Below are positions 1 through 64,000 of a DNA stretch of 64,000 nt, in pieces (position 1 is the stretch's first letter; each line of letters starts with the position of its first letter). This stretch comes from Citreicoccus inhibens (GTDB lineage Bacteria; Myxococcota; Myxococcia; Myxococcales; Myxococcaceae): NCBI RefSeq assembly GCF_019039035.1, contig NZ_JAHNZT010000013.1, positions 1 to 64,000 on the forward strand, read 5' to 3'. The notes beneath the pieces are model-generated. The model ran no database searches and was not told the DNA's origin. It saw only the letters and a program-made list of their open reading frames with translations. Position numbers and translations under genes: made by a program.

Positions 1-581
1 CGCCGCAGCGCGCGACGGACAAGCCCTTCCTGATGCCGGTGGAAGACGTGTTCTCCATCGCCGGCCGCGGCACGGTGTGCACGGGCCGCGTGGAGCGCGG
101 AATCATCAAGGTCGGCGAGGAAGTGGAGATCGTCGGCATCCGTCCGACGCAGAAGACGGTCATCACGGGCGTGGAGATGTTCCGCAAGCTGCTGGACGAG
201 GGGCGCGCGGGAGACAACATCGGCGCGCTGCTGCGTGGCCTGAAGCGTGAGGACGTGGAGCGCGGCCAGGTGCTGGCCAAGCCCGGGAGCATCACGCCGC
301 ACACGAAGTTCAAGGCCCAGATTTACGTGCTGTCGAAGGAGGAGGGTGGCCGTCACACCCCGTTCTTCAAGGGCTACCGTCCGCAGTTCTACTTCCGCAC
401 CACGGACGTGACGGGTGCGGTGAAGCTGCCGGACAACGTTGAAATGGTGATGCCGGGCGACAACATCGCGATCGAGGTGGAGTTGATCACCCCGGTGGCG
501 ATGGAGAAGGAGCTGCGGTTCGCCGTCCGCGAGGGCGGTCGCACCGTTGGCGCCGGCGTCGTCGCAGAAATCATCGCGTAG
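1..581 (+). CDS. tuf: Elongation factor Tu, 3' part (5' end outside window)
   Basis: This is the GTPase that delivers aminoacyl-tRNA to the ribosomal A site. Only the last 192 codons or so are present, reading in frame from base 3; they cover domains 2 and 3. Recognisable blocks are [14 protein letters not shown] and [14 protein letters not shown] at the start of domain 2, and [21 protein letters not shown] in domain 3. The guanine-nucleotide-binding domain lies upstream of the window. Its position just before rpsJ fits the usual str-S10 arrangement, where rpsL, rpsG and fusA would precede it. A hairpin follows the stop codon. The identification is secure; the start cannot be seen. Confidence 0.98.
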
Positions 582-591
582 TGACCCCCAC

Positions 592-627
592 CCTCCGGCT
601 CTCTGGTGCCTCCAAGCCGGAGGTTTC
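592..627 (+). terminator. Hairpin after tuf, possible terminator or attenuator
   Basis: Perfect 9-bp inverted repeat CCTCCGGCT (592-600) and AGCCGGAGG (615-623) with a 14-nt loop, followed by a short TTTC run. The weak T-tract suggests partial rather than full termination between tuf and rpsJ. Confidence 0.45.
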
Positions 628-648
628 GGGGAGCCGGTGGAAATCCAG

Positions 649-681
649 TTGCATACCCCTGGGGGCGGTGATAATCACCGC
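649..681 (+). promoter_or_regulatory. Candidate rpsJ promoter overlapped by a perfect palindrome
   Basis: TTGCAT (649-654) and GATAAT (670-675) resemble sigma-70 -35 and -10 boxes, but the spacer is only 15 nt. The -10 lies inside a 17-nt perfect palindrome at 665-681 (GCGGTGAT, centre A, ATCACCGC), which could be an operator or an RNA hairpin. The site would let the S10 genes be expressed separately from tuf. This is inference from motif shape only. Confidence 0.35.
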
Positions 682-777
682 GCCCCTCCGTTCTGAAGAA
701 ACGGCTCTCTGACATCCAGGCGCTGTCGGTCGTACCCCGCCTCCCAAGACAGAGGCTGTTCAAAGAGGTTTTTGCGA

Positions 778-1086
<309 letters not shown>

Positions 1087-1099
1087 GAAGCGGGGCGGC

Positions 1100-1121
1100 G
1101 TCGGAGTGGTTTCACTTCGAC
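1100..1121 (+). other. Hairpin in the rpsJ-rplD spacer
   Basis: Inverted repeat GTCGGAGTG (1100-1108) and CACTTCGAC (1113-1121), nine pairs including one G-U, with a GTTT loop. It sits in the short spacer that replaces the missing rplC and ends five bases before the rplD Shine-Dalgarno GAGGA (1127-1131), so it could influence rplD translation. Confidence 0.5.
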
Positions 1122-1138
1122 CCCCCGAGGAAAGTGCC

Positions 1139-1762
1139 ATGGCGAAGTTTGACGTAGTCGACCTGGATTTGAAGAAGATTTCGGAGATCGAGCTCTCCGA
1201 CGAGATCTTTGGCGCCGAGCCGAACACCCACCTCTTCTACGAGGTGGCGAAGATGCAGCAGATCAACCGGCGCCGGGGCACGGTCGGGGTGAAGAACACC
1301 TCGCTGGTCAGCGGCGGCGGCAAGAAGCCCTGGAAGCAGAAGGGCACCGGCCGCGCTCGTCAGGGCTCCATCCGCGCTTCCCACTGGGTGGGCGGCGGTA
1401 AGGCGATGGCCCCCAAGGCCCGTGATTACTTCTACCGGCCGCCGCGCAAGGTTCGGCGGGGCGCGCTCCGCGCGGTCCTGTCCCTGCGGGCCCGGGAGAA
1501 GCAGCTCATCATCCTGGATGGCTTCAAGCTGGATGCCCCGAAGTCGAAGCAGGCTTTCGAGGCGCTCACCAAGCGCATGAAGCTCCAGAACGCGCTGGTC
1601 ATCGATGACCGGGGCAATACCAACCTGCACCGCAGCGTGCGCAACCTGGCGAAGTTCGACGTGCTGCCGCCCGAGGGTCTGAACCTCGAGTCCGTGCTGC
1701 GCCACTCGCACCTCGTCCTCACCTCTGCCGCCGCGAAGGCGCTCGAGGGGGCGCTGTCATGA
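1139..1762 (+). CDS. rplD: 50S ribosomal protein L4
   Basis: L4 is a primary 23S rRNA binding protein that lines the exit tunnel; in enterobacteria it also represses the S10 operon. The 207-residue product carries the conserved loop (GGGKKPWKQKGTGRARQGS, then SHWVGGGKA). An upstream extension of the frame exists, but ATG 1139 has GAGGA at the right distance and gives the family length. The last four bases overlap the rplW start (ATGA), indicating translational coupling. Confidence 0.98.
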   Translation: MAKFDVVDLDLKKISEIELSDEIFGAEPNTHLFYEVAKMQQINRRRGTVGVKNTSLVSGGGKKPWKQKGTGRARQGSIRASHWVGGGKAMAPKARDYFYRPPRKVRRGALRAVLSLRAREKQLIILDGFKLDAPKSKQAFEALTKRMKLQNALVIDDRGNTNLHRSVRNLAKFDVLPPEGLNLESVLRHSHLVLTSAAAKALEGALS

Positions 1763-2052
1763 ACATCAACGACGTCATCCGGGGCCCGCTCATCACCGAG
1801 AAGCTGGACAAGGCCCGCGAGAAGTTTCGGCAGTACTCGTTCATCGTGGACCGCAAGGCCACGAAGCACGACGTGGCTCGGGCTGTGACCGCGCTGTTCA
1901 AGGTCACGGTCGAGGGCGTGCGCACCAACATCGTGCGCGGCAAGACGAAGCGGGTCGGCAGGAGCATCGGCCAGCGCCCCAACTTCAAGAAGGCGGTCGT
2001 CACCCTCAAGGAGGGGGACAAGATCGAGCTCTTCGAGGGAGGGGCGGTCTGA
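1759..2052 (+). CDS. rplW: 50S ribosomal protein L23
   Basis: L23 sits at the tunnel exit and is the docking site for trigger factor and SRP. The product is 97 residues, normal for the family, with the typical N-terminal start (DVIRGPLITEKLDKAREKF) and the basic loop around residues 62-72 (GKTKRVGRSIGQ). Its start codon overlaps the rplD stop. Confidence 0.98.
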   Translation: MNINDVIRGPLITEKLDKAREKFRQYSFIVDRKATKHDVARAVTALFKVTVEGVRTNIVRGKTKRVGRSIGQRPNFKKAVVTLKEGDKIELFEGGAV

Positions 2053-2092
2053 CGCCACTGGCGACGGATCTGCCTGAGACGAGGAACACACC

Positions 2093-2938
<846 letters not shown>

Positions 2939-2952
2939 GAGGACTTTGAAAC

Positions 2953-3240
2953 ATGGCTCGTTCGATTAAGAAGGGTCCCTTCGTCGACGATCACCTCCTC
3001 AAGAAGATTGAGGACATGATCAAGACGAACAAGAAGTCGGTCGTGAAGACCTGGTCTCGGCGCTCCACGATCCTCCCCGAGTTCGTGGGCCACACGTTCG
3101 CCGTGCACAACGGGAAGAAGTTCATCCCGGTGTTCGTGACGGAGAACATGGTGGGCCACAAGCTTGGCGAGTTCGCCCCTACGCGCACCTTCGGCGGCCA
3201 CTCGGCCGAGAAGAAGGTCGCCAAGGCCCCGGGCAAGTAA
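2953..3240 (+). CDS. rpsS: 30S ribosomal protein S19
   Basis: S19 forms part of the 30S head next to S13. The 95-residue product begins [15 protein letters not shown] and ends with the conserved [16 protein letters not shown] segment. It starts 14 nt after rplB in the normal S10-operon order. Confidence 0.98.
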
Positions 3241-3274
3241 CCCGCTACCAGCCTGAGAGCCTGAGGAGATGACC

Positions 3275-3619
3275 ATGGAGTCGACTGCACATCTGCGCAA
3301 CGTGCGCATGAGCCCCCGCAAGATTTCCACTGTCGCGGAGCTCATCCGGGGCAAGCCCGTCGAGGCTGCCCTGAGCATCCTGAAGTTCACCAAGCGCGCT
3401 GCGGCGCGCCCGGTGGAGAAGCTCATCAAGAGCGCGGTGGCGAACGCCACGGACAAGTCCAAGGGGCAGGTGGACGTGGACACCCTCTACGTCAAGACCA
3501 TCTCCGTGGACCAGGGCCCCACCCAGCGCCGGTTCATGCCGCGCGCCATGGGTCGCGCCACGCCCATCAAGAAGAAGTCCGCCCACGTCCATGTGGTGCT
3601 GGCCGAGGCCAAGAAGTAG
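3275..3619 (+). CDS. rplV: 50S ribosomal protein L22
   Basis: L22 reaches into the exit tunnel with its beta-hairpin. ATG 3275 is preferred over an in-frame ATG at 3269 because GAGGAG (3263-3268) is six bases from the former and directly abuts the latter; this gives 114 residues. The hairpin tip region PTQRRFMPRAMGRATPI is conserved and aligns with the segment where macrolide-resistance changes map in other bacteria. Confidence 0.97.
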   Translation: MESTAHLRNVRMSPRKISTVAELIRGKPVEAALSILKFTKRAAARPVEKLIKSAVANATDKSKGQVDVDTLYVKTISVDQGPTQRRFMPRAMGRATPIKKKSAHVHVVLAEAKK

Positions 3620-3661
3620 GAACCTTTCGGGCCGCGCCCGGACGCTTCAAGGAGATTCACG

Positions 3662-4324
<663 letters not shown>

Positions 4325-4334
4325 GACGCCCTCC

Positions 4335-4362
4335 GCGGAGTAGGTCGCAAGACCTGCTCCGC
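4335..4362 (+). other. GNRA-loop hairpin between rpsC and rplP
   Basis: A 12-pair stem (4335-4346 against 4351-4362; GCGGAG and GGTC on the left, GACC and CTCCGC on the right, one G-U) closes on the tetraloop GCAA at 4347-4350. GNRA loops are a hallmark of stable functional RNA hairpins, so this may act in mRNA processing, stability or regulation. Confidence 0.6.
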
Positions 4363-4387
4363 TCGTGAGGCACGAAGGACAGCGACG

Positions 4388-4807
4388 ATGCTTCAGCCTG
4401 CTCGTACCAAATATCGCAAGATGCAGAAGGGCCGCATGTTCGGCGCGGCTCACCGCGGCAGCGATCTCACCTACGGTGAGTTCGGCCTTGTGACTCTGCA
4501 GCCGGGGTGGATCACCTCGCGGCAGATCGAGGCGGCCCGTATCGCCATGACGCGCCACGTGAAGCGTGGTGGCAAGATCTGGATCCGGATCTTCCCGGAC
4601 AAGCCCATCACCAAGAAGCCGGCCGAGACTCGAATGGGTACCGGTAAGGGCGGCGTGGAGTACTACGTGGCCGTGGTGAAGCCGGGTCGCGTGCTCTACG
4701 AGATGGAGGGCATGACGCCGGAGGTCGCGACTGGGGCCTTGAAGCTGGCGCAGGCGAAGCTGCCGGTGCTGACCAAGATCGTGCGCCGCAGCGAGATGGG
4801 CCTGTAG
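4388..4807 (+). CDS. rplP: 50S ribosomal protein L16
   Basis: L16 helps position A-site tRNA and organise the peptidyl-transferase centre. The 139-residue product has the usual length, starts [17 protein letters not shown], and contains the conserved [20 protein letters not shown] and [18 protein letters not shown] blocks. It lies between rpsC and rpmC, in the standard order. Confidence 0.98.
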
Positions 4808-4815
4808 TCACGCAC

Positions 4816-4857
4816 CGCGGTAGGCGCCGCTCCGCGAGGAGAGGGCGCCTGACCGCG
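4816..4857 (+). other. Hairpin between rplP and rpmC
   Basis: CGCGGT and AGGCGCC (4816-4828) pair with GGCGCCT and ACCGCG (4844-4857), about 13 pairs with one bulged G. The hairpin occupies most of the 66-nt spacer just before the rpmC ribosome site. Confidence 0.5.
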
Positions 4858-4873
4858 CCGAGGAGATCAGAAG

Positions 4874-5080
4874 ATGGCGACTGCGAAGGAACTGAAGGAG
4901 TTGTCGGCGGAGGACCTGAAGCGGCGCGCGGCAGAGCTGCGTGAAACGCTGTTCCAGGACCAGCTCAAGCGTCGGACCGGCTCGCTGGACAGCCCGGCCG
5001 CGCGCACGACGCACCGCCGCGATCTGGCCCGCATCCTCACCGTCCTGGGCGAGAAGGCCCGGGCCGCGAAGGCGGGGTAG
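4874..5080 (+). CDS. rpmC: 50S ribosomal protein L29
   Basis: L29 is a small helical protein beside L23 at the exit tunnel. The product is 68 residues and shows the expected pattern: an N-terminal helix (ATAKELKELSAEDLKRRAAE), then FQDQLKRRTGSLDSPA and a basic LARILTVLGEK end. GAGGAG precedes the ATG. Confidence 0.97.
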   Translation: MATAKELKELSAEDLKRRAAELRETLFQDQLKRRTGSLDSPAARTTHRRDLARILTVLGEKARAAKAG

Positions 5081-5173
5081 TCAAGAAGTGCATCCGTGTG
5101 TGCCCGGTCTCCGGGCGCGCGCGGCCATCCGGTCCGTGAGGGGCCGGGTGTATGAGAGACAGTGAGACCCAAG

Positions 5174-5488
5174 ATGGCTGAAGCAACTGCAACGCCCGCT
5201 CCCGAGACTTCCTCCCGTGGCCGTCCCAAGACGCGCGTGGGGATCGTCACCTCCAACAAGATGCAGAAGACGGTCGTCGTCACCGTCCAGCGCCGCGCGC
5301 CTCACCCGAAGTACGGGAAGATCATGAGCCTGCGCGAGAAGTACAAGGCGCACGTCGAGGACCACGACTACCCGAAGAAGATCACCATCAACGAGGGTGA
5401 CCGGGTTCGCATCGCCGAGACCAAGCCCGCTTCGAAGGACAAGCGTTGGCGCGTGGTTGAGGTGTTGGAGAAGAGCAAGAACGTCTAG
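5174..5488 (+). CDS. rpsQ: 30S ribosomal protein S17
   Basis: S17 is a primary 16S rRNA binder with an OB fold. From ATG 5174 the product is 104 residues, about 20 longer than the enterobacterial protein because of an Ala/Thr/Pro-rich N-terminus before [20 protein letters not shown]. An in-frame GTG at 5162 is possible but has poorer ribosome-site spacing. The conserved HPKYGKIM and [21 protein letters not shown] segments follow. Confidence 0.96.
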
Positions 5489-5549
5489 GCCACACCTGGC
5501 CGGCGTGTCGTGAGGCGCGCTGGCCGGCTCGAGCAAGAGGAGACTTCAG

Positions 5550-5918
5550 ATGATTCAGATGACGAGCGTGCTCGACGTGGCCGACAACTCGGGCGCCAAG
5601 AAGGTGTTCTGCATCAAGGTGCTCGGCGGCTCCAAGCGCAAGTACGCGTCCATTGGCGATGTGATCGTCGTGTCGATCCGCGAGGCGCTTCCCAACTCGA
5701 AGGTGAAGAAGGGTGATGTGGCGAAGGCCGTCATCGTTCGCACCAAGCGCGAGGTGGGTCGTGCGGACGGCAGCTACATCAAGTTCGATGGCAACTCCGC
5801 GGTCCTCATCAACAAGGACATGGAGCCCATTGGCACGCGTATCTTCGGGCCGGTTGCCCGCGAGCTCCGCGCCCGCAAGTTCATGAAGATCATCTCGCTG
5901 GCGCCCGAGGTCCTCTAA
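5550..5918 (+). CDS. rplN: 50S ribosomal protein L14
   Basis: L14 sits at the subunit interface. The 122-residue product matches the family length exactly, starting [19 protein letters not shown] and carrying the [15 protein letters not shown]-terminal motif. It is preceded by AGAGGAGA. It is the first gene of the classical spc group, but no clear promoter was seen upstream. Confidence 0.98.
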
Positions 5919-5962
5919 GAGGACGCGGCATTACGGCGAGCAGCCAGAGAGACGAGGAAGCC

Positions 5963-6292
5963 ATGCAGAAGCTGAAGGTTGGCGATACGGTCCAGGTCAT
6001 TTCCGGTTCGGAAGCCACGGAGAAGACCCCGGCCAGCAAGCGCGGCAAGGTGCTGAAGGTGGACCGGGACGCGGGCCGCGTGACGGTGGAAGGCCTGCGC
6101 CTGGTGAAGCGGCACATGAAGAAGACGCCGCAGAGCCCCGAGGGTGGCATCATCGAGAAGCCGGGCACCATCGCGCTGTCGAATGTCCAGGTGGTGTGCG
6201 CGAAGTGTGACAAGCCGACGCGTGTGGGTATCCGCACCGAGGGCGAGTCCCAGAAGCGGTTCTGCAAGAACTGCGACGCCCTGATTGACTAG
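5963..6292 (+). CDS. rplX: 50S ribosomal protein L24
   Basis: L24 initiates 50S assembly. The 109-residue product has an N-terminal KOW-type domain (KVGDTVQVISGSE, RGKVLKVDRDAGRVTVEG) and a C-terminal zinc-ribbon-like tail with two CxxC pairs (CAKC near residue 76, CKNC near 101). Such tails are common in non-enterobacterial L24. A structured 174-nt spacer follows. Confidence 0.97.
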   Translation: MQKLKVGDTVQVISGSEATEKTPASKRGKVLKVDRDAGRVTVEGLRLVKRHMKKTPQSPEGGIIEKPGTIALSNVQVVCAKCDKPTRVGIRTEGESQKRFCKNCDALID

Positions 6293-6314
6293 GCGTCCGG
6301 GTTCGGGCATGTAT

Positions 6315-6389
6315 GCGCGCCCTTTGCCCCACCACCCGGTGGGGCAGGTGGGCGCGCGCGCTTGGCGACCTGAAGACGTGGGGTCGCCA
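6315..6389 (+). promoter_or_regulatory. Two strong hairpins in the rplX-rplE leader
   Basis: The first has an inner 9-bp stem TGCCCCACC/GGTGGGGCA (6325-6333, 6338-6346) with a 4-nt loop, plus an outer perfect 8-bp stem GCGCGCCC/GGGCGCGC (6315-6322, 6350-6357). The second pairs TGGCGACC with GGTCGCCA (6363-6370, 6382-6389). In E. coli the S8 repressor binds spc mRNA near the start of rplE, so this structured leader is a candidate for a comparable control element; that link is inference. Confidence 0.5.
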
Positions 6390-6466
6390 GGTGTTTCCAG
6401 GTTCCAATGAAGGACTGATCGGACGCGCTGGGTCCACGACGGCGCTCCGAAGCAGAGGACAGGACG

Positions 6467-7114
6467 ATGGCTGAAGAGAAGAAGGCCGAGAAGAAGGAAA
6501 AGAAGGGTCGCAAGAAGGAAGAAGCCAAGAAGGTCGGCTTCGCCGCGAACATCGAGGAAGGCCTCAAGGTCGGCCCGGCGCGGCTCAAGATCCGCTTCCG
6601 CAAGGAAGGCGTCCCCGCGCTGATGAAGGAACTGGGGTTCAACAACCCCAACCAGGTTCCGCGGCTGGAGAAGATCGTCGTCAACATGGGTCTGGGCGAG
6701 GCACTCGCCAACAACAAGATCCTGGAGTCGGCGGTGGACCAGCTGGCTGCCATCACGGGCCAGAAGCCGGTCGTGACGCGCGCGCGCAAGTCGATCGCGA
6801 ACTTCAAGCTGCGCCAGGGGCAGGCCATTGGCTGCGCCGTCACGCTGCGCGGCGACCGTATGTACGAGTTCATGGACCGCCTGATCTCCGTCGCGCTGCC
6901 GCGCGTTCGCGACTTCAAGGGTGTGTCCCCGAAGGCCTTCGACGGGAAGGGTAACTACACGCTCGGCGTCCGCGAGCAGATCATCTTCCCGGAAATCAAC
7001 TACGACCAGATCGAGAAGGTGAAGGGGCTCAACATCAGCTTCGTCACCACCGCCGGCAATGACGAGCAGGGGTTGGCGCTGATGCGTCACTTCGGCATGC
7101 CGTTCCGCCAGTAG
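6467..7114 (+). CDS. rplE: 50S ribosomal protein L5 with charged N-terminal extension
   Basis: L5 binds 5S rRNA and contacts P-site tRNA. The 215-residue product is about 36 residues longer than the usual 179. The first 25 or so residues are almost entirely Lys, Glu and Ala ([20 protein letters not shown]), after which family similarity begins ([20 protein letters not shown], then [14 protein letters not shown]). No alternative ATG near residue 40 has a better ribosome site; AGGACAGG precedes ATG 6467. The extension probably contacts rRNA or is disordered. Confidence 0.96.
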
Positions 7115-7130
7115 CCCAGGATAAGCGACC

Positions 7131-7316
7131 ATGGCCAAGCTCTCCAAGATTGCCCAGGCGAAGCGCAAGCCGAAGTTCTCCGTGCGCAAGTACAACCGCT
7201 GCCCGCTCTGCGGCCGCCCGCGCGCGTTCCTGCGCAAGTTCCAGATGTGCCGTATTTGCCTGCGCCACCGTGCGCTGCGCGGTGAGATCACCGGCGTGAC
7301 CAAGTCGTCCTGGTAG
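7131..7316 (+). CDS. rpsN: 30S ribosomal protein S14, zinc-binding short type
   Basis: The 61-residue product is the compact zinc form of S14, with CPLC at residues 24-27 and CRIC near 40-43 forming the metal site and the usual [11 protein letters not shown] terminus. It lies 16 nt after rplE. No zinc-independent S14 copy is present in the window. Confidence 0.97.
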
Positions 7317-7325
7317 CCGGAACCT

Positions 7326-7365
7326 GGAGCTACCTGTCCCACCCGTTCGGTGGGATAGGGGCTCC
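7326..7365 (+). promoter_or_regulatory. Long hairpin in the rpsN-rpsH leader
   Basis: An 11-pair stem CCTGTCCCACC/GGTGGGATAGG (7333-7343, 7349-7359; one G-U) has a 5-nt loop and is extended after a small internal loop by GGAGC/GCTCC (7326-7330, 7361-7365). It lies in the 187-nt spacer before rpsH, the gene for the spc-operon repressor S8 in E. coli. A role in control or RNA stability is possible. Confidence 0.55.
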
Positions 7366-7503
7366 TGAGCAGCGCTCCTCACGGCGCGCTGCCGTCGTAA
7401 GGATTTGGATGGTGCAGTCTTCGCGAACCCCCGGGATGGGCCCGGCAGGCGTGGAGATTGCGAACGCGGTGTCTCCTTGAGTGAGCCCGCTTGGAAGGTT
7501 TTC

Positions 7504-7902
7504 ATGCCGGTTAATGATCCCGTCGGCGACATGCTGACCCGCCTGCGCAACGCGTCCCGCGCGCGGCACGACAAGGTCGTCATCCCCCACTCGAAGCTGA
7601 AGGTCGAGATCATCAAGGTCCTCAAGGACGAGGGCTACATCGGGGAGTTCGCGATCCACGAGATCGCTCCGCAGAGCGAGATCACCGTCCAGCTGAAGTA
7701 CGGCCCGGACCGTAGCCCCGCCATCACGGGCATCAAGCGCGTCTCCAAGCCCGGCCTGCGCCGCTATGTGACGGTGCGCGAGATTCCGCAGGTGCTGGGT
7801 GGCCTGGGTATCTCCATCCTGTCCACGTCGCGCGGCATCATGGTGGACGGAGAGGCCCGGAAGCAGAAGGTCGGCGGCGAGCTGCTCTGCACGGTCTACT
7901 AG
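7504..7902 (+). CDS. rpsH: 30S ribosomal protein S8
   Basis: S8 binds the central domain of 16S rRNA and autoregulates the spc operon in enterobacteria. The frame extends upstream to 7405, but ATG 7504 gives the normal 132 residues beginning [18 protein letters not shown]. The C-terminal signature [20 protein letters not shown] is intact. TTGGAAGG upstream may serve as the ribosome site. Confidence 0.97.
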
Positions 7903-7966
7903 CCAGTGGCTTGGGAGCCGCGCTCTGTGAGGAGCGCGCCCCGGGCGACGACAGCACGAGGCAATC

Positions 7967-8533
7967 ATGAGTCGGATTGGAAAACTGGCGATCAAGCTCG
8001 GCGACAAGACGAAGGCCGTCGTCGCGGGCGAGCAGGTCAACTTCGAGGGCCCCAAGGGCAAGCTGTCGGTCAAGCTGCCGGCCCACGTGAAGGTGGAAGT
8101 GAAGGACGGGCAGGTCACCGTGCAGCGCGAGGATGACTCGCGCACGGCGCGGAGCCTCCACGGTCTGACGCGCACCATCCTGGCGAACGCCGCGAAGGGC
8201 GTGTCCGTCGGCTTCGAGCGGCGCCTGGACATCCGCGGCGTTGGTTTCCGCGCCGAGGTCAAGGGCAAGGCGATTCACTTCGCGCTCGGATACTCGCACC
8301 CGGTGGTGTTCAACCTGCCGGAGGGCGTCACGGCCGAGGTCGACAAGGCCTCGCGCACCGAGGACAGCCTCCCGACGGTGGGTCTGACGCTGCGGTCCGC
8401 TGACAAGGAGGCGCTTGGCGCCACCGCCGTGAACATCCGCTCCCTGCGCCCGCCCGAGCCGTACAAGGGGAAGGGCATCAAGTACGCGGAGGAGCGCATC
8501 CGTCGCAAGGAGGGCAAGACCGGTACGACCTAA
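7967..8533 (+). CDS. rplF: 50S ribosomal protein L6
   Basis: L6 lies near the factor-binding site of the 50S subunit. The 188-residue product, slightly longer than average, starts MSRIGKLAIKLGDKTKAVV and contains the C-terminal rRNA-binding block RPPEPYKGKGIKYAEERIRRKEGK. It follows rpsH after a 64-nt spacer that contains a short GCGCTC/GAGCGC hairpin. Confidence 0.97.
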   Translation: MSRIGKLAIKLGDKTKAVVAGEQVNFEGPKGKLSVKLPAHVKVEVKDGQVTVQREDDSRTARSLHGLTRTILANAAKGVSVGFERRLDIRGVGFRAEVKGKAIHFALGYSHPVVFNLPEGVTAEVDKASRTEDSLPTVGLTLRSADKEALGATAVNIRSLRPPEPYKGKGIKYAEERIRRKEGKTGTT

Positions 8534-8644
8534 TCGTCGTGTCGTCGTCTGTCCCCAATATCCAACCCCGCTGGGCCGTGAGACCTGGCGGAATCATCCG
8601 GCGGCGGAAGGCCGCATCGCCGCCGGAAGGAAAAGGAAGCTGCC

Positions 8645-8998
8645 ATGTCGAAGGTCGATCCGCGCATCAAGAGGAAGAACCGCATCCGCAAGAAGCTCTC
8701 GGGTACCACCGAGCGGCCGCGGCTTACTGTCTACAAGAGCCTCAAGCACATCTACGCGCAGGTGGTGGATGACTCCACCGGGCGCACGCTGGCATTCGCC
8801 TCGTCGCTGTCCAAGGAGCTGAAGGGCAAGGACGAGGGCGACAAGAAGGCGGACGCCAAGCGCGTGGGCTCGCTCATCGCCGAGAAGTGCAAGGCGGCCA
8901 ATGTCGAGGCGGTGGTGTTTGACCGCAACGGCTTCCCCTACCATGGGCGCATCGCTGCCGTGGCTGACGCCGCGCGCGAGGCCGGGCTGAAGTTCTAG
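8645..8998 (+). CDS. rplR: 50S ribosomal protein L18
   Basis: L18 binds 5S rRNA with L5 and L25. The 117-residue product has a basic N-terminus ([19 protein letters not shown]) and the conserved end [33 protein letters not shown] lies upstream of the ATG. It keeps the standard position between rplF and rpsE. Confidence 0.97.
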
Positions 8999-9020
8999 GT
9001 TTTCGAAAGGAATCCCCCAA

Positions 9021-9542
9021 GTGGCAACTCCGATCAATCCGAACGATCTGGACCTGACCGACCGCGTGGTGAACATCAACCGCGTGGCCAAGGTGGTGAA
9101 GGGTGGCCGCCGTTTCTCGTTCGCCGCGCTGGTGGTGGTGGGGGATGGCAACGGTCACGTCGGCGTGGGCCTGGGCAAGGCCAACGAAGTCCCCGAAGCC
9201 ATTCGCAAGGGCGGCGAGAACGCCAAGAAGAACCTCTTCCGCGTGCCGCGGATGGGGCACACCATCCCGCATGAGGTGCTTGGTCACTTCGGCGCCGGTT
9301 GGGTGCTTCTGAAGCCGGCCAGCGAGGGTACGGGCGTTATCGCCGGTGGTGCGGTTCGCGCCGTGCTGGAGGCGGCGGGCATCCGGAACATCCTGACCAA
9401 GAGCCAGGGTTCCCGGAATCCCCACAACGTGCTGAAGGCCACGGTTGCGGGTCTGAAGCAGCTGCGCAGCGCCGAGCAGGTCTCTCGGCTCCGCGGTAAG
9501 GATGTCGAGCCGCAGAAGCTCGCGGGCGAGGCGAGAGGCTAG
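9021..9542 (+). CDS. rpsE: 30S ribosomal protein S5
   Basis: S5 contributes to decoding fidelity and to the mRNA entry site. It starts at GTG 9021 behind AAAGGAA; the product has 173 residues. Conserved elements are [40 protein letters not shown] and [18 protein letters not shown]. Its stop is two bases before the rpmD start. Confidence 0.97.
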
Positions 9543-9544
9543 TC

Positions 9545-9814
9545 ATGGCGATCAAGGTCAAGTTGACGAAGAGCTTCGCTGGCGCTTCCGAGGACATGCT
9601 GGCCACCATCCGTGGCCTGGGTCTGAAGAAGTTCGGCGAGGAGCGACTGCTCAAGGACACCCCGGCGAATCGCGGCATGGTGTTCAAGGTCAAGCACCTG
9701 GTCAGCCTGGAGAAGGTCAGCCAGGAGGCCCCGGCGCCCAAGCGCCGCAAGGCGCGGAAGATCGTTGCCCGGGACCGGGCCCGCGCGCGTAACGAGGCGC
9801 AGGCGAAGGCCTGA
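9545..9814 (+). CDS. rpmD: 50S ribosomal protein L30 with basic C-terminal tail
   Basis: Residues 1-60 match bacterial L30 ([19 protein letters not shown], then [15 protein letters not shown]). The product is 89 residues rather than about 60, because of a Lys/Arg/Ala-rich tail ([20 protein letters not shown]). The tail is in the same high-GC codon style as its neighbours, so it is a native extension rather than a frameshift. Confidence 0.95.
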
Positions 9815-9832
9815 GGAACGAGGATCCAGACA

Positions 9833-10360
9833 ATGAGCACTCTGAACGGTTTGAAGCGGCCCCAGGGGTCGTGGCACCGCAAGAAGCGCGTCGGTCGCGG
9901 CCAGGGTAGCGGCCTCGGCAAGACGGCCGGTCGCGGTGGCAAGGGCCAGAAGGCCCGCAGCGGTAACATGCGGTTCGAGGGTTTCGAAGGTGGTCAGAGC
10001 CCTCTGCAGCGTCGGCTTCCGAAGTTCGGCTTCAATCCGCCCAACCGCACCACCTACGCGGTGGTGAACCTAGCGGACCTGGAGTCGGCCTTCGCCGCGG
10101 GCGCGACGGTGGATGCGGACGCGCTGAAGAAGGCGGGCCTGGTGAAGGGCCGCTACGACGGCATCAAGCTTCTGGCTCAGGGCGACCTGACCAAGAAGGT
10201 GTCCGTGACCGTGCACAAGGCCTCCGCGGCAGCGCGCGAGGCGGTGGAGAAGGCTGGCGGCTCGGTCACCGAGCTTCCGCTGATGGCCCACAAGCCTGAA
10301 GCGGCCGCGAAGGCTCACGCCGGTAAGGGCGTGAAGGCTCCTCGGCAGCCCCAGGCCTGA
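9833..10360 (+). CDS. rplO: 50S ribosomal protein L15
   Basis: L15 is a late 50S assembly protein. The 175-residue product has the glycine-rich N-terminus ([20 protein letters not shown]) and the [17 protein letters not shown] signature. An Ala/Lys-rich C-terminal tail of about 25 residues makes it longer than the E. coli protein (144). It is followed by a structured 131-nt leader before secY. Confidence 0.97.
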
Positions 10361-10419
10361 GCATGCGAGGCGGGCATCACTCCAGGGTGGTGCACGCCTC
10401 CCGCCTTGTGTAGGCTTTC

Positions 10420-10457
10420 GCGCCCCTTTCCGGAAATGGAGAGGGGCGCTTGTTGTT
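10420..10457 (+). terminator. Terminator-like hairpin upstream of secY
   Basis: Perfect 8-bp stem GCGCCCCT/AGGGGCGC (10420-10427, 10442-10449) is followed by TTGTTGTT. A second structure (AGGCGGG/CCCGCCT, 10368-10374 and 10400-10406) lies just before it. Together they look like an attenuator that lowers secY-adk expression relative to ribosomal genes. Confidence 0.5.
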
Positions 10458-10491
10458 CCTGGCAGAACCTCTTGAAGAGGATGGCTTCCCC

Positions 10492-11838
10492 GTGGCTCTG
10501 AACGCCTTCGCCAACGTCTTCCGCATCGCGGAGCTCCGCAGCCGGCTCGCGTACACGCTCGCGCTGCTGGCCGTCTATCGCATCGGCATCTTCATCAACA
10601 CGCCGGGCGTCGACCGCGCTGCGATGAACGCGTTCATGAACGCCCAGAAACAATCGGGCGGTCTGGTTTCGCTGTTCAACCTCTTCTCCGGCGGCGCGCT
10701 GGAGCAGATGTCCATCTTCGGTCTGGGCATCATGCCGTACGTCAGCGCCTCCATCATCATCCAGTTGCTCGCCGTGGTGGTGCCGAGCCTGGAACGGATG
10801 CAGAAGGAAGGCGCGGCCGGTCGCCAGAAGATCAATCAGTACACGCGCTACGGCTCCATCGTGTTGTCGGTCGTCCAGGGCATCGGCATCTCGCGTTGGC
10901 TGGCCTCCCTGGGGCGCTCGGATGCGGGGCAGGGCGGATTCAACCAGGTCGTGGTTCCCAACGACAACGTCTGGTTCACGTTCATGACGGTGGTGAGCCT
11001 CACGGCTGGAACCGCCTTCATCATGTGGCTGGGCGAGCGCATCACCGAGCGCGGCATCGGCAACGGCATCTCGCTCATCATCTTTGCCGGTATCGTGGCG
11101 CGCATGGTGCCAGGGGCCAAGACGCTGCTCGACCTGACCACCCAGGAGGTCATCAACGCCGCGGCAGTCGTCGGCCTGCTGGCGTTCATGCTCCTCATCA
11201 TCGGCATCGTGGTCTACGTCGAGCGGGGCATGCGGCGGATTCCCATCCAGTACGCCAAGCGCATGGCGGGCCGCCGGATGTTCGCGGGGCAGGCCACGTA
11301 CTTCCCGATGAAGGTGAACAGCTCGGGCGTCATCCCGCCCATCTTCGCAGGCGCGGTGCTGTCGTTCCCCGCCACGCTGGGGACGTGGTTCCCGTTCCTC
11401 CAGGGCTTCCAGCGGGCCATCGAGTCGAACCTGTGGATCTACAACGGGCTCTTCGTCCTGATGGTCATCTTCTTCTCGTACTTCTACACGGCGCTGACGT
11501 TCCGCCCGGACGACGTTGCGGACAACATCAAGAAGCAGGGCGGGTACATTCCTGGCATCCGTCCGGGCCGCCAGACGGCGGAGTTCATCGAGCGCGTGCT
11601 GAACCGCCTGACGTTCGGCGGCGCGGTGTACCTGGCGCTGATCTGTGTGATTCCGTCGGTCATCAGCAGCCTGCTGGGGGTGCGTTTCACCTTCGGCGGC
11701 ACGGCCCTCCTCATCGTGGTGGGCGTGGCGCTGGACACGGTGCAGCAGATCGAGGGTCACCTCATCAGCCGCAACTACGAAGGCTTCGCCGGTCCTCGCG
11801 GTCCGAAGATCCGCGGCCGGGTGCGCGTGGCGGCCTGA
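10492..11838 (+). CDS. secY: Preprotein translocase channel subunit SecY
   Basis: SecY forms the inner-membrane SecYEG channel. The 448-residue product has about ten hydrophobic segments and family motifs such as YRIGIFINTPGVD, FNLFSGGALEQMSIFGLGIM and GNGISLIIFAGIVARM. The frame is open from TTG 10450, but that codon lies directly after the hairpin; GTG 10492 has GAAGAGG upstream and gives the typical MALNAFANVFRIAELR start. Confidence 0.96.
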   Translation: MALNAFANVFRIAELRSRLAYTLALLAVYRIGIFINTPGVDRAAMNAFMNAQKQSGGLVSLFNLFSGGALEQMSIFGLGIMPYVSASIIIQLLAVVVPSLERMQKEGAAGRQKINQYTRYGSIVLSVVQGIGISRWLASLGRSDAGQGGFNQVVVPNDNVWFTFMTVVSLTAGTAFIMWLGERITERGIGNGISLIIFAGIVARMVPGAKTLLDLTTQEVINAAAVVGLLAFMLLIIGIVVYVERGMRRIPIQYAKRMAGRRMFAGQATYFPMKVNSSGVIPPIFAGAVLSFPATLGTWFPFLQGFQRAIESNLWIYNGLFVLMVIFFSYFYTALTFRPDDVADNIKKQGGYIPGIRPGRQTAEFIERVLNRLTFGGAVYLALICVIPSVISSLLGVRFTFGGTALLIVVGVALDTVQQIEGHLISRNYEGFAGPRGPKIRGRVRVAA

Positions 11839-11858
11839 TAGAGTGCAGATGCGTTCCG

Positions 11859-11889
11859 GGCGCCTCTCCCCGTGGTGGGGAGGGGCGCC
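11859..11889 (+). terminator. Long hairpin between secY and adk
   Basis: GGCGCCTCTCCCC (11859-11871) pairs with GGGGAGGGGCGCC (11877-11889) in a 13-bp stem with one G-U and a 5-nt loop, followed by TCGTCGTTC. It has a terminator or attenuator shape but a weak T-tract, so readthrough into adk is likely. Confidence 0.5.
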
Positions 11890-11997
11890 TCGTCGTTCAG
11901 GGATAGACTTTGCTGACCATGGGGGGCGTTCGAGGCTTTGGTCGCCACGAACTTCCATGCCTTCCTTCGGACGAGCTTCGCAGTTGAGAGGAGCGAC

Positions 11998-12645
11998 ATG
12001 AACCTGATCCTGTTGGGACCGCCGAACGCGGGGAAGGGTACCCAGGCGAAGAAGCTCTACGCGGACTTCCACATCCCGCAGATCTCCACCGGGGACATCC
12101 TCCGCAAGGCGGTCAAGGACGGGACCGAGCTCGGGAAGGTGGCCGGGCCGCTGATGGCGTCCGGGCAGTACGTGCCGGATGAGGTCGTCATTGGAATCGT
12201 CGAGGAGCGCCTGAAGGAGCCAGATGTCGCCCAGGGCTTTGTCCTGGATGGCTTTCCGCGGACGCCGGGCCAGGCCGATGCCCTGGACCGGATGTTGGCG
12301 CGCTTGGGCAAGAAGCTGGATGCGGTCATCTCGCTCGAGGTGCCGCACGCGAAGCTCATTGAGCGTGGCTCGGGGCGGCGGGTGTGCCCGAACGACGGCT
12401 CCGTCTACCACGTGACGCAGAGCCCTCCGACGCGGGCGGGGTACTGCGACAAGTGCGGAGCCGCGCTCGTTCAGCGCCCGGATGACATGCCAGAGGTCGT
12501 GGAGAAGCGGCTCCAGAAGTACGACACAGAGACCGCGCCATTGAAGCACTTCTATGCGGGCAAGGGCCTGCTGAAGACTGTGGACGGCGTGGGTTCTCCC
12601 GAAGGAATCTACGAAGAGATCAAGGCCGCGGCCCGGAAGCCCTGA
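11998..12645 (+). CDS. adk: Adenylate kinase
   Basis: Adenylate kinase interconverts ATP + AMP with 2 ADP in the cytoplasm. ATG 11998 follows GAGGAGCGAC and gives 215 residues. The P-loop GPPNAGKGTQ is at residues 7-16; the DGFPRT motif and a long LID domain follow. The LID holds Cys residues (CPND, then CDKC), as in zinc-type enzymes, but one expected Cys of the four-Cys set is replaced by Asp. The usual downstream neighbour map is not present. Confidence 0.97.
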   Translation: MNLILLGPPNAGKGTQAKKLYADFHIPQISTGDILRKAVKDGTELGKVAGPLMASGQYVPDEVVIGIVEERLKEPDVAQGFVLDGFPRTPGQADALDRMLARLGKKLDAVISLEVPHAKLIERGSGRRVCPNDGSVYHVTQSPPTRAGYCDKCGAALVQRPDDMPEVVEKRLQKYDTETAPLKHFYAGKGLLKTVDGVGSPEGIYEEIKAAARKP

Positions 12646-13110
12646 GGGGTGAGCGGAATGGGGCTGTGGTTCCTTCCCGCTTCGTTCCCGAGCCCCGTGG
12701 CCCGTCTGTGAGGTTCTGGACCAATGGCCGCTCACGCACGGGAGGTTGCTGGGTTCTCCCAACCGTGGACGTCCTGGTTCTGATCCAGAGGTTCGGCGTG
12801 GAATAGGGCAGCGGCTGAGCCTTGCGTACGAGGGCTCGCCCGGCTTGGTGAGCTGAGGAAGGACGGAGGATGGTGCCGGGGGGCGGGAGGTTTCTCACCT
12901 GCTTCGGGCACACTCTCCGGAGGTGACAATCAGGGACTGGATGGCCTCACCCGACGCGGTCGAAGTCGCTCTGACTCGGGGTGAAATAGGGGGCAAGGGG
13001 GCGGTGTTGGGAGGAATCCGGTTTTTCTACGCGCGGTGCTTGCTACTTACGGACCAAGGTGCTATCCCGCCGCGCTTCCAGAGGTTCGTGGTCCGAAGAG
13101 GGTGTGACGC
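12646..13110. other. 465-bp intergenic region between adk and infA
   Basis: No convincing gene was found. Short open frames here lack ribosome sites and family features. The segment holds an 8-bp inverted repeat GTGAGCGG/CCGCTCAC (12649-12656, 12728-12735), too widely spaced to be a simple terminator, and a promoter-like element at 13040-13068. In many bacteria map (methionine aminopeptidase) occupies this position; no remnant is recognisable. Confidence 0.6.
13036..13068 (+). promoter_or_regulatory. Probable promoter of infA-rpmJ-rpsM-rpsK-rpsD-rpoA-rplQ
   Basis: GTGCTTG at 13036 contains the start of the -35 TTGCTA (13040-13045); a 17-nt spacer leads to TATCCC (13063-13068), preceded by an extended -10 TG (13060-13061). 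The same GTGCTTG and TGCTATC blocks, nearly identically spaced, occur before the relocated rplC. Predicted transcription would begin about 35 nt before infA. Confidence 0.6.
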
Positions 13111-13329
<219 letters not shown>

Positions 13330-13403
13330 TCGGAGTCACACGCTCTCTGGAGCGCGGTGGCTTCTCTGGGCTTTTCTCTGCTGAAGGAAGGAAGTTCGCT
13401 CCC

Positions 13404-13520
13404 ATGAAGGTTCGGGCGTCCGTCAAGAAGATCTGCGACAAGTGCAAGGTTGTCCGCCGCAAGGGTATTGTGCGTGTCATCTGCGCCTCCAACCCGCGGC
13501 ACAAGCAGCGCCAGGGCTAG
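13404..13520 (+). CDS. rpmJ: 50S ribosomal protein L36, zinc type
   Basis: A 38-residue protein encoded from ATG 13404 to TAG 13518-13520, with GAAGGAAGG upstream. It reads [20 protein letters not shown] at the N-terminus and ends [10 protein letters not shown]11, C14, C27 and H33 form the canonical zinc site. Its place between infA and rpsM is standard. Confidence 0.97.
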
Positions 13521-13575
13521 CGGCCAGTCAGGCCTCTGCCTCAGACCAACTCCAATCAAGTAAGGAAGACCGAAG

Positions 13576-13959
13576 ATGGCTCGTATCGCCGGCATCGACC
13601 TGCCGCCCAACAAGCGTGCGGTGATCTCGCTCCAGTACATCTACGGGATCGGCAACACGACCGCGCACAAGATCATTGAGGCGGCGGGCATCGATCTCGC
13701 CACCCGGACCAAGGACCTCACCGAGGACCAGACTCGCAAGATCCGCGAGCTGATCGAGGCGAACTACAAGGTCGAGGGTGACCTCCGGCGTGAGGTGACC
13801 ATGAACATCAAGCGGCTGATGGACCTGGGCTGCTACCGGGGCCTGCGTCACCGCAAGGGCCTGCCCGTTCGTGGCCAGCGGACCCACACCAACGCGCGCA
13901 CCCGCAAGGGTCCGAAGCGTGGCATCGTTCGCGCGAAGCCGGCCGCTCCGGCTCGGTAA
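13576..13959 (+). CDS. rpsM: 30S ribosomal protein S13
   Basis: S13 is at the head of the 30S subunit and contacts P-site tRNA and L5. The 127-residue product begins [20 protein letters not shown] and contains the HhH-type [13 protein letters not shown] motif and the basic C-terminus [32 protein letters not shown] precedes the ATG. Confidence 0.98.
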
Positions 13960-14024
13960 CCCGCTTGCGCCTGGACCCGTGAGGGCCAGGCGTCGATCAC
14001 CTACTCCCAGGAGCAGCAATTCAC

Positions 14025-14462
14025 ATGGCTGACGAGACCAATACCGCCGCGGCGCCGGCGGGTGCCGAGGGCGATGCCCCTGCGGCGAAGAAGGCCAAGC
14101 GCAAGGGCAAGAAGAGCATTCTGAACGGCGTGGTCCACATCCAGTCCACGTTCAACAACACCATCATCACGATCACGGACGTGTCCGGAAACGTGATCTC
14201 CTGGTCGTCGGCCGGGGCGCGTGGCTTCAAGGGAAGCCGCAAGTCCACCCCGTTCGCGGCGCAGGTGGCCGCTGGCGATGCCGCGGCGAAGGCGATGGAG
14301 CACGGCCTGAAGAACGTGTCCGTGTTCGTGAAGGGCCCGGGCGCGGGCCGTGAGTCGGCGCTGCGTGCGCTGGCCGCCGCCGGTCTGAAGATCAACCTCA
14401 TCCGCGACGTGACGCCCATTCCGCACAACGGGTGCCGCCAGCCCAAGCGCCGCCGCGTCTAA
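14025..14462 (+). CDS. rpsK: 30S ribosomal protein S11 with Ala-rich N-terminus
   Basis: S11 lines the mRNA exit region of the platform. The 145-residue product starts with an Ala/Lys-rich stretch of about 25 residues ([20 protein letters not shown]), longer than usual. The conserved core follows: [38 protein letters not shown] and [18 protein letters not shown] 14025 follows AGGAGCAG. Confidence 0.97.
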
Positions 14463-14525
14463 AACCCGTTCGGGCCGTCCTCGCGCCAGGCGGGGCGGTT
14501 CCAGACCACCTCAAGGAGAGTTTCA

Positions 14526-15152
14526 GTGGCTCGTTACACCGCCAGCGCCTGCCGCATTTGCCGGCGCGAGAACCTGAAGATGTATCTCAAGGGCGATCGC
14601 TGCTACACGGACAAGTGTGCCATCGAGCGCCGCCCGTATCCTCCTGGCCAGCACGGCCAGGGTCGCGTGAAGTTCTCTGGCTACGGCGTGCAGCTGCGCG
14701 AGAAGCAGAAGGTCAAGCGCATGTACGGCCTGCTGGAGAACCAGTTCCGCGGCTACTACCACCGCGCGTCTGCCGCCAAGGGCAAGACGGGTGAGAACCT
14801 CCTGCAGCAGCTGGAGCTCCGCCTGGACAACGTGGTGTTCCGCATGGGCTTCGCGGACACCCGCAACGAGGCGCGTCAGCTGGTCCGTCACGGCCACTTC
14901 CAGGTGAACGGTCGCCGGGTGAACATCCCGTCGTTCTCCGTGAAGCCGGGCAGCGCGGTCGAGGTGGTGGAGAAGAGCCGCAAGGTGCTGCGCATCTCCG
15001 AGGCGCTGGAGACCGTGGACCGCCGTGGCGTTCCCCAGTGGATCGAGCTGGACAAGAAGTCCTTCAAGGGCACGGTCAAGACGGTCCCGAACCGCGAGGA
15101 CCTGACCATGCCCATCCAGGAGCAGCTCATCGTCGAGTTGTACTCGAAGTAA
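14526..15152 (+). CDS. rpsD: 30S ribosomal protein S4, zinc-binding type
   Basis: S4 nucleates 30S assembly. It starts at GTG 14526 with AAGGAGAG upstream; 208 residues. The N-terminus carries a four-Cys zinc site (CRIC near residues 9-12, then C26 and C31). The S4 RNA-binding domain lies at about residues 98-160 ([40 protein letters not shown]). Confidence 0.97.
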
Positions 15153-15193
15153 TCTCGCGCCGGACCCCGTTCACCGGGATCAGGCCGCAGTGG

Positions 15194-15220
15194 ACGCCCT
15201 GGCCGACGAGGCCGGGGCGT
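15194..15220 (+). other. Hairpin in the rpsD-rpoA spacer
   Basis: ACGCCCTGGCC (15194-15204) pairs with GGCCGGGGCGT (15210-15220): 11 pairs, one G-U, 5-nt loop, followed by CGTGCTTTG. It is attenuator-like, within a 198-nt spacer that otherwise shows only the rpoA ribosome site. Confidence 0.5.
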
Positions 15221-15350
15221 CGTGCTTTGTCGCCCTGGGCTTTCTTGAAGCGCCCGGTGGTGAACGTTACGCAGTACCCCCGCGTGCCCATCCTCCCGCC
15301 GCTTCGGTGGGGATGTCGGTGGTGGCGCACGTCTCGAGGAGCCGTACACC

Positions 15351-16373
15351 ATGGCAGATACGTTCGTTGCGAAGAACTGGCGTGACCTCATCAAGCCGCG
15401 CCGGATGGAAGTGGATCAGGACTCCCTGAGCCCGACCTACGGCAAGTTCGTGGCGGAGCCGCTGGAGCGTGGATTCGGCACGACGATGGGCAACTCGCTG
15501 CGGCGGGTGCTGCTGTCGTCGCTGCAGGGCGCGGCGATCACCTCGGTGAAGATCGAGGGTGTGGACCACGAGTTCACCACCATCCCCGAGGTGGTGGAGG
15601 ATGTCACGGACGTGGTGCTGAACCTGAAGGAGGTCCTCCTTCGGATGCACACCAACGAGACCAAGACGCTGCGCATCGAGGTGGAGGGGCCCAAGGAGGT
15701 CAAGGCGGGCGACCTCATCACGGACCAGGACGTCGAGGTCCTCAACCCGGGTCACCACATCTGCACGGTGTCCGAGGGCGGCAAGGTGCGCATGGAGCTG
15801 ACGTGCCGCCGGGGCCGTGGCTATACGGCGGCGGCCGCGAACAAGGTGGCGGGCGCGCCCATCGGGACCATCCCCATCGACTCGCTGTTCTCCCCGATCC
15901 GCAAGGTGAACTACCAGGTCACCAACGCGCGCGTCGGTCAGGTCACTGACTACGACAAGCTCTCGCTCGAGGTCTGGACCGACGGCTCCGTGTCCCCCCA
16001 GGACGCGGTGGCCTACGCGGCGAAGATCATCAAGGAGCAGCTGACCGTTTTCGTGAACTTCGACGAGACCGAGGAGCCGGTCATCGCCGAGGCCCCGAAG
16101 GAAGAGGCCAAGCTCAACGAGAACCTGTTCCGCTCGGTGGACGAGCTGGAGCTGTCGGTTCGCTCGGCCAACTGCCTGCAGCAGGCCAACATCAAGACCA
16201 TTGGTGACCTGGTTCAGCGCACCGAGGCCGAGATGCTGAAGACGAAGAACTTCGGCCGCAAGTCGCTGAAGGAGATCAAGGAGATCCTGGCGGAGATGGG
16301 CCTGTCTCTTGGCATGAAGCTGGAGAACTGGCCGCCGAAGAACCCGCCGGCTCCCGCGCAGCCCAAGGTCTAG
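15351..16373 (+). CDS. rpoA: RNA polymerase alpha subunit
   Basis: The 340-residue alpha subunit has an N-terminal assembly domain ([20 protein letters not shown] near residues 42-61) and a C-terminal domain that binds UP elements and activators ([20 protein letters not shown], then [20 protein letters not shown]). ATG 15351 follows GAGGAGCC. It sits in the standard alpha-operon position. Confidence 0.98.
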
Positions 16374-16404
16374 TCCTCCCGGATTGGACCTCGCCGCACC
16401 TGCG

Positions 16405-16437
16405 CTCGCGCCCCGACACGGTTCATGGTGGCGCGAG
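16405..16437 (+). other. Hairpin between rpoA and rplQ
   Basis: Perfect 8-bp repeat CTCGCGCC/GGCGCGAG (16405-16412, 16430-16437) with a 17-nt loop in a 187-nt spacer. A second structured segment with CACCCGG and CCGGGGTG lies at about 16505-16530. There is no T-tract. Confidence 0.4.
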
Positions 16438-16560
16438 GGCAGGGGGCCCTGCTAGGACGGGCCCGTTGCCCACGGTGGACCTGTGTGTCGGGTCCGCCTT
16501 TCCCACCCGGTACCTGATACGGCCGGGGTGGTGGGGCCCGCGAGGGTCCCGGAGCGTGTC

Positions 16561-16980
16561 ATGCGTCACAAGGTTGGACAGAGGAAGCTGCACCGCACCA
16601 CGAGCCACCGGCTCGCGATGTTGAACAACATGGTCACCTCGCTGCTCGAGCACCAGGCGATCCGCACCACGCTTCCCAAGGCCAAGGAGGCCCGGAAGAT
16701 GGCGGAGCGCATTATCACCCTGGGCAAGCGCGGTGGTCTGGCGAACGTGCGGCTCGCCGCTCGCATCGTGAAGGACCGCGATGTGCTGCAGAAGGTGTTC
16801 AGCGAGTACAAGGATCGCTACGCCAACCGTCCGGGCGGCTACACCCGCATCATCCGGCTCGGCTTCCGCCGGGGCGACGCGGCGGAAATGGCGCTGCTGG
16901 AGCTGGTGGACCGTCCCGCGAAGGCGCCCGTGCAGGGCACCGACGAGGACAAGTCCGAGGCGACTGCGTCCGAGGGATAA
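16561..16980 (+). CDS. rplQ: 50S ribosomal protein L17
   Basis: L17 lies near the exit tunnel. ATG 16561 gives 139 residues starting [20 protein letters not shown], the family signature; longer in-frame starts upstream are not needed. The [20 protein letters not shown] block and an acidic tail follow. It is the last gene of the ribosomal cluster and is followed by a terminator. Confidence 0.97.
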
Positions 16981-17005
16981 GCGGTTCTAGCCCCCTGGGC
17001 TGCCG

Positions 17006-17040
17006 AGGGCGCCTTCCTTTCCGGGAGGGCGCCCTTCGTG
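17006..17040. terminator. Terminator-like hairpin after rplQ
   Basis: Perfect stem AGGGCGCC/GGCGCCCT (17006-17013, 17028-17035) with a 14-nt loop followed by TCGTGCTTT. It separates convergent genes and may end transcription from both sides. Confidence 0.6.
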
Positions 17041-17043
17041 CTT

Positions 17044-17703
17044 TCAGCGCTTGGGCTCCAGCAGGCGTCTCCACTCTTCCTGCAGGTCCTTGGTGAGGTC
17101 GGCGCTGTCTCGGGCGCTGCGCATCTGGAGCGACTGGAAGCGGAGGCCCACGGGGGCCGCGGTGCCGTTGGCCCCAAGGAGCTGCTTGGGGGTGATGGTG
17201 ACGAACTCGCCAGCCTTCACCTCGGCCACGGCCGCGCGGTACTCGCCATTGACGATGATGGTGACGTCCTGCCAGGGCGTCTTGCTCTCGTTCCAGATGG
17301 TGATGGAGGGGCGGTCCAGCTTGTCGCCCAGGACGATGCGCGCATCCATGTCGCCCGTCTGGAGCGAGCGGCCAGGGCAGGCGATGGCGAGGCTGACGCA
17401 GGAGATGGCGATCCATCCCGCGACGATGCCCACCTTGTACTTGAAGAAGCGATCGCGCTGACTGAAGTCCGCGACCATCTCCTTGAGGATGGCGAGGCCG
17501 TTGAGGAAGACGTTGGAGGCCTCGGACGCGACGCGCTTGCCGAGGGCCGCGTCGCCCTTCTGGTTCTGCGGTGCGGTCCGTGCGGCGGACATCACCCGCA
17601 TCCCTTGGGGATTCGTCGGCGTGCGGGGCTGGGAGCCCGAGGTGGGGGAGGGCCCTCGCGTCGCTGACGGTACAGCGGGGGCGGGCTTTCGCGCGTCGCT
17701 CAT
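17044..17703 (-). CDS. Conserved single-pass membrane protein, function unknown
   Basis: The product has 219 residues. The first 50 or so are Pro/Ser/Thr-rich and probably disordered. A hydrophobic segment (VGIVAGWIAISCVSLAIACP) near residues 90-110 suggests one membrane span, with a C-terminal domain of about 100 residues predicted to be beta-rich (SITIWNESKTPWQDVTIIVN, GEFVTITPKQLLGANG). I do not recognise a named family. It is convergent with rplQ and 36 nt downstream of the TPR lipoprotein gene in the same orientation, so the two may be co-transcribed. Confidence 0.75.
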   Translation of the reverse strand: MSDARKPAPAVPSATRGPSPTSGSQPRTPTNPQGMRVMSAARTAPQNQKGDAALGKRVASEASNVFLNGLAILKEMVADFSQRDRFFKYKVGIVAGWIAISCVSLAIACPGRSLQTGDMDARIVLGDKLDRPSITIWNESKTPWQDVTIIVNGEYRAAVAEVKAGEFVTITPKQLLGANGTAAPVGLRFQSLQMRSARDSADLTKDLQEEWRRLLEPKR

Positions 17704-17739
17704 CGGGCCCGGAGTGTAGAGGGCCTGCCCCGCGCGTGG

Positions 17740-19110
17740 CTACTGGCCCTTGAGCTGCTGCAACGCTCGACTGGCGACCGCGTTGTCTGGCTGGGTCTCC
17801 AGCACCTTCCCCAGCCACTGCTCGGCCTCGCCCGTGGCTTTCTTGCGCTCCTCGGGGCGCCGGGACTTGAGGGCTTGCTCCGTGAAGAGGAGCCCCAGGC
17901 GGAGGGAGAACTCGGTGTTGTCCGGGTCCTTGTCCAACACCCGGCGCAGCTCCCGCTCCGTGGCGGCGTAGTCACCCTCCAACTGGTACACGAGCGCGAG
18001 CTTGCCCCGAGGGGCGACCGCGTCTGGTTGCAGGACCGTGGCCACCCGGAAGGCCTCGCGCGCGGCCGTGAGGTCGTGGCGATCCAGGTTGAGGTCGCCC
18101 AGGCGGAACCACGCGAGGTCCAGCACGGGGTTCAGGTTCACGGCCTTCTCGAACGCTGCTCGGGCGGCGTCGGGGCGCTGGCGCGACAGGTAGAGCTCAC
18201 CGAGGTAGAGCTGGTTCTTCCCGTCCTGGGGCGCGCGCTCGATGGCCTGGCTGAACTCGTCCATGGCCCGGCCCGCGTCGTCCAGGCGCTGATAGGCCAG
18301 CCCCAGCAGGGCGTGCACCACTGCGAGGTCGGGGTAGTCGTGGAGGATCTCCTCGAAGCAGAGGACGGCGTTCTGCGGCGCGTCCTGCTCACGCAGAAAG
18401 CGCATGCCCTCCTCGAGCTTGGGCTCGGCGGCCTTGGGGAAGCCCGCGAAGGGGTCGGCGATCTGATCCATCAGCGCGCGGGCGGTGACGACCTCTCCAG
18501 GCGTTGCGCCGCCGCGCACGAGCGTGCCCAGCGCCGCCACTGCGCCCGGTGCGTCGCCGGTGCGGTGCAGCGCCTTGGCCAGGGGGAGGCGCCAGCCGGT
18601 CCGCTCCGGGGCGAGCTCGGTGGCGTGCCGAAGGGGGGGGACAGCGTCCGCGTACTGCTCCGACTCCAGTCGGGCCAGCCCGAGGCGGTAGTGATACTCG
18701 CCGACGGTGGGGGCCAGCGCGATGGCCCGCTCGAAGGCGGTCACGGAGGGCGCGCCCGCGTCCTTGGCCCGCGAGAAGAGCGCGAGTCCCAGCATGTACT
18801 GGTCCACGGCGCGCTCCTGGCTCGCCAGGCGCTGCTTCAGCTCGGAGATCCACGCGTCCGCCTGGCCGAGCTTCACGTGGGCCTCGGTGAGGGCCCTCGC
18901 GACGTCCACGTCATCGGGGGCGCTGGCGTGCAGGTCTCGCAGCAGCGACAGGGCCTTTTCGGGCTTGTTGGCGTCCAGGTACGCGCGCGCCTGCTCCCGG
19001 GCATCCAGGGCGCGACCTCCTGCGCTCGTGCCGTGGCCACAGCCCAGGGCGGTCAGGCCCAGGGCAGCCGCGAGTGCCCAGGTGGGGAGGGGAGAGAGGG
19101 GCCTGCGCAT
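17740..19110 (-). CDS. TPR-repeat lipoprotein
   Basis: From ATG 19110 the product has 456 residues, starting with a signal peptide and lipobox (ALAAALGLTALGCGHGTSAG), so it is probably anchored to a membrane. The rest is a run of tetratricopeptide repeats; good examples are AIALAPTVGEYHYRLGLARL, AVVHALLGLAYQRLDDAGRA and GKNQLYLGELYLSRQRPDAA. TPR arrays scaffold protein complexes, but no partner is evident. The gene starts eight bases after the upstream acyltransferase stop, suggesting one transcript. Confidence 0.85.
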   Translation of the reverse strand: MRRPLSPLPTWALAAALGLTALGCGHGTSAGGRALDAREQARAYLDANKPEKALSLLRDLHASAPDDVDVARALTEAHVKLGQADAWISELKQRLASQERAVDQYMLGLALFSRAKDAGAPSVTAFERAIALAPTVGEYHYRLGLARLESEQYADAVPPLRHATELAPERTGWRLPLAKALHRTGDAPGAVAALGTLVRGGATPGEVVTARALMDQIADPFAGFPKAAEPKLEEGMRFLREQDAPQNAVLCFEEILHDYPDLAVVHALLGLAYQRLDDAGRAMDEFSQAIERAPQDGKNQLYLGELYLSRQRPDAARAAFEKAVNLNPVLDLAWFRLGDLNLDRHDLTAAREAFRVATVLQPDAVAPRGKLALVYQLEGDYAATERELRRVLDKDPDNTEFSLRLGLLFTEQALKSRRPEERKKATGEAEQWLGKVLETQPDNAVASRALQQLKGQ

Positions 19111-19118
19111 CGTCGGAC

Positions 19119-19919
19119 TCACGTTCCAGTGGGAGAGGAGAGGTGCGGTCGGAGGCTGGTGCCCTCCTGGCCCGGGGCGGCGATCGCGTCCTCCGGGTCT
19201 CCCCCGGGGCCGCCGAGGGCGACGTTGTCGGCCAGGATGACGTCGCGCACGGCTCGGGCCAGTCCCGCCCGGTCGTCCTCGGCGAAGACCTTCGGGTCGA
19301 TGGGCTTGCCAATCTTCACGCGCACCGGCCCGGGCGTGATGTTCCACGAGTTCTTCGGCATCAGGTTTGCCGAGCCCTCAATGGTGACCGGGCAGACGGC
19401 CACGCCGGCCTTCAGCGCCAGGGCGAAGGGCCCCTTTTTGAAGGGCAGCACGCGGCCGTCCACGGAGCGGGTCCCCTCGGGGTACAGGAAGATGCTCGTG
19501 CCGGCGCGGACCTTGTTCGCCGCCTTCGTCAGCGAGTCGATGGCGGACGCCCGGTTGCCGCGATTGATGAAGATGTGGCCCGCGATGCTCAGGTACCAGC
19601 CGATGAGCGGCACCCAGCGCAACTGGCTCTTGGCCACGTAGCGGAAGTTGACCGGCACGGCGACGAAGTGGGCGGGGATGTCGATGGTCGACTGGTGGTT
19701 GGCCACGTAGATGGTCGGCCGGCGGGGGTCGACGTTCTCGGAGCCGAGGACCTCCAGGCGAGCGCCGCCCGCCCACAGGAGCACGGGCGACCACAGCCGC
19801 CGCGCCACCCACACCGAGCCGTCCGGGTTCAGCGTGAACAACATGGCCAGCATGGCGAGTGGAAAACACGCCAGGGTCCAGAACGCGGCCACGAACATGC
19901 AGAACAGCTTGCGCAACAT
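19119..19919 (-). CDS. plsC: 1-acyl-sn-glycerol-3-phosphate acyltransferase
   Basis: A membrane enzyme that acylates lysophosphatidate to phosphatidate in phospholipid synthesis. ATG 19919 has GGGAG five bases upstream; 266 residues. An N-terminal hydrophobic segment is followed by the catalytic NHQSTID motif (HX4D), GHIFINRGN, the FLYPEGTRS motif and CPVTIEGS, all typical of the family. A Pro/Gly-rich C-terminal tail follows. It is divergent from the deoxynucleoside kinase gene. Confidence 0.92.
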   Translation of the reverse strand: MLRKLFCMFVAAFWTLACFPLAMLAMLFTLNPDGSVWVARRLWSPVLLWAGGARLEVLGSENVDPRRPTIYVANHQSTIDIPAHFVAVPVNFRYVAKSQLRWVPLIGWYLSIAGHIFINRGNRASAIDSLTKAANKVRAGTSIFLYPEGTRSVDGRVLPFKKGPFALALKAGVAVCPVTIEGSANLMPKNSWNITPGPVRVKIGKPIDPKVFAEDDRAGLARAVRDVILADNVALGGPGGDPEDAIAAPGQEGTSLRPHLSSPTGT

Positions 19920-20133
19920 GAGACTCCCTCTCTTACCATCCGCCCCGGCGGGCGCGCGGGCCAGGGGGCCGGGGCCCTTCCTCACCCGGCGGGCAGGCGG
20001 GCACCTCACGATGGGGGGCGCCGCCCGACGTGGGCCAGGCAGGAGGAGGCAGGGGCATGTCGCGTATCTACCACGTCCCCCTTCACGTTGGTTCTGGTGC
20101 GCGCCGCTCGGCGGGGTTACAAGCAAGGGTGGC

Positions 20134-20748
20134 GTGCCCAGGAAAAAGTTCATCGCGATCGCGGGCAACATCGGTGCCGGGAAGACGGAGCTCACGTCCT
20201 TCCTGTGCCGGAAGTACGGGCTCACGCCCTACTTCGAGCCCAATGATCAGAACCCCTATCTGGCGGACTTCTACAAGGACATGAAGACGTGGGCGTTCCG
20301 CTCGCAGCTCTTCTTCCTGACCCACAAGTTCCGCCTGCATCGACAACTGGAGAAGTCCCCGGGCACGGTGCTGCAGGATCGCACCCTCTACGAGGACGCG
20401 GAGATCTTCGCCAAGAACCTCCACCGACAGCGGCTCATCGACAAGCGCGACTGGCAGACCTACCGCGAGCTGTATGAGACCATCTCCCAGGCGCTTACGC
20501 CCCCGGACCTGATGATCTACCTGCGCTGTCCGGTCCCGACGCTCCGCGAGCGCATCAAGCTGCGCGGTCGCGCCATGGAAAAGGACATCCCGACCAACTA
20601 CCTCAAGCGCCTCAACACGCTTTATGAGGAGTGGTTCTCCACCTACTCCATGTCCCCCGTGCTGGTGCTCCCCACGGACAAGCTCGACTACCTGACCAAC
20701 CTGGTGGACCGCGTGGACCTCTTCCGGCAGATCGAGAAGCACCTGTGA
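20134..20748 (+). CDS. Deoxynucleoside kinase (dAK/dGK family)
   Basis: The enzyme phosphorylates deoxynucleosides for nucleotide salvage. GTG 20134 gives 204 residues starting MPRKKFIAIAGNIGAGKTEL, with the P-loop near residues 11-18. The DRTLYEDAEIFAKN segment corresponds to the family DRS/ERS motif, and RGRAMEKDIP lies in the lid. A longer open frame upstream lacks family similarity and crosses the divergent promoter region. The stop codon overlaps the next start (TGATG), so the DUF2314-like gene is coupled to it. Confidence 0.9.
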   Translation: MPRKKFIAIAGNIGAGKTELTSFLCRKYGLTPYFEPNDQNPYLADFYKDMKTWAFRSQLFFLTHKFRLHRQLEKSPGTVLQDRTLYEDAEIFAKNLHRQRLIDKRDWQTYRELYETISQALTPPDLMIYLRCPVPTLRERIKLRGRAMEKDIPTNYLKRLNTLYEEWFSTYSMSPVLVLPTDKLDYLTNLVDRVDLFRQIEKHL

Positions 20749-21920
20749 TGGAGGTCTACCTCCTGGCGACAGAGCTGGCGGGACCGCCTCCGCTGGAGGC
20801 CCTGCGCGCCGCGTTCGCCACCGACGAGGTCGAGTTCTCGCCCCACGCGGATGGCGAGGGCTTCACCGTCAAGGCGGATGGCTCCGAGGTCCGGGTGGTG
20901 CTGGATGGCCCCGACGTGCCACGGCTGGAGGCGAACCCCGCGCAGTACAGCGGCAGCCCCGAGGCCTTCGCGCGCCTGGGCAAGGCCCAGGCCTTCTACC
21001 GCCTGACGCTGGAGCCCGGAGGGGCGCAGCCCACCTTGCCTGTCTTCGAGGCGCTCTGGACCGTGCGCACGCTGATGGAGCAGGTCCCAGGGGTGCTGGT
21101 GGACCTCTCGGCGTTCAAGCTCCACGAGCCCGAAGACGTGGTGGAGATCACCGAGCTGGACTTCGACATCCGGGACCACCTGCACCTGCACGCGGTGGAG
21201 CTGACCGAGGGGGACACCCCGCTGTGGGTGCACTCGCACGGGATGGAGAAGTTCGGGGCTCGGGACGTGGAGGTCTTCCACCTGGCCGAGGCGGACCTCT
21301 TGGCCGCCGAGAGCTTCCTGAACGAGCTGTGCACGGACATGGCCTTCGGCCAGGGGCCGCCCGTTCGCTCGGAGATGGCCACGAGCGAGGGGCAGACCTT
21401 CACCCTCGTGCCGTCCGAGGAGGCCCGCGCGAACCTGCTGGGCGTGCCGCTGGACTCCTTCGAGGGGCATGAGGGGCTGTTCCTCACCGTCGTCTCTCCG
21501 CTGGGGCGCCACAACACGTCCGAGTTGCTGGCGACGTACCGCGAGCGCTTCGCGAAGGAGCCGGAGGAGCAGACCCAGGCCATGCACCGGGAGGCGCAGG
21601 CCCTGCTGCCCGCCTTCCTGGCGCGCTTCCAGCGCAAGGGGTTGATGGAGCCGCTGACCTTCCTGGTGCGCGCGCCCTTCGACACGCACCCCGACGGCGA
21701 GACGGTGGTGGAGCAGCTCTGGCTCGAGGTGGTCACCCGGGACGAGGGCTCGGTGGTGGGCAAGCTGGTGGACGGCGCCGTACACACCACCGAGTGGCGC
21801 AAGGGGGCCCACGTGGAGGTGGAGGAGAAGCAGGTCAACGCCCTGGCCATCACCCGCGAGGGGCGCGCGCTGGACGAGAAGGAGATTCGCGCGCTGATGG
21901 ACGCAGAACGCCCGATGTAG
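20748..21920 (+). CDS. DUF2314-like protein of unknown function
   Basis: The product has 390 residues and is acidic, with no signal peptide or membrane segment. The last 90 or so residues (LTFLVRAPFDTHPDGETVVE, then LWLEVVTRDEGSVVGKLVDG) resemble the DUF2314 domain, a small beta-rich module of unknown role. The N-terminal 250 residues have no motif I recognise, although a Leu/Asp-rich FDIRDHLHLHAVEL segment is distinctive. Start-stop overlap with the deoxynucleoside kinase gene implies co-translation. Confidence 0.75.
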   Translation: MEVYLLATELAGPPPLEALRAAFATDEVEFSPHADGEGFTVKADGSEVRVVLDGPDVPRLEANPAQYSGSPEAFARLGKAQAFYRLTLEPGGAQPTLPVFEALWTVRTLMEQVPGVLVDLSAFKLHEPEDVVEITELDFDIRDHLHLHAVELTEGDTPLWVHSHGMEKFGARDVEVFHLAEADLLAAESFLNELCTDMAFGQGPPVRSEMATSEGQTFTLVPSEEARANLLGVPLDSFEGHEGLFLTVVSPLGRHNTSELLATYRERFAKEPEEQTQAMHREAQALLPAFLARFQRKGLMEPLTFLVRAPFDTHPDGETVVEQLWLEVVTRDEGSVVGKLVDGAVHTTEWRKGAHVEVEEKQVNALAITREGRALDEKEIRALMDAERPM

Positions 21921-21962
21921 GGTGCTTGCCCGGGGCGGACGCGGCTGTAGGCTCTTGGCTCC

Positions 21963-23669
21963 ATGCCGGCGCTCCTGCTGCTCACCGGGCCTTCCGCGGG
22001 GCGTCGCTTCGAGCTGACGCCGCAGGTGACCATCGGTCGCAGCCCCTCGTGCGAGATTCCGCTCGAGGATGAGCAGGCCTCCCGCCGCCATGCGCTGCTG
22101 ACGCTTTCCGCGGGACAGGCGCGAATCCGCGACCTGGGCTCGCGCAACGGGACGCTCGTCAACGGGCAGCGCATCGACGCGGAGGTCCTGCTCGTTCCCG
22201 GGGACCAGGTGCGCGTGGGGACGACGCTCGCGGTCTTCGAGCCGCCGCCTGTCTCCATCGTTGATGAGTCCGTGACGGCGCGGCCCTCGGTGCCTCCCAC
22301 GCATGTGCCCATCGAGGAGGTTCTGCCGCACGTGGGGACGGCCGCGGCGCTCTACTCGGCGGGGACGGCGCTGCTGGGGGCCACCAGCACCGCCATGGTG
22401 CTGCGGCGGTTGGCGGAGGAGGTGTCCCATGCGCTCAACGCGGATCGCGCCGCGGCGCTGCTCGGCGGTGGGCCGGAGGGGCTGCGCACCGGTGCCGCCG
22501 CTGGCGCTGCGACGGTGGATGTCCCGAGCGCGATGGCGCAGGCGTCACTGGAGGGCAAGGAGCTCGTCCAGCAGGGCACCTCGCTGTGCGCACCGCTCGT
22601 CGCCTCGGGAGGGATGCCCTCGGGCGTGGTGTACGTGGAGCGCGCCGAGCCCGACTTCACCGATGGGGAGGGGCAACTGCTGGCCGCGCTCGGGCGAATG
22701 GGGGGCGAGGCCCTGGCCGCGGTGCGCTCGCGCACTGATGGAGACGAGGCGGATGCGTGGCCCACGCCCGTGGGGACGTCCCGGCCGTGGCGGGCGCTCT
22801 TGGAGGAGGCCCGGCGTGCGGCGGCCAGCGCCGCCCCGGTGGTGGTGGCGGGTGAGCCCGGAGTGGGCAAGGCCGTGCTCGCGCGGTTCGTCCATGCGCG
22901 CTCGCCTCGGGCTCTGGGGCCCCTGGTGACGGTGGATTGCCGGGGCGCGTTCGAGCAGGTCGAGGCGGCGCTCTTCGGGCGCGCCAGCGAGCCGGGGCAC
23001 CCTCCGCTGACGTCCGCCGTGCTGCGCGCGGACGGAGGCTCGCTGCTCCTGCTGCACGTGGACGCGTTGCCGAGCCCGTTGGCGGAACGGCTCGCGGGCA
23101 TGTTGGCGCGACGGTCGGCCCCGGCGCGACAAGGCGGCGAGGAGCCCGTGGATGTGCGCGTGCTCGCCACCGCGGTGGTGCCGCTGGCTCGCTCGGGTGG
23201 GAGCGCGACGCTGGCGCGGGTGTTGGTGGGCTTTGAGATGTCCGTGCCGCCCTTGCGGGAGCGCAGCGCGGACGCGCCGGTCCTGTTCGAGCACTTCGCC
23301 GCGCGCGCCGCGAGGCAGGTGCGGCAGATGGCGCCCTTGCTCACCGCCGAGGCGCGGTGCCTGCTCGTGGACTATGCGTGGCCCCACAATGTGCGCGAGG
23401 TCGAGTTGCTCGCCGAGCGACTGGGGCGCGTCCATGCGGGGTCTCCCGTGGGCATGGCGCAGCTGCCCGTGGAGCTGCAACTGGGGGGCGCTCCGCGGAC
23501 CTTGGCGGAGCGGGTGGCTCGGCTGGAACGCGACGCCATCGCCGAGGCGCTGCGGGAGGCGGGGGGCATGAAGGCTCGCGCGGCGGAGCTGCTGGGCATT
23601 GGCCGTCCCACCCTGGACCGCAAGCTCGCCGAGCACACGCTGCTGGTGCCGCGCGGACGCGGCGAGTGA
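21963..23669 (+). CDS. FHA-GAF-AAA-Fis regulator, degenerate enhancer-binding protein type
   Basis: The product has 568 residues. The N-terminal FHA domain (GRSPSCEI, SRRHA, GSRNGTLVNG, residues 1-95) would bind phosphothreonine peptides. A GAF-like domain (about 120-260) is followed by a sigma-54-activator-type AAA domain (about 275-480) and a Fis-type HTH at the end (AEALREAGGMKARAAELLGI). The Walker A GEPGVGKAV is kept, but the GAFTGA loop that contacts sigma-54 is absent (FGRASEPGHPPLTSA at that place) and Walker B reads LLLLHVD without the Asp-Glu pair. It probably cannot remodel sigma-54 polymerase and may act as a conventional DNA-binding regulator. Confidence 0.85.
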   Translation: MPALLLLTGPSAGRRFELTPQVTIGRSPSCEIPLEDEQASRRHALLTLSAGQARIRDLGSRNGTLVNGQRIDAEVLLVPGDQVRVGTTLAVFEPPPVSIVDESVTARPSVPPTHVPIEEVLPHVGTAAALYSAGTALLGATSTAMVLRRLAEEVSHALNADRAAALLGGGPEGLRTGAAAGAATVDVPSAMAQASLEGKELVQQGTSLCAPLVASGGMPSGVVYVERAEPDFTDGEGQLLAALGRMGGEALAAVRSRTDGDEADAWPTPVGTSRPWRALLEEARRAAASAAPVVVAGEPGVGKAVLARFVHARSPRALGPLVTVDCRGAFEQVEAALFGRASEPGHPPLTSAVLRADGGSLLLLHVDALPSPLAERLAGMLARRSAPARQGGEEPVDVRVLATAVVPLARSGGSATLARVLVGFEMSVPPLRERSADAPVLFEHFAARAARQVRQMAPLLTAEARCLLVDYAWPHNVREVELLAERLGRVHAGSPVGMAQLPVELQLGGAPRTLAERVARLERDAIAEALREAGGMKARAAELLGIGRPTLDRKLAEHTLLVPRGRGE

Positions 23670-23672
23670 CGC

Positions 23673-24584
23673 TCACTTCCGTCGGCTGAGCAGCACGCCG
23701 GTGAGGATGAACGCTGTGCCCAGGGCCTGCGGCGCGGTGGGCTGCTCGCCCCGCACGGCCCAGGCGGTGAGGGCGGCCACGACGGGCACGCCCGTGTTGT
23801 AGAGGGCCGTTCGGTTGGTGCCCACCTTCTGCACGCTGCGCCCCCAGAGGAAGTACGCCGCCACCAGGGGAATCAGCGCCGAGTACACCAGGGCCACCCA
23901 GGCGCCCGTGCTGACCTGGGAGAAGTCGAGGGCTTGCACCTCGCGCGCGCCCGCCAGCACCACGCCCGGCGCGCCGGTGAGCATGCTCAGGGCGGTGATG
24001 CGCAGCGCGGACACCTCGGGGCCCACCGTCCGGATGCCCACGGTGTAGAGGGCCCAACAGACGGATGAGCCGAGGATGAGGGTGTCGCCCCAGCGGGTCT
24101 GGGCGCTCAGCTCCGGGCCGCGCACGCTCACCACGAGCACCATGCCCACCACGGCCAACACCAGGCTCACCACGAGGGAGCGGGTGATGCGCTCCACGCC
24201 GAGCGCCGCGCCGAGCACGGCGATCATCACCGGCGTCACCGCGGTCAGCATCCCGGTGTTCGCCGCCGTCGTGTGGGCCAGCCCGCTGATGAACAGCACC
24301 TGGTACACGGTGTTGCCCACCATCCCCAGCACGCCCAGCCGCGCCAGCGTCTTCCAGGGGAGGGGCTTCCAACCCTCGACGGCCAGCAGCAGCGCGCCCA
24401 TGGCCATTGCCGCCAGCGCGAAGCGAATCGAGATGAAGGCCAGGGGCGGCATGCTCCCCAGGGCCTCCTTCACCAGGGTGTAGTTCGTCCCCCAGACGAG
24501 GACGACGCCCAGCATCGCCGCGTCCGAGGAGGTGAAGGTGCGCGCTGGAGCGGCGCTCGCCGCGGACGGAGTGGAGAGGGACAC
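23673..24584 (-). CDS. DMT-superfamily transporter (EamA family)
   Basis: The 303-residue inner-membrane protein has about ten hydrophobic segments in two EamA halves, with typical entries such as LGVVLVWGTNYTLVKEALGS and a second-half SSVCWALYTVGIRTVGPE. The family exports amino acids or other small metabolites; the substrate is not predictable. The start is GTG 24584. It is convergent with the regulator gene (three bases apart) and divergent from psuG. Confidence 0.88.
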   Translation of the reverse strand: MSLSTPSAASAAPARTFTSSDAAMLGVVLVWGTNYTLVKEALGSMPPLAFISIRFALAAMAMGALLLAVEGWKPLPWKTLARLGVLGMVGNTVYQVLFISGLAHTTAANTGMLTAVTPVMIAVLGAALGVERITRSLVVSLVLAVVGMVLVVSVRGPELSAQTRWGDTLILGSSVCWALYTVGIRTVGPEVSALRITALSMLTGAPGVVLAGAREVQALDFSQVSTGAWVALVYSALIPLVAAYFLWGRSVQKVGTNRTALYNTGVPVVAALTAWAVRGEQPTAPQALGTAFILTGVLLSRRK

Positions 24585-24676
24585 GGTGGTGCCGGCATAG
24601 GGCGGACGGGTTCTGGGCGCAATGGCCGTGCGACTCGCGCGTCGGGGCTTGTCCCCTTGCCCCGTGGCTGGGGTAA

Positions 24677-25603
24677 ATGCCGGCCATGGACTTCCACTTT
24701 TCGGATGAGGTGCGGCGCGCGTTGGCGAAGGGGCAGCCGCTCGTGGCGTTGGAGACGAGCGTGGTGGCGCAGGGACTGCCCTATCCGGAGAACCTCGCGG
24801 CGGCTCGGGCCTGCGAGGAGGCCGTGCGGCGCGCGGGGGCCGTGCCCGCGCCCATCGCGGTGGTGGATGGCGAGGTCTGGATTGGCCTGGAGGACGCGGC
24901 CCTTCGTCGCCTGGCCGAGGGCAAGGAGAAGCTCCTGAAGCTCGGCTCTCGCGATCTCGCGGTGGCGGTGGCCCAGCGCGCGAGCGGGGGCACGACCGTC
25001 AGCGCGACGTGCGAGCTGGCCGCCGCGGCGGGCATCCGCGTGTTCTCCACCGGGGGGATTGGCGGCGTGCACCGCGGTGCTTCCGAGCACTGGGACATCT
25101 CGCAGGACATCGCCGCGCTGGCTCGCTACCCGGTGGCCGTGGTGTGCGCGGGCGCGAAGTCCGTGCTCGACCTGCCCAAGACGATGGAGCTGCTGGAGAC
25201 CGCCGGCGTGCCCGTCATTGGCGTGGGCACGGACGAGCTGCCGTCCTTCTACAGCCGCTCCTCGGGCATTCCGCTGGAGCACCGCGCGGACGACGCGGAC
25301 ACCGCCGCGCGCATCGCCCAAGCCCGCTTCGAGGCGCTGGGGCAGGGCGGGGTGCTCTACACGGTTCCGCCTCCCGAGGAGGCCGCGCTGCCTCGCAACG
25401 AGGTGGAGCTGCACATCGCCTCGGCGCTCGCGGATGCGGAGAAGCAGGGCGTGCGCGGCAAGGCGGTGACGCCCTTTCTCCTGGGCGAAATGGCCAAGCG
25501 CACCGGCGGCAAGAGCCTCAAGACGAACCTGGCGCTGCTCGTCAACAACGCCCGGTTCGCCGGCGCGCTGGCCGTGGCCTACGCGCGCGCGGCGAAGCGC
25601 TGA
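24677..25603 (+). CDS. psuG: Pseudouridine-5'-phosphate glycosidase
   Basis: The enzyme cleaves pseudouridine 5'-phosphate to uracil and ribose 5-phosphate. The 308-residue product carries family blocks: ALETSVVAQGLPYPENL, GGTTVSATCELAAAAGIRVF, STGGIGGVHRGASEHWDIS and GVGTDELPSFYSRSSG. ATG 24677 was chosen; ATG 24686 is also possible. No pseudouridine kinase (psuK) gene lies beside it, so the pathway partner must be elsewhere. Confidence 0.95.
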   Translation: MPAMDFHFSDEVRRALAKGQPLVALETSVVAQGLPYPENLAAARACEEAVRRAGAVPAPIAVVDGEVWIGLEDAALRRLAEGKEKLLKLGSRDLAVAVAQRASGGTTVSATCELAAAAGIRVFSTGGIGGVHRGASEHWDISQDIAALARYPVAVVCAGAKSVLDLPKTMELLETAGVPVIGVGTDELPSFYSRSSGIPLEHRADDADTAARIAQARFEALGQGGVLYTVPPPEEAALPRNEVELHIASALADAEKQGVRGKAVTPFLLGEMAKRTGGKSLKTNLALLVNNARFAGALAVAYARAAKR

Positions 25604-25616
25604 GCGTTCGCGGTCG

Positions 25617-26111
25617 CTACTTCGTCGCGCGCTGGAACCAGCTCAGCAGGTCCTCCAGCGCGCGGCGGTCCACGTCGTCGAACGTGTTCTTGTGCTCGGA
25701 GTCGATGTCGAGCACCGCGATGAGTTCGCGGTTCTTCCCGAACACGGGCACCACGATCTCCGACGCCGAGCGCCCGTCACACGTGATGTGCCCGGGGAAG
25801 GCGTGCACGTCTGCCACCACCACCGTCTCCCCCCGCGCGGCGGACGTCCCGCACACTCCCTTGCCGAAGGAGATCTCCAGGCAGCCGAGCGTCCCTTGGT
25901 AGGGTCCCACGCGCAGCAACTTCCCCGGAGTCACCACGCGGTAGAAGCCCGTCCACAGGTGGCCGAAGGCGTGGTGCAACAGGCAGCTCATCGTCGCCAT
26001 GGCGCAGATGTCGTCGTCCACGCCCTCGAGGATCGCCAGCGTGTGCGACTTGAGTTCCGTGTAGGCCTCGGCCTTGGGGCGGCCTCGCAACTCCAGGGTG
26101 ACTTCCGCCAT
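25617..26111 (-). CDS. msrC: Free methionine-(R)-sulfoxide reductase, GAF fold
   Basis: The enzyme reduces free Met-R-sulfoxide in the cytoplasm. ATG 26111 has AAGGA eight bases upstream; 164 residues. The GAF-fold protein keeps the three redox cysteines with E. coli spacing: C in GTLCLEISF, +10 in GVCGTSAA, and +24 in GHITCDGRSASEIVVP. The DVHAFPGHI segment is a family hallmark. It is convergent with psuG (13 bases) and divergent from the sirtuin gene, with a 73-bp shared promoter region. Confidence 0.9.
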   Translation of the reverse strand: MAEVTLELRGRPKAEAYTELKSHTLAILEGVDDDICAMATMSCLLHHAFGHLWTGFYRVVTPGKLLRVGPYQGTLGCLEISFGKGVCGTSAARGETVVVADVHAFPGHITCDGRSASEIVVPVFGKNRELIAVLDIDSEHKNTFDDVDRRALEDLLSWFQRATK

Positions 26112-26184
26112 GGTGACGTCCTTATGATTCGGCAGGGGGCCGCCCGCATTTAACAGTCCAAGCGGCGCCTGGCACGGGAGCCTC

Positions 26185-26913
26185 ATGAAATCGCTCATCC
26201 TTGATTCGAGCACGCGCTTGCTGGTGCTCACCGGCGCGGGTGTCTCCGCCGAGAGTGGAGTTCCTACCTTCCGAGGCATGGGCGGACTCTGGGAGAACCG
26301 CCCGGTGGAGGAGGTCGCCTCGCCGCAGGGCTTCACGGAGGACCCGGTTCGGGTGTGGCGCTTCTACTCCCAGCGTCGCGAAGGGGCCGCGGGCGTCCAC
26401 CCCAACCCCGGGCACACCGCGCTCGCCGAGTGGGAGAGACACCTGGGCGACCGCTTCCTCCTGGCCACCCAGAACGTGGACGGCCTGCACCAACGCGCGG
26501 GCAGCCAGCGCGTGGTGGAGATGCACGGCAACCTGTTCAAGACGCGCTGCTCGAACTGCGAGCGGCCTCCCATGGACGACACGACCGTGTACCCCGAGGG
26601 CACGGTGCCTCGCTGTGGCGCGTGCGGAGGCTCCCTGCGTCCGCACATCGTCTGGTTCGGAGAGAACCTCGACGAGGCCGACCTCGGGCGCATCGGCGAA
26701 TTCCTCACCCGCGGCGACGGCAAGCTCGTCTTCCTGGCGGCGGGAACCTCCGGGGCGGTGTGGCCAGCCGCCGGGCTGGTGGATCAGGTGCGGAAGCTCG
26801 GCGGCGAGACGTGGCTCGTCAACTTCGATCCACCCGAGAACGCCGAGCGCTTCCGTCACTTCGTCCAGGGCCGGAGCGGCGAACTGCTGCCCCGGCTCGC
26901 GACGCTCGCGTAG
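26185..26913 (+). CDS. cobB: NAD-dependent protein deacylase, sirtuin (Sir2/CobB)
   Basis: The enzyme removes acyl groups from lysines using NAD. The 242-residue product shows TGAGVSAESGVPTFRG, TQNVDGLH, the catalytic His in MHGN, two Cys pairs for zinc (CSNC, CGAC) and GTSGAVWPAA. The YSQR pattern (Y-x-x-R) near residue 62 matches class III sirtuins, which prefer succinyl or malonyl lysine. Upstream lies the divergent msrC gene. Confidence 0.95.
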   Translation: MKSLILDSSTRLLVLTGAGVSAESGVPTFRGMGGLWENRPVEEVASPQGFTEDPVRVWRFYSQRREGAAGVHPNPGHTALAEWERHLGDRFLLATQNVDGLHQRAGSQRVVEMHGNLFKTRCSNCERPPMDDTTVYPEGTVPRCGACGGSLRPHIVWFGENLDEADLGRIGEFLTRGDGKLVFLAAGTSGAVWPAAGLVDQVRKLGGETWLVNFDPPENAERFRHFVQGRSGELLPRLATLA

Positions 26914-26934
26914 GCCCGGAGGACGTCCGGGCCT
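26912..26934. terminator. Bidirectional terminator-like hairpin
   Basis: Perfect 9-bp stem AGGCCCGGA/TCCGGGCCT (26912-26920, 26926-26934) with a 5-nt loop between the convergent sirtuin and kinase genes; it overlaps the sirtuin stop codon. Confidence 0.5.
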
Positions 26935-26940
26935 CGCGGC

Positions 26941-28674
<1,734 letters not shown>

Positions 28675-28796
28675 GGGTGGGCGGAGTATAGGCAAGCCCA
28701 GGGCGGGGCCCAACGGGGAGGTGGGCCCTAGACCGGCCAGGCGGTCATTTCTGCCGTTTCCGGAAGGTGGGCGGGCTGTTATCTCCCCGGGCCGCC

Positions 28797-30755
28797 ATGA
28801 GCCTCGTCATCGCCCAGGACATCAGCCTCGCGTATGGAAAGAAGGTCCTCTTCGACGAGGACAGCTTCACCCTGGGCCCTCGGGACCGGGTGGGATTGGT
28901 GGGGGCCAACGGGACGGGCAAGAGCTCCCTGATGAAGATCCTGGCTGGGGCGAGCCAGCCCGACTCGGGCACCATCCAGTACAGCCGCCGGGCCCGGGCC
29001 GGGTACCTGCCCCAGGAGATCGCCGGGCTGCCAGACGGGACGGTCGTCGAGGCGGTGATGAGCACCGTGCCGGGCCGGGATGGCCTGGAGGCCCGCCTGC
29101 GGGAGACCGAGCAGGCGCTCGCCGCCGCGACGGACGAGGAGGATCAGCTCGAGCTGGCCCAGTCCCTGGCGGACCTCCACGCGGAGTTGGACGACTTCGA
29201 GAACCGCTACGGCCGCCACCACGCGGAGCGCATCCTCAAGGGGCTGGGCTTCCGTGACATGGACTTGGTGAAGCCCACCGCGGCCCTCTCGGGTGGCTGG
29301 CGCATGCGCGCGGCGCTGGCGGGCCTGCTGCTCCAGGACCCGGACCTGCTCCTCCTGGACGAGCCCACCAACCACCTGGACGTGCCCACGCTCGCGTGGT
29401 TCGACGACTTCCTGCGCCGCTCCAACAAGGCGATGGTGCTCATCTCCCACGATCGCGACTTCCTCAACCGGCAGATCAACCGGGTGGTGTCACTGGAGAT
29501 GGAGGGCGTGCGCGAGTACGCCGGCAACTACGACGACTACAAGCGCCTGCGCGCCGAGGAGATGGTGCTGCTCCAGGCGAAGGCGGAGCGCGTGGAGGCG
29601 CGGCGCGCGGAGCTGCAAGGCTTCATCGACCGGTTCGGCGCGAAGGCCACCAAGGCCCGCCAGGCGCAGAGCCGCGCGAAGATGCTCGCCAAGATGGAGA
29701 AGGTGCAGGTGCTGGAGGAGCGGGCGACGATGAAGTTCCGCTTCCCCGAGGTGGAGCGGAGCGGGCGCGACGTCGTCGTGATGGAGGGCATCACCAAGCG
29801 CTACGGCGCGCTCACGGTCTACGACGGCCTTCAGGCGCGTCTGGAGCGAGGCCAGCGCATCGCCGTGGTGGGCGCCAACGGCGCGGGCAAGACGACGCTC
29901 CTGAAGATGGTGGCGGGCGAGCTGACGCCGGATTCCGGCACCGTGACGCTCGGGCACAACGTGGTGGTGGGCTATTACGCGCAGCACCACGCGGACAAGC
30001 TCAACCGGAACAACACCATCCTGGAGGAGATGCTGCCGCTCGCTCCAGACAAGCCGCAGAGCTACGTGCGCGGCGTGCTGGGCGCGTTCCTCTTCAGCGG
30101 CGATGACGTGGACAAGCCTATTGGCGTGCTCAGCGGCGGGGAGCGGGCGCGCGTGGCGCTCGCCAAGCTCCTGCTCGTTCCGTCCAACTTCCTGCTGATG
30201 GACGAGCCCACCAACCACTTGGACCTGGACTCGTCCGAGATGCTGATCGAGGCCCTCAAGGGCTACGGCGGCACGCTCCTCTTCGTCAGCCACAACCGCA
30301 GCTTCATCAACGGCCTGTGCACCCACGTCTGGGAGGTCGCGGACGGCAAGCTGACGCCACATCCGGGCAACCTCGACGACTACCTCTACCATCAGCAGCA
30401 GCAACGGCTGGCCGCGGAGGCCGAGGCCCAGGGCCTCTCGGGCAAGGGCGAGCGGGGCTCCACCGCGCCCATGACGGAGAAGGACCGCAAGCGCCTGGAG
30501 GCGGAGGCACGTCAGCGGCGCAGCGTGGTCGAGGGCCCCATCAAGAAGGAGATCGCCAGGTTGGAGGCCCGCATCGCCGAGGTGGAGGCCGCGCAGAAGA
30601 CGCGCGAGGCCCAGCTCGCGGATCCAGACCTCTACAACGACTTCGCGCGGGCCAAGCCACTGATGGATCAGCACCGAGATGCCAAGGCGGAGCTGGAAGA
30701 GCTCTACGCGCGCTGGGAGGCGGCGCAGGAGAAGCTGGCGCAGGCCTCCAGCTGA
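28797..30755 (+). CDS. ABC-F family ATPase (Uup/YheS-like)
   Basis: The 652-residue soluble protein has two ABC domains and no membrane segment. ATPase 1 has GANGTGKSS, SGGWRMR and LLLLDEPTNHLD; ATPase 2 has GANGAGKTT, SGGERAR and LLMDEPTNHLD. The P-site-tRNA-interaction linker between them is basic and helical. A C-terminal coiled coil (about residues 555-650) resembles Uup and YheS. ABC-F proteins act on the ribosome; the exact subgroup is unclear. It is tail to tail with the next gene, three bases apart. Confidence 0.92.
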   Translation: MSLVIAQDISLAYGKKVLFDEDSFTLGPRDRVGLVGANGTGKSSLMKILAGASQPDSGTIQYSRRARAGYLPQEIAGLPDGTVVEAVMSTVPGRDGLEARLRETEQALAAATDEEDQLELAQSLADLHAELDDFENRYGRHHAERILKGLGFRDMDLVKPTAALSGGWRMRAALAGLLLQDPDLLLLDEPTNHLDVPTLAWFDDFLRRSNKAMVLISHDRDFLNRQINRVVSLEMEGVREYAGNYDDYKRLRAEEMVLLQAKAERVEARRAELQGFIDRFGAKATKARQAQSRAKMLAKMEKVQVLEERATMKFRFPEVERSGRDVVVMEGITKRYGALTVYDGLQARLERGQRIAVVGANGAGKTTLLKMVAGELTPDSGTVTLGHNVVVGYYAQHHADKLNRNNTILEEMLPLAPDKPQSYVRGVLGAFLFSGDDVDKPIGVLSGGERARVALAKLLLVPSNFLLMDEPTNHLDLDSSEMLIEALKGYGGTLLFVSHNRSFINGLCTHVWEVADGKLTPHPGNLDDYLYHQQQQRLAAEAEAQGLSGKGERGSTAPMTEKDRKRLEAEARQRRSVVEGPIKKEIARLEARIAEVEAAQKTREAQLADPDLYNDFARAKPLMDQHRDAKAELEELYARWEAAQEKLAQASS

Positions 30756-30758
30756 TCC

Positions 30759-31652
30759 TCAGCGCACGTCGTAGACCTTGCGCACGGACGCGCCCCCTCG
30801 AACGACGTCGAGTTCGAGGTGGGGCGAGTCGCGGAGCTTGGCGTACAGCTCCAGCAGCTTCTCGGGACTGTTGAGGTCGAACCCGTTGATGCGCCGGAGC
30901 ACGTCTCCATTCTGGAGGCCCAGTCGCGTGTAGAGCGAGTCGGGCCGAATGGCGGACACCTTGAACCCCACGGCCTGTCCGTCCTGGAACGCGGGCATGA
31001 GGCGCGCCTCCACGGCGAGTTCGTTGAGATGTCCCAGCGCGTCCGAGAGCTCCTGGCGCGGAATCTCGTAAGCATTCTCCGACAGCGCTCGGATGCCCTG
31101 GCCCAGCTTCGAACCCGAGGGCGCCAGCCCTTCTGGCTGCGTCAGCGCGCGCGCGGGAGTGGGCGCCACCTGGGGGGCGCCGAGGGCCACGACCTCTCGA
31201 TGGCCTTCGCGCTCAAGGAGGAGTCGCGTGCGCTCGATGGCGATGACCTTCGCTTCGAGCACGGAGTCGCCCACCATCAGGCTCTTGGGGCGCGCGCTGT
31301 CGCGGATCTGAACGGAGGCGAGTGACCACACCGGCTCCTGCGCCACCAAGGTTCCCAACAGCCGGAGGGGCAGGGGGCTCGGTGTCTCGGTGTCTGGTGG
31401 TGGTGTTCCCGACAGTGCTGGCGGCGCCTGGAGCGTGAGGCCCGTGAGTGCCGCGAAGCGTGCGCCCTCGAGGGTGGGGGGGGCATCCGAAGCCGCGCGG
31501 TGACGCGGCATGGGGGCCTGCGTCAGGCCCGCGGTCGTGGGGACGAGCGTGTCCTCGATGAACACGTTCATCGTGAGTGCGATGACGCAGACCGCGGACG
31601 CAATGAAGGCAGCTGTCACGGCGCGCATGGCGTGGCGAAGTCTCGAATCCAT
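30759..31652 (-). CDS. GspC-like type II secretion protein (HR + PDZ)
   Basis: The 297-residue protein from ATG 31652 (GGAGAGAG upstream) has an N-terminal membrane segment (AVTAAFIASAVCVIALTM), a Pro-rich linker, a GspC-type homology region (LPLRLLGTLVAQEPVWSLAS, then MVGDSVLEAKVIAIERTRLL) and a C-terminal PDZ domain (LGLQNGDVLRRINGFDLNSP). GspC links the inner-membrane platform to the secretin. No other gsp genes are nearby, so it may be an orphan paralogue. The start lies 25 bases after the stop of its upstream paralogue. Confidence 0.82.
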   Translation of the reverse strand: MDSRLRHAMRAVTAAFIASAVCVIALTMNVFIEDTLVPTTAGLTQAPMPRHRAASDAPPTLEGARFAALTGLTLQAPPALSGTPPPDTETPSPLPLRLLGTLVAQEPVWSLASVQIRDSARPKSLMVGDSVLEAKVIAIERTRLLLEREGHREVVALGAPQVAPTPARALTQPEGLAPSGSKLGQGIRALSENAYEIPRQELSDALGHLNELAVEARLMPAFQDGQAVGFKVSAIRPDSLYTRLGLQNGDVLRRINGFDLNSPEKLLELYAKLRDSPHLELDVVRGGASVRKVYDVR

Positions 31653-31677
31653 GGGCTCTCTCCGTCCGTCCCGGGGG

Positions 31678-32472
31678 TCAGCGAACGCGATAGAGGTGGG
31701 TTCGACGCACGCCGCGCCGGAGGAGTTCGAGTTCAATCGTCTGCGCGTCGCGCAGCCGCGAGCACGCCTGTTTCACCGCGTCTGGATGGATCAGCGCCGT
31801 GCCGTTGAGCCGGCTCAAGACATCGCCACTTTGAAGGCCCAGACGCGCATAGAGCGACCCCGGTAGGACGCCCCACAGCTTGATTCCCACGGGATGGCCC
31901 GATTGAAACGCGGGCACGAGGCGCGCTTCTCGCGCCACGTCGCTCACGCGTGCCATCGCGTCATCGAGGTCCGTCAACGGAACCTCGAAGTGCTCATCAT
32001 CCAGCTCGCGAATCCCTGGGCCCAACGGCGGAGCTTGCGGCGGGGGTGGGCGCATCCCTGGCGCGCGGCGGAGATGTTCCAGGAATCTCGCGCGTGCCAG
32101 CTCCAGCGATGGCGCGCCTCCCATGGGTTCCTCGGGAGGCGCGAGGCTCGAATCGGGTGGCGCGGGGAACCTGAGAACGGTCTGCGCGTCCGTCCGAGTC
32201 GTGACGATGCCCTGCGGCGGATCTCCAGGCCGCAGGTCCCTTCCTGCCACGATGCCCTCGCGCGGCGCGAATGGCTCCGAACGGATGCACATGGGGTCCT
32301 CGCCCACGGACGGGAGGCGGACCGGGTGGAGTCGCGGCCTCACGTGTGGCTCTGCATCCAGAGGGAGCGCGGAGGCCGCGAGCGCGCCGACGGTGCTCGT
32401 CATCAAGAGGAGCGCGAGCAATCCTCCCGTTCCCAACAGCAGCACCCAGACGCGATGGAGTGCGAATCTCAT
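31678..32472 (-). CDS. Shortened GspC-like protein (PDZ only)
   Basis: The 264-residue protein starts at ATG 32472 and has an N-terminal membrane segment (VWVLLLGTGGLLALLLMTST), a Pro/Arg-rich linker and a C-terminal PDZ domain (SLYARLGLQSGDVLSRLNGT) close to that of the neighbouring gene (SLYTRLGLQNGDVLRRINGF). The HR domain seen in the neighbour is not recognisable. It looks like a duplicate that lost or strongly changed the central domain. Confidence 0.75.
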   Translation of the reverse strand: MRFALHRVWVLLLGTGGLLALLLMTSTVGALAASALPLDAEPHVRPRLHPVRLPSVGEDPMCIRSEPFAPREGIVAGRDLRPGDPPQGIVTTRTDAQTVLRFPAPPDSSLAPPEEPMGGAPSLELARARFLEHLRRAPGMRPPPPQAPPLGPGIRELDDEHFEVPLTDLDDAMARVSDVAREARLVPAFQSGHPVGIKLWGVLPGSLYARLGLQSGDVLSRLNGTALIHPDAVKQACSRLRDAQTIELELLRRGVRRTHLYRVR

Positions 32473-32674
32473 CGAGCTTCCTCTCGTGGATGGACGTGAG
32501 GAGGCCTGAGCAATCGAAGTGCCAGGAGCTGCGACGCGGGTGCGACTCCGAGAACTCAGGCACTTCGCGCGCTCGGTCGCGCCACGGACAGCTCGCGTGC
32601 CTTCGCGCCTGTCACGCCCGAGTCGCCGAGCGATGACAGCTTGTCGTGACACATTGTCGCCCGCGGTTCGCGGC

Positions 32675-33346
32675 TCAACCGAGGATCTTGCGGAACAGCC
32701 ACACGAGCGCGTTCTCGGTTCGCCCGTTGGACAGGGCGCCGCCGACGCCGCCGCCATACTTGCCGTAGTGGAGCGGCTCCGCGCTCGGCAGGGCCTGGGT
32801 CATCTCGTCGGAGTAGGGCGTCGAGCCCTCGGGCGCGCAGCTCCCGCAGTAGAGCCGCTCCTCCCAGACGAAGCCGTGCTCGGCCTTCAGCTTCCGGCCG
32901 CAGCCCGTGCAGCCGGATCTGGCCCCAGACTTCAGCTTGGGGTGCAGATCAAACATCTCCAGCTCGCGCGCCGCGGAGACCGCGTGCAGGCGAGGCAGGG
33001 CATCCAGAGTCATCGCGACGCCGGGGCAGCGCGGGCAGACGTCGATGGCCACGCCTCGCACCGTCACCACCGACAAGGGCCGGGTCTCGCACCGGGGACA
33101 CGTGGGCGCGCGCCGACCGCACGACGGACACCCGGGCACGTAGCTCAGCTCCGCTTCACACCCTCTGCACCGTCCAGATCTGCCCTTGGCTTGCTGCACG
33201 AGCGAGCCCGGGGTCGCGTCGCCCATCACCCGCGCGAGGCTCTCCCCCTCGAGCCACATCGCGCCGCAGGCCTCACAGGCCTCGTGGGGGAGTCCCTCGA
33301 CGGTCGTGGCCCGCATGGACGTCTGGCAGAAGGGACAAGCGCTCAT
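32675..33346 (-). CDS. Multi zinc-ribbon protein, function unknown
   Basis: The 223-residue protein contains about seven paired-Cys knuckles: CPFC, CEACG, CRGC, CPSCG, CPRC, CTGCG and CGSC. The first module (CPFC then HEACEACGAMWLEG) resembles the zf-TFIIB-like domain of small bacterial zinc-binding proteins. There is no signal peptide or membrane segment. It is transcribed divergently from nothing obvious and lies 42 nt before the histidine kinase stop. No specific role can be assigned. Confidence 0.78.
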   Translation of the reverse strand: MSACPFCQTSMRATTVEGLPHEACEACGAMWLEGESLARVMGDATPGSLVQQAKGRSGRCRGCEAELSYVPGCPSCGRRAPTCPRCETRPLSVVTVRGVAIDVCPRCPGVAMTLDALPRLHAVSAARELEMFDLHPKLKSGARSGCTGCGRKLKAEHGFVWEERLYCGSCAPEGSTPYSDEMTQALPSAEPLHYGKYGGGVGGALSNGRTENALVWLFRKILG

Positions 33347-33388
33347 GACCCGCCAGCCTAGCGTGTCCGAGTGCGCGGGCGCGATGCG

Positions 33389-35644
33389 TCAGCCCGTGCG
33401 CCGTCGCTTCTCGCGCTTGGGCTTTCCGTCGGTCTTGCCGGGCGACTGGGGCGCCGGGGTGTCACGCAGCTCATCGGGCACGGGCAGCGAGCGCGACGGC
33501 CTGCCCGAAGGCGCGGGCGTGCCGTCCGGTCCGAGCGCTTCGGTGGCAGGCGACTCCGCGGGCAGCGCGGGCATGCGGATGATGAAGGTGGTCCCCTCGG
33601 ACACCTTGCTCTGCACGGAGATGGTGCCGCCGTGGTTCTTCACGATGCGCTGGCAGATGGCGAGGCCCAGCCCTGTGCCCTTCAGCTTCGTCGTGTAGAA
33701 GGGCACGAAGATGTGCTGGTGCTGATCCGACGGGATGCCCGGGCCCGTGTCGGAGATGCGCACCTCCACGAAGTCGCCGCTGCTCGCGCTGCGGAAGTCG
33801 CCGAAGCGCTCGGGTTTCTCGGTGCGCACGGTGATGCGGCCCTCGCCGTCGCCCAGGGCCTGCACCGCGTTCTGCACCAGGTTGATCAACACCTGCTTGA
33901 GCTGCTCGGCATCGCCGTCCACGCGAGGCAGGTGCAGATCCAACTCCACCCCGAGGGTGATGGTGGCCGGCACGTCGTTCTGGATGAGGCGCATGGTGCG
34001 CGTCACCACTTCGTTGAGGTCGGTGGGCCCGAAGCTCTGCTTCAGCGGGCGCGCGTAGTCGAGGAACGCCGTCACCACGCCGTTGAGCCGGTTGACCTCC
34101 TCCACGATGACGTCGAGGAACTCGCCGTCCTCCCCCGGAATCTTGTTCGGATCCAGACATTGCGCCGCACCCTTGATGGCGCCGAGCGGATTGCGAATCT
34201 CGTGCGCGAGGCCCGCGGCCATCTCACCCAGGGCCGCCAGGCGGTCTCGCTCGCGAATCTTCTCGTACAGCTTCGAGTTCTCCAGCACCGTGGCCATGCG
34301 CTCGGCCACCTCCAGGATGAGGGCAATCTCGTCCGACGCGTAGGCCTCGGGCACGCGCTCATCCCAGAGGTTGAGGAACCCGATGACGCGGTCATTGCCC
34401 ACGAGCGGCACGGTGATGCCGGACTTCATCTGCACCAGCGCCGCGCGCGTGTCGTTCAGGCGCTTGAGCTCGTCGCGGTAGCGCTTGCCCTCCACCGCCT
34501 GGAGCCGCATCACCGCCGCGCGCCGCTCCACGTTCTCGCGCAGCACGGCCTTCTGTCCGCTGGCTGCCGCGAAGAGCAGGCCGCGCGCCGCCGCCGTGTC
34601 CAGGAACGCGGCCGGGTAGGGGCCTCGGGCGTCGAGCAGGCGGTAGCCGGGTCGGTCCTCGGCCATCAGGTACACGGAGGCGTGCGTCACGCGGCCCGTC
34701 TCGTGGAGCGCGTCCAGGGCCAGCCGCGTCAGCTCGGACATCTCGATGACGGTGACCATGCGGGCGCGCAGCGAGCCCAGCGCGCCGAGCAGGGCGAAGC
34801 GCTCGCGGAAGAAGATGCGCACCACCATCTCCTCCACCTTCGTGCGCAGCGGATCCAACAGGATGAGGATGACGAAGGCCGCCACCACCGTGTTGAAGAC
34901 GAACAGCGACGTGTTCTCGTCCACCCACGCGGTCAGCACCGTGAAGACGGCCGCGAGGATGATGGCCAGCACCGTCTGCGAGGCGATCTTCCCCAGCAAC
35001 TCGTGCAGGTCCATCAGCCGCAGCCGCAGCAGCGTCTGCGCGAGGAAGAAGAGATAGAGCGTGGAGAAGACGGGCCCCAGCGTGGGGAACGGGATGTCGT
35101 AGCGGCCCAGGAAGTCGAGGGCCGAGAACAGCACCGACGCCCCAGCGCCGATGGCCAGGTACGTCAGCCGGAGTTGCTCGATGCGCGACTCGGTGGTGCG
35201 CACCCGGTGCACGAGCAGGGACACCGAGGTCAGCAGCGCCCCGAGGACCCAGACGCCCATGGACACCCGCGCCCATGGTTTGTCCGCCAACGGAGTGACG
35301 GCGACCGCCAGACCGAGCACGGCGGACAGGAGGGCGAGCCGGCGACCGACGAGATGTGTCCCCTTGCTGACGCCAAGGAACTCAAGGAAGAAGGCGACGG
35401 CGGCGCCCGGGACGAGCGATGCGACCAGCACCGTGGCGCCCAGTGCGATGCGAGACACCCAGGGGTAGCTCGTCGCGGGGAAGATGCTGTGGAAGAAGAC
35501 GCTGAGGTAATACCCGGCCGCCGTGAGGGCGAAGAGGGAGTAGAGGGTCAACACCCGCGGCCGGCCTGGGCGCAACAACATGGACACGCCCAGCGCCAGG
35601 CCGATGATGGAAGCAAGCAGCGCGCTCTGTGTCCGGATGTCCAT
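33389..35644 (-). CDS. Membrane sensor histidine kinase (7TM-GAF-HisKA-HATPase)
   Basis: The 751-residue kinase has about seven or eight N-terminal membrane segments (residues 1-240), a GAF domain (about 290-460), a dimerisation/phosphoacceptor domain with GLAHEIRNPLGAIKG containing the His, and a catalytic domain with LKQVLINLVQNAVQAL, DTGPGIP and GTGLGLAI. A Pro/Arg-rich tail follows. It has no adjacent response regulator, so it is an orphan kinase as is common in myxobacteria. It is divergent from the lytic transglycosylase gene with 77 bp between them. Confidence 0.93.
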   Translation of the reverse strand: MDIRTQSALLASIIGLALGVSMLLRPGRPRVLTLYSLFALTAAGYYLSVFFHSIFPATSYPWVSRIALGATVLVASLVPGAAVAFFLEFLGVSKGTHLVGRRLALLSAVLGLAVAVTPLADKPWARVSMGVWVLGALLTSVSLLVHRVRTTESRIEQLRLTYLAIGAGASVLFSALDFLGRYDIPFPTLGPVFSTLYLFFLAQTLLRLRLMDLHELLGKIASQTVLAIILAAVFTVLTAWVDENTSLFVFNTVVAAFVILILLDPLRTKVEEMVVRIFFRERFALLGALGSLRARMVTVIEMSELTRLALDALHETGRVTHASVYLMAEDRPGYRLLDARGPYPAAFLDTAAARGLLFAAASGQKAVLRENVERRAAVMRLQAVEGKRYRDELKRLNDTRAALVQMKSGITVPLVGNDRVIGFLNLWDERVPEAYASDEIALILEVAERMATVLENSKLYEKIRERDRLAALGEMAAGLAHEIRNPLGAIKGAAQCLDPNKIPGEDGEFLDVIVEEVNRLNGVVTAFLDYARPLKQSFGPTDLNEVVTRTMRLIQNDVPATITLGVELDLHLPRVDGDAEQLKQVLINLVQNAVQALGDGEGRITVRTEKPERFGDFRSASSGDFVEVRISDTGPGIPSDQHQHIFVPFYTTKLKGTGLGLAICQRIVKNHGGTISVQSKVSEGTTFIIRMPALPAESPATEALGPDGTPAPSGRPSRSLPVPDELRDTPAPQSPGKTDGKPKREKRRRTG

Positions 35645-35721
35645 GTTCGGCCGAACAGTCTAACCTGTGTCCGGGGCCGGAAATTTTCCGCTGATTCCCA
35701 GGGTCCTCGAAGCCCCCGCGT

Positions 35722-38181
35722 ATGAAAGCCTTTTTGCAGCCTCTCGCCCTCCTGGCCTCGGCCGTGCTCCTGTCCGCCCAGGCGCCCGCGCCCGCCGTGT
35801 CGTCCGACCCGGCCGCGGAGGTCCCCGCGCTCGCACCCCGGCCCGCGCCCGCACCGAGTTCGGACACGACGCCCGTGGATGCCGAGCAGGCGCCCACCCA
35901 GCGCACCGCCAGCGCACCGTCCGAGGCGCAGCTGTCACCGCCCCCGGATGCGGAGAAGGCACCGCTGCCCATGGGCTTCGTGGAGGTGCTCAACCCCGCG
36001 TTCCCCGGGCTGGCGCCGCCGACGCCCGTGGTGCACCGAGGCCGCCGCTACGCGCTGGAGGATCTGTCGCCGTACTTCGGGACAGGCAAGAAGAAGGAAG
36101 CGAGGGACGCGTTCGACCGCGGCTTCTACGCGAAGGCGCGGGCGCTGCTGGAGGGTGAAGGCAACAGCGTGCCCGTGCGCTACCTGCGTGCGCTCTCCGC
36201 CGTGCGAGCCGGGGATGACAAGGCGGCCGCGACGGAGATGACCGCGCTGGCGGCGGACTACCCGGCGTTGAAGGACCGGTGCCTCACGCACGCGGGCGTC
36301 GCGCTGGAGTCGCAGGGCCGCTACGCCGACGCGGCGGCGCTGCTGTCGCAAGTGGGGCCGGAGTCCCGGCTGTACGTGGACGCGCGGCTGGGGCTGGCCC
36401 GCGTGCTGCGCAAGAAGAAGGACCTGGCGGGCGCGATGGCGGCACTCGCGCCGCTCACCACGCGTCCCGGCGTGGGCTGGGGCCGCAACGTGGGCGCCGA
36501 GGCGCTCATCGCCACGGCCGACCTCGCGGTGGAGAAGAAGGACCGGGCCGCGGAGCGCGAGGCGCTCTGGCGTCTGTGGGCCACGCAGCCCCTGTCTCCG
36601 CTGGCCAAGCAGGCGGAGAAGCGGCTCAAGGGCGTGACGCCGCCGCTCGAAGCGAAGGTGGCGCGCGCCGAGCAGTTCCTGGAGCTCAACCGCAACAAGC
36701 AGGGCCTGACGCTGCTGGAGCCGCTGTTGCCCCAGCTCAAGCTGCCGGACACGCTCGCCTGCCGCGCGCACTTCGCCTTCGGCAAGGGGCAGCGCAAGGA
36801 GCGCCAGCACACGCGCGCCATCCAGGTGCTGACGCCGGTGGTGGAGAAGTGCCAGGATCGCGACCTGCTGGCGCGCGCGCTGTACGTGCTGGGCTCGTCT
36901 CGCTCCATTGTGGATCAAGCGCGCGGAACGGAGACATACGAGCGGCTGGCGCGTGAGTTCCCCGATCACTCGTTCGCGGACGACGCGCTCTTCTACGCGG
37001 CCGACCTGTACGTGAAGACGTCGCGGCCCAAGGAGGCGATGGCGCGTCTGGATGAGCTGGCGCGGCTGTATCCCCGAGGCGACTTCCTGGGCGAGGCGCT
37101 CTTCAAGGCGTTTTGGATCGCTCGGACCTCGGGCGCGGAGGACGGGGGCTTCGCGTTCCTGGATCGCATCGAGGCGCAGTTCGGCAACGCGGACGAGTCC
37201 TATGACGTGGAGCGCGCGCGTTACTGGCGCGCGCGGACGTTGCAGGAGCGCGGCAACCTCCAGGGCGCGGCGGAGATGATGGAGCGGCTCGCGGTGGAGC
37301 ACCCCGCGACCTACTACGGGTTGATGGCTCGCTCGCAGCTCGCGACGTTGGACCCGAAGCGCCTGGAGCGCATCTCCCCAGACATCTTCAACGTCCCCGA
37401 GTCCGCCAGCCCCTGGCCGCTCTTCGCGGGCCCCATGGGGGAGGATCCGCACTTCAAGGCGGGCGTGGAGCTGTTGCGGCTGGGCTTCACCGACTCGGTG
37501 GCGTCGGAGCTGCTCGTGGTCAACCGCGCCGGCCAGCCCGCGGAGGCGATGCGGCTGCTGGTGCTGGTGATGGCGCTGTCCGGTGATGAGCGCTCGGCGC
37601 ACGCGGTGGCGCGGCTGGCGCTGCGCCGAGACCTGACGGGGCGCATCACCGCGCAGACCCGACCTGTGTGGGAGGTGGCCTATCCCAACGCGTACCGTGA
37701 CCTGATTGAGAAGCACACGGCGCCCGCGGGCGTGGAGCCGGATCTCCTCCAGGCGCTGATGCGCGAGGAGAGCGCGTTGGACCCCAAGGCCCTGTCGTGG
37801 GCCGGCGCGCTGGGGCTCACGCAGCTCATGCCGTCCACCGCGAAGGCCGTGGCCCACCAGCTCAACATCAAGCGGTTCCACGTGGACTCGCTGCTCCAGC
37901 CCGACCTCAACATCCGGCTGGGCGCGCACTACCTGGGGACGCTGGTGAAGCAGTTCAAGGGCAACACGCCCTACGCGGTGGGCAGCTACAACGCCGGAGC
38001 CGCGGCGGTGAACCGGTGGCGCTCCGACAAGCCGGGGCAGCCCCTGGATGCCTGGGTGGAGGAGATCCCCATCGCGGAGACGCGCGGGTACATCAAGCGC
38101 GTGCTGCGCTCGTACAACACGTACCAGCTCCTCTACGGACACGCGCCGCACCTGCCGCTGCTGCCCAGCGCCTCGCGCTAA
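35722..38181 (+). CDS. slt: Soluble lytic murein transglycosylase, Slt70-like
   Basis: The enzyme cleaves glycan strands in the periplasm with 1,6-anhydro product formation. The 819-residue product has a signal peptide (LALLASAVLLSAQAPAPAVS), a Pro/Ala-rich segment, a long TPR-like helical region (about 110-640) and a C-terminal SLT domain. The catalytic Glu lies in LMREESALDPKALSWAGALG near residue 683, and QLMPSTA, NIRLGAHYL and SYNAGAAAVNRW complete the active-site motifs. The domain order matches Slt70. Confidence 0.92.
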   Translation: MKAFLQPLALLASAVLLSAQAPAPAVSSDPAAEVPALAPRPAPAPSSDTTPVDAEQAPTQRTASAPSEAQLSPPPDAEKAPLPMGFVEVLNPAFPGLAPPTPVVHRGRRYALEDLSPYFGTGKKKEARDAFDRGFYAKARALLEGEGNSVPVRYLRALSAVRAGDDKAAATEMTALAADYPALKDRCLTHAGVALESQGRYADAAALLSQVGPESRLYVDARLGLARVLRKKKDLAGAMAALAPLTTRPGVGWGRNVGAEALIATADLAVEKKDRAAEREALWRLWATQPLSPLAKQAEKRLKGVTPPLEAKVARAEQFLELNRNKQGLTLLEPLLPQLKLPDTLACRAHFAFGKGQRKERQHTRAIQVLTPVVEKCQDRDLLARALYVLGSSRSIVDQARGTETYERLAREFPDHSFADDALFYAADLYVKTSRPKEAMARLDELARLYPRGDFLGEALFKAFWIARTSGAEDGGFAFLDRIEAQFGNADESYDVERARYWRARTLQERGNLQGAAEMMERLAVEHPATYYGLMARSQLATLDPKRLERISPDIFNVPESASPWPLFAGPMGEDPHFKAGVELLRLGFTDSVASELLVVNRAGQPAEAMRLLVLVMALSGDERSAHAVARLALRRDLTGRITAQTRPVWEVAYPNAYRDLIEKHTAPAGVEPDLLQALMREESALDPKALSWAGALGLTQLMPSTAKAVAHQLNIKRFHVDSLLQPDLNIRLGAHYLGTLVKQFKGNTPYAVGSYNAGAAAVNRWRSDKPGQPLDAWVEEIPIAETRGYIKRVLRSYNTYQLLYGHAPHLPLLPSASR

Positions 38182-38256
38182 GTGTGCGCCGGGTGACAGG
38201 CGGGTGACGCCCCGCGCCCTTAACGCTGGCGAGGCGAGGGGATAGAGTCGCCCGCC

Positions 38257-39642
38257 ATGGGCGCTCCGTCGAACAAGCGGGACGGTGAGAAGAACGCGCT
38301 CCTGCGCGCGCTCCCGTCCATCGAGTTGCTGCTGCGTCGGCCGTCCCTGGCGCCACGCCTGGTGGGATTGCCCCGCGGCCGAGTCGTGGCGGCGGCGCGG
38401 CTGGCGGTGGAGCGTGTGCGCGCGCGCCTGCTGCGCGGCGAGCCGAAGCCCTTCGAGGATGCGGACCTGGACGCGGCGCTCGCGACGTTGGCGACGCCTC
38501 GACTGCGGCCGGTGCTCAATGCGACCGGCGTGGTGCTGCACACCAACCTGGGGCGTGCGCCGCTCGCGGCCGAGGCGGTCGCGCGCGTGGCGCAGGTGGC
38601 GCAGGGCTACTCCAACCTCGAATACGACCTGGACGAAGGCGAGCGCGGCAGCCGCTACGCGCCCGTGGTCGACCTGTTGTGTGGACTGACGGGGGCGCAG
38701 GACGCGCTCGTGGTCAACAACTGCGCGGGCGCGGTGCTGCTGGTGCTGGCCTCGCTGGCGGCGGGGCGCGAGTGCGTCGTCTCGCGCGGCGAGCTGGTGG
38801 AGATTGGCGGTGGGTTCCGCGTGCCGGATGTCATGCGGCAGTCCGGAGCGAAGCTGGTGGAGGTGGGCACCACCAACCGCACGCGCCGCGCGGACTATGA
38901 GGCGGCGGTGGGGCCGGACACCGGCTTGCTCGTGAAGGTGCACCGCTCCAACTTCGCGGTGGTGGGCTTCACCGAGTCCACCGAGCTGCCCGCGCTCGCG
39001 GCGGTGGGACGCCCGCGTGGGGTGCCCGTCTTCCTCGACCTGGGCTCGGGCGCGCTCGTGCCCGTGCCGGGCGAGGGCCTCTCGGGTGAGTTGACGGTGC
39101 CGCGCGCGGTGGCGGAGGGCGCGGACGTGGTGGCGTTCTCGGGAGACAAGCTGTTGGGCGGGCCACAGGCCGGCATCATCGTGGGCCGCGCGGACCTGGT
39201 GGCGCGCATCAAGTCCCATCCGCTGACCCGCGCCCTGCGTGTGGACAAGATGACGGTGGCCGCGCTGGAGGCCACGCTGGAGCTGTATCGGGATGGGAGA
39301 GCGGAGGCCGTCCCTGCCTACCGCTTGCTCGCCCAGCCGCCCGAGGCCCTGCGTGCGCGGGCCGAGCGGCTCCGGGCGTTGTTGGCGGAGCGGGGCGTGC
39401 GCGCTCGGATGGAGGCGGTGGTGGGACAGGTGGGCGGGGGCGCCCTGCCGCTGGCCAGATTGCCTTCCTTCGCGTGCATCCTCACCGTTGAGGAGCCGGA
39501 GGTATTCCTCGAACGCCTGCGCGGCGCCGAGGTGCCGGTTATTGCAAGAATCGCGGATGACGAGGTCGTTCTCGATGTCCGCTGTCTCGCGGAGGAGGAG
39601 CTCAGCTCGGTCGCGCAGGCGATGGCGGCCGTCGGTCCATAA
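38257..39642 (+). CDS. selA: L-seryl-tRNA(Sec) selenium transferase
   Basis: SelA is a PLP enzyme that converts seryl-tRNA(Sec) to selenocysteinyl-tRNA. The 461-residue product has the family start (RALPSIELLLRRPSL), LNATGVVLHTNLGRAPLAAE, the region VNNCAGAVLLVLASLAAGRE and the PLP-lysine motif SGDKLLGGPQAG. Length is normal. selB and selC were not found in the window, so the selenocysteine system is not clustered here. The next gene follows after eight bases and may be co-transcribed. Confidence 0.95.
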   Translation: MGAPSNKRDGEKNALLRALPSIELLLRRPSLAPRLVGLPRGRVVAAARLAVERVRARLLRGEPKPFEDADLDAALATLATPRLRPVLNATGVVLHTNLGRAPLAAEAVARVAQVAQGYSNLEYDLDEGERGSRYAPVVDLLCGLTGAQDALVVNNCAGAVLLVLASLAAGRECVVSRGELVEIGGGFRVPDVMRQSGAKLVEVGTTNRTRRADYEAAVGPDTGLLVKVHRSNFAVVGFTESTELPALAAVGRPRGVPVFLDLGSGALVPVPGEGLSGELTVPRAVAEGADVVAFSGDKLLGGPQAGIIVGRADLVARIKSHPLTRALRVDKMTVAALEATLELYRDGRAEAVPAYRLLAQPPEALRARAERLRALLAERGVRARMEAVVGQVGGGALPLARLPSFACILTVEEPEVFLERLRGAEVPVIARIADDEVVLDVRCLAEEELSSVAQAMAAVGP

Positions 39643-39650
39643 GGCAAGCC

Positions 39651-40244
39651 ATGATCAACAGCGCCGTCCTTGTCTTGAATCGGTATTACCAACCGGTACA
39701 TGTCACGTCGGTGAAGCGAGCGTTCTCGCTGCTGTATCTCGGCGTGGCCAAGGCCATCGACTCGCAGTACCGCCTCTATGAGTTCGATGACTGGGCGGCG
39801 CTGAGCGCGACGCAGGACTGCATCACCACCATCGAGCGGACCATCCGCATCCCTCGGGTGCTCGTGCTCAGCGCGTACGATCATCTCCCGCGCAACCGCG
39901 TGCGCTTCTCGCGGCTGAACATCTACGCGCGAGACAACGACACCTGTCAGTACTGCGGCAAGCAGCTCCCGCGCGCCGAGCTCAACCTGGACCATGTGAA
40001 TCCGCGCGCCCAGGGCGGCAAGACGACGTGGGAGAACGTCGTGTGCTCGTGCGTGCCGTGCAACCTGCGCAAGGGGGGCCGCACGCCCGAGCAGGCGGGC
40101 ATGAAGCTCTTGAAGAAGCCCGTGCGCCCGCGCTGGACGCCGCTGTTCCGAGGCGCGCTCCGCAAGGTCACCTACCGAGAGTGGTTGCCGTTCCTGCACC
40201 TGGCGGACGCGTCGTACTGGAACGTCGAACTGCTTGACGAGTAG
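39651..40244 (+). CDS. HNH endonuclease family protein
   Basis: The 197-residue protein begins INSAVLVLNRYYQPVHVTSV and contains an HNH domain with CQYCGK, the LDHVNPRAQGG catalytic segment and ENVVCSCVPCNLRKGG. Stand-alone HNH proteins of this type are widespread in bacteria; their substrate is unknown, and this one is not near phage or restriction genes. It follows selA by eight bases. Confidence 0.88.
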   Translation: MINSAVLVLNRYYQPVHVTSVKRAFSLLYLGVAKAIDSQYRLYEFDDWAALSATQDCITTIERTIRIPRVLVLSAYDHLPRNRVRFSRLNIYARDNDTCQYCGKQLPRAELNLDHVNPRAQGGKTTWENVVCSCVPCNLRKGGRTPEQAGMKLLKKPVRPRWTPLFRGALRKVTYREWLPFLHLADASYWNVELLDE

Positions 40245-40388
40245 CGCGCCGAGCCCCGCCAGGTAGGGGTTTCCCGCTTGCCACCCGGGCAGGCATGCGA
40301 GGGGCGAGAGCTCCGCGCCACCCGGGAGCCTCTGGGCACGGGGCCACCCATTGGCGAGGATTCGACTCGGGCGGTAGGACGGGCTTTG

Positions 40389-41453
40389 ATGCGAAGTTCC
40401 TTGAAGCCCGTGCCCCCGTCGCGCCTGCCACCTGAGTCCATCCATCCTCCCTTGATGGGTGCGGAGACCCGTTCCGCGGGCACCGTGGAGAACGAATCGA
40501 TGGTCGCCGGAGCGCCAGGGCTGGGAGGCCACTCGCGACGCATCATCGCCGTGGGAGGCGGCAAGGGCGGCATTGGCAAGTCGATGGTGTCCGCGAACCT
40601 GGGCGTGGCGCTGGCACAGTCCGGCAAGCGCGTGCTGCTGGTGGACGCGGACCTGGGCGGCGCCAACCTGCACACCTGTCTGGGCGTGGGGCAGCCCGAG
40701 GTGACGCTCTCGGACTTCCTGCGCAAGGGCAAGGCGAAGCTGGAAGAGGTGATGGTGCCCACGGGCGTGCCGGGGCTCGACCTCATCGCCGGCGCGCAGG
40801 ACTCGCTGGACGCGGCCAACCTCAAGTACGCGCAGAAGCAGAAGCTGCTGCGCACGCTGCTGGCTCAGCAGTCCGTGGACTACCTCATCCTCGACCTGGG
40901 CGCGGGCACGAGCTTCAACACGCTCGACTTCTTCCTGCTCGCGGACCACGGGGTGTTGGTGGTGCTGCCCGAGCCGACCTCCGTCGAGAACGCCTACCGC
41001 TTCGTCAAGGCGGCCTTCTTTCGGAAGCTCCAGCAGGTGGAGGAGCAGTACGGCATCGAGGACGTGGTGGAGCGCGCCATGTCGACCCGGGAGGGGGCGC
41101 TGCGCACCCTCCATGACGTGGTGGCGCAGGTGCGCAAGCGGGATGCGGTGAAGGCGGAGCGCCTGTCCCTGGAGCTGGGGCAGTTCCACGTCCGCCTGGT
41201 GGTGAACCAGGCTCGGACGGACGCGGACCTGAAGGTGGGCGCCGCGATGGTCTCGGCCTGGAAGAAGTTCTTTGGCATCGACATGGACGACCTCGGTGCC
41301 ATCCGGTACGACGATGAAGCGTGGCGCGCCGTGCGCAAGCGGCGGCCCGTGCTGATGGAGCGCCCCGAGTCACTGGCTTCCCAGGGACTCCAGCGCCTCG
41401 CCGCGCGTATCCTCGCCATCGACGGTCTTCCTTCCGGTCCTTCCACCCCATGA
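40389..41453 (+). CDS. MinD/FlhG-like P-loop ATPase
   Basis: The 354-residue protein from ATG 40389 has the deviant Walker A motif GGGKGGIGKSMVSANLGVAL with the signature Lys, then LLVDADLGGANLHTCLG and DYLILDLGAGTSFNTLDFFL. This is the MinD/ParA group, closest in style to FlhG-like positioning ATPases. There are no flagellar or min genes nearby and no clear C-terminal membrane-targeting helix. Its stop overlaps the next start (ATGA), coupling it to the J-domain/HTH protein, a possible partner. Confidence 0.9.
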   Translation: MRSSLKPVPPSRLPPESIHPPLMGAETRSAGTVENESMVAGAPGLGGHSRRIIAVGGGKGGIGKSMVSANLGVALAQSGKRVLLVDADLGGANLHTCLGVGQPEVTLSDFLRKGKAKLEEVMVPTGVPGLDLIAGAQDSLDAANLKYAQKQKLLRTLLAQQSVDYLILDLGAGTSFNTLDFFLLADHGVLVVLPEPTSVENAYRFVKAAFFRKLQQVEEQYGIEDVVERAMSTREGALRTLHDVVAQVRKRDAVKAERLSLELGQFHVRLVVNQARTDADLKVGAAMVSAWKKFFGIDMDDLGAIRYDDEAWRAVRKRRPVLMERPESLASQGLQRLAARILAIDGLPSGPSTP

Positions 41454-43243
41454 AGCCTTTCGAGCAGCAGAGCTACTACGAACTCCTGGAGGTCCCCGCC
41501 ACCGCGTCCGAGGAGGACATCCGTGCCGCGTACCAGCGGCAGATGGAGATGTACGCGCCCGACTCGATTGCCGTGTATGCGCTCGCGGACCCTGGGCAGT
41601 TGGAGTCCCTGCGCGCCCGGCTGACGGAGGCGATGGAGTTCCTCACGGACCCGGACCTGCGCGTCGAGTACGACCGCAGCGTGGGCCTCGGCGAGCGAGC
41701 GTCCCACACGAGCGCCGCGAGCAAGCACGACGCGAAGTCGCGTGCCGCCGAGGCCCTGGCCACGGCCGCGGATGCGCTCGCGACGGCCGCCGGCGCGGTG
41801 GATGCCGTGCGCACCCTGGCGCCTGAGTCCTCCCGCAAGGGCGACGCTCCGAAGTCGGTGGAGGCCGGTCTCGCGCCCCCCGGGCAGGGGGCTGCTGCGT
41901 CGGTGGTCGCGGCCGAGACCTCGGTGGCTCCGGCTGGGGATGCCTCGGCCGCGAAGCCAGTGGCCCAGGCCGCCGCCGAGGCTCGGTCCGACGACTCCGC
42001 GTCCTCGCAGGGCGCGACGGGGACGAAGCCGCCCGCTGCCTCCGCACCCGTGTCCGTCGCCGGCGTGTCGGTGGTGGAGGCGTTCCGTTCGTCGTTCTCG
42101 CGGGGCCTGTCGTTCGTCTACGTCCCGGCTCCTCAGCCCTCCGCGCCACAAGAGGCCCCCGCCTCGGTCGCGAAGTCCGTGAGCCAGGAGGCAAGCCCAG
42201 AGCCGCAGGGCAGGGGAGGCACGTCCGAGTCGAGTGCGCGCGGGGAGCTCGAGCGCGCGTCGCCTTCCACCGAGCCTGTCCGGGCGCCTGAGGCCGAGGC
42301 GATGCCCGCCCCGACGCTTGAGACGGGATCCGCGACGAGCACCGAGCCCATGAGCGCCGCGGCAGCCACGGTGACGCCCGTCCCCGTGGCGCCCTCGATC
42401 GAGCCTGTGCGCTCGGCGTCTCCGACCCCTGCGCCCCTGGTGGTCTCGGAGCCCGTGGCGGCATCTCCGGCACCCGCGCCCGTGGCATCGTCTCCCGACC
42501 CGGTGCGCTCTGCGTCTTCGGCACCTGCGCCCATGGCGACCGCGGAGCCTGGGCGCTCCGCGCCCCCCATGGGAGTGCCCGGGGTGGCATCGTCGGAGTC
42601 TGTGCGGCCGGCGCCCCCCGCGCCTGTGGCATCGTCCTCCGAGCCCGTGGTCGCGGCGACTCCCGGTCCCGTCCGTGCCGCGACTCCCGAGCCCGAGCGT
42701 GAGGAGGCTTCGGCCTCGGCGGAGAAGGTCGTGCCGTCCGGGGCTGGAACGACCCGGCCTGCTGGGTTGTCTTCCGGGCCGCGTGCTCCGACGCGCGCGG
42801 TGGCCGAGCCCGCGTCGCCGTCCAACTCGCGCGGCGCCATCAGCCGGGTGGGCCCGGGACGCGCGCTGGGCGACGCGGAGGTGATTGCCCAGGACTCGGC
42901 CATCTCCACCGCCGAGTCGGCCCTGGCCCAGGTGGCGGCCCGGGTTCGCGAGGCTCGGCCTCGTGGACTCGACATCCCGTCGGATGCGGAGTTCAACGGT
43001 GAACTGCTGCGCCGCGTGCGCGAGGCCCGAGGACTCAGCCTCCAACAGGTGGCGGACCGCACGCGCATCTCCCGGCACCACCTGGAGAACGTGGAGGCGG
43101 ACTCCTACGGTGCCCTCCCGACGACGGTCTACCTGCGCGGAATCCTGATGAACCTGTCGCGTGAGCTGGGGTTGGATCCCCTCCGGGTGTCCAAGAGCTA
43201 CCTGGCCTTGTCCTCTGAGAAGGCGGGCAAGGGCGGGCGCTGA
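41450..43243 (+). CDS. J-domain-like and RodZ-type HTH fusion protein
   Basis: The 597-residue product starts with a J-domain-like module (YYELLEVPATASEEDIRAAY, residues 8-75), but the HPD tripeptide needed to stimulate DnaK is changed (MYAPDS). A long Ala/Pro/Ser-rich, probably disordered middle (about 80-510) leads to a C-terminal HTH of the RodZ/HTH_25 type (REARGLSLQQVADRTRISRH and YLRGILMNLSRELGLDP). No membrane span follows the HTH. It overlaps the MinD-like gene by four bases. The function is unknown; scaffold or polarity factor is a guess. Confidence 0.82.
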   Translation: MKPFEQQSYYELLEVPATASEEDIRAAYQRQMEMYAPDSIAVYALADPGQLESLRARLTEAMEFLTDPDLRVEYDRSVGLGERASHTSAASKHDAKSRAAEALATAADALATAAGAVDAVRTLAPESSRKGDAPKSVEAGLAPPGQGAAASVVAAETSVAPAGDASAAKPVAQAAAEARSDDSASSQGATGTKPPAASAPVSVAGVSVVEAFRSSFSRGLSFVYVPAPQPSAPQEAPASVAKSVSQEASPEPQGRGGTSESSARGELERASPSTEPVRAPEAEAMPAPTLETGSATSTEPMSAAAATVTPVPVAPSIEPVRSASPTPAPLVVSEPVAASPAPAPVASSPDPVRSASSAPAPMATAEPGRSAPPMGVPGVASSESVRPAPPAPVASSSEPVVAATPGPVRAATPEPEREEASASAEKVVPSGAGTTRPAGLSSGPRAPTRAVAEPASPSNSRGAISRVGPGRALGDAEVIAQDSAISTAESALAQVAARVREARPRGLDIPSDAEFNGELLRRVREARGLSLQQVADRTRISRHHLENVEADSYGALPTTVYLRGILMNLSRELGLDPLRVSKSYLALSSEKAGKGGR

Positions 43244-43319
43244 GCCCAAGGTGGGCTCTCACCCGTGTTGGCACCAGGAAAGTTGACTCCCCCGGGGGCG
43301 GTGCCTAAGTAGGGACACG

Positions 43320-43583
43320 ATGACGGAAGAGGAAAAGATCAAGGCGATGCGACTCGCACGCGCGATCGCCTCCGATATCTCGCTCTACAACGAGCAGAAG
43401 ATCATCAAGGGCATCGAGCAGGACAACCTCTTCGAGGTCCTCAAGGAGGAACTGGAAGAGGGCCGCGACCTCTACAAGAGCCGCGTCAGCCAGGAGATCT
43501 TCACCAAGGCGAACTTCTTCGAGCGCGCCGTCAACGACATCGTCCTGCGCTCGAAGGCGCATGTGAAGTCGAAGATCTGGTAG
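43320..43583 (+). CDS. Small conserved helical protein
   Basis: An 87-residue charged protein predicted to be all helical (TEEEKIKAMRLARAIASDIS, then LKEELEEGRDLYKSRVSQEI). It has no Cys or membrane segment. I do not recognise the family, although the composition suggests a conserved protein rather than chance. It starts 76 nt after the J/HTH gene and eight bases before the pseudouridine synthase start. Confidence 0.8.
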   Translation: MTEEEKIKAMRLARAIASDISLYNEQKIIKGIEQDNLFEVLKEELEEGRDLYKSRVSQEIFTKANFFERAVNDIVLRSKAHVKSKIW

Positions 43584-43591
43584 TCCCGGCC

Positions 43592-44575
43592 GTGGTCGCG
43601 CCCGACATTCGCGAGCACCGCGCTCCGCCCGAAGCCCGCGGCGAGCGGTTGGATCAGCACCTCGCTCGGGCGCTTCCCGACCTCACCCGCTCGCGGCTGC
43701 AGGCGCTGATCGAGTCGGGCCACGTCCTGCTGGACGGCCGGCCCACCAAGGTGTCGCAGCGCCTTCGCGGCGGCGAGTTGCTCTCGGTCCAGGTTCCCGC
43801 CCCCGTGGCGGCCGTGCCCCAAGCGGAGGCCCTGCCGATCGCGGTGCTGCATGAGGACCGCGACATCGTCGTGGTCGACAAGGCTTCGGGCATGGTCGTG
43901 CATCCGGGCGCGGGGCATTCGTCTGGGACGCTCGTCAACGCGCTGCTGCACCGGGTGAAGGACCTGGCCGGCGTGGGCGGCGAGCTTCGGCCCGGCATCG
44001 TCCATCGGCTCGACAAGGACACCACGGGCTGTCTGGTGGTCGCCAAGCACGAGCAGGCCCTGGTGGCGCTCCAGAAGTCCTTCAAGACGCGCGCGGTGGC
44101 CAAGACGTACCTCGCCCTGGTGCATGGCGTCCCGCCCGCCGAGGGGCGCATCGAGACGCTCTACGGCCGCCACCCCGTGCACCGTCAGCGCTTCACCGGC
44201 AAGGTGAAGGAGGGCAAGCCCGCCATCACCCTGTACCGCGTGCTGGAGGCGTTCGAGGGCGCCGCGCTGGTGGAGGTGGACCTGCTCACGGGCCGCACGC
44301 ACCAGATCCGTGTGCACCTGTCCGAGGCAGGCCACCCGCTCTTGGGGGACTCCCTCTACGGCGCGGGGCGCAAGGCGAAGGGCGCCGTGGCCGAGGCGCA
44401 GGATGCCCTGGGCCGGCAGGCGCTCCACGCGTGGCGCCTGACGTTCGCGCACCCGCGCACGAGCAAGGATGTCGCGCTGGAGGCGCCGGTGCCGGAGGAC
44501 TTCTCCCAGGCGCTCGCGAAGCTGCGCGAGGCCGGCGCGCCCCCGGCGCCCCCGGTCAAATCCCGGAGACGCTGA
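43592..44575 (+). CDS. rluD: RluA/RluD-family 23S rRNA pseudouridine synthase
   Basis: The 327-residue protein has an N-terminal S4 RNA-binding domain (DLTRSRLQALIESGHVLLDG) and the catalytic motif IVHRLDKDTTGCLVVAK with the active Asp. LLTGRTHQIRVHLSEAGHPL is the second conserved block. It starts at GTG 43592 with no clear ribosome site, suggesting coupling to the preceding small gene. RluD and RluC-type enzymes are hard to separate from sequence alone. Its 3' end overlaps the convergent HD-GYP gene by 20 bases. Confidence 0.9.
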   Translation: MVAPDIREHRAPPEARGERLDQHLARALPDLTRSRLQALIESGHVLLDGRPTKVSQRLRGGELLSVQVPAPVAAVPQAEALPIAVLHEDRDIVVVDKASGMVVHPGAGHSSGTLVNALLHRVKDLAGVGGELRPGIVHRLDKDTTGCLVVAKHEQALVALQKSFKTRAVAKTYLALVHGVPPAEGRIETLYGRHPVHRQRFTGKVKEGKPAITLYRVLEAFEGAALVEVDLLTGRTHQIRVHLSEAGHPLLGDSLYGAGRKAKGAVAEAQDALGRQALHAWRLTFAHPRTSKDVALEAPVPEDFSQALAKLREAGAPPAPPVKSRRR

Positions 44576-45875
44576 GCTGCTGCTGACGGCGGCTGAGCAC
44601 CTTGATGGGCTGGATGGCCATCACGCGCATGAAGACGGACAAGAGGTCCGGATCGAACTTCTGGCGCATCTCCGTCCACATCAACATCAGCGCCACCTCG
44701 GGGCCGTAGGCGTCGCGGTAGGGCCGGCGTGAGGTGAGCGCGTCGTAGGCGTCGCAGATGGCGATGATCTTCGCGTACACCCCCAGGTTCGTCTTGGGGA
44801 TGATCATCTGGATGTTGCCGCGCGCGTCGCGCACCGCGGTGCCGTAGTCCGTCTTGTGCTCGAACGTCGTCACCACGCGCAGCAGCGTGGAGCGGCTGAA
44901 GCCCTTCTCCATCAGGATGTTGCGCACGCTGATGAGCGGCGCGCGCGCCACCGAGGCCTTCTCGTCCGGAGTCAGCGCGCCGCGCTTGGTGGCGAGGTGC
45001 TCGGGCAGCGTCGTCATGCCCGCGTCGTGGAAGAGGGCGATGTAGCCCAGGTCGCGAAGCTGCGGCTTGGTGAGCCCCAGCTCCGCGCCGAACACGATGC
45101 ACATCAGAGTGACGTTGACCTGGTGGTAGACGAGGTAGTCCTCCTCTCGCTTCATCGTCGTCATGCCCAGGAAGTGCGTCTTCTGGTCGAACGAGATGTC
45201 CACGAAGTCCTGCACCAGCCGCAGCGCGCGCGCGGAGCCGATGGGCTTTCCGGCCCGCACGGACTCCAGGTACTTCTGGATGAAGAAGACGGCGCGCGCG
45301 TACACGGTCATGGCGTACTTCTTCCGGTCGACCTTCTGGTCGCCCGGGTTGTCCATGTCCTTGTTCAGCTTCTCCTTCAGCTTGGAGAACTTGGCCACGC
45401 GCATGTTGAGCAGCTTGCGGCCCGCGAGTCCGTCCTCCTCGGCGCTCGACTGCTGCTCCTTGCTGAAGATCCACACGAAGTTCTTCAGCTCGGGCACCGT
45501 CACCGGCTTGGTGAGGGTGATGCCGCCCACGTCCTTGGCCCGCATCTCCGTGAGCAGGTAGCGCTGGTTCTCGATGGAGTTCAGGTCCACCTTCACCAGC
45601 ATCCCGTTCATGTAGAACGAGTCCTTCACGCCGGTGAGCTCCAGCCGGCCTTCCTTGCCGATGATCTGGTTGATGATGTCCTGGAGCTGGTGCAACGGCT
45701 TCTCGAAGACGCCGTTGTCCGGGTCGTACATCTTCACCGAGCGCACCAGCATGTAGAAGCCGGCGAGCATGCTGCGCGCGAGCGACTGGAGCTTCTCGTT
45801 GTGCTCGCGGCCGTACTCGTTGAGGTTCTCGCCCTGGGCGGTCTGCGTCTGGGTGATCTTGATGTTGTCCGCCAT
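44556..45875 (-). CDS. Degenerate HD-GYP domain protein
   Basis: The 439-residue protein from ATG 45875 has an N-terminal region (about 20-170) resembling that of its upstream neighbour, and a C-terminal HD domain with YHQVNVTLMCIVFGAELGL and LFHDAGMTTLPEH. Where canonical proteins have HHE and GYP, it has TTFEHKTDYGTAV, although DAYDALTSRRPYRDAY is kept. The metal-binding HD pair is present but the GYP motif is not, so c-di-GMP hydrolysis is doubtful. It starts four bases after the HEAT gene stop. Confidence 0.85.
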   Translation of the reverse strand: MADNIKITQTQTAQGENLNEYGREHNEKLQSLARSMLAGFYMLVRSVKMYDPDNGVFEKPLHQLQDIINQIIGKEGRLELTGVKDSFYMNGMLVKVDLNSIENQRYLLTEMRAKDVGGITLTKPVTVPELKNFVWIFSKEQQSSAEEDGLAGRKLLNMRVAKFSKLKEKLNKDMDNPGDQKVDRKKYAMTVYARAVFFIQKYLESVRAGKPIGSARALRLVQDFVDISFDQKTHFLGMTTMKREEDYLVYHQVNVTLMCIVFGAELGLTKPQLRDLGYIALFHDAGMTTLPEHLATKRGALTPDEKASVARAPLISVRNILMEKGFSRSTLLRVVTTFEHKTDYGTAVRDARGNIQMIIPKTNLGVYAKIIAICDAYDALTSRRPYRDAYGPEVALMLMWTEMRQKFDPDLLSVFMRVMAIQPIKVLSRRQQQLSVSGI

Positions 45876-45879
45876 CGCG

Positions 45880-47643
45880 TCACGACTCCTCTGGGAGCGC
45901 CGAGTCGCCGAACAGCGTCTTGCGCGTTTGATACATCGCCTTGCGCGCCGCGGTGAGCACCTCCACGGGCTGCGTGCGGTCCTCCACCGTGCCTTGCAGG
46001 ATCTTGTACGACTGGATGGAGCACGCGCCGCCCAAGGCCGCCACGGCCAGCAGCTTGTCATCCATCACCCGCCGCTTGTTGAGCAGCGAGGGCTTCACCG
46101 TGAGCAGCTGCTGCATCATCGACAGCGCGGCCGGCGTCCCCGTGGTGCCAATGGCCGTGTAGACCGCCATCTTCTCGTCGGGCGTCTTCTTGTCGAAGCC
46201 GGGGTCGCGCACCAGGCGGATCAAATCCACGAAGGCCTTGTCCCGGTCGAACTCGGGCAGGAGCTTCGCGGCCAGCATGCGCACCTGCGAGACGGGATCC
46301 TGCAGCGCCTCCGCGATGACACGGCGGGACTCGCCCGTGCGCCCGCGCCCGATGATGTTGAGCACCTCCAGCTTCACCACCAGATTGGGACTCTTGAGCA
46401 CCTGGGCGAACATCTTCAGCCGCTCGGGGTGGTTGCTCTTCTCCAGGATGTAGACCATGTCGCGCACGGTCTGCGGCCGGTCCGACAGGAGCCGCGCGGT
46501 GAAGGGCTCCGGCATGTCGCGCGCGAAGCCGGCCAGCACGTCGCACAGCAGGATGCGGTTGTCCGGAATCTCGATGGTCTCCAGCACGGTGAGCAGCGGA
46601 ATCACCGCCTCGATGCCCAGCGCCTGGAGGTAGCGCGTCACGTCCATCGGGTTCTTCGGGCGCGCCTGCTTGAGGGACTCGCCCAGGCGCATGAGGCGCT
46701 GCTCCTCGCCCATCTTCACGAGGAAGGTCTCCAGGAGCCGGCCCAGGCCCGAGCCGCCGTCGCGCTGGGACAGCGCGCGCAGCTTGAGGACGATCTGATT
46801 GACGGTGGCGAAGTCGTCCTGGAGCAACATCATGTCGAGCAACTGGACGAAGATCTCCTCGATGAGGCTGGCGTCATCCACGCCGCCCTCGACGACCTGG
46901 AACACCGCGCCCACCAGCTTGGGGAACAGGCGCGCCGTCTCTTCTTCGGAGATCTCCCGCTGGAGCGAGGCCTTCAGCTCGTCCGTGGCGTGGCGTCCGC
47001 CCACCACCAGACCGCGGAGCTGTTCGACGCCCTCGAGCTTGGCGTCCAGGTCCTCCGCGGACACGCGCGCGAAGCGCAGGAAGTCATCCGAGTTTGTCTG
47101 GAGGCGCGCGTAGAGGTAGCCCACCACCTTGTCCACCTCGACCTGCACTTCCTCCTCGGAGGCGTTCTCCATGGAGAAGCCTTCCACCACCACGTACTCG
47201 ACGTTCTGCATGCCGGCGCGCCACAGCTGGGCCAGCACGTCGTCGGCGCCACGCTCGGGCTCGGACAGGGCGATGAGCGTGAGCGTCACCAGCTCGTCGC
47301 TGGCCAGCCCGGGCCGGAAGATGAGCTGGCGGATGCCGTCGCGGAAGAACTTGTAGGGCAGCGGGGTGTCTTCGGTGAACAGCGCCTCGTTGTGGAGCAT
47401 GAGGTTCTGCTGCTCCACCTTGAGCGACAAGGGACCGAACTTCTCGGTGTACGCGCTGATGGACTCGAGCGCCTTGGCGAGGAACTCCGGGAACCGGGCC
47501 TCGTTGTGGCGGTACATGCCGATCTGCTTGATGCCCTTGAGCAGATGGAACGCGAACGTGCGCGCCAGCTCCACCTTCTCGCGCACGTCCGGCGACTGCT
47601 CCGGTTCCGCGCTCGCTTCCGTGACTTTCTGGGGCGGGGCCAT
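45880..47643 (-). CDS. HEAT-type helical repeat protein
   Basis: The 587-residue protein has an N-terminal domain (ELARTFAFHLLKGIKQIGMY, then LSLKVEQQNLMLHNEALFTE) and a C-terminal stretch of HEAT-like repeats (PNLVVKLEVLNIIGRGRTGE, then DPVSQVRMLAAKLLPEFDRD). HEAT arrays serve as protein-binding scaffolds. It has no signal peptide. The downstream HD-GYP-like gene is four bases away and shares the N-terminal domain pattern, so the two probably act together. Confidence 0.82.
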   Translation of the reverse strand: MAPPQKVTEASAEPEQSPDVREKVELARTFAFHLLKGIKQIGMYRHNEARFPEFLAKALESISAYTEKFGPLSLKVEQQNLMLHNEALFTEDTPLPYKFFRDGIRQLIFRPGLASDELVTLTLIALSEPERGADDVLAQLWRAGMQNVEYVVVEGFSMENASEEEVQVEVDKVVGYLYARLQTNSDDFLRFARVSAEDLDAKLEGVEQLRGLVVGGRHATDELKASLQREISEEETARLFPKLVGAVFQVVEGGVDDASLIEEIFVQLLDMMLLQDDFATVNQIVLKLRALSQRDGGSGLGRLLETFLVKMGEEQRLMRLGESLKQARPKNPMDVTRYLQALGIEAVIPLLTVLETIEIPDNRILLCDVLAGFARDMPEPFTARLLSDRPQTVRDMVYILEKSNHPERLKMFAQVLKSPNLVVKLEVLNIIGRGRTGESRRVIAEALQDPVSQVRMLAAKLLPEFDRDKAFVDLIRLVRDPGFDKKTPDEKMAVYTAIGTTGTPAALSMMQQLLTVKPSLLNKRRVMDDKLLAVAALGGACSIQSYKILQGTVEDRTQPVEVLTAARKAMYQTRKTLFGDSALPEES

Positions 47644-47843
47644 GCTTCCTGAAAGAATCCGGGCTGGGCGGATGCCCGGGATGGGGGGACGCCAGCTTAG
47701 CCTGACTCTTGGTCAACACCCCAGCGCACGGCCGGGGCCGGACGTCACGTGGGGGTATCGCCCTCGCTCCGGGGTGGCAGATGACGGGGAAATCCGGGTG
47801 TGTTACGGACCGCCGCCTTCGCACCGACATGAGGGTGGGCCCG

Positions 47844-48173
47844 ATGAAGCGAGTGGTGGCGTCCGGGATGGTGCTGCTGACGCTGACAGGCTGCTTCCGG
47901 CTGAGCGTCCGCAGTGGCGCACCGCGTGAGGGACTCCCCTCGGAGCAGACCGGGGTCAGCCTCGTCTACGGGCTCACTGCGTCGGACGTGGCCGCGGGGG
48001 AGTGCCGGAACGGGCTGTCCCGCGTGGACGTCTACTGGCCGTGGTGGGCCCCGTTCGTCTACGTCTTCTCGTTCGGCATCGTCGCCCCCCTGCGCACCGA
48101 GTACGTCTGCGCCGAGGCGGGGAGCCCGGACGCCCGCGACCCCCAACTCCCGGCGTCGACGCAGTCGCTCTGA
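47844..48173 (+). CDS. Bor-like lipoprotein
   Basis: ATG 47844 with GAGGGTGGG upstream gives 109 residues; ATG 47829 is an alternative. The start MKRVVASGMVLLTLTGCFRL is a lipoprotein signal with the lipobox Cys at 17. The rest follows the lambda Bor/Iss pattern: a conserved Cys in ECRNGLSRVDVYWPWW and GIVAPLRTEYVCAEA near the end. Bor in phage lambda confers serum resistance; the role here is unknown. There are no phage genes nearby. Confidence 0.75.
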   Translation: MKRVVASGMVLLTLTGCFRLSVRSGAPREGLPSEQTGVSLVYGLTASDVAAGECRNGLSRVDVYWPWWAPFVYVFSFGIVAPLRTEYVCAEAGSPDARDPQLPASTQSL

Positions 48174-48277
48174 GCCCTGAAACGCCGCGAGGCGGCGGGA
48201 CCTGGGGCCACGCCGCCTCGTGAGTGAGCCCACCGGCCGGCCTCGATGAGGCGCGGACCGGCGGGGTGCATCCAGCG

Positions 48278-50749
48278 CTACTTGCCGGGGGGCGGGGCCT
48301 CGGCGCCGCTCGGACCCTTGATGGCGGAGCGCAGCAGGAACACCGTGATGGCGGCGAAGATGGCCAGACCCCACACGTTGGACCAGAGGGGAGACGCGGA
48401 GTCGCTCTCGCCCACCGCGTTCAGGAAGCGGCCCAGCGCGCCGTTCGTGCCGAGCAGGGCGGGGAGGTTGATGGCGCGCGTCCAGGCCCCGTCGCTGGCG
48501 ATCTCCAGGATGGCGATGAGCACGCCCGCGATGGAGCCGCCGGCGATGTAGCCGGAGGACATGAGGGTACCCGGCGAGAACTCGGACTCGGCGGCCGAGC
48601 CGCCACGGATGCGGTCCACGAGGTAGCGCACCATGCCGCCCACGAAGAGCGGGGTGGTGCTGCTGATGGGCAGGTACACGCCCACGGCGAAGGGCAGGGC
48701 GGACACGCCGCACAGCTCCAGCATCAGCGCGATGAAGACGCCCAGGAGCACCAGGTCCCACGGCAGCTTGCGGGTGAGGATGCCGTCGATGATGAGGCTG
48801 AACAGCTGCGCCTTGGGGGCCGAGTAGCGGGTGAGCTGCTGGCCCTCGTACTCGGTGATGCGGCCGCCGATGCCCGGATCCACGAGGTACTGGATGGTGC
48901 CGGAGCCGTCGACCAGGTACTTGCCGGCGGGCACCGGGGTGTCCGCGCCGCGCACGAAGCCGACCTTGTACGACTGCTCCCCGGCCGCGCTGACCGCACC
49001 CAGGTCGGACAGCTTCACCGGCTGGCCGTTCGCGGGCGTCACGGTGACGGCCGCGAGCTGCTCGGCGGTGACCGGGCGCCAGCTGCGCACCTCCACCGGG
49101 CCGGAGTCCGCCGGGCTCAGCTCATAGCCCTGGGCCCAGAGCGCGCGGCGCAGGTGCGCGTCATCCAGGCCGCGCTCCGCGAGCGTGGCGCGGGCCGCGT
49201 CCCACTTGAAGGTGTGCTGCGTGCGGACCTCGTCCGTCAGCTCGCTCACCTGCACGTTGGGGTGCGGCTCGGGGATGATGGTGGTGGCGCCCTGGTTGAG
49301 CAGCACCAGGACGAGCCCGATGAACATGGCGCTGGTGATGACGCCCACGAAGAGGGCGATCTGCTGCTTCTTGGGCGTGCCGCCCACGAGGTAGGCCGTC
49401 TTGAGGTCCTGCGCGGTGGTGCCGCCGTTGGAGGCCGCGATGCCCACGATGGCCGCCGTCGTCAGCGCCATGAAGCGATCGGGCGAAGAGGTCCAGCCGA
49501 ACAGCAGGTACACGAGGCAGGTGACGAGCAGCGTGGCCACCACCATGCCGGAGATGGGGTTGGACGAGCTGCCAATCTCACCCGTGATTCGCGCGCTCAC
49601 CGTCACGAAGAAGAAGCCGAAGATGACGATGAGGATGGCGGAGATGAAGTTGACGTGCAGCGGCGGCGCCAGCCAGATGGCGAGCACCAGCAGCAAGCTG
49701 CCGACGATGACGACGGTGATGGGCAGGTCCTGCTCGGTGCGCAGCACCTGCGGCTGCATGCCCTGGTTGCGCGACTCCATCAGCGTCTGGACGCTGCGCT
49801 TGAAGGCGCCCGCGATGGTGGGCATGGAGCGGATGAGGCTGATGAGGCCGCCCGTCGCCACCGCGCCCGCGCCGATGTAGAGCACGTAGGCGTTGCGAAT
49901 CTGATCCGGCGACATGTCCCGGATGAGCTTCCCGTTGTGCACGAGCAGCGGCGTGTCCACCATGCCGCCGAAGAACGAGATCATCGGGATGAGGATGAGG
50001 TAGCTGAGCACGCCGCCCGCGAACGTCACGGCGGCCACGCGCGGCCCGATGATGTAGCCCACGCCGAGCAGCTCGGGGCTCACCTCGGCGGCCAGGGTGG
50101 CGCTCTTGAGTCCCTGGATGGGCGTGAGGATGACTTCCTTCCAGAGCTTCATGCCCGCGTAGGCGAACTTGTAGAGGCCGCCCAACAGGAAGCCGACGAT
50201 GACCGTGCGGGCGTTGGTGCCGCCCTTCTCACCGACGATGAGCACGTCCGCGCTGGCGGTGCCCTCCGGATAGGTGAGCTTGCCGTGCTCCTGGACGATG
50301 AGGCCCTGGCGGAGCGGGATCATCATCAGCACGCCGAGGATGCCGCCCAGGGCCGCCGTCAGGAACGCGTGCGTGAGGTTGATGTCGTAGCCCAGCAGCA
50401 GCAGGGCAGGCAGGGCCGCGGCAACTCCGAAGGCGAGCGACTCACCGGCCGAGCCCGTCGTCTGGACGATGGTGTTCTCCAGGATGCTGGAGCGACCCAG
50501 GACGCGGAAGATCGCGATGGAGAGCACCGCCACCGGGATGGACGCCGACACCGTAAGGCCCACCTTGATGGCCAGGTACACGGACGACGCCGCGAAGATG
50601 ATGCCCAGGACCGAGCCGAGAATCAGGCCCCGCGCCGTCAATTCGGCCGGAGACTCGGTCGAAGCGACGTAGGGCGTGTGCGCATGCGGGGTGGGCGACT
50701 GGGCGATGGGGACGCGATCTTCCGCGACCGGTGGTGAACCGTGGGCCAA
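48278..50749 (-). CDS. OPT-family oligopeptide transporter
   Basis: A large inner-membrane protein of about 823 residues with roughly 14-16 hydrophobic segments, typical of OPT-family peptide or metal-chelate transporters. Family-like segments include YLAIKVGLTVSASIPVAVLS, GYDINLTHAFLTAALGGILG, LTYPEGTASADVLIVGEKGG and ASNGGTTAQDLKTAYLVGGT. A large hydrophilic loop (about residues 460-610) is unusual. The start is uncertain: TTG 50749 has AGGAG eight bases upstream; the frame is open to 50824. It is convergent with the Bor-like gene. Confidence 0.88.
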   Translation of the reverse strand: MAHGSPPVAEDRVPIAQSPTPHAHTPYVASTESPAELTARGLILGSVLGIIFAASSVYLAIKVGLTVSASIPVAVLSIAIFRVLGRSSILENTIVQTTGSAGESLAFGVAAALPALLLLGYDINLTHAFLTAALGGILGVLMMIPLRQGLIVQEHGKLTYPEGTASADVLIVGEKGGTNARTVIVGFLLGGLYKFAYAGMKLWKEVILTPIQGLKSATLAAEVSPELLGVGYIIGPRVAAVTFAGGVLSYLILIPMISFFGGMVDTPLLVHNGKLIRDMSPDQIRNAYVLYIGAGAVATGGLISLIRSMPTIAGAFKRSVQTLMESRNQGMQPQVLRTEQDLPITVVIVGSLLLVLAIWLAPPLHVNFISAILIVIFGFFFVTVSARITGEIGSSSNPISGMVVATLLVTCLVYLLFGWTSSPDRFMALTTAAIVGIAASNGGTTAQDLKTAYLVGGTPKKQQIALFVGVITSAMFIGLVLVLLNQGATTIIPEPHPNVQVSELTDEVRTQHTFKWDAARATLAERGLDDAHLRRALWAQGYELSPADSGPVEVRSWRPVTAEQLAAVTVTPANGQPVKLSDLGAVSAAGEQSYKVGFVRGADTPVPAGKYLVDGSGTIQYLVDPGIGGRITEYEGQQLTRYSAPKAQLFSLIIDGILTRKLPWDLVLLGVFIALMLELCGVSALPFAVGVYLPISSTTPLFVGGMVRYLVDRIRGGSAAESEFSPGTLMSSGYIAGGSIAGVLIAILEIASDGAWTRAINLPALLGTNGALGRFLNAVGESDSASPLWSNVWGLAIFAAITVFLLRSAIKGPSGAEAPPPGK

Positions 50750-50903
50750 GCGAGGGCTCCTGACAGGGGAATCAGGTGGCCCTTCTAGCAGGGTCCGGCG
50801 GCGGGCGCGAAGAGACGCTTGCATTCCGCGAGGACGCGCGCCCCCGCCGAGCAGGCAGGGGGCGGCCTCGGGACGCGATGCGTCGTGGGCCGGGTGGGCC
50901 GGT

Positions 50904-51791
50904 TCAACCTTGGGCGGCGATGGCCTCGGGGTCGACCTCGGCCATCAGGGCGGCCAGCTCCGCCTTGAGCTTGTCCTTGGCGCGGATCTCCAGCTGCCTC
51001 GCGCGCTCGCGGGAGAAGCCGAAGTGCTCGCCCAGCTCCTTGAGCGTCATGGGGCGCTCGTTCATGACACGCTGCTCGATGATGAAGCGCTCTCGCGGAT
51101 CCAATCGCATGAGGGCGGTGCGGACGCGGGCGTGGATGAGGCCCGCCTCTTCCTTGTCCGCGAACTCATCGTCCTGGGAGGCGGCGGCGCTGACCACGAA
51201 GTCCACGTGGCTGTTGCCCCCGTCCTCGCCCATGGGCGCATCGAGCGACAGGTCCCTGCCGCCCATGCGCTGCTCCATCTCGCGCACCTCGCCGGGCTTC
51301 ACGTGCAGCCGTCGGGCGATCTCCTCCACGTTGACCACGGCGTCGCCGTTGCCGAACTTCTCCAGCTCGCGGCGCGTGCGCGCCAGGCTGAAGAACAGCT
51401 TGCGCTGGGCCTGGGTCGTGCCGAGTTTCACCAAGGACCAGCTCTTGAGGATGTAGTTCTGGATGTACGCGCGGATCCACCAGACCGCGTAGGAGATGAG
51501 GCGGATGCCCTTGTCCGGATCGAACTTCTGGACCGCCTTCATCAGCCCGATGTTTCCCTCCTGGATGAGGTCCGACATCTTGATGCCGTACGAGCGGTAC
51601 TCGTACGAGACCTTCACCACGAAGCGCAGGTTGGATGTGACGAGCCGGTGGCCTGCGGACAGGTCGCCTTTGATGAAGTCTCGGGCCAGGGCTTGCTCCT
51701 GCTCCACCGTGAGCAAGGAGTAGTGGTTGATCTCCGAGAGGTACATCGCCAAGGAGCCAGAGTTGGACGACTGCTCGGTCGAGGCCTGCAT
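50904..51791 (-). CDS. rpoH: Sigma-70 family heat-shock type sigma factor
   Basis: The 295-residue protein from ATG 51791 (GGGAGA seven bases upstream) contains region 2 ([60 protein letters not shown]), the RpoH box [10 protein letters not shown] and region 4 ([20 protein letters not shown]). The RpoH box places it with sigma-32-type factors. Myxobacteria have several such paralogues (SigB, SigC and others); which one this is cannot be told here. A sigma-54-like promoter lies upstream. Confidence 0.92.
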
Positions 51792-52248
51792 GTGAGTTCT
51801 CCCGGTGGCGGCCTCGCGTGGGAGGCCCAGAGGTGATGCGGCGGGTTTCTTCGCCGTGACGACGGAACGGGTTGGGTGGAGCAACCGGGATGCCAGCGAT
51901 GGGAACGGTCTTTCCCTCGTGACTGCGGGGGGTTGGCGGCCGCTTGGCCCGGTGCGATGGGATGGGGCGGTAAGCGTTACGGCCCGAGCGCGGGGAAGGC
52001 TCGAACGAGGGGCTGCAAAACGTGCGCGTCTGTCCGCAAGTGGCCTCCGTTGCACGTGGGCCGACGAGGCGTCGGGACGTGAGTGGGACGCGGGACACGC
52101 GCGGCTTCGCTTCGCGGCGTGGTCCCAATATGGGAACGCCTAATCGGGCGCGCATGCGCGGGCCCACGCTTTTTCCGGGGCCGTCCGCGTGAGCGCAGGG
52201 CGTGCGGGCGCTCGGGCTCGGGCGCGCGTGGGAATGCGCGCGGCGAGC
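51792..52248. other. 457-bp intergenic region upstream of rpoH
   Basis: No convincing gene was found. The only long open frame (+ strand, about 51805-52143) has no ribosome site or family features and strongly skewed Arg/Ala/Gly composition. The segment holds the rpoH leader and a sigma-54-type promoter candidate at 51880-51895. The rest shows no clear repeat or RNA structure. Confidence 0.6.
51880..51895 (-). promoter_or_regulatory. Candidate sigma-54 promoter of rpoH
   Basis: On the minus strand the element reads TGGCATCCCGGTTGCT, matching the -24/-12 consensus TGGCACG-N4-TTGCW at 10 of 12 defined positions, with GG and GC exactly 10 bases apart. Transcription would start near 51868, giving a leader of about 77 nt to the rpoH ATG. 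There is no experimental support, but the site is intergenic and correctly oriented. Confidence 0.5.
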
Positions 52249-54270
52249 CTAGGGGGCGCGGCGCCGGGCCGCGTCCGCCTCCAGCGCGCGGTTCAGCGAC
52301 TCGAGCAGGCGTGCGGCTTCGCCCGTCACCAGGGGCCGATCGCCGAAGCGGGCCTCCAGGTAGCGGCGCGTGAGCGGCGTCAGCGCGGGGGTGAGCGGAT
52401 GGCCTTCCCGCGCCAGGCGTGCGGAGAACTCCTCGAGCGCCTCGCCCTGGCGGCGGGGCGGACCGCCTTGGGCAAGCCGCGCCTCCACCGCGTCCACGAA
52501 CCGCGTGGCCTCCATCGGCCGTGCGCGCCGCTTCCATCGTGAGAGGGCTCGCCACGCGCGATACACGACGGCGGCGACGAGCGCGGCCGTCACCCATGCG
52601 CGCAACGGCGGCAGTCGGCTGGGCGTGCGCTCCTCGCTTCCGCGCGGCGGGCGCACCAGCGCGCGCGCCGCGTCCACCTGATCCCGGAACGAGTAATCGA
52701 CGACCGAGTTGCGCCAGCGCGACTCCAACGCTTCATAGAGCGCGAGGAGACGCTGCACGAAGGCGGAGGACTGGGTGGGCCGGTGCGCCGGAGGCGTGGC
52801 GTCCACCGTCACGAAGCCGCGCCCAGGCACGAGGACGTGCGTCCACGCGTGGGCGTCTCCGGCGCGCACCAGATAGGCGCCGTCCACGCGCTCTCCACCG
52901 AAGAAGCCCGTGGCCAGCCGCGCGGAGATGCCCTGCGTGCGCAGCAGCAGCGTGAGCGCGGTGGCGAAGTGCTCGCAGTGGCCGGCCTTTCGCGTGAAGA
53001 GGAAGTCCGCGACGGGGTCGGCCACCTCGCCGCTCAGCTCCAGCGTGTACCCGTACTCGCGTTGCAGCCACGCTGCCAGCTTGCGCGCGGCGGCCAGGGG
53101 CTCCCGTTCGCCGTCGAGCACCTTCGCCGCGAGCGGCGCCACGCGCGCATCCAGGCCCTCGGGCAGCGCCAGCAGTTGGTCGTGCTCCGCGCGCGAGAGC
53201 TTGCCCGTGGAGCCCTCCTCCGCGTTGGGGGGCAGGCTGTAGGCCTCGTAGGTGTACGAGATGCCGGACTCGACGAAGCGCACTTCGCCGCCGCCCAGCC
53301 GCTGCACGACGGTGCGCCGCGTGCCGAGTGAGGTGTGGACGAGCGCGTTGCCCAGCCGGGCGGGCATCTCCAGCGCCACGAGCGTACGGCCGCCATAGGC
53401 GGGCAGCAGCTCGACGCGCTGATGCACCAGGGTCTCGCTGCCTGGGCGGAGGATGATGCTCTCGCCGCTCTTCTGCGGCGCGCCGACGCTGGTCCACTCC
53501 TGCCCGTCGAACGTGTCGTACGTGCGGCCCACCCAGTACGCCCCGAGCGCGTCGAGCCCCGGATCCGGCGTGAGCGTCGCGCGCAGCACCACGCGCGGGT
53601 TGCCCTTGATGGTGCCCGCGCCGCCCAGGCGCACCGTGTCCGAGAACCCCGCCGTGGCGGCGCCCAGGCCTGGAGCGGAGCGGGGCCCGACCACCGTCCA
53701 GTTCAGCCGGGGGAAGAGGACGAAGAACGCCACGGCTCCAGCGACCGCGAAGGCCAGGCCGCTCGACAGGGGGCGCAGCACGCCGCGCACCGGGACAGGC
53801 TCACCCTCCGGCACCGCGCCCTCCACCACGCCCAGCGCGAGCGCGAGGCTGGACAGGACGCCAAAGCCGATGAGACACGCGCCGTACACCATGTCGCCGG
53901 AGAGCGCCGCGCCGCCCGCGACCATCAGGAGTCCGGCCAGGTTCGTCTGCCCGTCGGCGGTCGCGTCCGGCTGCGACAACATGCGATGCGCGGCGATGAG
54001 TCCCGCGAAGGCGCAGGCGGCCACCACCATGTTCATGGCGCCGGACATCACCTGGAGGGCCAGCACCGCAGCCACGCCCAAGAGGAGCACCGCGGTGAGC
54101 TTCGCGCGCCGCGCGAACACGCGCTTGCCGAGCAAGGCCAGCGCGAGCGCGAGGCCAAACAAGCCCAAGGTCCAAAGCGGCAATTGGCCCGACACCGCCA
54201 TGGAGGCAAAGGCCGCCCCGGCGCCCACGTCGCGCAGCACCAGCCGGAGTCGCAGCGGGCGAGCGCTCAT
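52249..54270 (-). CDS. Membrane transglutaminase-like protein (TgpA/DUF3488 type)
   Basis: The 673-residue protein from ATG 54270 has about seven N-terminal membrane segments (residues 10-190), then an extracytoplasmic transglutaminase-like domain with catalytic Cys in RKAGHCEHFATALTLLL, His in GDAHAWTHV and Asp in VDATPP. A single C-terminal membrane segment (VTAALVAAVVYRAWRA) and a cytoplasmic tail follow. It overlaps the DUF58 gene stop by four bases (ATGA). The MoxR-DUF58-transglutaminase trio is a conserved cell-envelope operon of incompletely known role. Confidence 0.92.
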   Translation of the reverse strand: MSARPLRLRLVLRDVGAGAAFASMAVSGQLPLWTLGLFGLALALALLGKRVFARRAKLTAVLLLGVAAVLALQVMSGAMNMVVAACAFAGLIAAHRMLSQPDATADGQTNLAGLLMVAGGAALSGDMVYGACLIGFGVLSSLALALGVVEGAVPEGEPVPVRGVLRPLSSGLAFAVAGAVAFFVLFPRLNWTVVGPRSAPGLGAATAGFSDTVRLGGAGTIKGNPRVVLRATLTPDPGLDALGAYWVGRTYDTFDGQEWTSVGAPQKSGESIILRPGSETLVHQRVELLPAYGGRTLVALEMPARLGNALVHTSLGTRRTVVQRLGGGEVRFVESGISYTYEAYSLPPNAEEGSTGKLSRAEHDQLLALPEGLDARVAPLAAKVLDGEREPLAAARKLAAWLQREYGYTLELSGEVADPVADFLFTRKAGHCEHFATALTLLLRTQGISARLATGFFGGERVDGAYLVRAGDAHAWTHVLVPGRGFVTVDATPPAHRPTQSSAFVQRLLALYEALESRWRNSVVDYSFRDQVDAARALVRPPRGSEERTPSRLPPLRAWVTAALVAAVVYRAWRALSRWKRRARPMEATRFVDAVEARLAQGGPPRRQGEALEEFSARLAREGHPLTPALTPLTRRYLEARFGDRPLVTGEAARLLESLNRALEADAARRRAP

Positions 54271-55235
54271 GCCGCCTCCGACGCGCGCGTGTCCTCGAAC
54301 CCCAACCACGCCAGCGCCTGGAGGATGCGCCGCTCTTGGGCAGTGCCCGTCGCCGGCCTCAAGCTGGTGCTGGGCGTGTCGAGGCCCACTTCATGGCCGT
54401 CCGCGAGCAGTCGATGCGCCTGGGCCGCGACCTCCTCGCAGCGGCGCTCCAGGCCGTCGCCGCTCAGGCCTGACTCGATGGAGAGCTGGTACGTGCGGCG
54501 CTCCTCGCGCTCACGCTCGACCTTGAGCAGCTTTCCCTGCGAGGCGCTCTTGAGCCAGTGGACACGGCGCGCGTCCTCGGCGGGCGCCAGCTCGCGCAGC
54601 CCCGTGACGTCTCCAGTTCCATCGTTGCGGCGCGGATTGCCAGACTCTCCCGCGGGCCCCAGCTCCGACGTCACCGGCTCCCGACAGGCGAAGCTCCGCT
54701 GCGGATAGACGAGCAGCAGCCCCTCGACCGGGAGCACGCGCGTCTTGGCGAACAATCCCAACGGCCACGTCGTGGTGACGCGCACGCCCGTCAGTCGCAT
54801 GGGCCCGCGGCGCGACGCGCCCAGGTCCGCCCGCACGATGGCCTCGGTGCCGGGGGGCAGGTGTCCCACGCGCCCTTCGCCGGTGAGCGGGACGTCCGCC
54901 TCGGACAGCGTGAGCGCGAACCCATGGCCCTTCTTGCGCGACACCGCCCAGCGGAAGGCGAAGGGCTCGCCCGCGAACGCCGCGTCCGCGCCCACTCGCC
55001 GCACGCTCAGGTCTCCAATGCAGCGCTCGGAGAGCACGCCTGACACCACGACCATGCTCAGCAGCATCCCAAGCAGCAGGTAGAGCAGGTTGTTTCCGGT
55101 GTTGAGCGCGCCGAGCCCCACGCCGAACGTCACCACGAGGTACGTGCGGCCCGTCCGGGTAACCCGGAGCGTCCGAGGCGGTCTCAGCCACGCGCGCAGG
55201 CGGGCCCGGAAGGTGCGAGGGGCGGGCGCGTTCAC
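54267..55235 (-). CDS. DUF58 domain protein
   Basis: The 322-residue protein starts at GTG 55235, overlapping the MoxR stop (GTGA). It has two N-terminal membrane helices (TYLVVTFGVGLGALNTGNNL, then YLLLGMLLSMVVVSGVLSER) and a vWA-like C-terminal region with the DUF58 signature RELAPAEDARRVHWLKSASQ. This type is always near MoxR ATPases and transglutaminase-like membrane proteins. Confidence 0.92.
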   Translation of the reverse strand: MNAPAPRTFRARLRAWLRPPRTLRVTRTGRTYLVVTFGVGLGALNTGNNLLYLLLGMLLSMVVVSGVLSERCIGDLSVRRVGADAAFAGEPFAFRWAVSRKKGHGFALTLSEADVPLTGEGRVGHLPPGTEAIVRADLGASRRGPMRLTGVRVTTTWPLGLFAKTRVLPVEGLLLVYPQRSFACREPVTSELGPAGESGNPRRNDGTGDVTGLRELAPAEDARRVHWLKSASQGKLLKVEREREERRTYQLSIESGLSGDGLERRCEEVAAQAHRLLADGHEVGLDTPSTSLRPATGTAQERRILQALAWLGFEDTRASEAA

Positions 55236-56212
55236 CGGGGCGCCGGCACCTTGCGAGCAATCTCTTCCAGGAGGTGCGCCGCCTCGTCCCGAGCGGACAC
55301 GCCCTGGACCGCGCTGCGCAAGAGGACGCGGTGGGCCCAGCACGGCACGAGCAGCGCCCGCACATCGCCGGGCGTGACGAAGTCCCGCGCCTCCCACGTC
55401 GCCCGCGCCCGCGCCGCCGCGCCAAGCGCCAGCACCGCGCGCGTGGAGGCACCTCGCTCGATGTCGCCGTGCTCCCGCGTCGCGACCGCCAGCCGCACCA
55501 CGTACTCCGCCACCGCATCGTCCAGGCGCAGCCCCGCCGCGTGGGCTCTCAGCGCGGAGACCTCCTCGGGGCCGGAGACGGCCTCCACCGCGTCCAGGGG
55601 GGCATGGGCGCCCCGGGTGGACAAGAGCCGCGCCTCGACGTCCGGGGCGGGAGGCCCGAGCGACAGCCGCATGAGGAAGCGGTCGAGCTGGGAGTCCGGC
55701 AGCGGGTACGTGCCAGAGAAGTCCACCGGGTTCTGGGTGGCCACCACGGTGAAGGGCGCCGGGAGGGGCAGGGTGTTGCCGTCCATCGACACCTGCCCCT
55801 GCGCCATGGCCTCCAGCAGCGCGGACTGGGTGCGCGGCGGCGCGCGGTTGAGCTCATCGGCGAGGACGAGCTGCCGGAACAGGGGGCCGGGGCGGAAGGT
55901 GAAGGTGGCAGTCGGTGCGTGGAACACCTGGGCGCCGAGGATGTCGGCGGGGAGCAGGTCCGCGGTGAACTGGATGCGCGCGAAGGACAGCGCGCAGGCT
56001 CGGGCGAGCGCCTCGGCCAGCGTCGTCTTCCCCACGCCCGGCACGTCCTCCAGGAGCAGGTGCCCACCGGCGACCAGGCACGTCACCACATCCTGGACCT
56101 GGGTGGGCTTTCCTTGCACCGCCCGCCCGAGCTGGGCGGCGATCCGCTCCATCGCCGAGCGCGCGGATGTGGGAGTGAGAACAGGGGCGAGGACGCGTGC
56201 GGGCTGAGTCAT
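55232..56212 (-). CDS. MoxR-family AAA ATPase
   Basis: The 326-residue AAA+ ATPase has the Walker A EDVPGVGKTTLAEALARA, Walker B LVLADELNRAPPRTQSALLE and sensor 1 FTVVATQNPVDFSGTYPLP; a family lid domain follows. MoxR ATPases serve as chaperones for maturation of partner proteins, here probably DUF58 and transglutaminase partners. It is the first gene of a three-gene operon with overlapping start and stop codons. Confidence 0.95.
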   Translation of the reverse strand: MTQPARVLAPVLTPTSARSAMERIAAQLGRAVQGKPTQVQDVVTCLVAGGHLLLEDVPGVGKTTLAEALARACALSFARIQFTADLLPADILGAQVFHAPTATFTFRPGPLFRQLVLADELNRAPPRTQSALLEAMAQGQVSMDGNTLPLPAPFTVVATQNPVDFSGTYPLPDSQLDRFLMRLSLGPPAPDVEARLLSTRGAHAPLDAVEAVSGPEEVSALRAHAAGLRLDDAVAEYVVRLAVATREHGDIERGASTRAVLALGAAARARATWEARDFVTPGDVRALLVPCWAHRVLLRSAVQGVSARDEAAHLLEEIARKVPAPR

Positions 56213-56314
56213 CCGGCGGCGGACTCTAGCCCACTCGCTCCCGGGTCGGCATACCGGACGAGGCCGCCGTCCGCTGATGGACGCCCGCCCGCCGCCCGGG
56301 TCGGGCGGGGCGGC

Positions 56315-56641
56315 TCAGGCCTGAAGGACTTCCTCGGGCGTGTAGTAGGGCTGGCGGGCAGCGGACGACACGCTCACGCCAAAGTAGCGAAACATCCGCT
56401 CGTGGTGGGTGGCCAGCCCCCTCAGGCGCACTGGCCGCTCGGCCAGCCCGCACGTCAACACGCCCACCGCGCTGTCCTTGAACTCGCGCAGGTGTGCGAA
56501 GTCCAGCACGACCTCGCACTCCCGCAGGGCCTCCAGCGAACTGCGCAACTCGAGCGCGGTCCGCCCGTCGAGCGTCCCTTCCAGGCGCAGGGTGACACTC
56601 CCCCCCGCCTCCTCCTCCCGGTGAATCTGCAGCCCCGCCAT
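56315..56641 (-). CDS. STAS-like domain protein
   Basis: The 108-residue protein from ATG 56641 (GGGAGAG upstream) has a STAS-like pattern: SVTLRLEGTLDGRTALELRS, then CEVVLDFAHLREFKDSAVGV with the conserved Ser. STAS proteins act as anti-anti-sigma factors or in other signalling. No anti-sigma kinase gene is adjacent. The C-terminus (FRYFGVSVSSAARQPYYTPE) is not typical. Confidence 0.75.
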   Translation of the reverse strand: MAGLQIHREEEAGGSVTLRLEGTLDGRTALELRSSLEALRECEVVLDFAHLREFKDSAVGVLTCGLAERPVRLRGLATHHERMFRYFGVSVSSAARQPYYTPEEVLQA

Positions 56642-56800
56642 GCTGTGCTCTCCCGTGGACCTCTTCACAACACCGTGCATCCGGCGACGCACCCGTCACC
56701 GGGCGCGAACTCTGCGCCCGGCCTCCGGCGAAGTTCAGTCCCAACCCGGCAAACTCGACGAGACTGTCGGCCAGCGGGCGGAGCACGTGTCACGCAGGCA

Positions 56801-57538
56801 TCAACCCTCCCGGTCATCCGTCTGCTGTGTCGCGCGCAGCGTCAGCTCGCGGGCCTGTTTCGCCTTCAACTTCCGAAACTCCTTCACGACCTTGGCGGGA
56901 TAGCCGGCCATGAACTTCACGCGCCGCTCCCGCCTGGCCAGGATGCGCTGGGCCAGCCCCGGCCCCGCGTTGTAGGCCACCAGGGCGCGCTCCAGCGTGC
57001 CGAAGCGTTGGATGAGGTCCGCCAGATACGCCGTGCCCAGCTCCACGTTGGTCTCCGCGTCGAACAGGTTCGTGCGCCGCCCCAGCCGGAAGCCCGCCTT
57101 GTTCGCCAGGTACGTGCCGGTGTTTGGCATCACCTGCATGAGGCCCATGGCCCCCACGTTGGACACTGCATAGTTGTTGAACGAACTCTCGCAGTGGATG
57201 AGCGCCACCACGAGCAGCGGATCCAAGTGGTTGCGATCCGCCTCGCGGATGATGGCCACGGACAGCCGCCGCTGCTGCCGTGCCGTCAGTCCAGAAGCCC
57301 GGACGGCCTCCACCACGCCCAGGCGCTCGGCGTCCGCATAGTGCGAGTCGTCCGAGGACTCCCGGAGCTTCTCCTGGATGGCCTTGAGCTCCGCCTCGCG
57401 CTGGGCCAACTGCTGGCGCAGCGCGATGACCGCGGGAGCTTCACCGAGTGCTTCCTCCGGAGGCATCACGGGAAAGGCCCTCGCCCCACTTCCCACGAGC
57501 AACGCCGCCGCCATGGCCACCCATCTCCAGCCCCGCAT
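56801..57538 (-). CDS. Lytic transglycosylase, SLT domain
   Basis: The 245-residue protein from ATG 57538 has a signal peptide (VAMAAALLVGSGARAFPVMP), a short coiled coil (about 30-60) and an SLT domain with the catalytic Glu in LVVALIHCESSFNNYAVSNV, then GLMQVMPNTGTYL and LVAYNAGPGLAQRIL. It is a peptidoglycan-cleaving enzyme, probably secreted to the periplasm. It is separate from the larger Slt-like protein at 35722-38181. Confidence 0.9.
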   Translation of the reverse strand: MRGWRWVAMAAALLVGSGARAFPVMPPEEALGEAPAVIALRQQLAQREAELKAIQEKLRESSDDSHYADAERLGVVEAVRASGLTARQQRRLSVAIIREADRNHLDPLLVVALIHCESSFNNYAVSNVGAMGLMQVMPNTGTYLANKAGFRLGRRTNLFDAETNVELGTAYLADLIQRFGTLERALVAYNAGPGLAQRILARRERRVKFMAGYPAKVVKEFRKLKAKQARELTLRATQQTDDREG

Positions 57539-57825
57539 CACGCCCTCCCCGACACCCGACCCCATGTCGCTCGCGCCGCCCTCGTCACTTCAAAGGCTCG
57601 GCGCCAAGCAGGCGGTGTGCCAGGACGTGGGGCAGCAAGAGGGCCTCGTGCGGCGTCCGGTGCGCGACATCTCAAGGGAGTCGGGCGGGCCGTTTGCCCG
57701 CGAGGGGGCAGGGAAGTTCCCACCGTGGGGCATGGCCGTTCCCACCGTGTTGCCGGGCTCCACGGTGATTCCTAGCTTCGCGACCAGTCAATCCCGCGAG
57801 CGGGCGAGGGCAGGGGAGGCGAGGC

Positions 57826-57984
57826 GTGTACTGGACGATGGGCATCATCCTGATGGTGTTGTGGGTGCTGGGGATGATCAGCGGCTCGACGGAGGGGCAC
57901 TGGGTGCATCTGTTGTTGTTGTTCTCGCTGGTTGCGCTGGTGTTGGGGGCGGCCAGCACGGGGCGCAGTCGGGGTTGGGCGTGA
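57826..57984 (+). CDS. Small membrane protein, lmo0937-like
   Basis: A 52-codon gene from GTG 57826 with GGGAGGCGAGG upstream. The product has two hydrophobic helices (MGIILMVLWVLGMISG, then WVHLLLLFSLVALVLGAA) and a short basic tail, the pattern of the lmo0937 family of tiny membrane proteins. It is too short for most gene finders. It overlaps the next start by four bases (GTGA), implying coupling. Confidence 0.7.
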   Translation: MYWTMGIILMVLWVLGMISGSTEGHWVHLLLLFSLVALVLGAASTGRSRGWA

Positions 57985-58544
57985 GCCGGGAGCTGGACGT
58001 GGCGCGGCTGGAGCTGCCGCGCGACGAGAAGGGCTTCGTGCGCCGCGAGTGTCCCGCCTGTGGCCGGACGTTCAAGACGCGGCCCAGCCGGCATGATGCC
58101 CACGCGGTGCACCGGCGGTTGACCTCGCTCTTCCCGTTCGAGAACGCGCACGAGAGCGGGGACTCCGAGGGCCCGCCGTGGTGCTGCCTGTACTGCGGCC
58201 ACAAGGCGCCCACGGATTCGTGGTTGACCACCGAGCAGCACGTGCATGTCGAGCGCGTGGCCCGGGCCTGGGCCAATCACGTGCGCTACGAGCAGCTCGC
58301 GCACGTGACGCGGACGCTGTCGCAGAACCCTCGGCCCACCTTCGTGGTGGTGCCGCCCGAGGACCTGCCGGGGCCCATGCCGCCGGACTCCGAGTCCCTG
58401 CGCGTCATCCCCATGGTGTGCTGCGGCGAGGACGTGCAGGCCCTCTGGGAGTGGGACAGCGCGCTCTACTGCCCGCGATGCGGCGCGCACCACGGGGGGC
58501 TGAGCGGTCGGCAGCAGATCCACCTGCGCTTCATCCAGGAGTAG
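57981..58544 (+). CDS. Zinc-ribbon protein, function unknown
   Basis: GTG 57981 gives 187 residues. Three Cys-pair knuckles are seen: CPACGRTFKTRPSRHDAH, CCLYCGHKAPTDSW and ALYCPRCGAHHGG. There is no membrane segment or signal peptide. The family is not one I recognise; similar proteins with this knuckle pattern seem restricted to myxobacteria. It is translationally coupled to the tiny membrane protein. Confidence 0.78.
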   Translation: MSRELDVARLELPRDEKGFVRRECPACGRTFKTRPSRHDAHAVHRRLTSLFPFENAHESGDSEGPPWCCLYCGHKAPTDSWLTTEQHVHVERVARAWANHVRYEQLAHVTRTLSQNPRPTFVVVPPEDLPGPMPPDSESLRVIPMVCCGEDVQALWEWDSALYCPRCGAHHGGLSGRQQIHLRFIQE

Positions 58545-58580
58545 ACGCTCCCGGGCGCGCCGGGCAGTCTCCCCGGCGCG

Positions 58581-59645
58581 ATGAGGAACCTCTGCCTGGG
58601 GATGGTGGTGCTGGCCGCGCTGTGGGGGAGTCTCGCGCGCGCGCACGACGCGGACATCCTCTATGCCCAGGCCCGTCGCGAGGGACCGGATGCCTCACGG
58701 GTCCAAGAAACGGTGACGCTGACCGCGAACACGCTGGCGCTGCTCGTGCCCGTGGACGCGCACGGCTCGCTCACCCAGGCCGAGCTGAACGCGCGCGCCG
58801 ACGCCCTCTCGGTGGGCGTGTGGGACGCGATGCCGATGACGGCCGGTGGCAAGGCCTGCGTTCGAAGTGGCCAGCGCGCGTGGCTGCGCGACGCCTATGT
58901 GGAGTTGAGCGCCACGTTCGAGTGTCCCCCGGGTCCGCTGCGGCAGACCTTCCGGCTGCTCGCGGTGTTGCCGGCCAACTACCGCGTCGTGGTGGGCAGC
59001 TTCCTCGAAGGCGATGGTCCGGGCGCGCTGTTCGCGGACGCGGCGCAGCCATCCGTGATGTTGCCTGGGCCCGGCGAGTCGGCCAGTCGCGTGTCGGGCC
59101 TGGGCGGGTGGATCTCCCTGGGCATCCACCACATCTTCAGCGGGGTGGATCACCTGGCCTTCCTGTTGGCGGTGCTGCTGGTGGGGGGCTCGTTCCGGCG
59201 CGTGTTGTTGCTGGTGACGTCGTTCACGGTGGCCCACTCCTTGACGCTGGGGGCTACGGCGCTGGGGTTCGTGGTGTTGGATGGCGCCCGGGCCCGCTGG
59301 GTGGAGGCGGCCATCGCGGCGTCGATCATCTATGTGGCCGTGGAGAACCTCGTGCTGCGGCGCCACGAGCACCGCGCGCTCGTCACGTTCCTGTTCGGCC
59401 TGGTGCACGGCTTTGGCTTCGCCAGCGCGCTGCGCGAGCAGGGGCTGGGGCAGGACGTGGTGTCGGGGCTGTTGGGTTTCAACCTCGGCGTGGAGGTGGG
59501 GCAGGCCGTGGTGGTGGCGGTGTTGCTGCCCGTCCTGCGCATGGTTCAGCGGCGCCCCACGCTGCATCGGCGCACCGTGCGATTCCTCTCGCTTGGCATC
59601 CTCGTCGCTGGTGGCTACTGGATGGTCCAGCGGGCCCTCGGTTGA
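58581..59645 (+). CDS. HupE/UreJ-type membrane protein
   Basis: The 354-residue protein has a signal peptide (MVVLAALWGSLARAHDADIL), an extracytoplasmic domain of about 150 residues, and a C-terminal half of six or so membrane segments carrying the HupE/UreJ_2 motifs: GIHHIFSGVDHLAFLLAVLL, TSFTVAHSLTLGATALGFV, FGLVHGFGFASALREQGLG and GVEVGQAVVV. Members may handle metals such as nickel, but no hydrogenase or urease genes are near. The His-rich segments could bind metal. Confidence 0.88.
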   Translation: MRNLCLGMVVLAALWGSLARAHDADILYAQARREGPDASRVQETVTLTANTLALLVPVDAHGSLTQAELNARADALSVGVWDAMPMTAGGKACVRSGQRAWLRDAYVELSATFECPPGPLRQTFRLLAVLPANYRVVVGSFLEGDGPGALFADAAQPSVMLPGPGESASRVSGLGGWISLGIHHIFSGVDHLAFLLAVLLVGGSFRRVLLLVTSFTVAHSLTLGATALGFVVLDGARARWVEAAIAASIIYVAVENLVLRRHEHRALVTFLFGLVHGFGFASALREQGLGQDVVSGLLGFNLGVEVGQAVVVAVLLPVLRMVQRRPTLHRRTVRFLSLGILVAGGYWMVQRALG

Positions 59646-59699
59646 ATCCCCAGGAGGCCGTTCCTAGCTTCCCTCGGAAGAGGGTGGGGAGGGACGCTG

Positions 59700-60167
59700 A
59701 TGGGTGCGAGGCATACGCGGTTGGCAGCGGCGCTGGCCGCCGCGTGGGAAGCAGAGGTCGTGTCCGCCCGACGCATGACGGCGTTGGCGGAGCGCATGGG
59801 GGACGCGCGCGTACGGGCACGGCTCATGGTGCTGGCGGCCTTCTGTCGGGCGCATGCCTCGCGCCTGCTGGCCCGACTGGCAGCGCTGGGCCGCGGCCCG
59901 CTCCCCGTTCCCCCCGAGGACATCGAGCTGGGTGCGGACACCGTGCTGGAGCTGCGCCGCGAGGGCGCCTTCGCCCGTGTCTCCGCCACCCGCTACGAGT
60001 CCACCGCCGAGCTGGCCCGGCAACAAGCGGACCTGTCCTCCGCTTGGGTCTGTGAGCTCAACCGCACCGAGGAGCAGGACCGCGCCCGGGAGCTCCTGGC
60101 CCTGGCGGAAGGGGCGCTCGCCGGAATTTCCATGGATGCCGCGGCCGCCGCGCCAGCGGATTCCTGA
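59700..60167 (+). CDS. Helical protein, function unknown
   Basis: The 155-residue protein is almost all helix-forming and Ala/Arg/Leu rich (LAAALAAAWEAEVVSARRMT, then LLALAEGALAGISMDAAAAA), perhaps a four-helix bundle. No family or motif was recognised. Codon use matches the neighbours, supporting a real gene. Confidence 0.65.
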   Translation: MGARHTRLAAALAAAWEAEVVSARRMTALAERMGDARVRARLMVLAAFCRAHASRLLARLAALGRGPLPVPPEDIELGADTVLELRREGAFARVSATRYESTAELARQQADLSSAWVCELNRTEEQDRARELLALAEGALAGISMDAAAAAPADS

Positions 60168-60212
60168 GTCTCGGGCGTGCACGGCCGGTGACAGTCCCGG
60201 CGCCTTGGGCGT

Positions 60213-60995
60213 ATGAACCCGCCCATGGCGAAGGAGAGCTACAACGATCTCATCTTCCAGCTCGGTGACCTGGCGCGCGATCGATTGCCGGGCAAGCCGG
60301 GCTGCCCCCGTTCCATGGACCGCGTGTTCAAGGCCGAGGAGGCCGTGGTGGCGAGCCGCGATCAGCTCGCCGCCATGGAGCAGGAGATGAACGACGAGGA
60401 CGCGGCGTTCCAGGACTTCCTCGCGCATCAGGAGGAAGAGCGGGGCGGCCACCAGGCGATTGTCACCAAGTGGAAGAAGGCCGTGGACTCCGTGGAGGGC
60501 AAGGTCCGGGGGCTGCGCAAGACGCTGACCAACAAGCGCGCCGACTACCGCTACGCCCAGTTCGGCTTGAAGCAGATGGAACAGAAGATGGAGGACCTGG
60601 AGCTCATCACCCAGGACGCGGGCCGGCTCGACCTGGCGCGCCAGAACCTCAAGAAGAACCGCATCACCCAGATGCGCCTCGCCCGTGAGATCGAGGACCT
60701 GGAGCACCAGGTCGCCACGGCGCTGACGCCCTTCCCGGGGCAGCCCGGCGCCGCCGGCATCCTGGCCCACAAGCGCCTGCTGGAGATGGAGGACGAGCAG
60801 GAGGCCCGCAAGCTCGCCCACGACGAGCGCATGGCCGAGTTGGATCAATCCATCGGCACCCAGGAGGAGGCGGTGAAGGCCTCGGAGGATTACCTCGATC
60901 AAGCCCTGTTCCTTCTGGGCGAAGAGGTGTATTCCCTGCGCGTCGCGGACGCGCAGCTTGCGCCGTTCTACCCTCGTCTGGATCGCGCACAGTGA
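60213..60995 (+). CDS. Coiled-coil protein, function unknown
   Basis: The 260-residue protein is strongly charged, with long heptad-like segments (VASRDQLAAMEQEMNDEDAA, then FGLKQMEQKMEDLELITQDA). ATG 60213 is used; ATG 60225 is an alternative. No family was recognised. It directly precedes the relocated rplC, which has its own promoter. Confidence 0.75.
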   Translation: MNPPMAKESYNDLIFQLGDLARDRLPGKPGCPRSMDRVFKAEEAVVASRDQLAAMEQEMNDEDAAFQDFLAHQEEERGGHQAIVTKWKKAVDSVEGKVRGLRKTLTNKRADYRYAQFGLKQMEQKMEDLELITQDAGRLDLARQNLKKNRITQMRLAREIEDLEHQVATALTPFPGQPGAAGILAHKRLLEMEDEQEARKLAHDERMAELDQSIGTQEEAVKASEDYLDQALFLLGEEVYSLRVADAQLAPFYPRLDRAQ

Positions 60996-61013
60996 GGGGG
61001 CTCCCCGCCCGTA

Positions 61014-61045
61014 GTGCTTGACGTGGGGGGCGTGTCTGCTATCTT
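61014..61045 (+). promoter_or_regulatory. Promoter of relocated rplC
   Basis: GTGCTTG (61014) with -35 TTGACG (61018-61023), a 16-nt spacer and extended -10 TGCTATCTT (TATCTT 61040-61045). The match to a sigma-70-type promoter is good. The GTGCTTG and TGCTATC blocks recur before infA. The predicted start is near 61052, giving a leader of about 87 nt. Confidence 0.65.
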
Positions 61046-61058
61046 GCGCCGCTTCCTG

Positions 61059-61122
61059 GCGCCCGTGGGATGCTGTGCGGGCCAGTTCATTGATTTTATT
61101 GGGTTTTCAGCGCCACGGGCGC
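61059..61122 (+). promoter_or_regulatory. Structured rplC leader
   Basis: Perfect 10-bp inverted repeat GCGCCCGTGG/CCACGGGCGC (61059-61068, 61113-61122) encloses a 44-nt loop with an unusually AT-rich stretch for this genome. It ends eight bases before the Shine-Dalgarno GAGGA (61130-61134), so it may control rplC translation. Confidence 0.5.
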
Positions 61123-61138
61123 TCGCTGTGAGGACGAC

Positions 61139-61810
61139 GTGAAGGGTCTGATTGGCAAGAAGATCGGAATGACCCAGGTGTTCAACGACGAGGGCAACCT
61201 CGTTCCGGTGACGGTCATCGACGTCAACACCTGCCAGGTGATGGGCAAGCGCACCCCGGAGAAGGATCAGTACTCCGCGGTGACCCTCGGCTTCGGCGAG
61301 GTTCGCGAGAAGGTGCTGACCCAGCCGGTGCGTGGCTTCTTCAAGAAGAACAACGCCGCGCCGCGCCGCCACCTGAAGGAGTTCCGCGTGTCTCCTGAGG
61401 AGGCTGCGGGCTTCAACGTGGGCGACGCCGTGAAGGCGGACATGTTCGCGAAGGGCCAGCTCGTGGACATCACGGGCATCACCAAGGGTCGCGGCTTCTC
61501 CGGCGTCATGCGCCGCTGGAGCTTCAAGGGTTCGCAGACGAAGACGCACGGTACGCACGAGTACCAGCGTCACCCGGGCGCCATCGGTCAGCGTAAGACG
61601 CCGGGCCGTACGTACCCGAACAAGAAGATGCCCGGCCACTACGGCGTGGAGCAGGTCACCACCCAGAACCTGTCCGTCGTGGCGGTGGATGTGGAGAAGG
61701 GCCTCGTCCTGGTCAAGGGCGCCGTCCCGGGCCACAACGACGCCATCGTCTACGTTCGCCCCAGCATCAAGGTGGCGATGCGCGAGCAGCACAAGGCCGC
61801 GCGCGGCTGA
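61139..61810 (+). CDS. rplC: 50S ribosomal protein L3, outside the S10 cluster
   Basis: L3 is an early 50S assembly protein near the peptidyl-transferase centre. GTG 61139 follows GAGGACGAC and gives 223 residues: GLIGKKIGMTQVFNDEGNLV at the start, GRGFSGVMRRWSFKGSQTKT in the middle, and the Gln-containing QRKTPGRTYPNKKMPGHYG near residue 156. Length and motifs are normal and there is no sign of decay. It stands alone between unrelated genes with its own promoter, leader hairpin and terminator; its normal place between rpsJ and rplD is empty. Confidence 0.98.
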   Translation: MKGLIGKKIGMTQVFNDEGNLVPVTVIDVNTCQVMGKRTPEKDQYSAVTLGFGEVREKVLTQPVRGFFKKNNAAPRRHLKEFRVSPEEAAGFNVGDAVKADMFAKGQLVDITGITKGRGFSGVMRRWSFKGSQTKTHGTHEYQRHPGAIGQRKTPGRTYPNKKMPGHYGVEQVTTQNLSVVAVDVEKGLVLVKGAVPGHNDAIVYVRPSIKVAMREQHKAARG

Positions 61811-61843
61811 TTCACGCAGCGCGTCTGTTCCCGAGCGCGACCG

Positions 61844-61894
61844 ACGCCCCGTCTCCGGGCCCTTCCAGGGTGCCGGGCGGGGCGTTCGTTTTTT
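61844..61894 (+). terminator. Rho-independent terminator of rplC
   Basis: Stem ACGCCCCG/CGGGGCGT (61844-61851, 61878-61885), extended internally by the complementary CGGGC/GCCGG-type region, followed by TTCGTTTTTT. This is the clearest intrinsic terminator in the window. Confidence 0.8.
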
Positions 61895-62106
61895 CAGCCC
61901 TGGGGGACTCGGAAGCGTTCGGCAGTGGGCGGGAGGGGCGCGCGGGGTGGAAAGTCCTGCAACCCGGGGCGCCCTCACCTTGCCGCGAGGGGGCGGCGTG
62001 TGCACATCGCTGTGCCACGGAAGAGGCCTGATCGGTGACGCGGGCTTCGCGTTGGGGGAGGCTCGGCCTCTCGCACACGGCGGCCCCCCCGGGCCGGGCA
62101 GGAGCC

Positions 62107-62925
62107 ATGAAAGCACGCTCGTTTCGCGTTCTCACTTCGCTGCTCGCCACGCTGACGGCGCTCGGGGCTGCCGCCCAGGAGGAGGGCGTCCTCGACTCGG
62201 CGGTCGTCCGCAATCGGCTGTATCGCCCGGCGGGGCATCCGGAGCTGTCGTTGTCGGTGGGACTGCCGGTGCAGACGCACCTGACCGCCCACTACTTCTT
62301 CGACGTGGGGTTGGCCTACAACCTCTTCGACACGCTCGCGGTGGAGGCCCGTGCGGGCTACGCGGCCAGTCGCCACACCGGGTTGGCGCGCTCCATCTCG
62401 GAGAGCTTCCTGGACCGGCAGGACAAGAAGATCACCGACGAGCTCGAAGACCTCTGGCAGATGAACTTCCATGGGGTCGCGGGTGTGCGTTGGGCGCCCG
62501 TCTACGGGAAGTTGAGCCTGGTGTCGGACATCCCGGCGCACTTCCAGGCCTACCTCTGGGCGGGAGGTGGGGTGGGCTCGTTCAAGCGCAAGTCCGTCAT
62601 CCAGTGCTCACATGTGGTGGACCGCACGGCGGGCGTCTGCGACGACCGGACCTCGCTGGATGATCGCGGCACGGCGCGCGAGGACTTCTGGGTCCACGAG
62701 ACGCGCGTGGCGCCGGTGGTGTCTGGGGCGCTGGGCTTCCGCTTCTTCATCCTCGACAAGCACGGCGTGAAGCTGGAGGTGCGCGATTGGATCTTCCGCG
62801 ACAGCTACCGCGTGAACCTGCTGCGGGATGACTGGGAGGCCGGCCGCGAGACGGGGGAGAAAGCCCCCAGCCCTGGACTCACGCACCTGGTGCAGTTCGA
62901 CCTTGGCTACACCTTCTCCTTCTAG
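62107..62925 (+). CDS. Outer-membrane beta-barrel protein
   Basis: The 272-residue protein from ATG 62107 has a signal peptide (LTSLLATLTALGAAAQEEGV) and alternating hydrophobic strands with aromatic ends (TAHYFFDVGLAYNLFDTLAV, then LVQFDLGYTFSF at the end), typical of an outer-membrane barrel of eight or so strands. The C-terminal Phe is a barrel-assembly signal. Two Cys (IQCSHVV, GVCDDRT) may form a disulfide. It is nine bases upstream of a second barrel gene. Confidence 0.82.
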   Translation: MKARSFRVLTSLLATLTALGAAAQEEGVLDSAVVRNRLYRPAGHPELSLSVGLPVQTHLTAHYFFDVGLAYNLFDTLAVEARAGYAASRHTGLARSISESFLDRQDKKITDELEDLWQMNFHGVAGVRWAPVYGKLSLVSDIPAHFQAYLWAGGGVGSFKRKSVIQCSHVVDRTAGVCDDRTSLDDRGTAREDFWVHETRVAPVVSGALGFRFFILDKHGVKLEVRDWIFRDSYRVNLLRDDWEAGRETGEKAPSPGLTHLVQFDLGYTFSF

Positions 62926-62934
62926 GCCGGCCCC

Positions 62935-64000
62935 ATGCGAACCTTCCCGCGCCTCGCGCTCCTGTTCACCGCGCTGCCCGCGCTCGCGCTCGCTCAGGTC
63001 TCGAGCGGCGAGCAGCCCGTGCCCGCGCCGGGCCCCGAGTCGGCGATCCCTCCGGAGCCCGTCAGCGCCAGCCCCCAGCCCGAGCCACCGCGCGCGCCTC
63101 GAGAGCGCCCGCCGCCCGTGACGCCGGCGATCCAACATGCGCCGGTGCGCGCCATCGAGGCCTCCGCGCCCGCGCCCGATGCGCCCGTGGCCATGCCCAC
63201 CCCCGCGCCGCCACCGGCGAGCGCGGATGACACGCCCGACCTCTCCTCGGAGGGGCCTCGCACCACGGACGCCTCGCAGCAGCGCCTGGTGAACGGCGCG
63301 CCGCTCTACGACCCGAACGTCAACGTCCACATCGTGCAGAAGAAGCGCTTCGCCGACGAGGGCCACCACGAGGTGGTGCTGTACCCGGCGGTGGTGCAAC
63401 TCAATGGCAAGTACACCAACCACGTGGGGACGGCGCTGCACTACGTCTACCACCTGCAAGAGAACTTCGGCGTCCAACTGGCGGGCCAGTACAACTGGTA
63501 CTCGGACGAGAGCCACTTCAACCTGGAGTTGATCGACAAGGTCCGCGAGCAGGCGCAGGCGGCCTCGTCGCTCTTGCTGCAGTGGGGGGTGCAGGCTGGC
63601 GTGGAGGTGACGCCGCTGTACGGCAAGTTCGCCTTCCTCAACAACTCGTTGGCGCAGTTCAGCGTGGTGCTGAGCGGTGGTGCGGGCCTGGGGGCCACGC
63701 GGCACCTCATCCGCCCCGCGGTGGCCAACGAGGTGGATGGCCAGACGTTCCAGGTGCCCGCGCGCTACGGCGACACGGGCACCAAGTTCCTGGGCTCGGT
63801 GGGCGGCGGCTTCCGGCTCCAGTTCGGCGAGTCGTACTCCATCCGTCTGGAGGTCCGTGACCTGCTCTACACGGCGCGCGTGGACAAGGTGGATGGCTGC
63901 TCGCTGTCGGACTTCGAGGCGATGGAGACCGCGCGCGCGGGCAACCAGCCCTTCTCCGACTTGAAGCTGAGCGGTGGTTGCAAGGTGGAGAAGTTCGACG
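62935..64000 (+). CDS. Outer-membrane beta-barrel protein, 3' end outside window
   Basis: ATG 62935 opens a frame that runs to the window end (355 codons). A signal peptide (LALLFTALPALALAQVSSGE) is followed by a Pro/Ala-rich linker of about 90 residues and a beta-barrel region (VVLYPAVVQLNGKYTNHVGT, LQENFGVQLAGQYNWYSDES, LQFGESYSIRLEVRDLLYTA) that resembles the barrel of the preceding gene. The pair probably forms one operon. Similar paired barrels occur in myxobacterial gliding loci, but no direct evidence links these to motility. Confidence 0.8.
   Translation, partial: MRTFPRLALLFTALPALALAQVSSGEQPVPAPGPESAIPPEPVSASPQPEPPRAPRERPPPVTPAIQHAPVRAIEASAPAPDAPVAMPTPAPPPASADDTPDLSSEGPRTTDASQQRLVNGAPLYDPNVNVHIVQKKRFADEGHHEVVLYPAVVQLNGKYTNHVGTALHYVYHLQENFGVQLAGQYNWYSDESHFNLELIDKVREQAQAASSLLLQWGVQAGVEVTPLYGKFAFLNNSLAQFSVVLSGGAGLGATRHLIRPAVANEVDGQTFQVPARYGDTGTKFLGSVGGGFRLQFGESYSIRLEVRDLLYTARVDKVDGCSLSDFEAMETARAGNQPFSDLKLSGGCKVEKFD

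Follow-up and report, generated by a model that had tools for sequence, protein, structure and literature searches.

The window, i.e., the whole 64-kb stretch of DNA that was analysed, carries the gene of the ribosomal protein L3, rplC, on the forward strand at 61139-61810. The gene starts with GTG, encodes 223 amino acids and was assigned to TIGR03625 with 269 bits, a full-length normal gene as the original prediction had described it. Protein and family searches over the whole 9.05-Mb genome revealed no second rplC, thus this is the sole copy. Upstream, a sigma-70-type promoter with an extended -10 element (TGC-TATCTT) was located at 61018-61045 (+), in the form TTGACG-16-TGCTATCTT. It was the only sigma-70-like site in the 3 kb scanned, for which 0.1 sites were expected, and it is kept in 32 distinct relatives as TGCTTGAC...TGCTA(C/G)ATTGCGCC. 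Placed from the promoter, by the position 3' of the -10 element, transcription would start near 61052; the putative 5' leader covers 61052-61138 (+) and includes a Shine-Dalgarno sequence, GAGG, at 61130-61133 (+). Behind the gene follows an intrinsic terminator at 61843-61894 (+), a GC hairpin of -32.9 kcal/mol and then TTCGTTTTTT with T6 at 61889. It is the strongest terminator in the window and the sole one there with six T. Promoter, terminator and relocation of rplC exceed chance expectation. The self-contained transcription unit that had been proposed from a first reading of the DNA, with a good promoter and the best terminator of the window, is real. Downstream of rplC, at 62035-62925, lies a gene for an outer-membrane beta-barrel protein, a member of the myxobacterial OMP family TIGR04565.

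The S10 operon is one of the best conserved bacterial gene clusters. At the start of the window, the gene order is the 3' part of tuf, rpsJ, rplD, rplW, rplB and rpsS. Between rpsJ (S10, 778-1086, +) and rplD (L4, 1139-1762, +, TIGR03953), which follows directly, rplC is missing; the predicted distance of about 60 kb to the S10 operon was confirmed. The gap of 196 nt between tuf and rpsJ (582-777) shows by eye a promoter-like TTGCAT-17-GATAAT with a leader behind it, and the S10 operon may have a start of its own in this gap. The same genes flank rplC in Myxococcus, Corallococcus, Pyxidicoccus, Archangium and Hyalangium; in more distant relatives the neighbours of rplC differ between families and the leader is retained. 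Adjacency of rpsJ and rplC was observed in none of 60 relatives and in none of the 87 Myxococcota genomes drawn, among the matches listed with both genes; across relatives, rpsJ and rplC were separated by distances between about 5 kb and 1.8 Mb. Eighty-two of the 83 loci checked, nearly all from Myxococcota, had neither rpsJ nor rplD in the flanks of rplC. In the one exception (L157), rpsJ is directly followed by rplD at 4.9 kb from rplC, and the S10 operon there is also without rplC. Since rplC is apart from the S10 genes in the sampled Myxococcota, whereas all 22 loci from other phyla had rpsJ beside rplC, the relocation is ancient and not local: to judge from these gene orders, the separation is a trait of all sampled Myxococcota and no peculiarity of one genome. 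A literature search, with most subscription papers beyond its reach, yielded no account of an L3 leader or of a myxobacterial rplC outside the S10 operon; for the relocation this absence is weak evidence of novelty. In two other Myxococcota families rplC lies directly after an apparent enolase gene (L139, L142, L146). Three genomes of one family (f7; G041, G047 and G051) have an in-frame TAG inside the part of rplC that was matched; L3 probably ends earlier there.

The stronger result was obtained with the leaders of related families, not with the window's own leader. In deeper Myxococcales families, the rplC leader holds a hairpin directly 5' of the ribosome site, located 16-40 nt upstream of the start codon, with two covarying stems and a C-CUC/C-G internal loop. 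The outer stem has about five pairs, the last being C-G; the 5' loop is CUC, alternatively CGC, CAC or CAA, with one unpaired base on the 3' side, and the upper stem begins usually with U-A or C-G. Examples are GGAAC CUC UGCG..CGCA C GUUCC, CGCAC CUC UGGC..GCCA C GUGCG and CGACC CGC CAG..CUG U GGUCG. A first motif scan detected the form in 22 of 61 leaders at a score of at least 9, versus 0.28 in shuffles. Of 44 leaders from four family groups (f1-deep, f3, f7 and f9), the refined scan identified it in 37: 23/28 in the deep Myxococcaceae genera and 4/4, 7/9 and 3/3 in the other three. The controls gave on average less than 0.1 per group in shuffles and 47 hits in 20,000 random genomic 120-mers. 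Among 38 distinct members, 92.7 % of the cells were paired versus 70.6 % in shuffles, eight of nine pairs had changed on both sides and 70 cells were compensated versus 23 in shuffles, pair counts which are inflated toward structure by the selection of the members with the motif scan, a bias from which the scan controls are free. The hairpin is specific for rplC: of 12 carrier genomes searched as a whole with a covariance model, 10 had the rplC leader as their top match. The L3 protein tree, with a root distorted by one long row, fits a hairpin that is old in the order and was lost several times. Leaders often, though not necessarily, resemble the rRNA site of their protein. A pattern scan of the E. 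coli 23S rRNA yielded no striking match to the hairpin and no convincing sign of mimicry. Rfam had no match in any of 12 loci that carry the hairpin or a form close to it, and Table 1 of the ribosomal leader (r-leader) survey of Eckert and Weinberg (2020; PMC7247131) lists neither an L3 leader nor an rplC-only leader; on both counts the hairpin appears to be previously unreported.

The Anaeromyxobacteraceae (20 leaders) lack this form and have a hairpin of their own, GUCC-U-CCGCG / CGCGG-C-GGAC, with 9 compensated cells versus 3.3 in shuffles. It is followed by a nearly invariant stretch up to GCGAGG. Between hairpin and rplC start codon, the loci L124-L135 and L194-L206 share a nearly invariant GGACCAATGCGAGGT, a conservation that appears far beyond the needs of a ribosome site. 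Among the leaders of other classes, only that of L157 resembles the hairpin of the deeper families.

For the clade of the window, 32 distinct leaders of relatives from Myxococcus to Archangium were aligned over the stretch that begins with the -10 element and ends at codon 8. The refined scan and the covariance model did not find the deep-family hairpin in the window's own leader. Two stretches are invariant in all 32 leaders, TTGCGCCGCTTC where transcription would start and GTGAGGA around the ribosome site. The former is part of an rplC-specific element, TTGCGCCGCTTCC, which extends over the -10 element and the transcript start (61044-61056, +) and is nearly or fully invariant. This 13-mer has one further exact copy in the genome, within a coding frame; for exact copies, a promoter motif common to many genes was thus ruled out. 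In the RNAalifold consensus of the clade, codons 2-7 are the partner of the invariant 5' end, with no covarying pair. A pairing of the element with codons 2-4 could be drawn from this model as a speculation, but it cannot be judged because the element never varies; the element may be conserved for transcription and not for RNA folding. Two short hairpins follow. P1 (61056-61085, +) joins CTG (61056-61058) and GCCCG (61061-61065) with CGGGC (61078-61082) and CAG (61083-61085), and one of its pairs varies as CG/AU/UA. P2 (61110-61122, +), GCGCC-ACG-GGCGC, lies just 5' of the ribosome site; its GCGC/GCGC core is present in 32 of 32 relatives, with flanking pairs that covary in part. Together, P1 and P2 had 26 compensated cells versus 12 in shuffles and far fewer with the partner slid. 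The covariation speaks modestly for both hairpins because many cells stay unpaired among the 32 relatives, and the control element of the window's own clade is only weakly defined. In the window's species P1 and P2 are not the minimum-energy fold; the unconserved long stem discussed below is better by about 10 kcal/mol.

L3 is a primary binder of 23S rRNA. The assembly of the 50S subunit depends in its first step on six proteins, of which L3 is one (PMC10931766). Ribosomal leaders are structures by which an excess ribosomal protein binds its own mRNA, and with a single-gene leader the product of that gene is the usual ligand (PMC7247131). We consider it somewhat probable that rplC in these bacteria is preceded by an L3 leader whose structure turned over between lineages. 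Comparison of gene orders shows that rplC parted from the S10 operon in an ancestor of the sampled Myxococcota; since then it has been a single-gene unit behind a promoter of its own. The mRNA has a folded leader that ends just 5' of the ribosome site, in several Myxococcales families with the two-stem hairpin and its asymmetric C-CUC/C-G internal loop, as the covariation shows. L3 in surplus over rRNA would most likely bind this leader and stop ribosome loading; L3 would thereby be balanced independently, as the single-gene arrangement and the known ribosomal leaders suggest. In the clade of the window and, separately, in the Anaeromyxobacteraceae other structures would have replaced the hairpin. 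For the window's clade these would be the invariant 5' element, P1 and P2, which are visible in part, presumably with the same feedback. That L3 is the ligand and represses translation, and that P1 and P2 of the window act in the same way, is an inference. The original prediction had named the leader hairpin as a natural candidate for the independent control of L3; the leader is indeed a plausible site for L3-specific control, with the best evidence provided by a different hairpin in related families. The wider claim of a first L3-sensing leader, in which the C-CUC/C-G hairpin arose after the relocation and later gave way to unrelated L3-responsive structures in the Anaeromyxobacteraceae and the Myxococcus-Archangium clade, is slightly less likely than not.

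The leader structures might instead serve mRNA stability or general ribosome access, giving a very strongly expressed gene an open and stable 5' end, without sensing of L3; the stoichiometry would then depend on how strong the promoter is, on growth-rate control and on the breakdown of surplus L3. Such a role would fit the strong conserved promoter, whose start region is rich in GC like that of growth-controlled promoters, the conservation of mainly the 5' end in the leaders of the window's clade, and the position of the leader hairpins before and not over the ribosome site. We regard it as unlikely; a near-fixed C-CUC/C-G loop amid varying stems is left unexplained, as is the restriction of the hairpin to rplC. 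Another ligand, L4, a further ribosomal protein or a non-ribosomal factor, could bind the leader and couple rplC in trans to the S10 operon. In E. coli, the S10 operon, rplC included, is under the control of L4 (PMC10931766), and the protein bound by a leader is in some cases not the product of the next gene (PMC7247131). Covariance model and scan found no copy of the hairpin at the rpsJ leaders of 13 genomes, and with the usual preference of a single-gene leader for its own product this makes such a coupling improbable.

The control of L3 had been sought in a 10-bp stem, GCGCCCGTGG / CCACGGGCGC, at 61059-61068/61113-61122 (+). The stem itself exists: it is the predicted minimum-energy fold in the window's species (probability 0.99) and was otherwise predicted only in the second member of the species pair and in L077 (0.83). 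It folds modestly better than shuffles, with z-scores of -2.0 for the 89-nt leader and -0.9 for 101 nt. The proposed comparison of the leader across relatives gave 64.9 % paired cells in the 32 relatives versus 64.9 % in shuffles, and one pair only with changes on both sides. As a conserved control element the stem was thus ruled out, and that it regulates by itself as a new device of the window's genus is very doubtful.

The L3 leader proposed here has several relatives among known systems. Like the r-leaders (PMC7247131), the rplC leader is structured, covarying, situated in the 5' UTR of one ribosomal gene and restricted to lineages; a structural turnover is also known from the five L31 leaders. 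A covarying structure, as expected of an r-leader, is present in the deeper families and the Anaeromyxobacteraceae, modestly in the window's clade and not in the 10-bp stem. As is also expected, the leader always lies 5' of a ribosomal protein gene, rplC, and inside its transcript, the promoter being farther upstream. The closest working analogue found is the translational operator of E. coli rplY (bL25), where an irregular hairpin immediately precedes a ribosome site with a conserved GAGA (PMC10931766). In many deep Myxococcaceae, the rplC leader has the order hairpin, GAGAGAAAG, ATG; the ribosome sites of other families are AGGAG or GAGG. The likeness is one of layout alone, as gene, sequence and stems are different from those of the rplC hairpin. 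The S10 leader of E. coli also binds a ribosomal protein and controls rplC, but it does so for a multi-gene operon with L4 as ligand, a long leader and transcription attenuation, whereas the rplC of the window is outside the operon, 60 kb away, with a leader without an attenuator-like terminator. A phylum with a lone rplC can show what takes the place of the E. coli-type control of L3 via L4, and a covarying rplC-only leader makes autoregulation by L3 directly testable; if true, L3 would be a new ligand in the list of r-leaders. The repeated replacement of the leader structure would have taken place with gene and presumed function retained. In the Rfam scan of the window, the sole leader match was the L17 leader RF03132 at 16474-16531 (+) with 41.4 bits in the ribosomal-protein part; it, too, is a leader 5' of just one ribosomal protein gene of this genome, with unrelated structure and gene.
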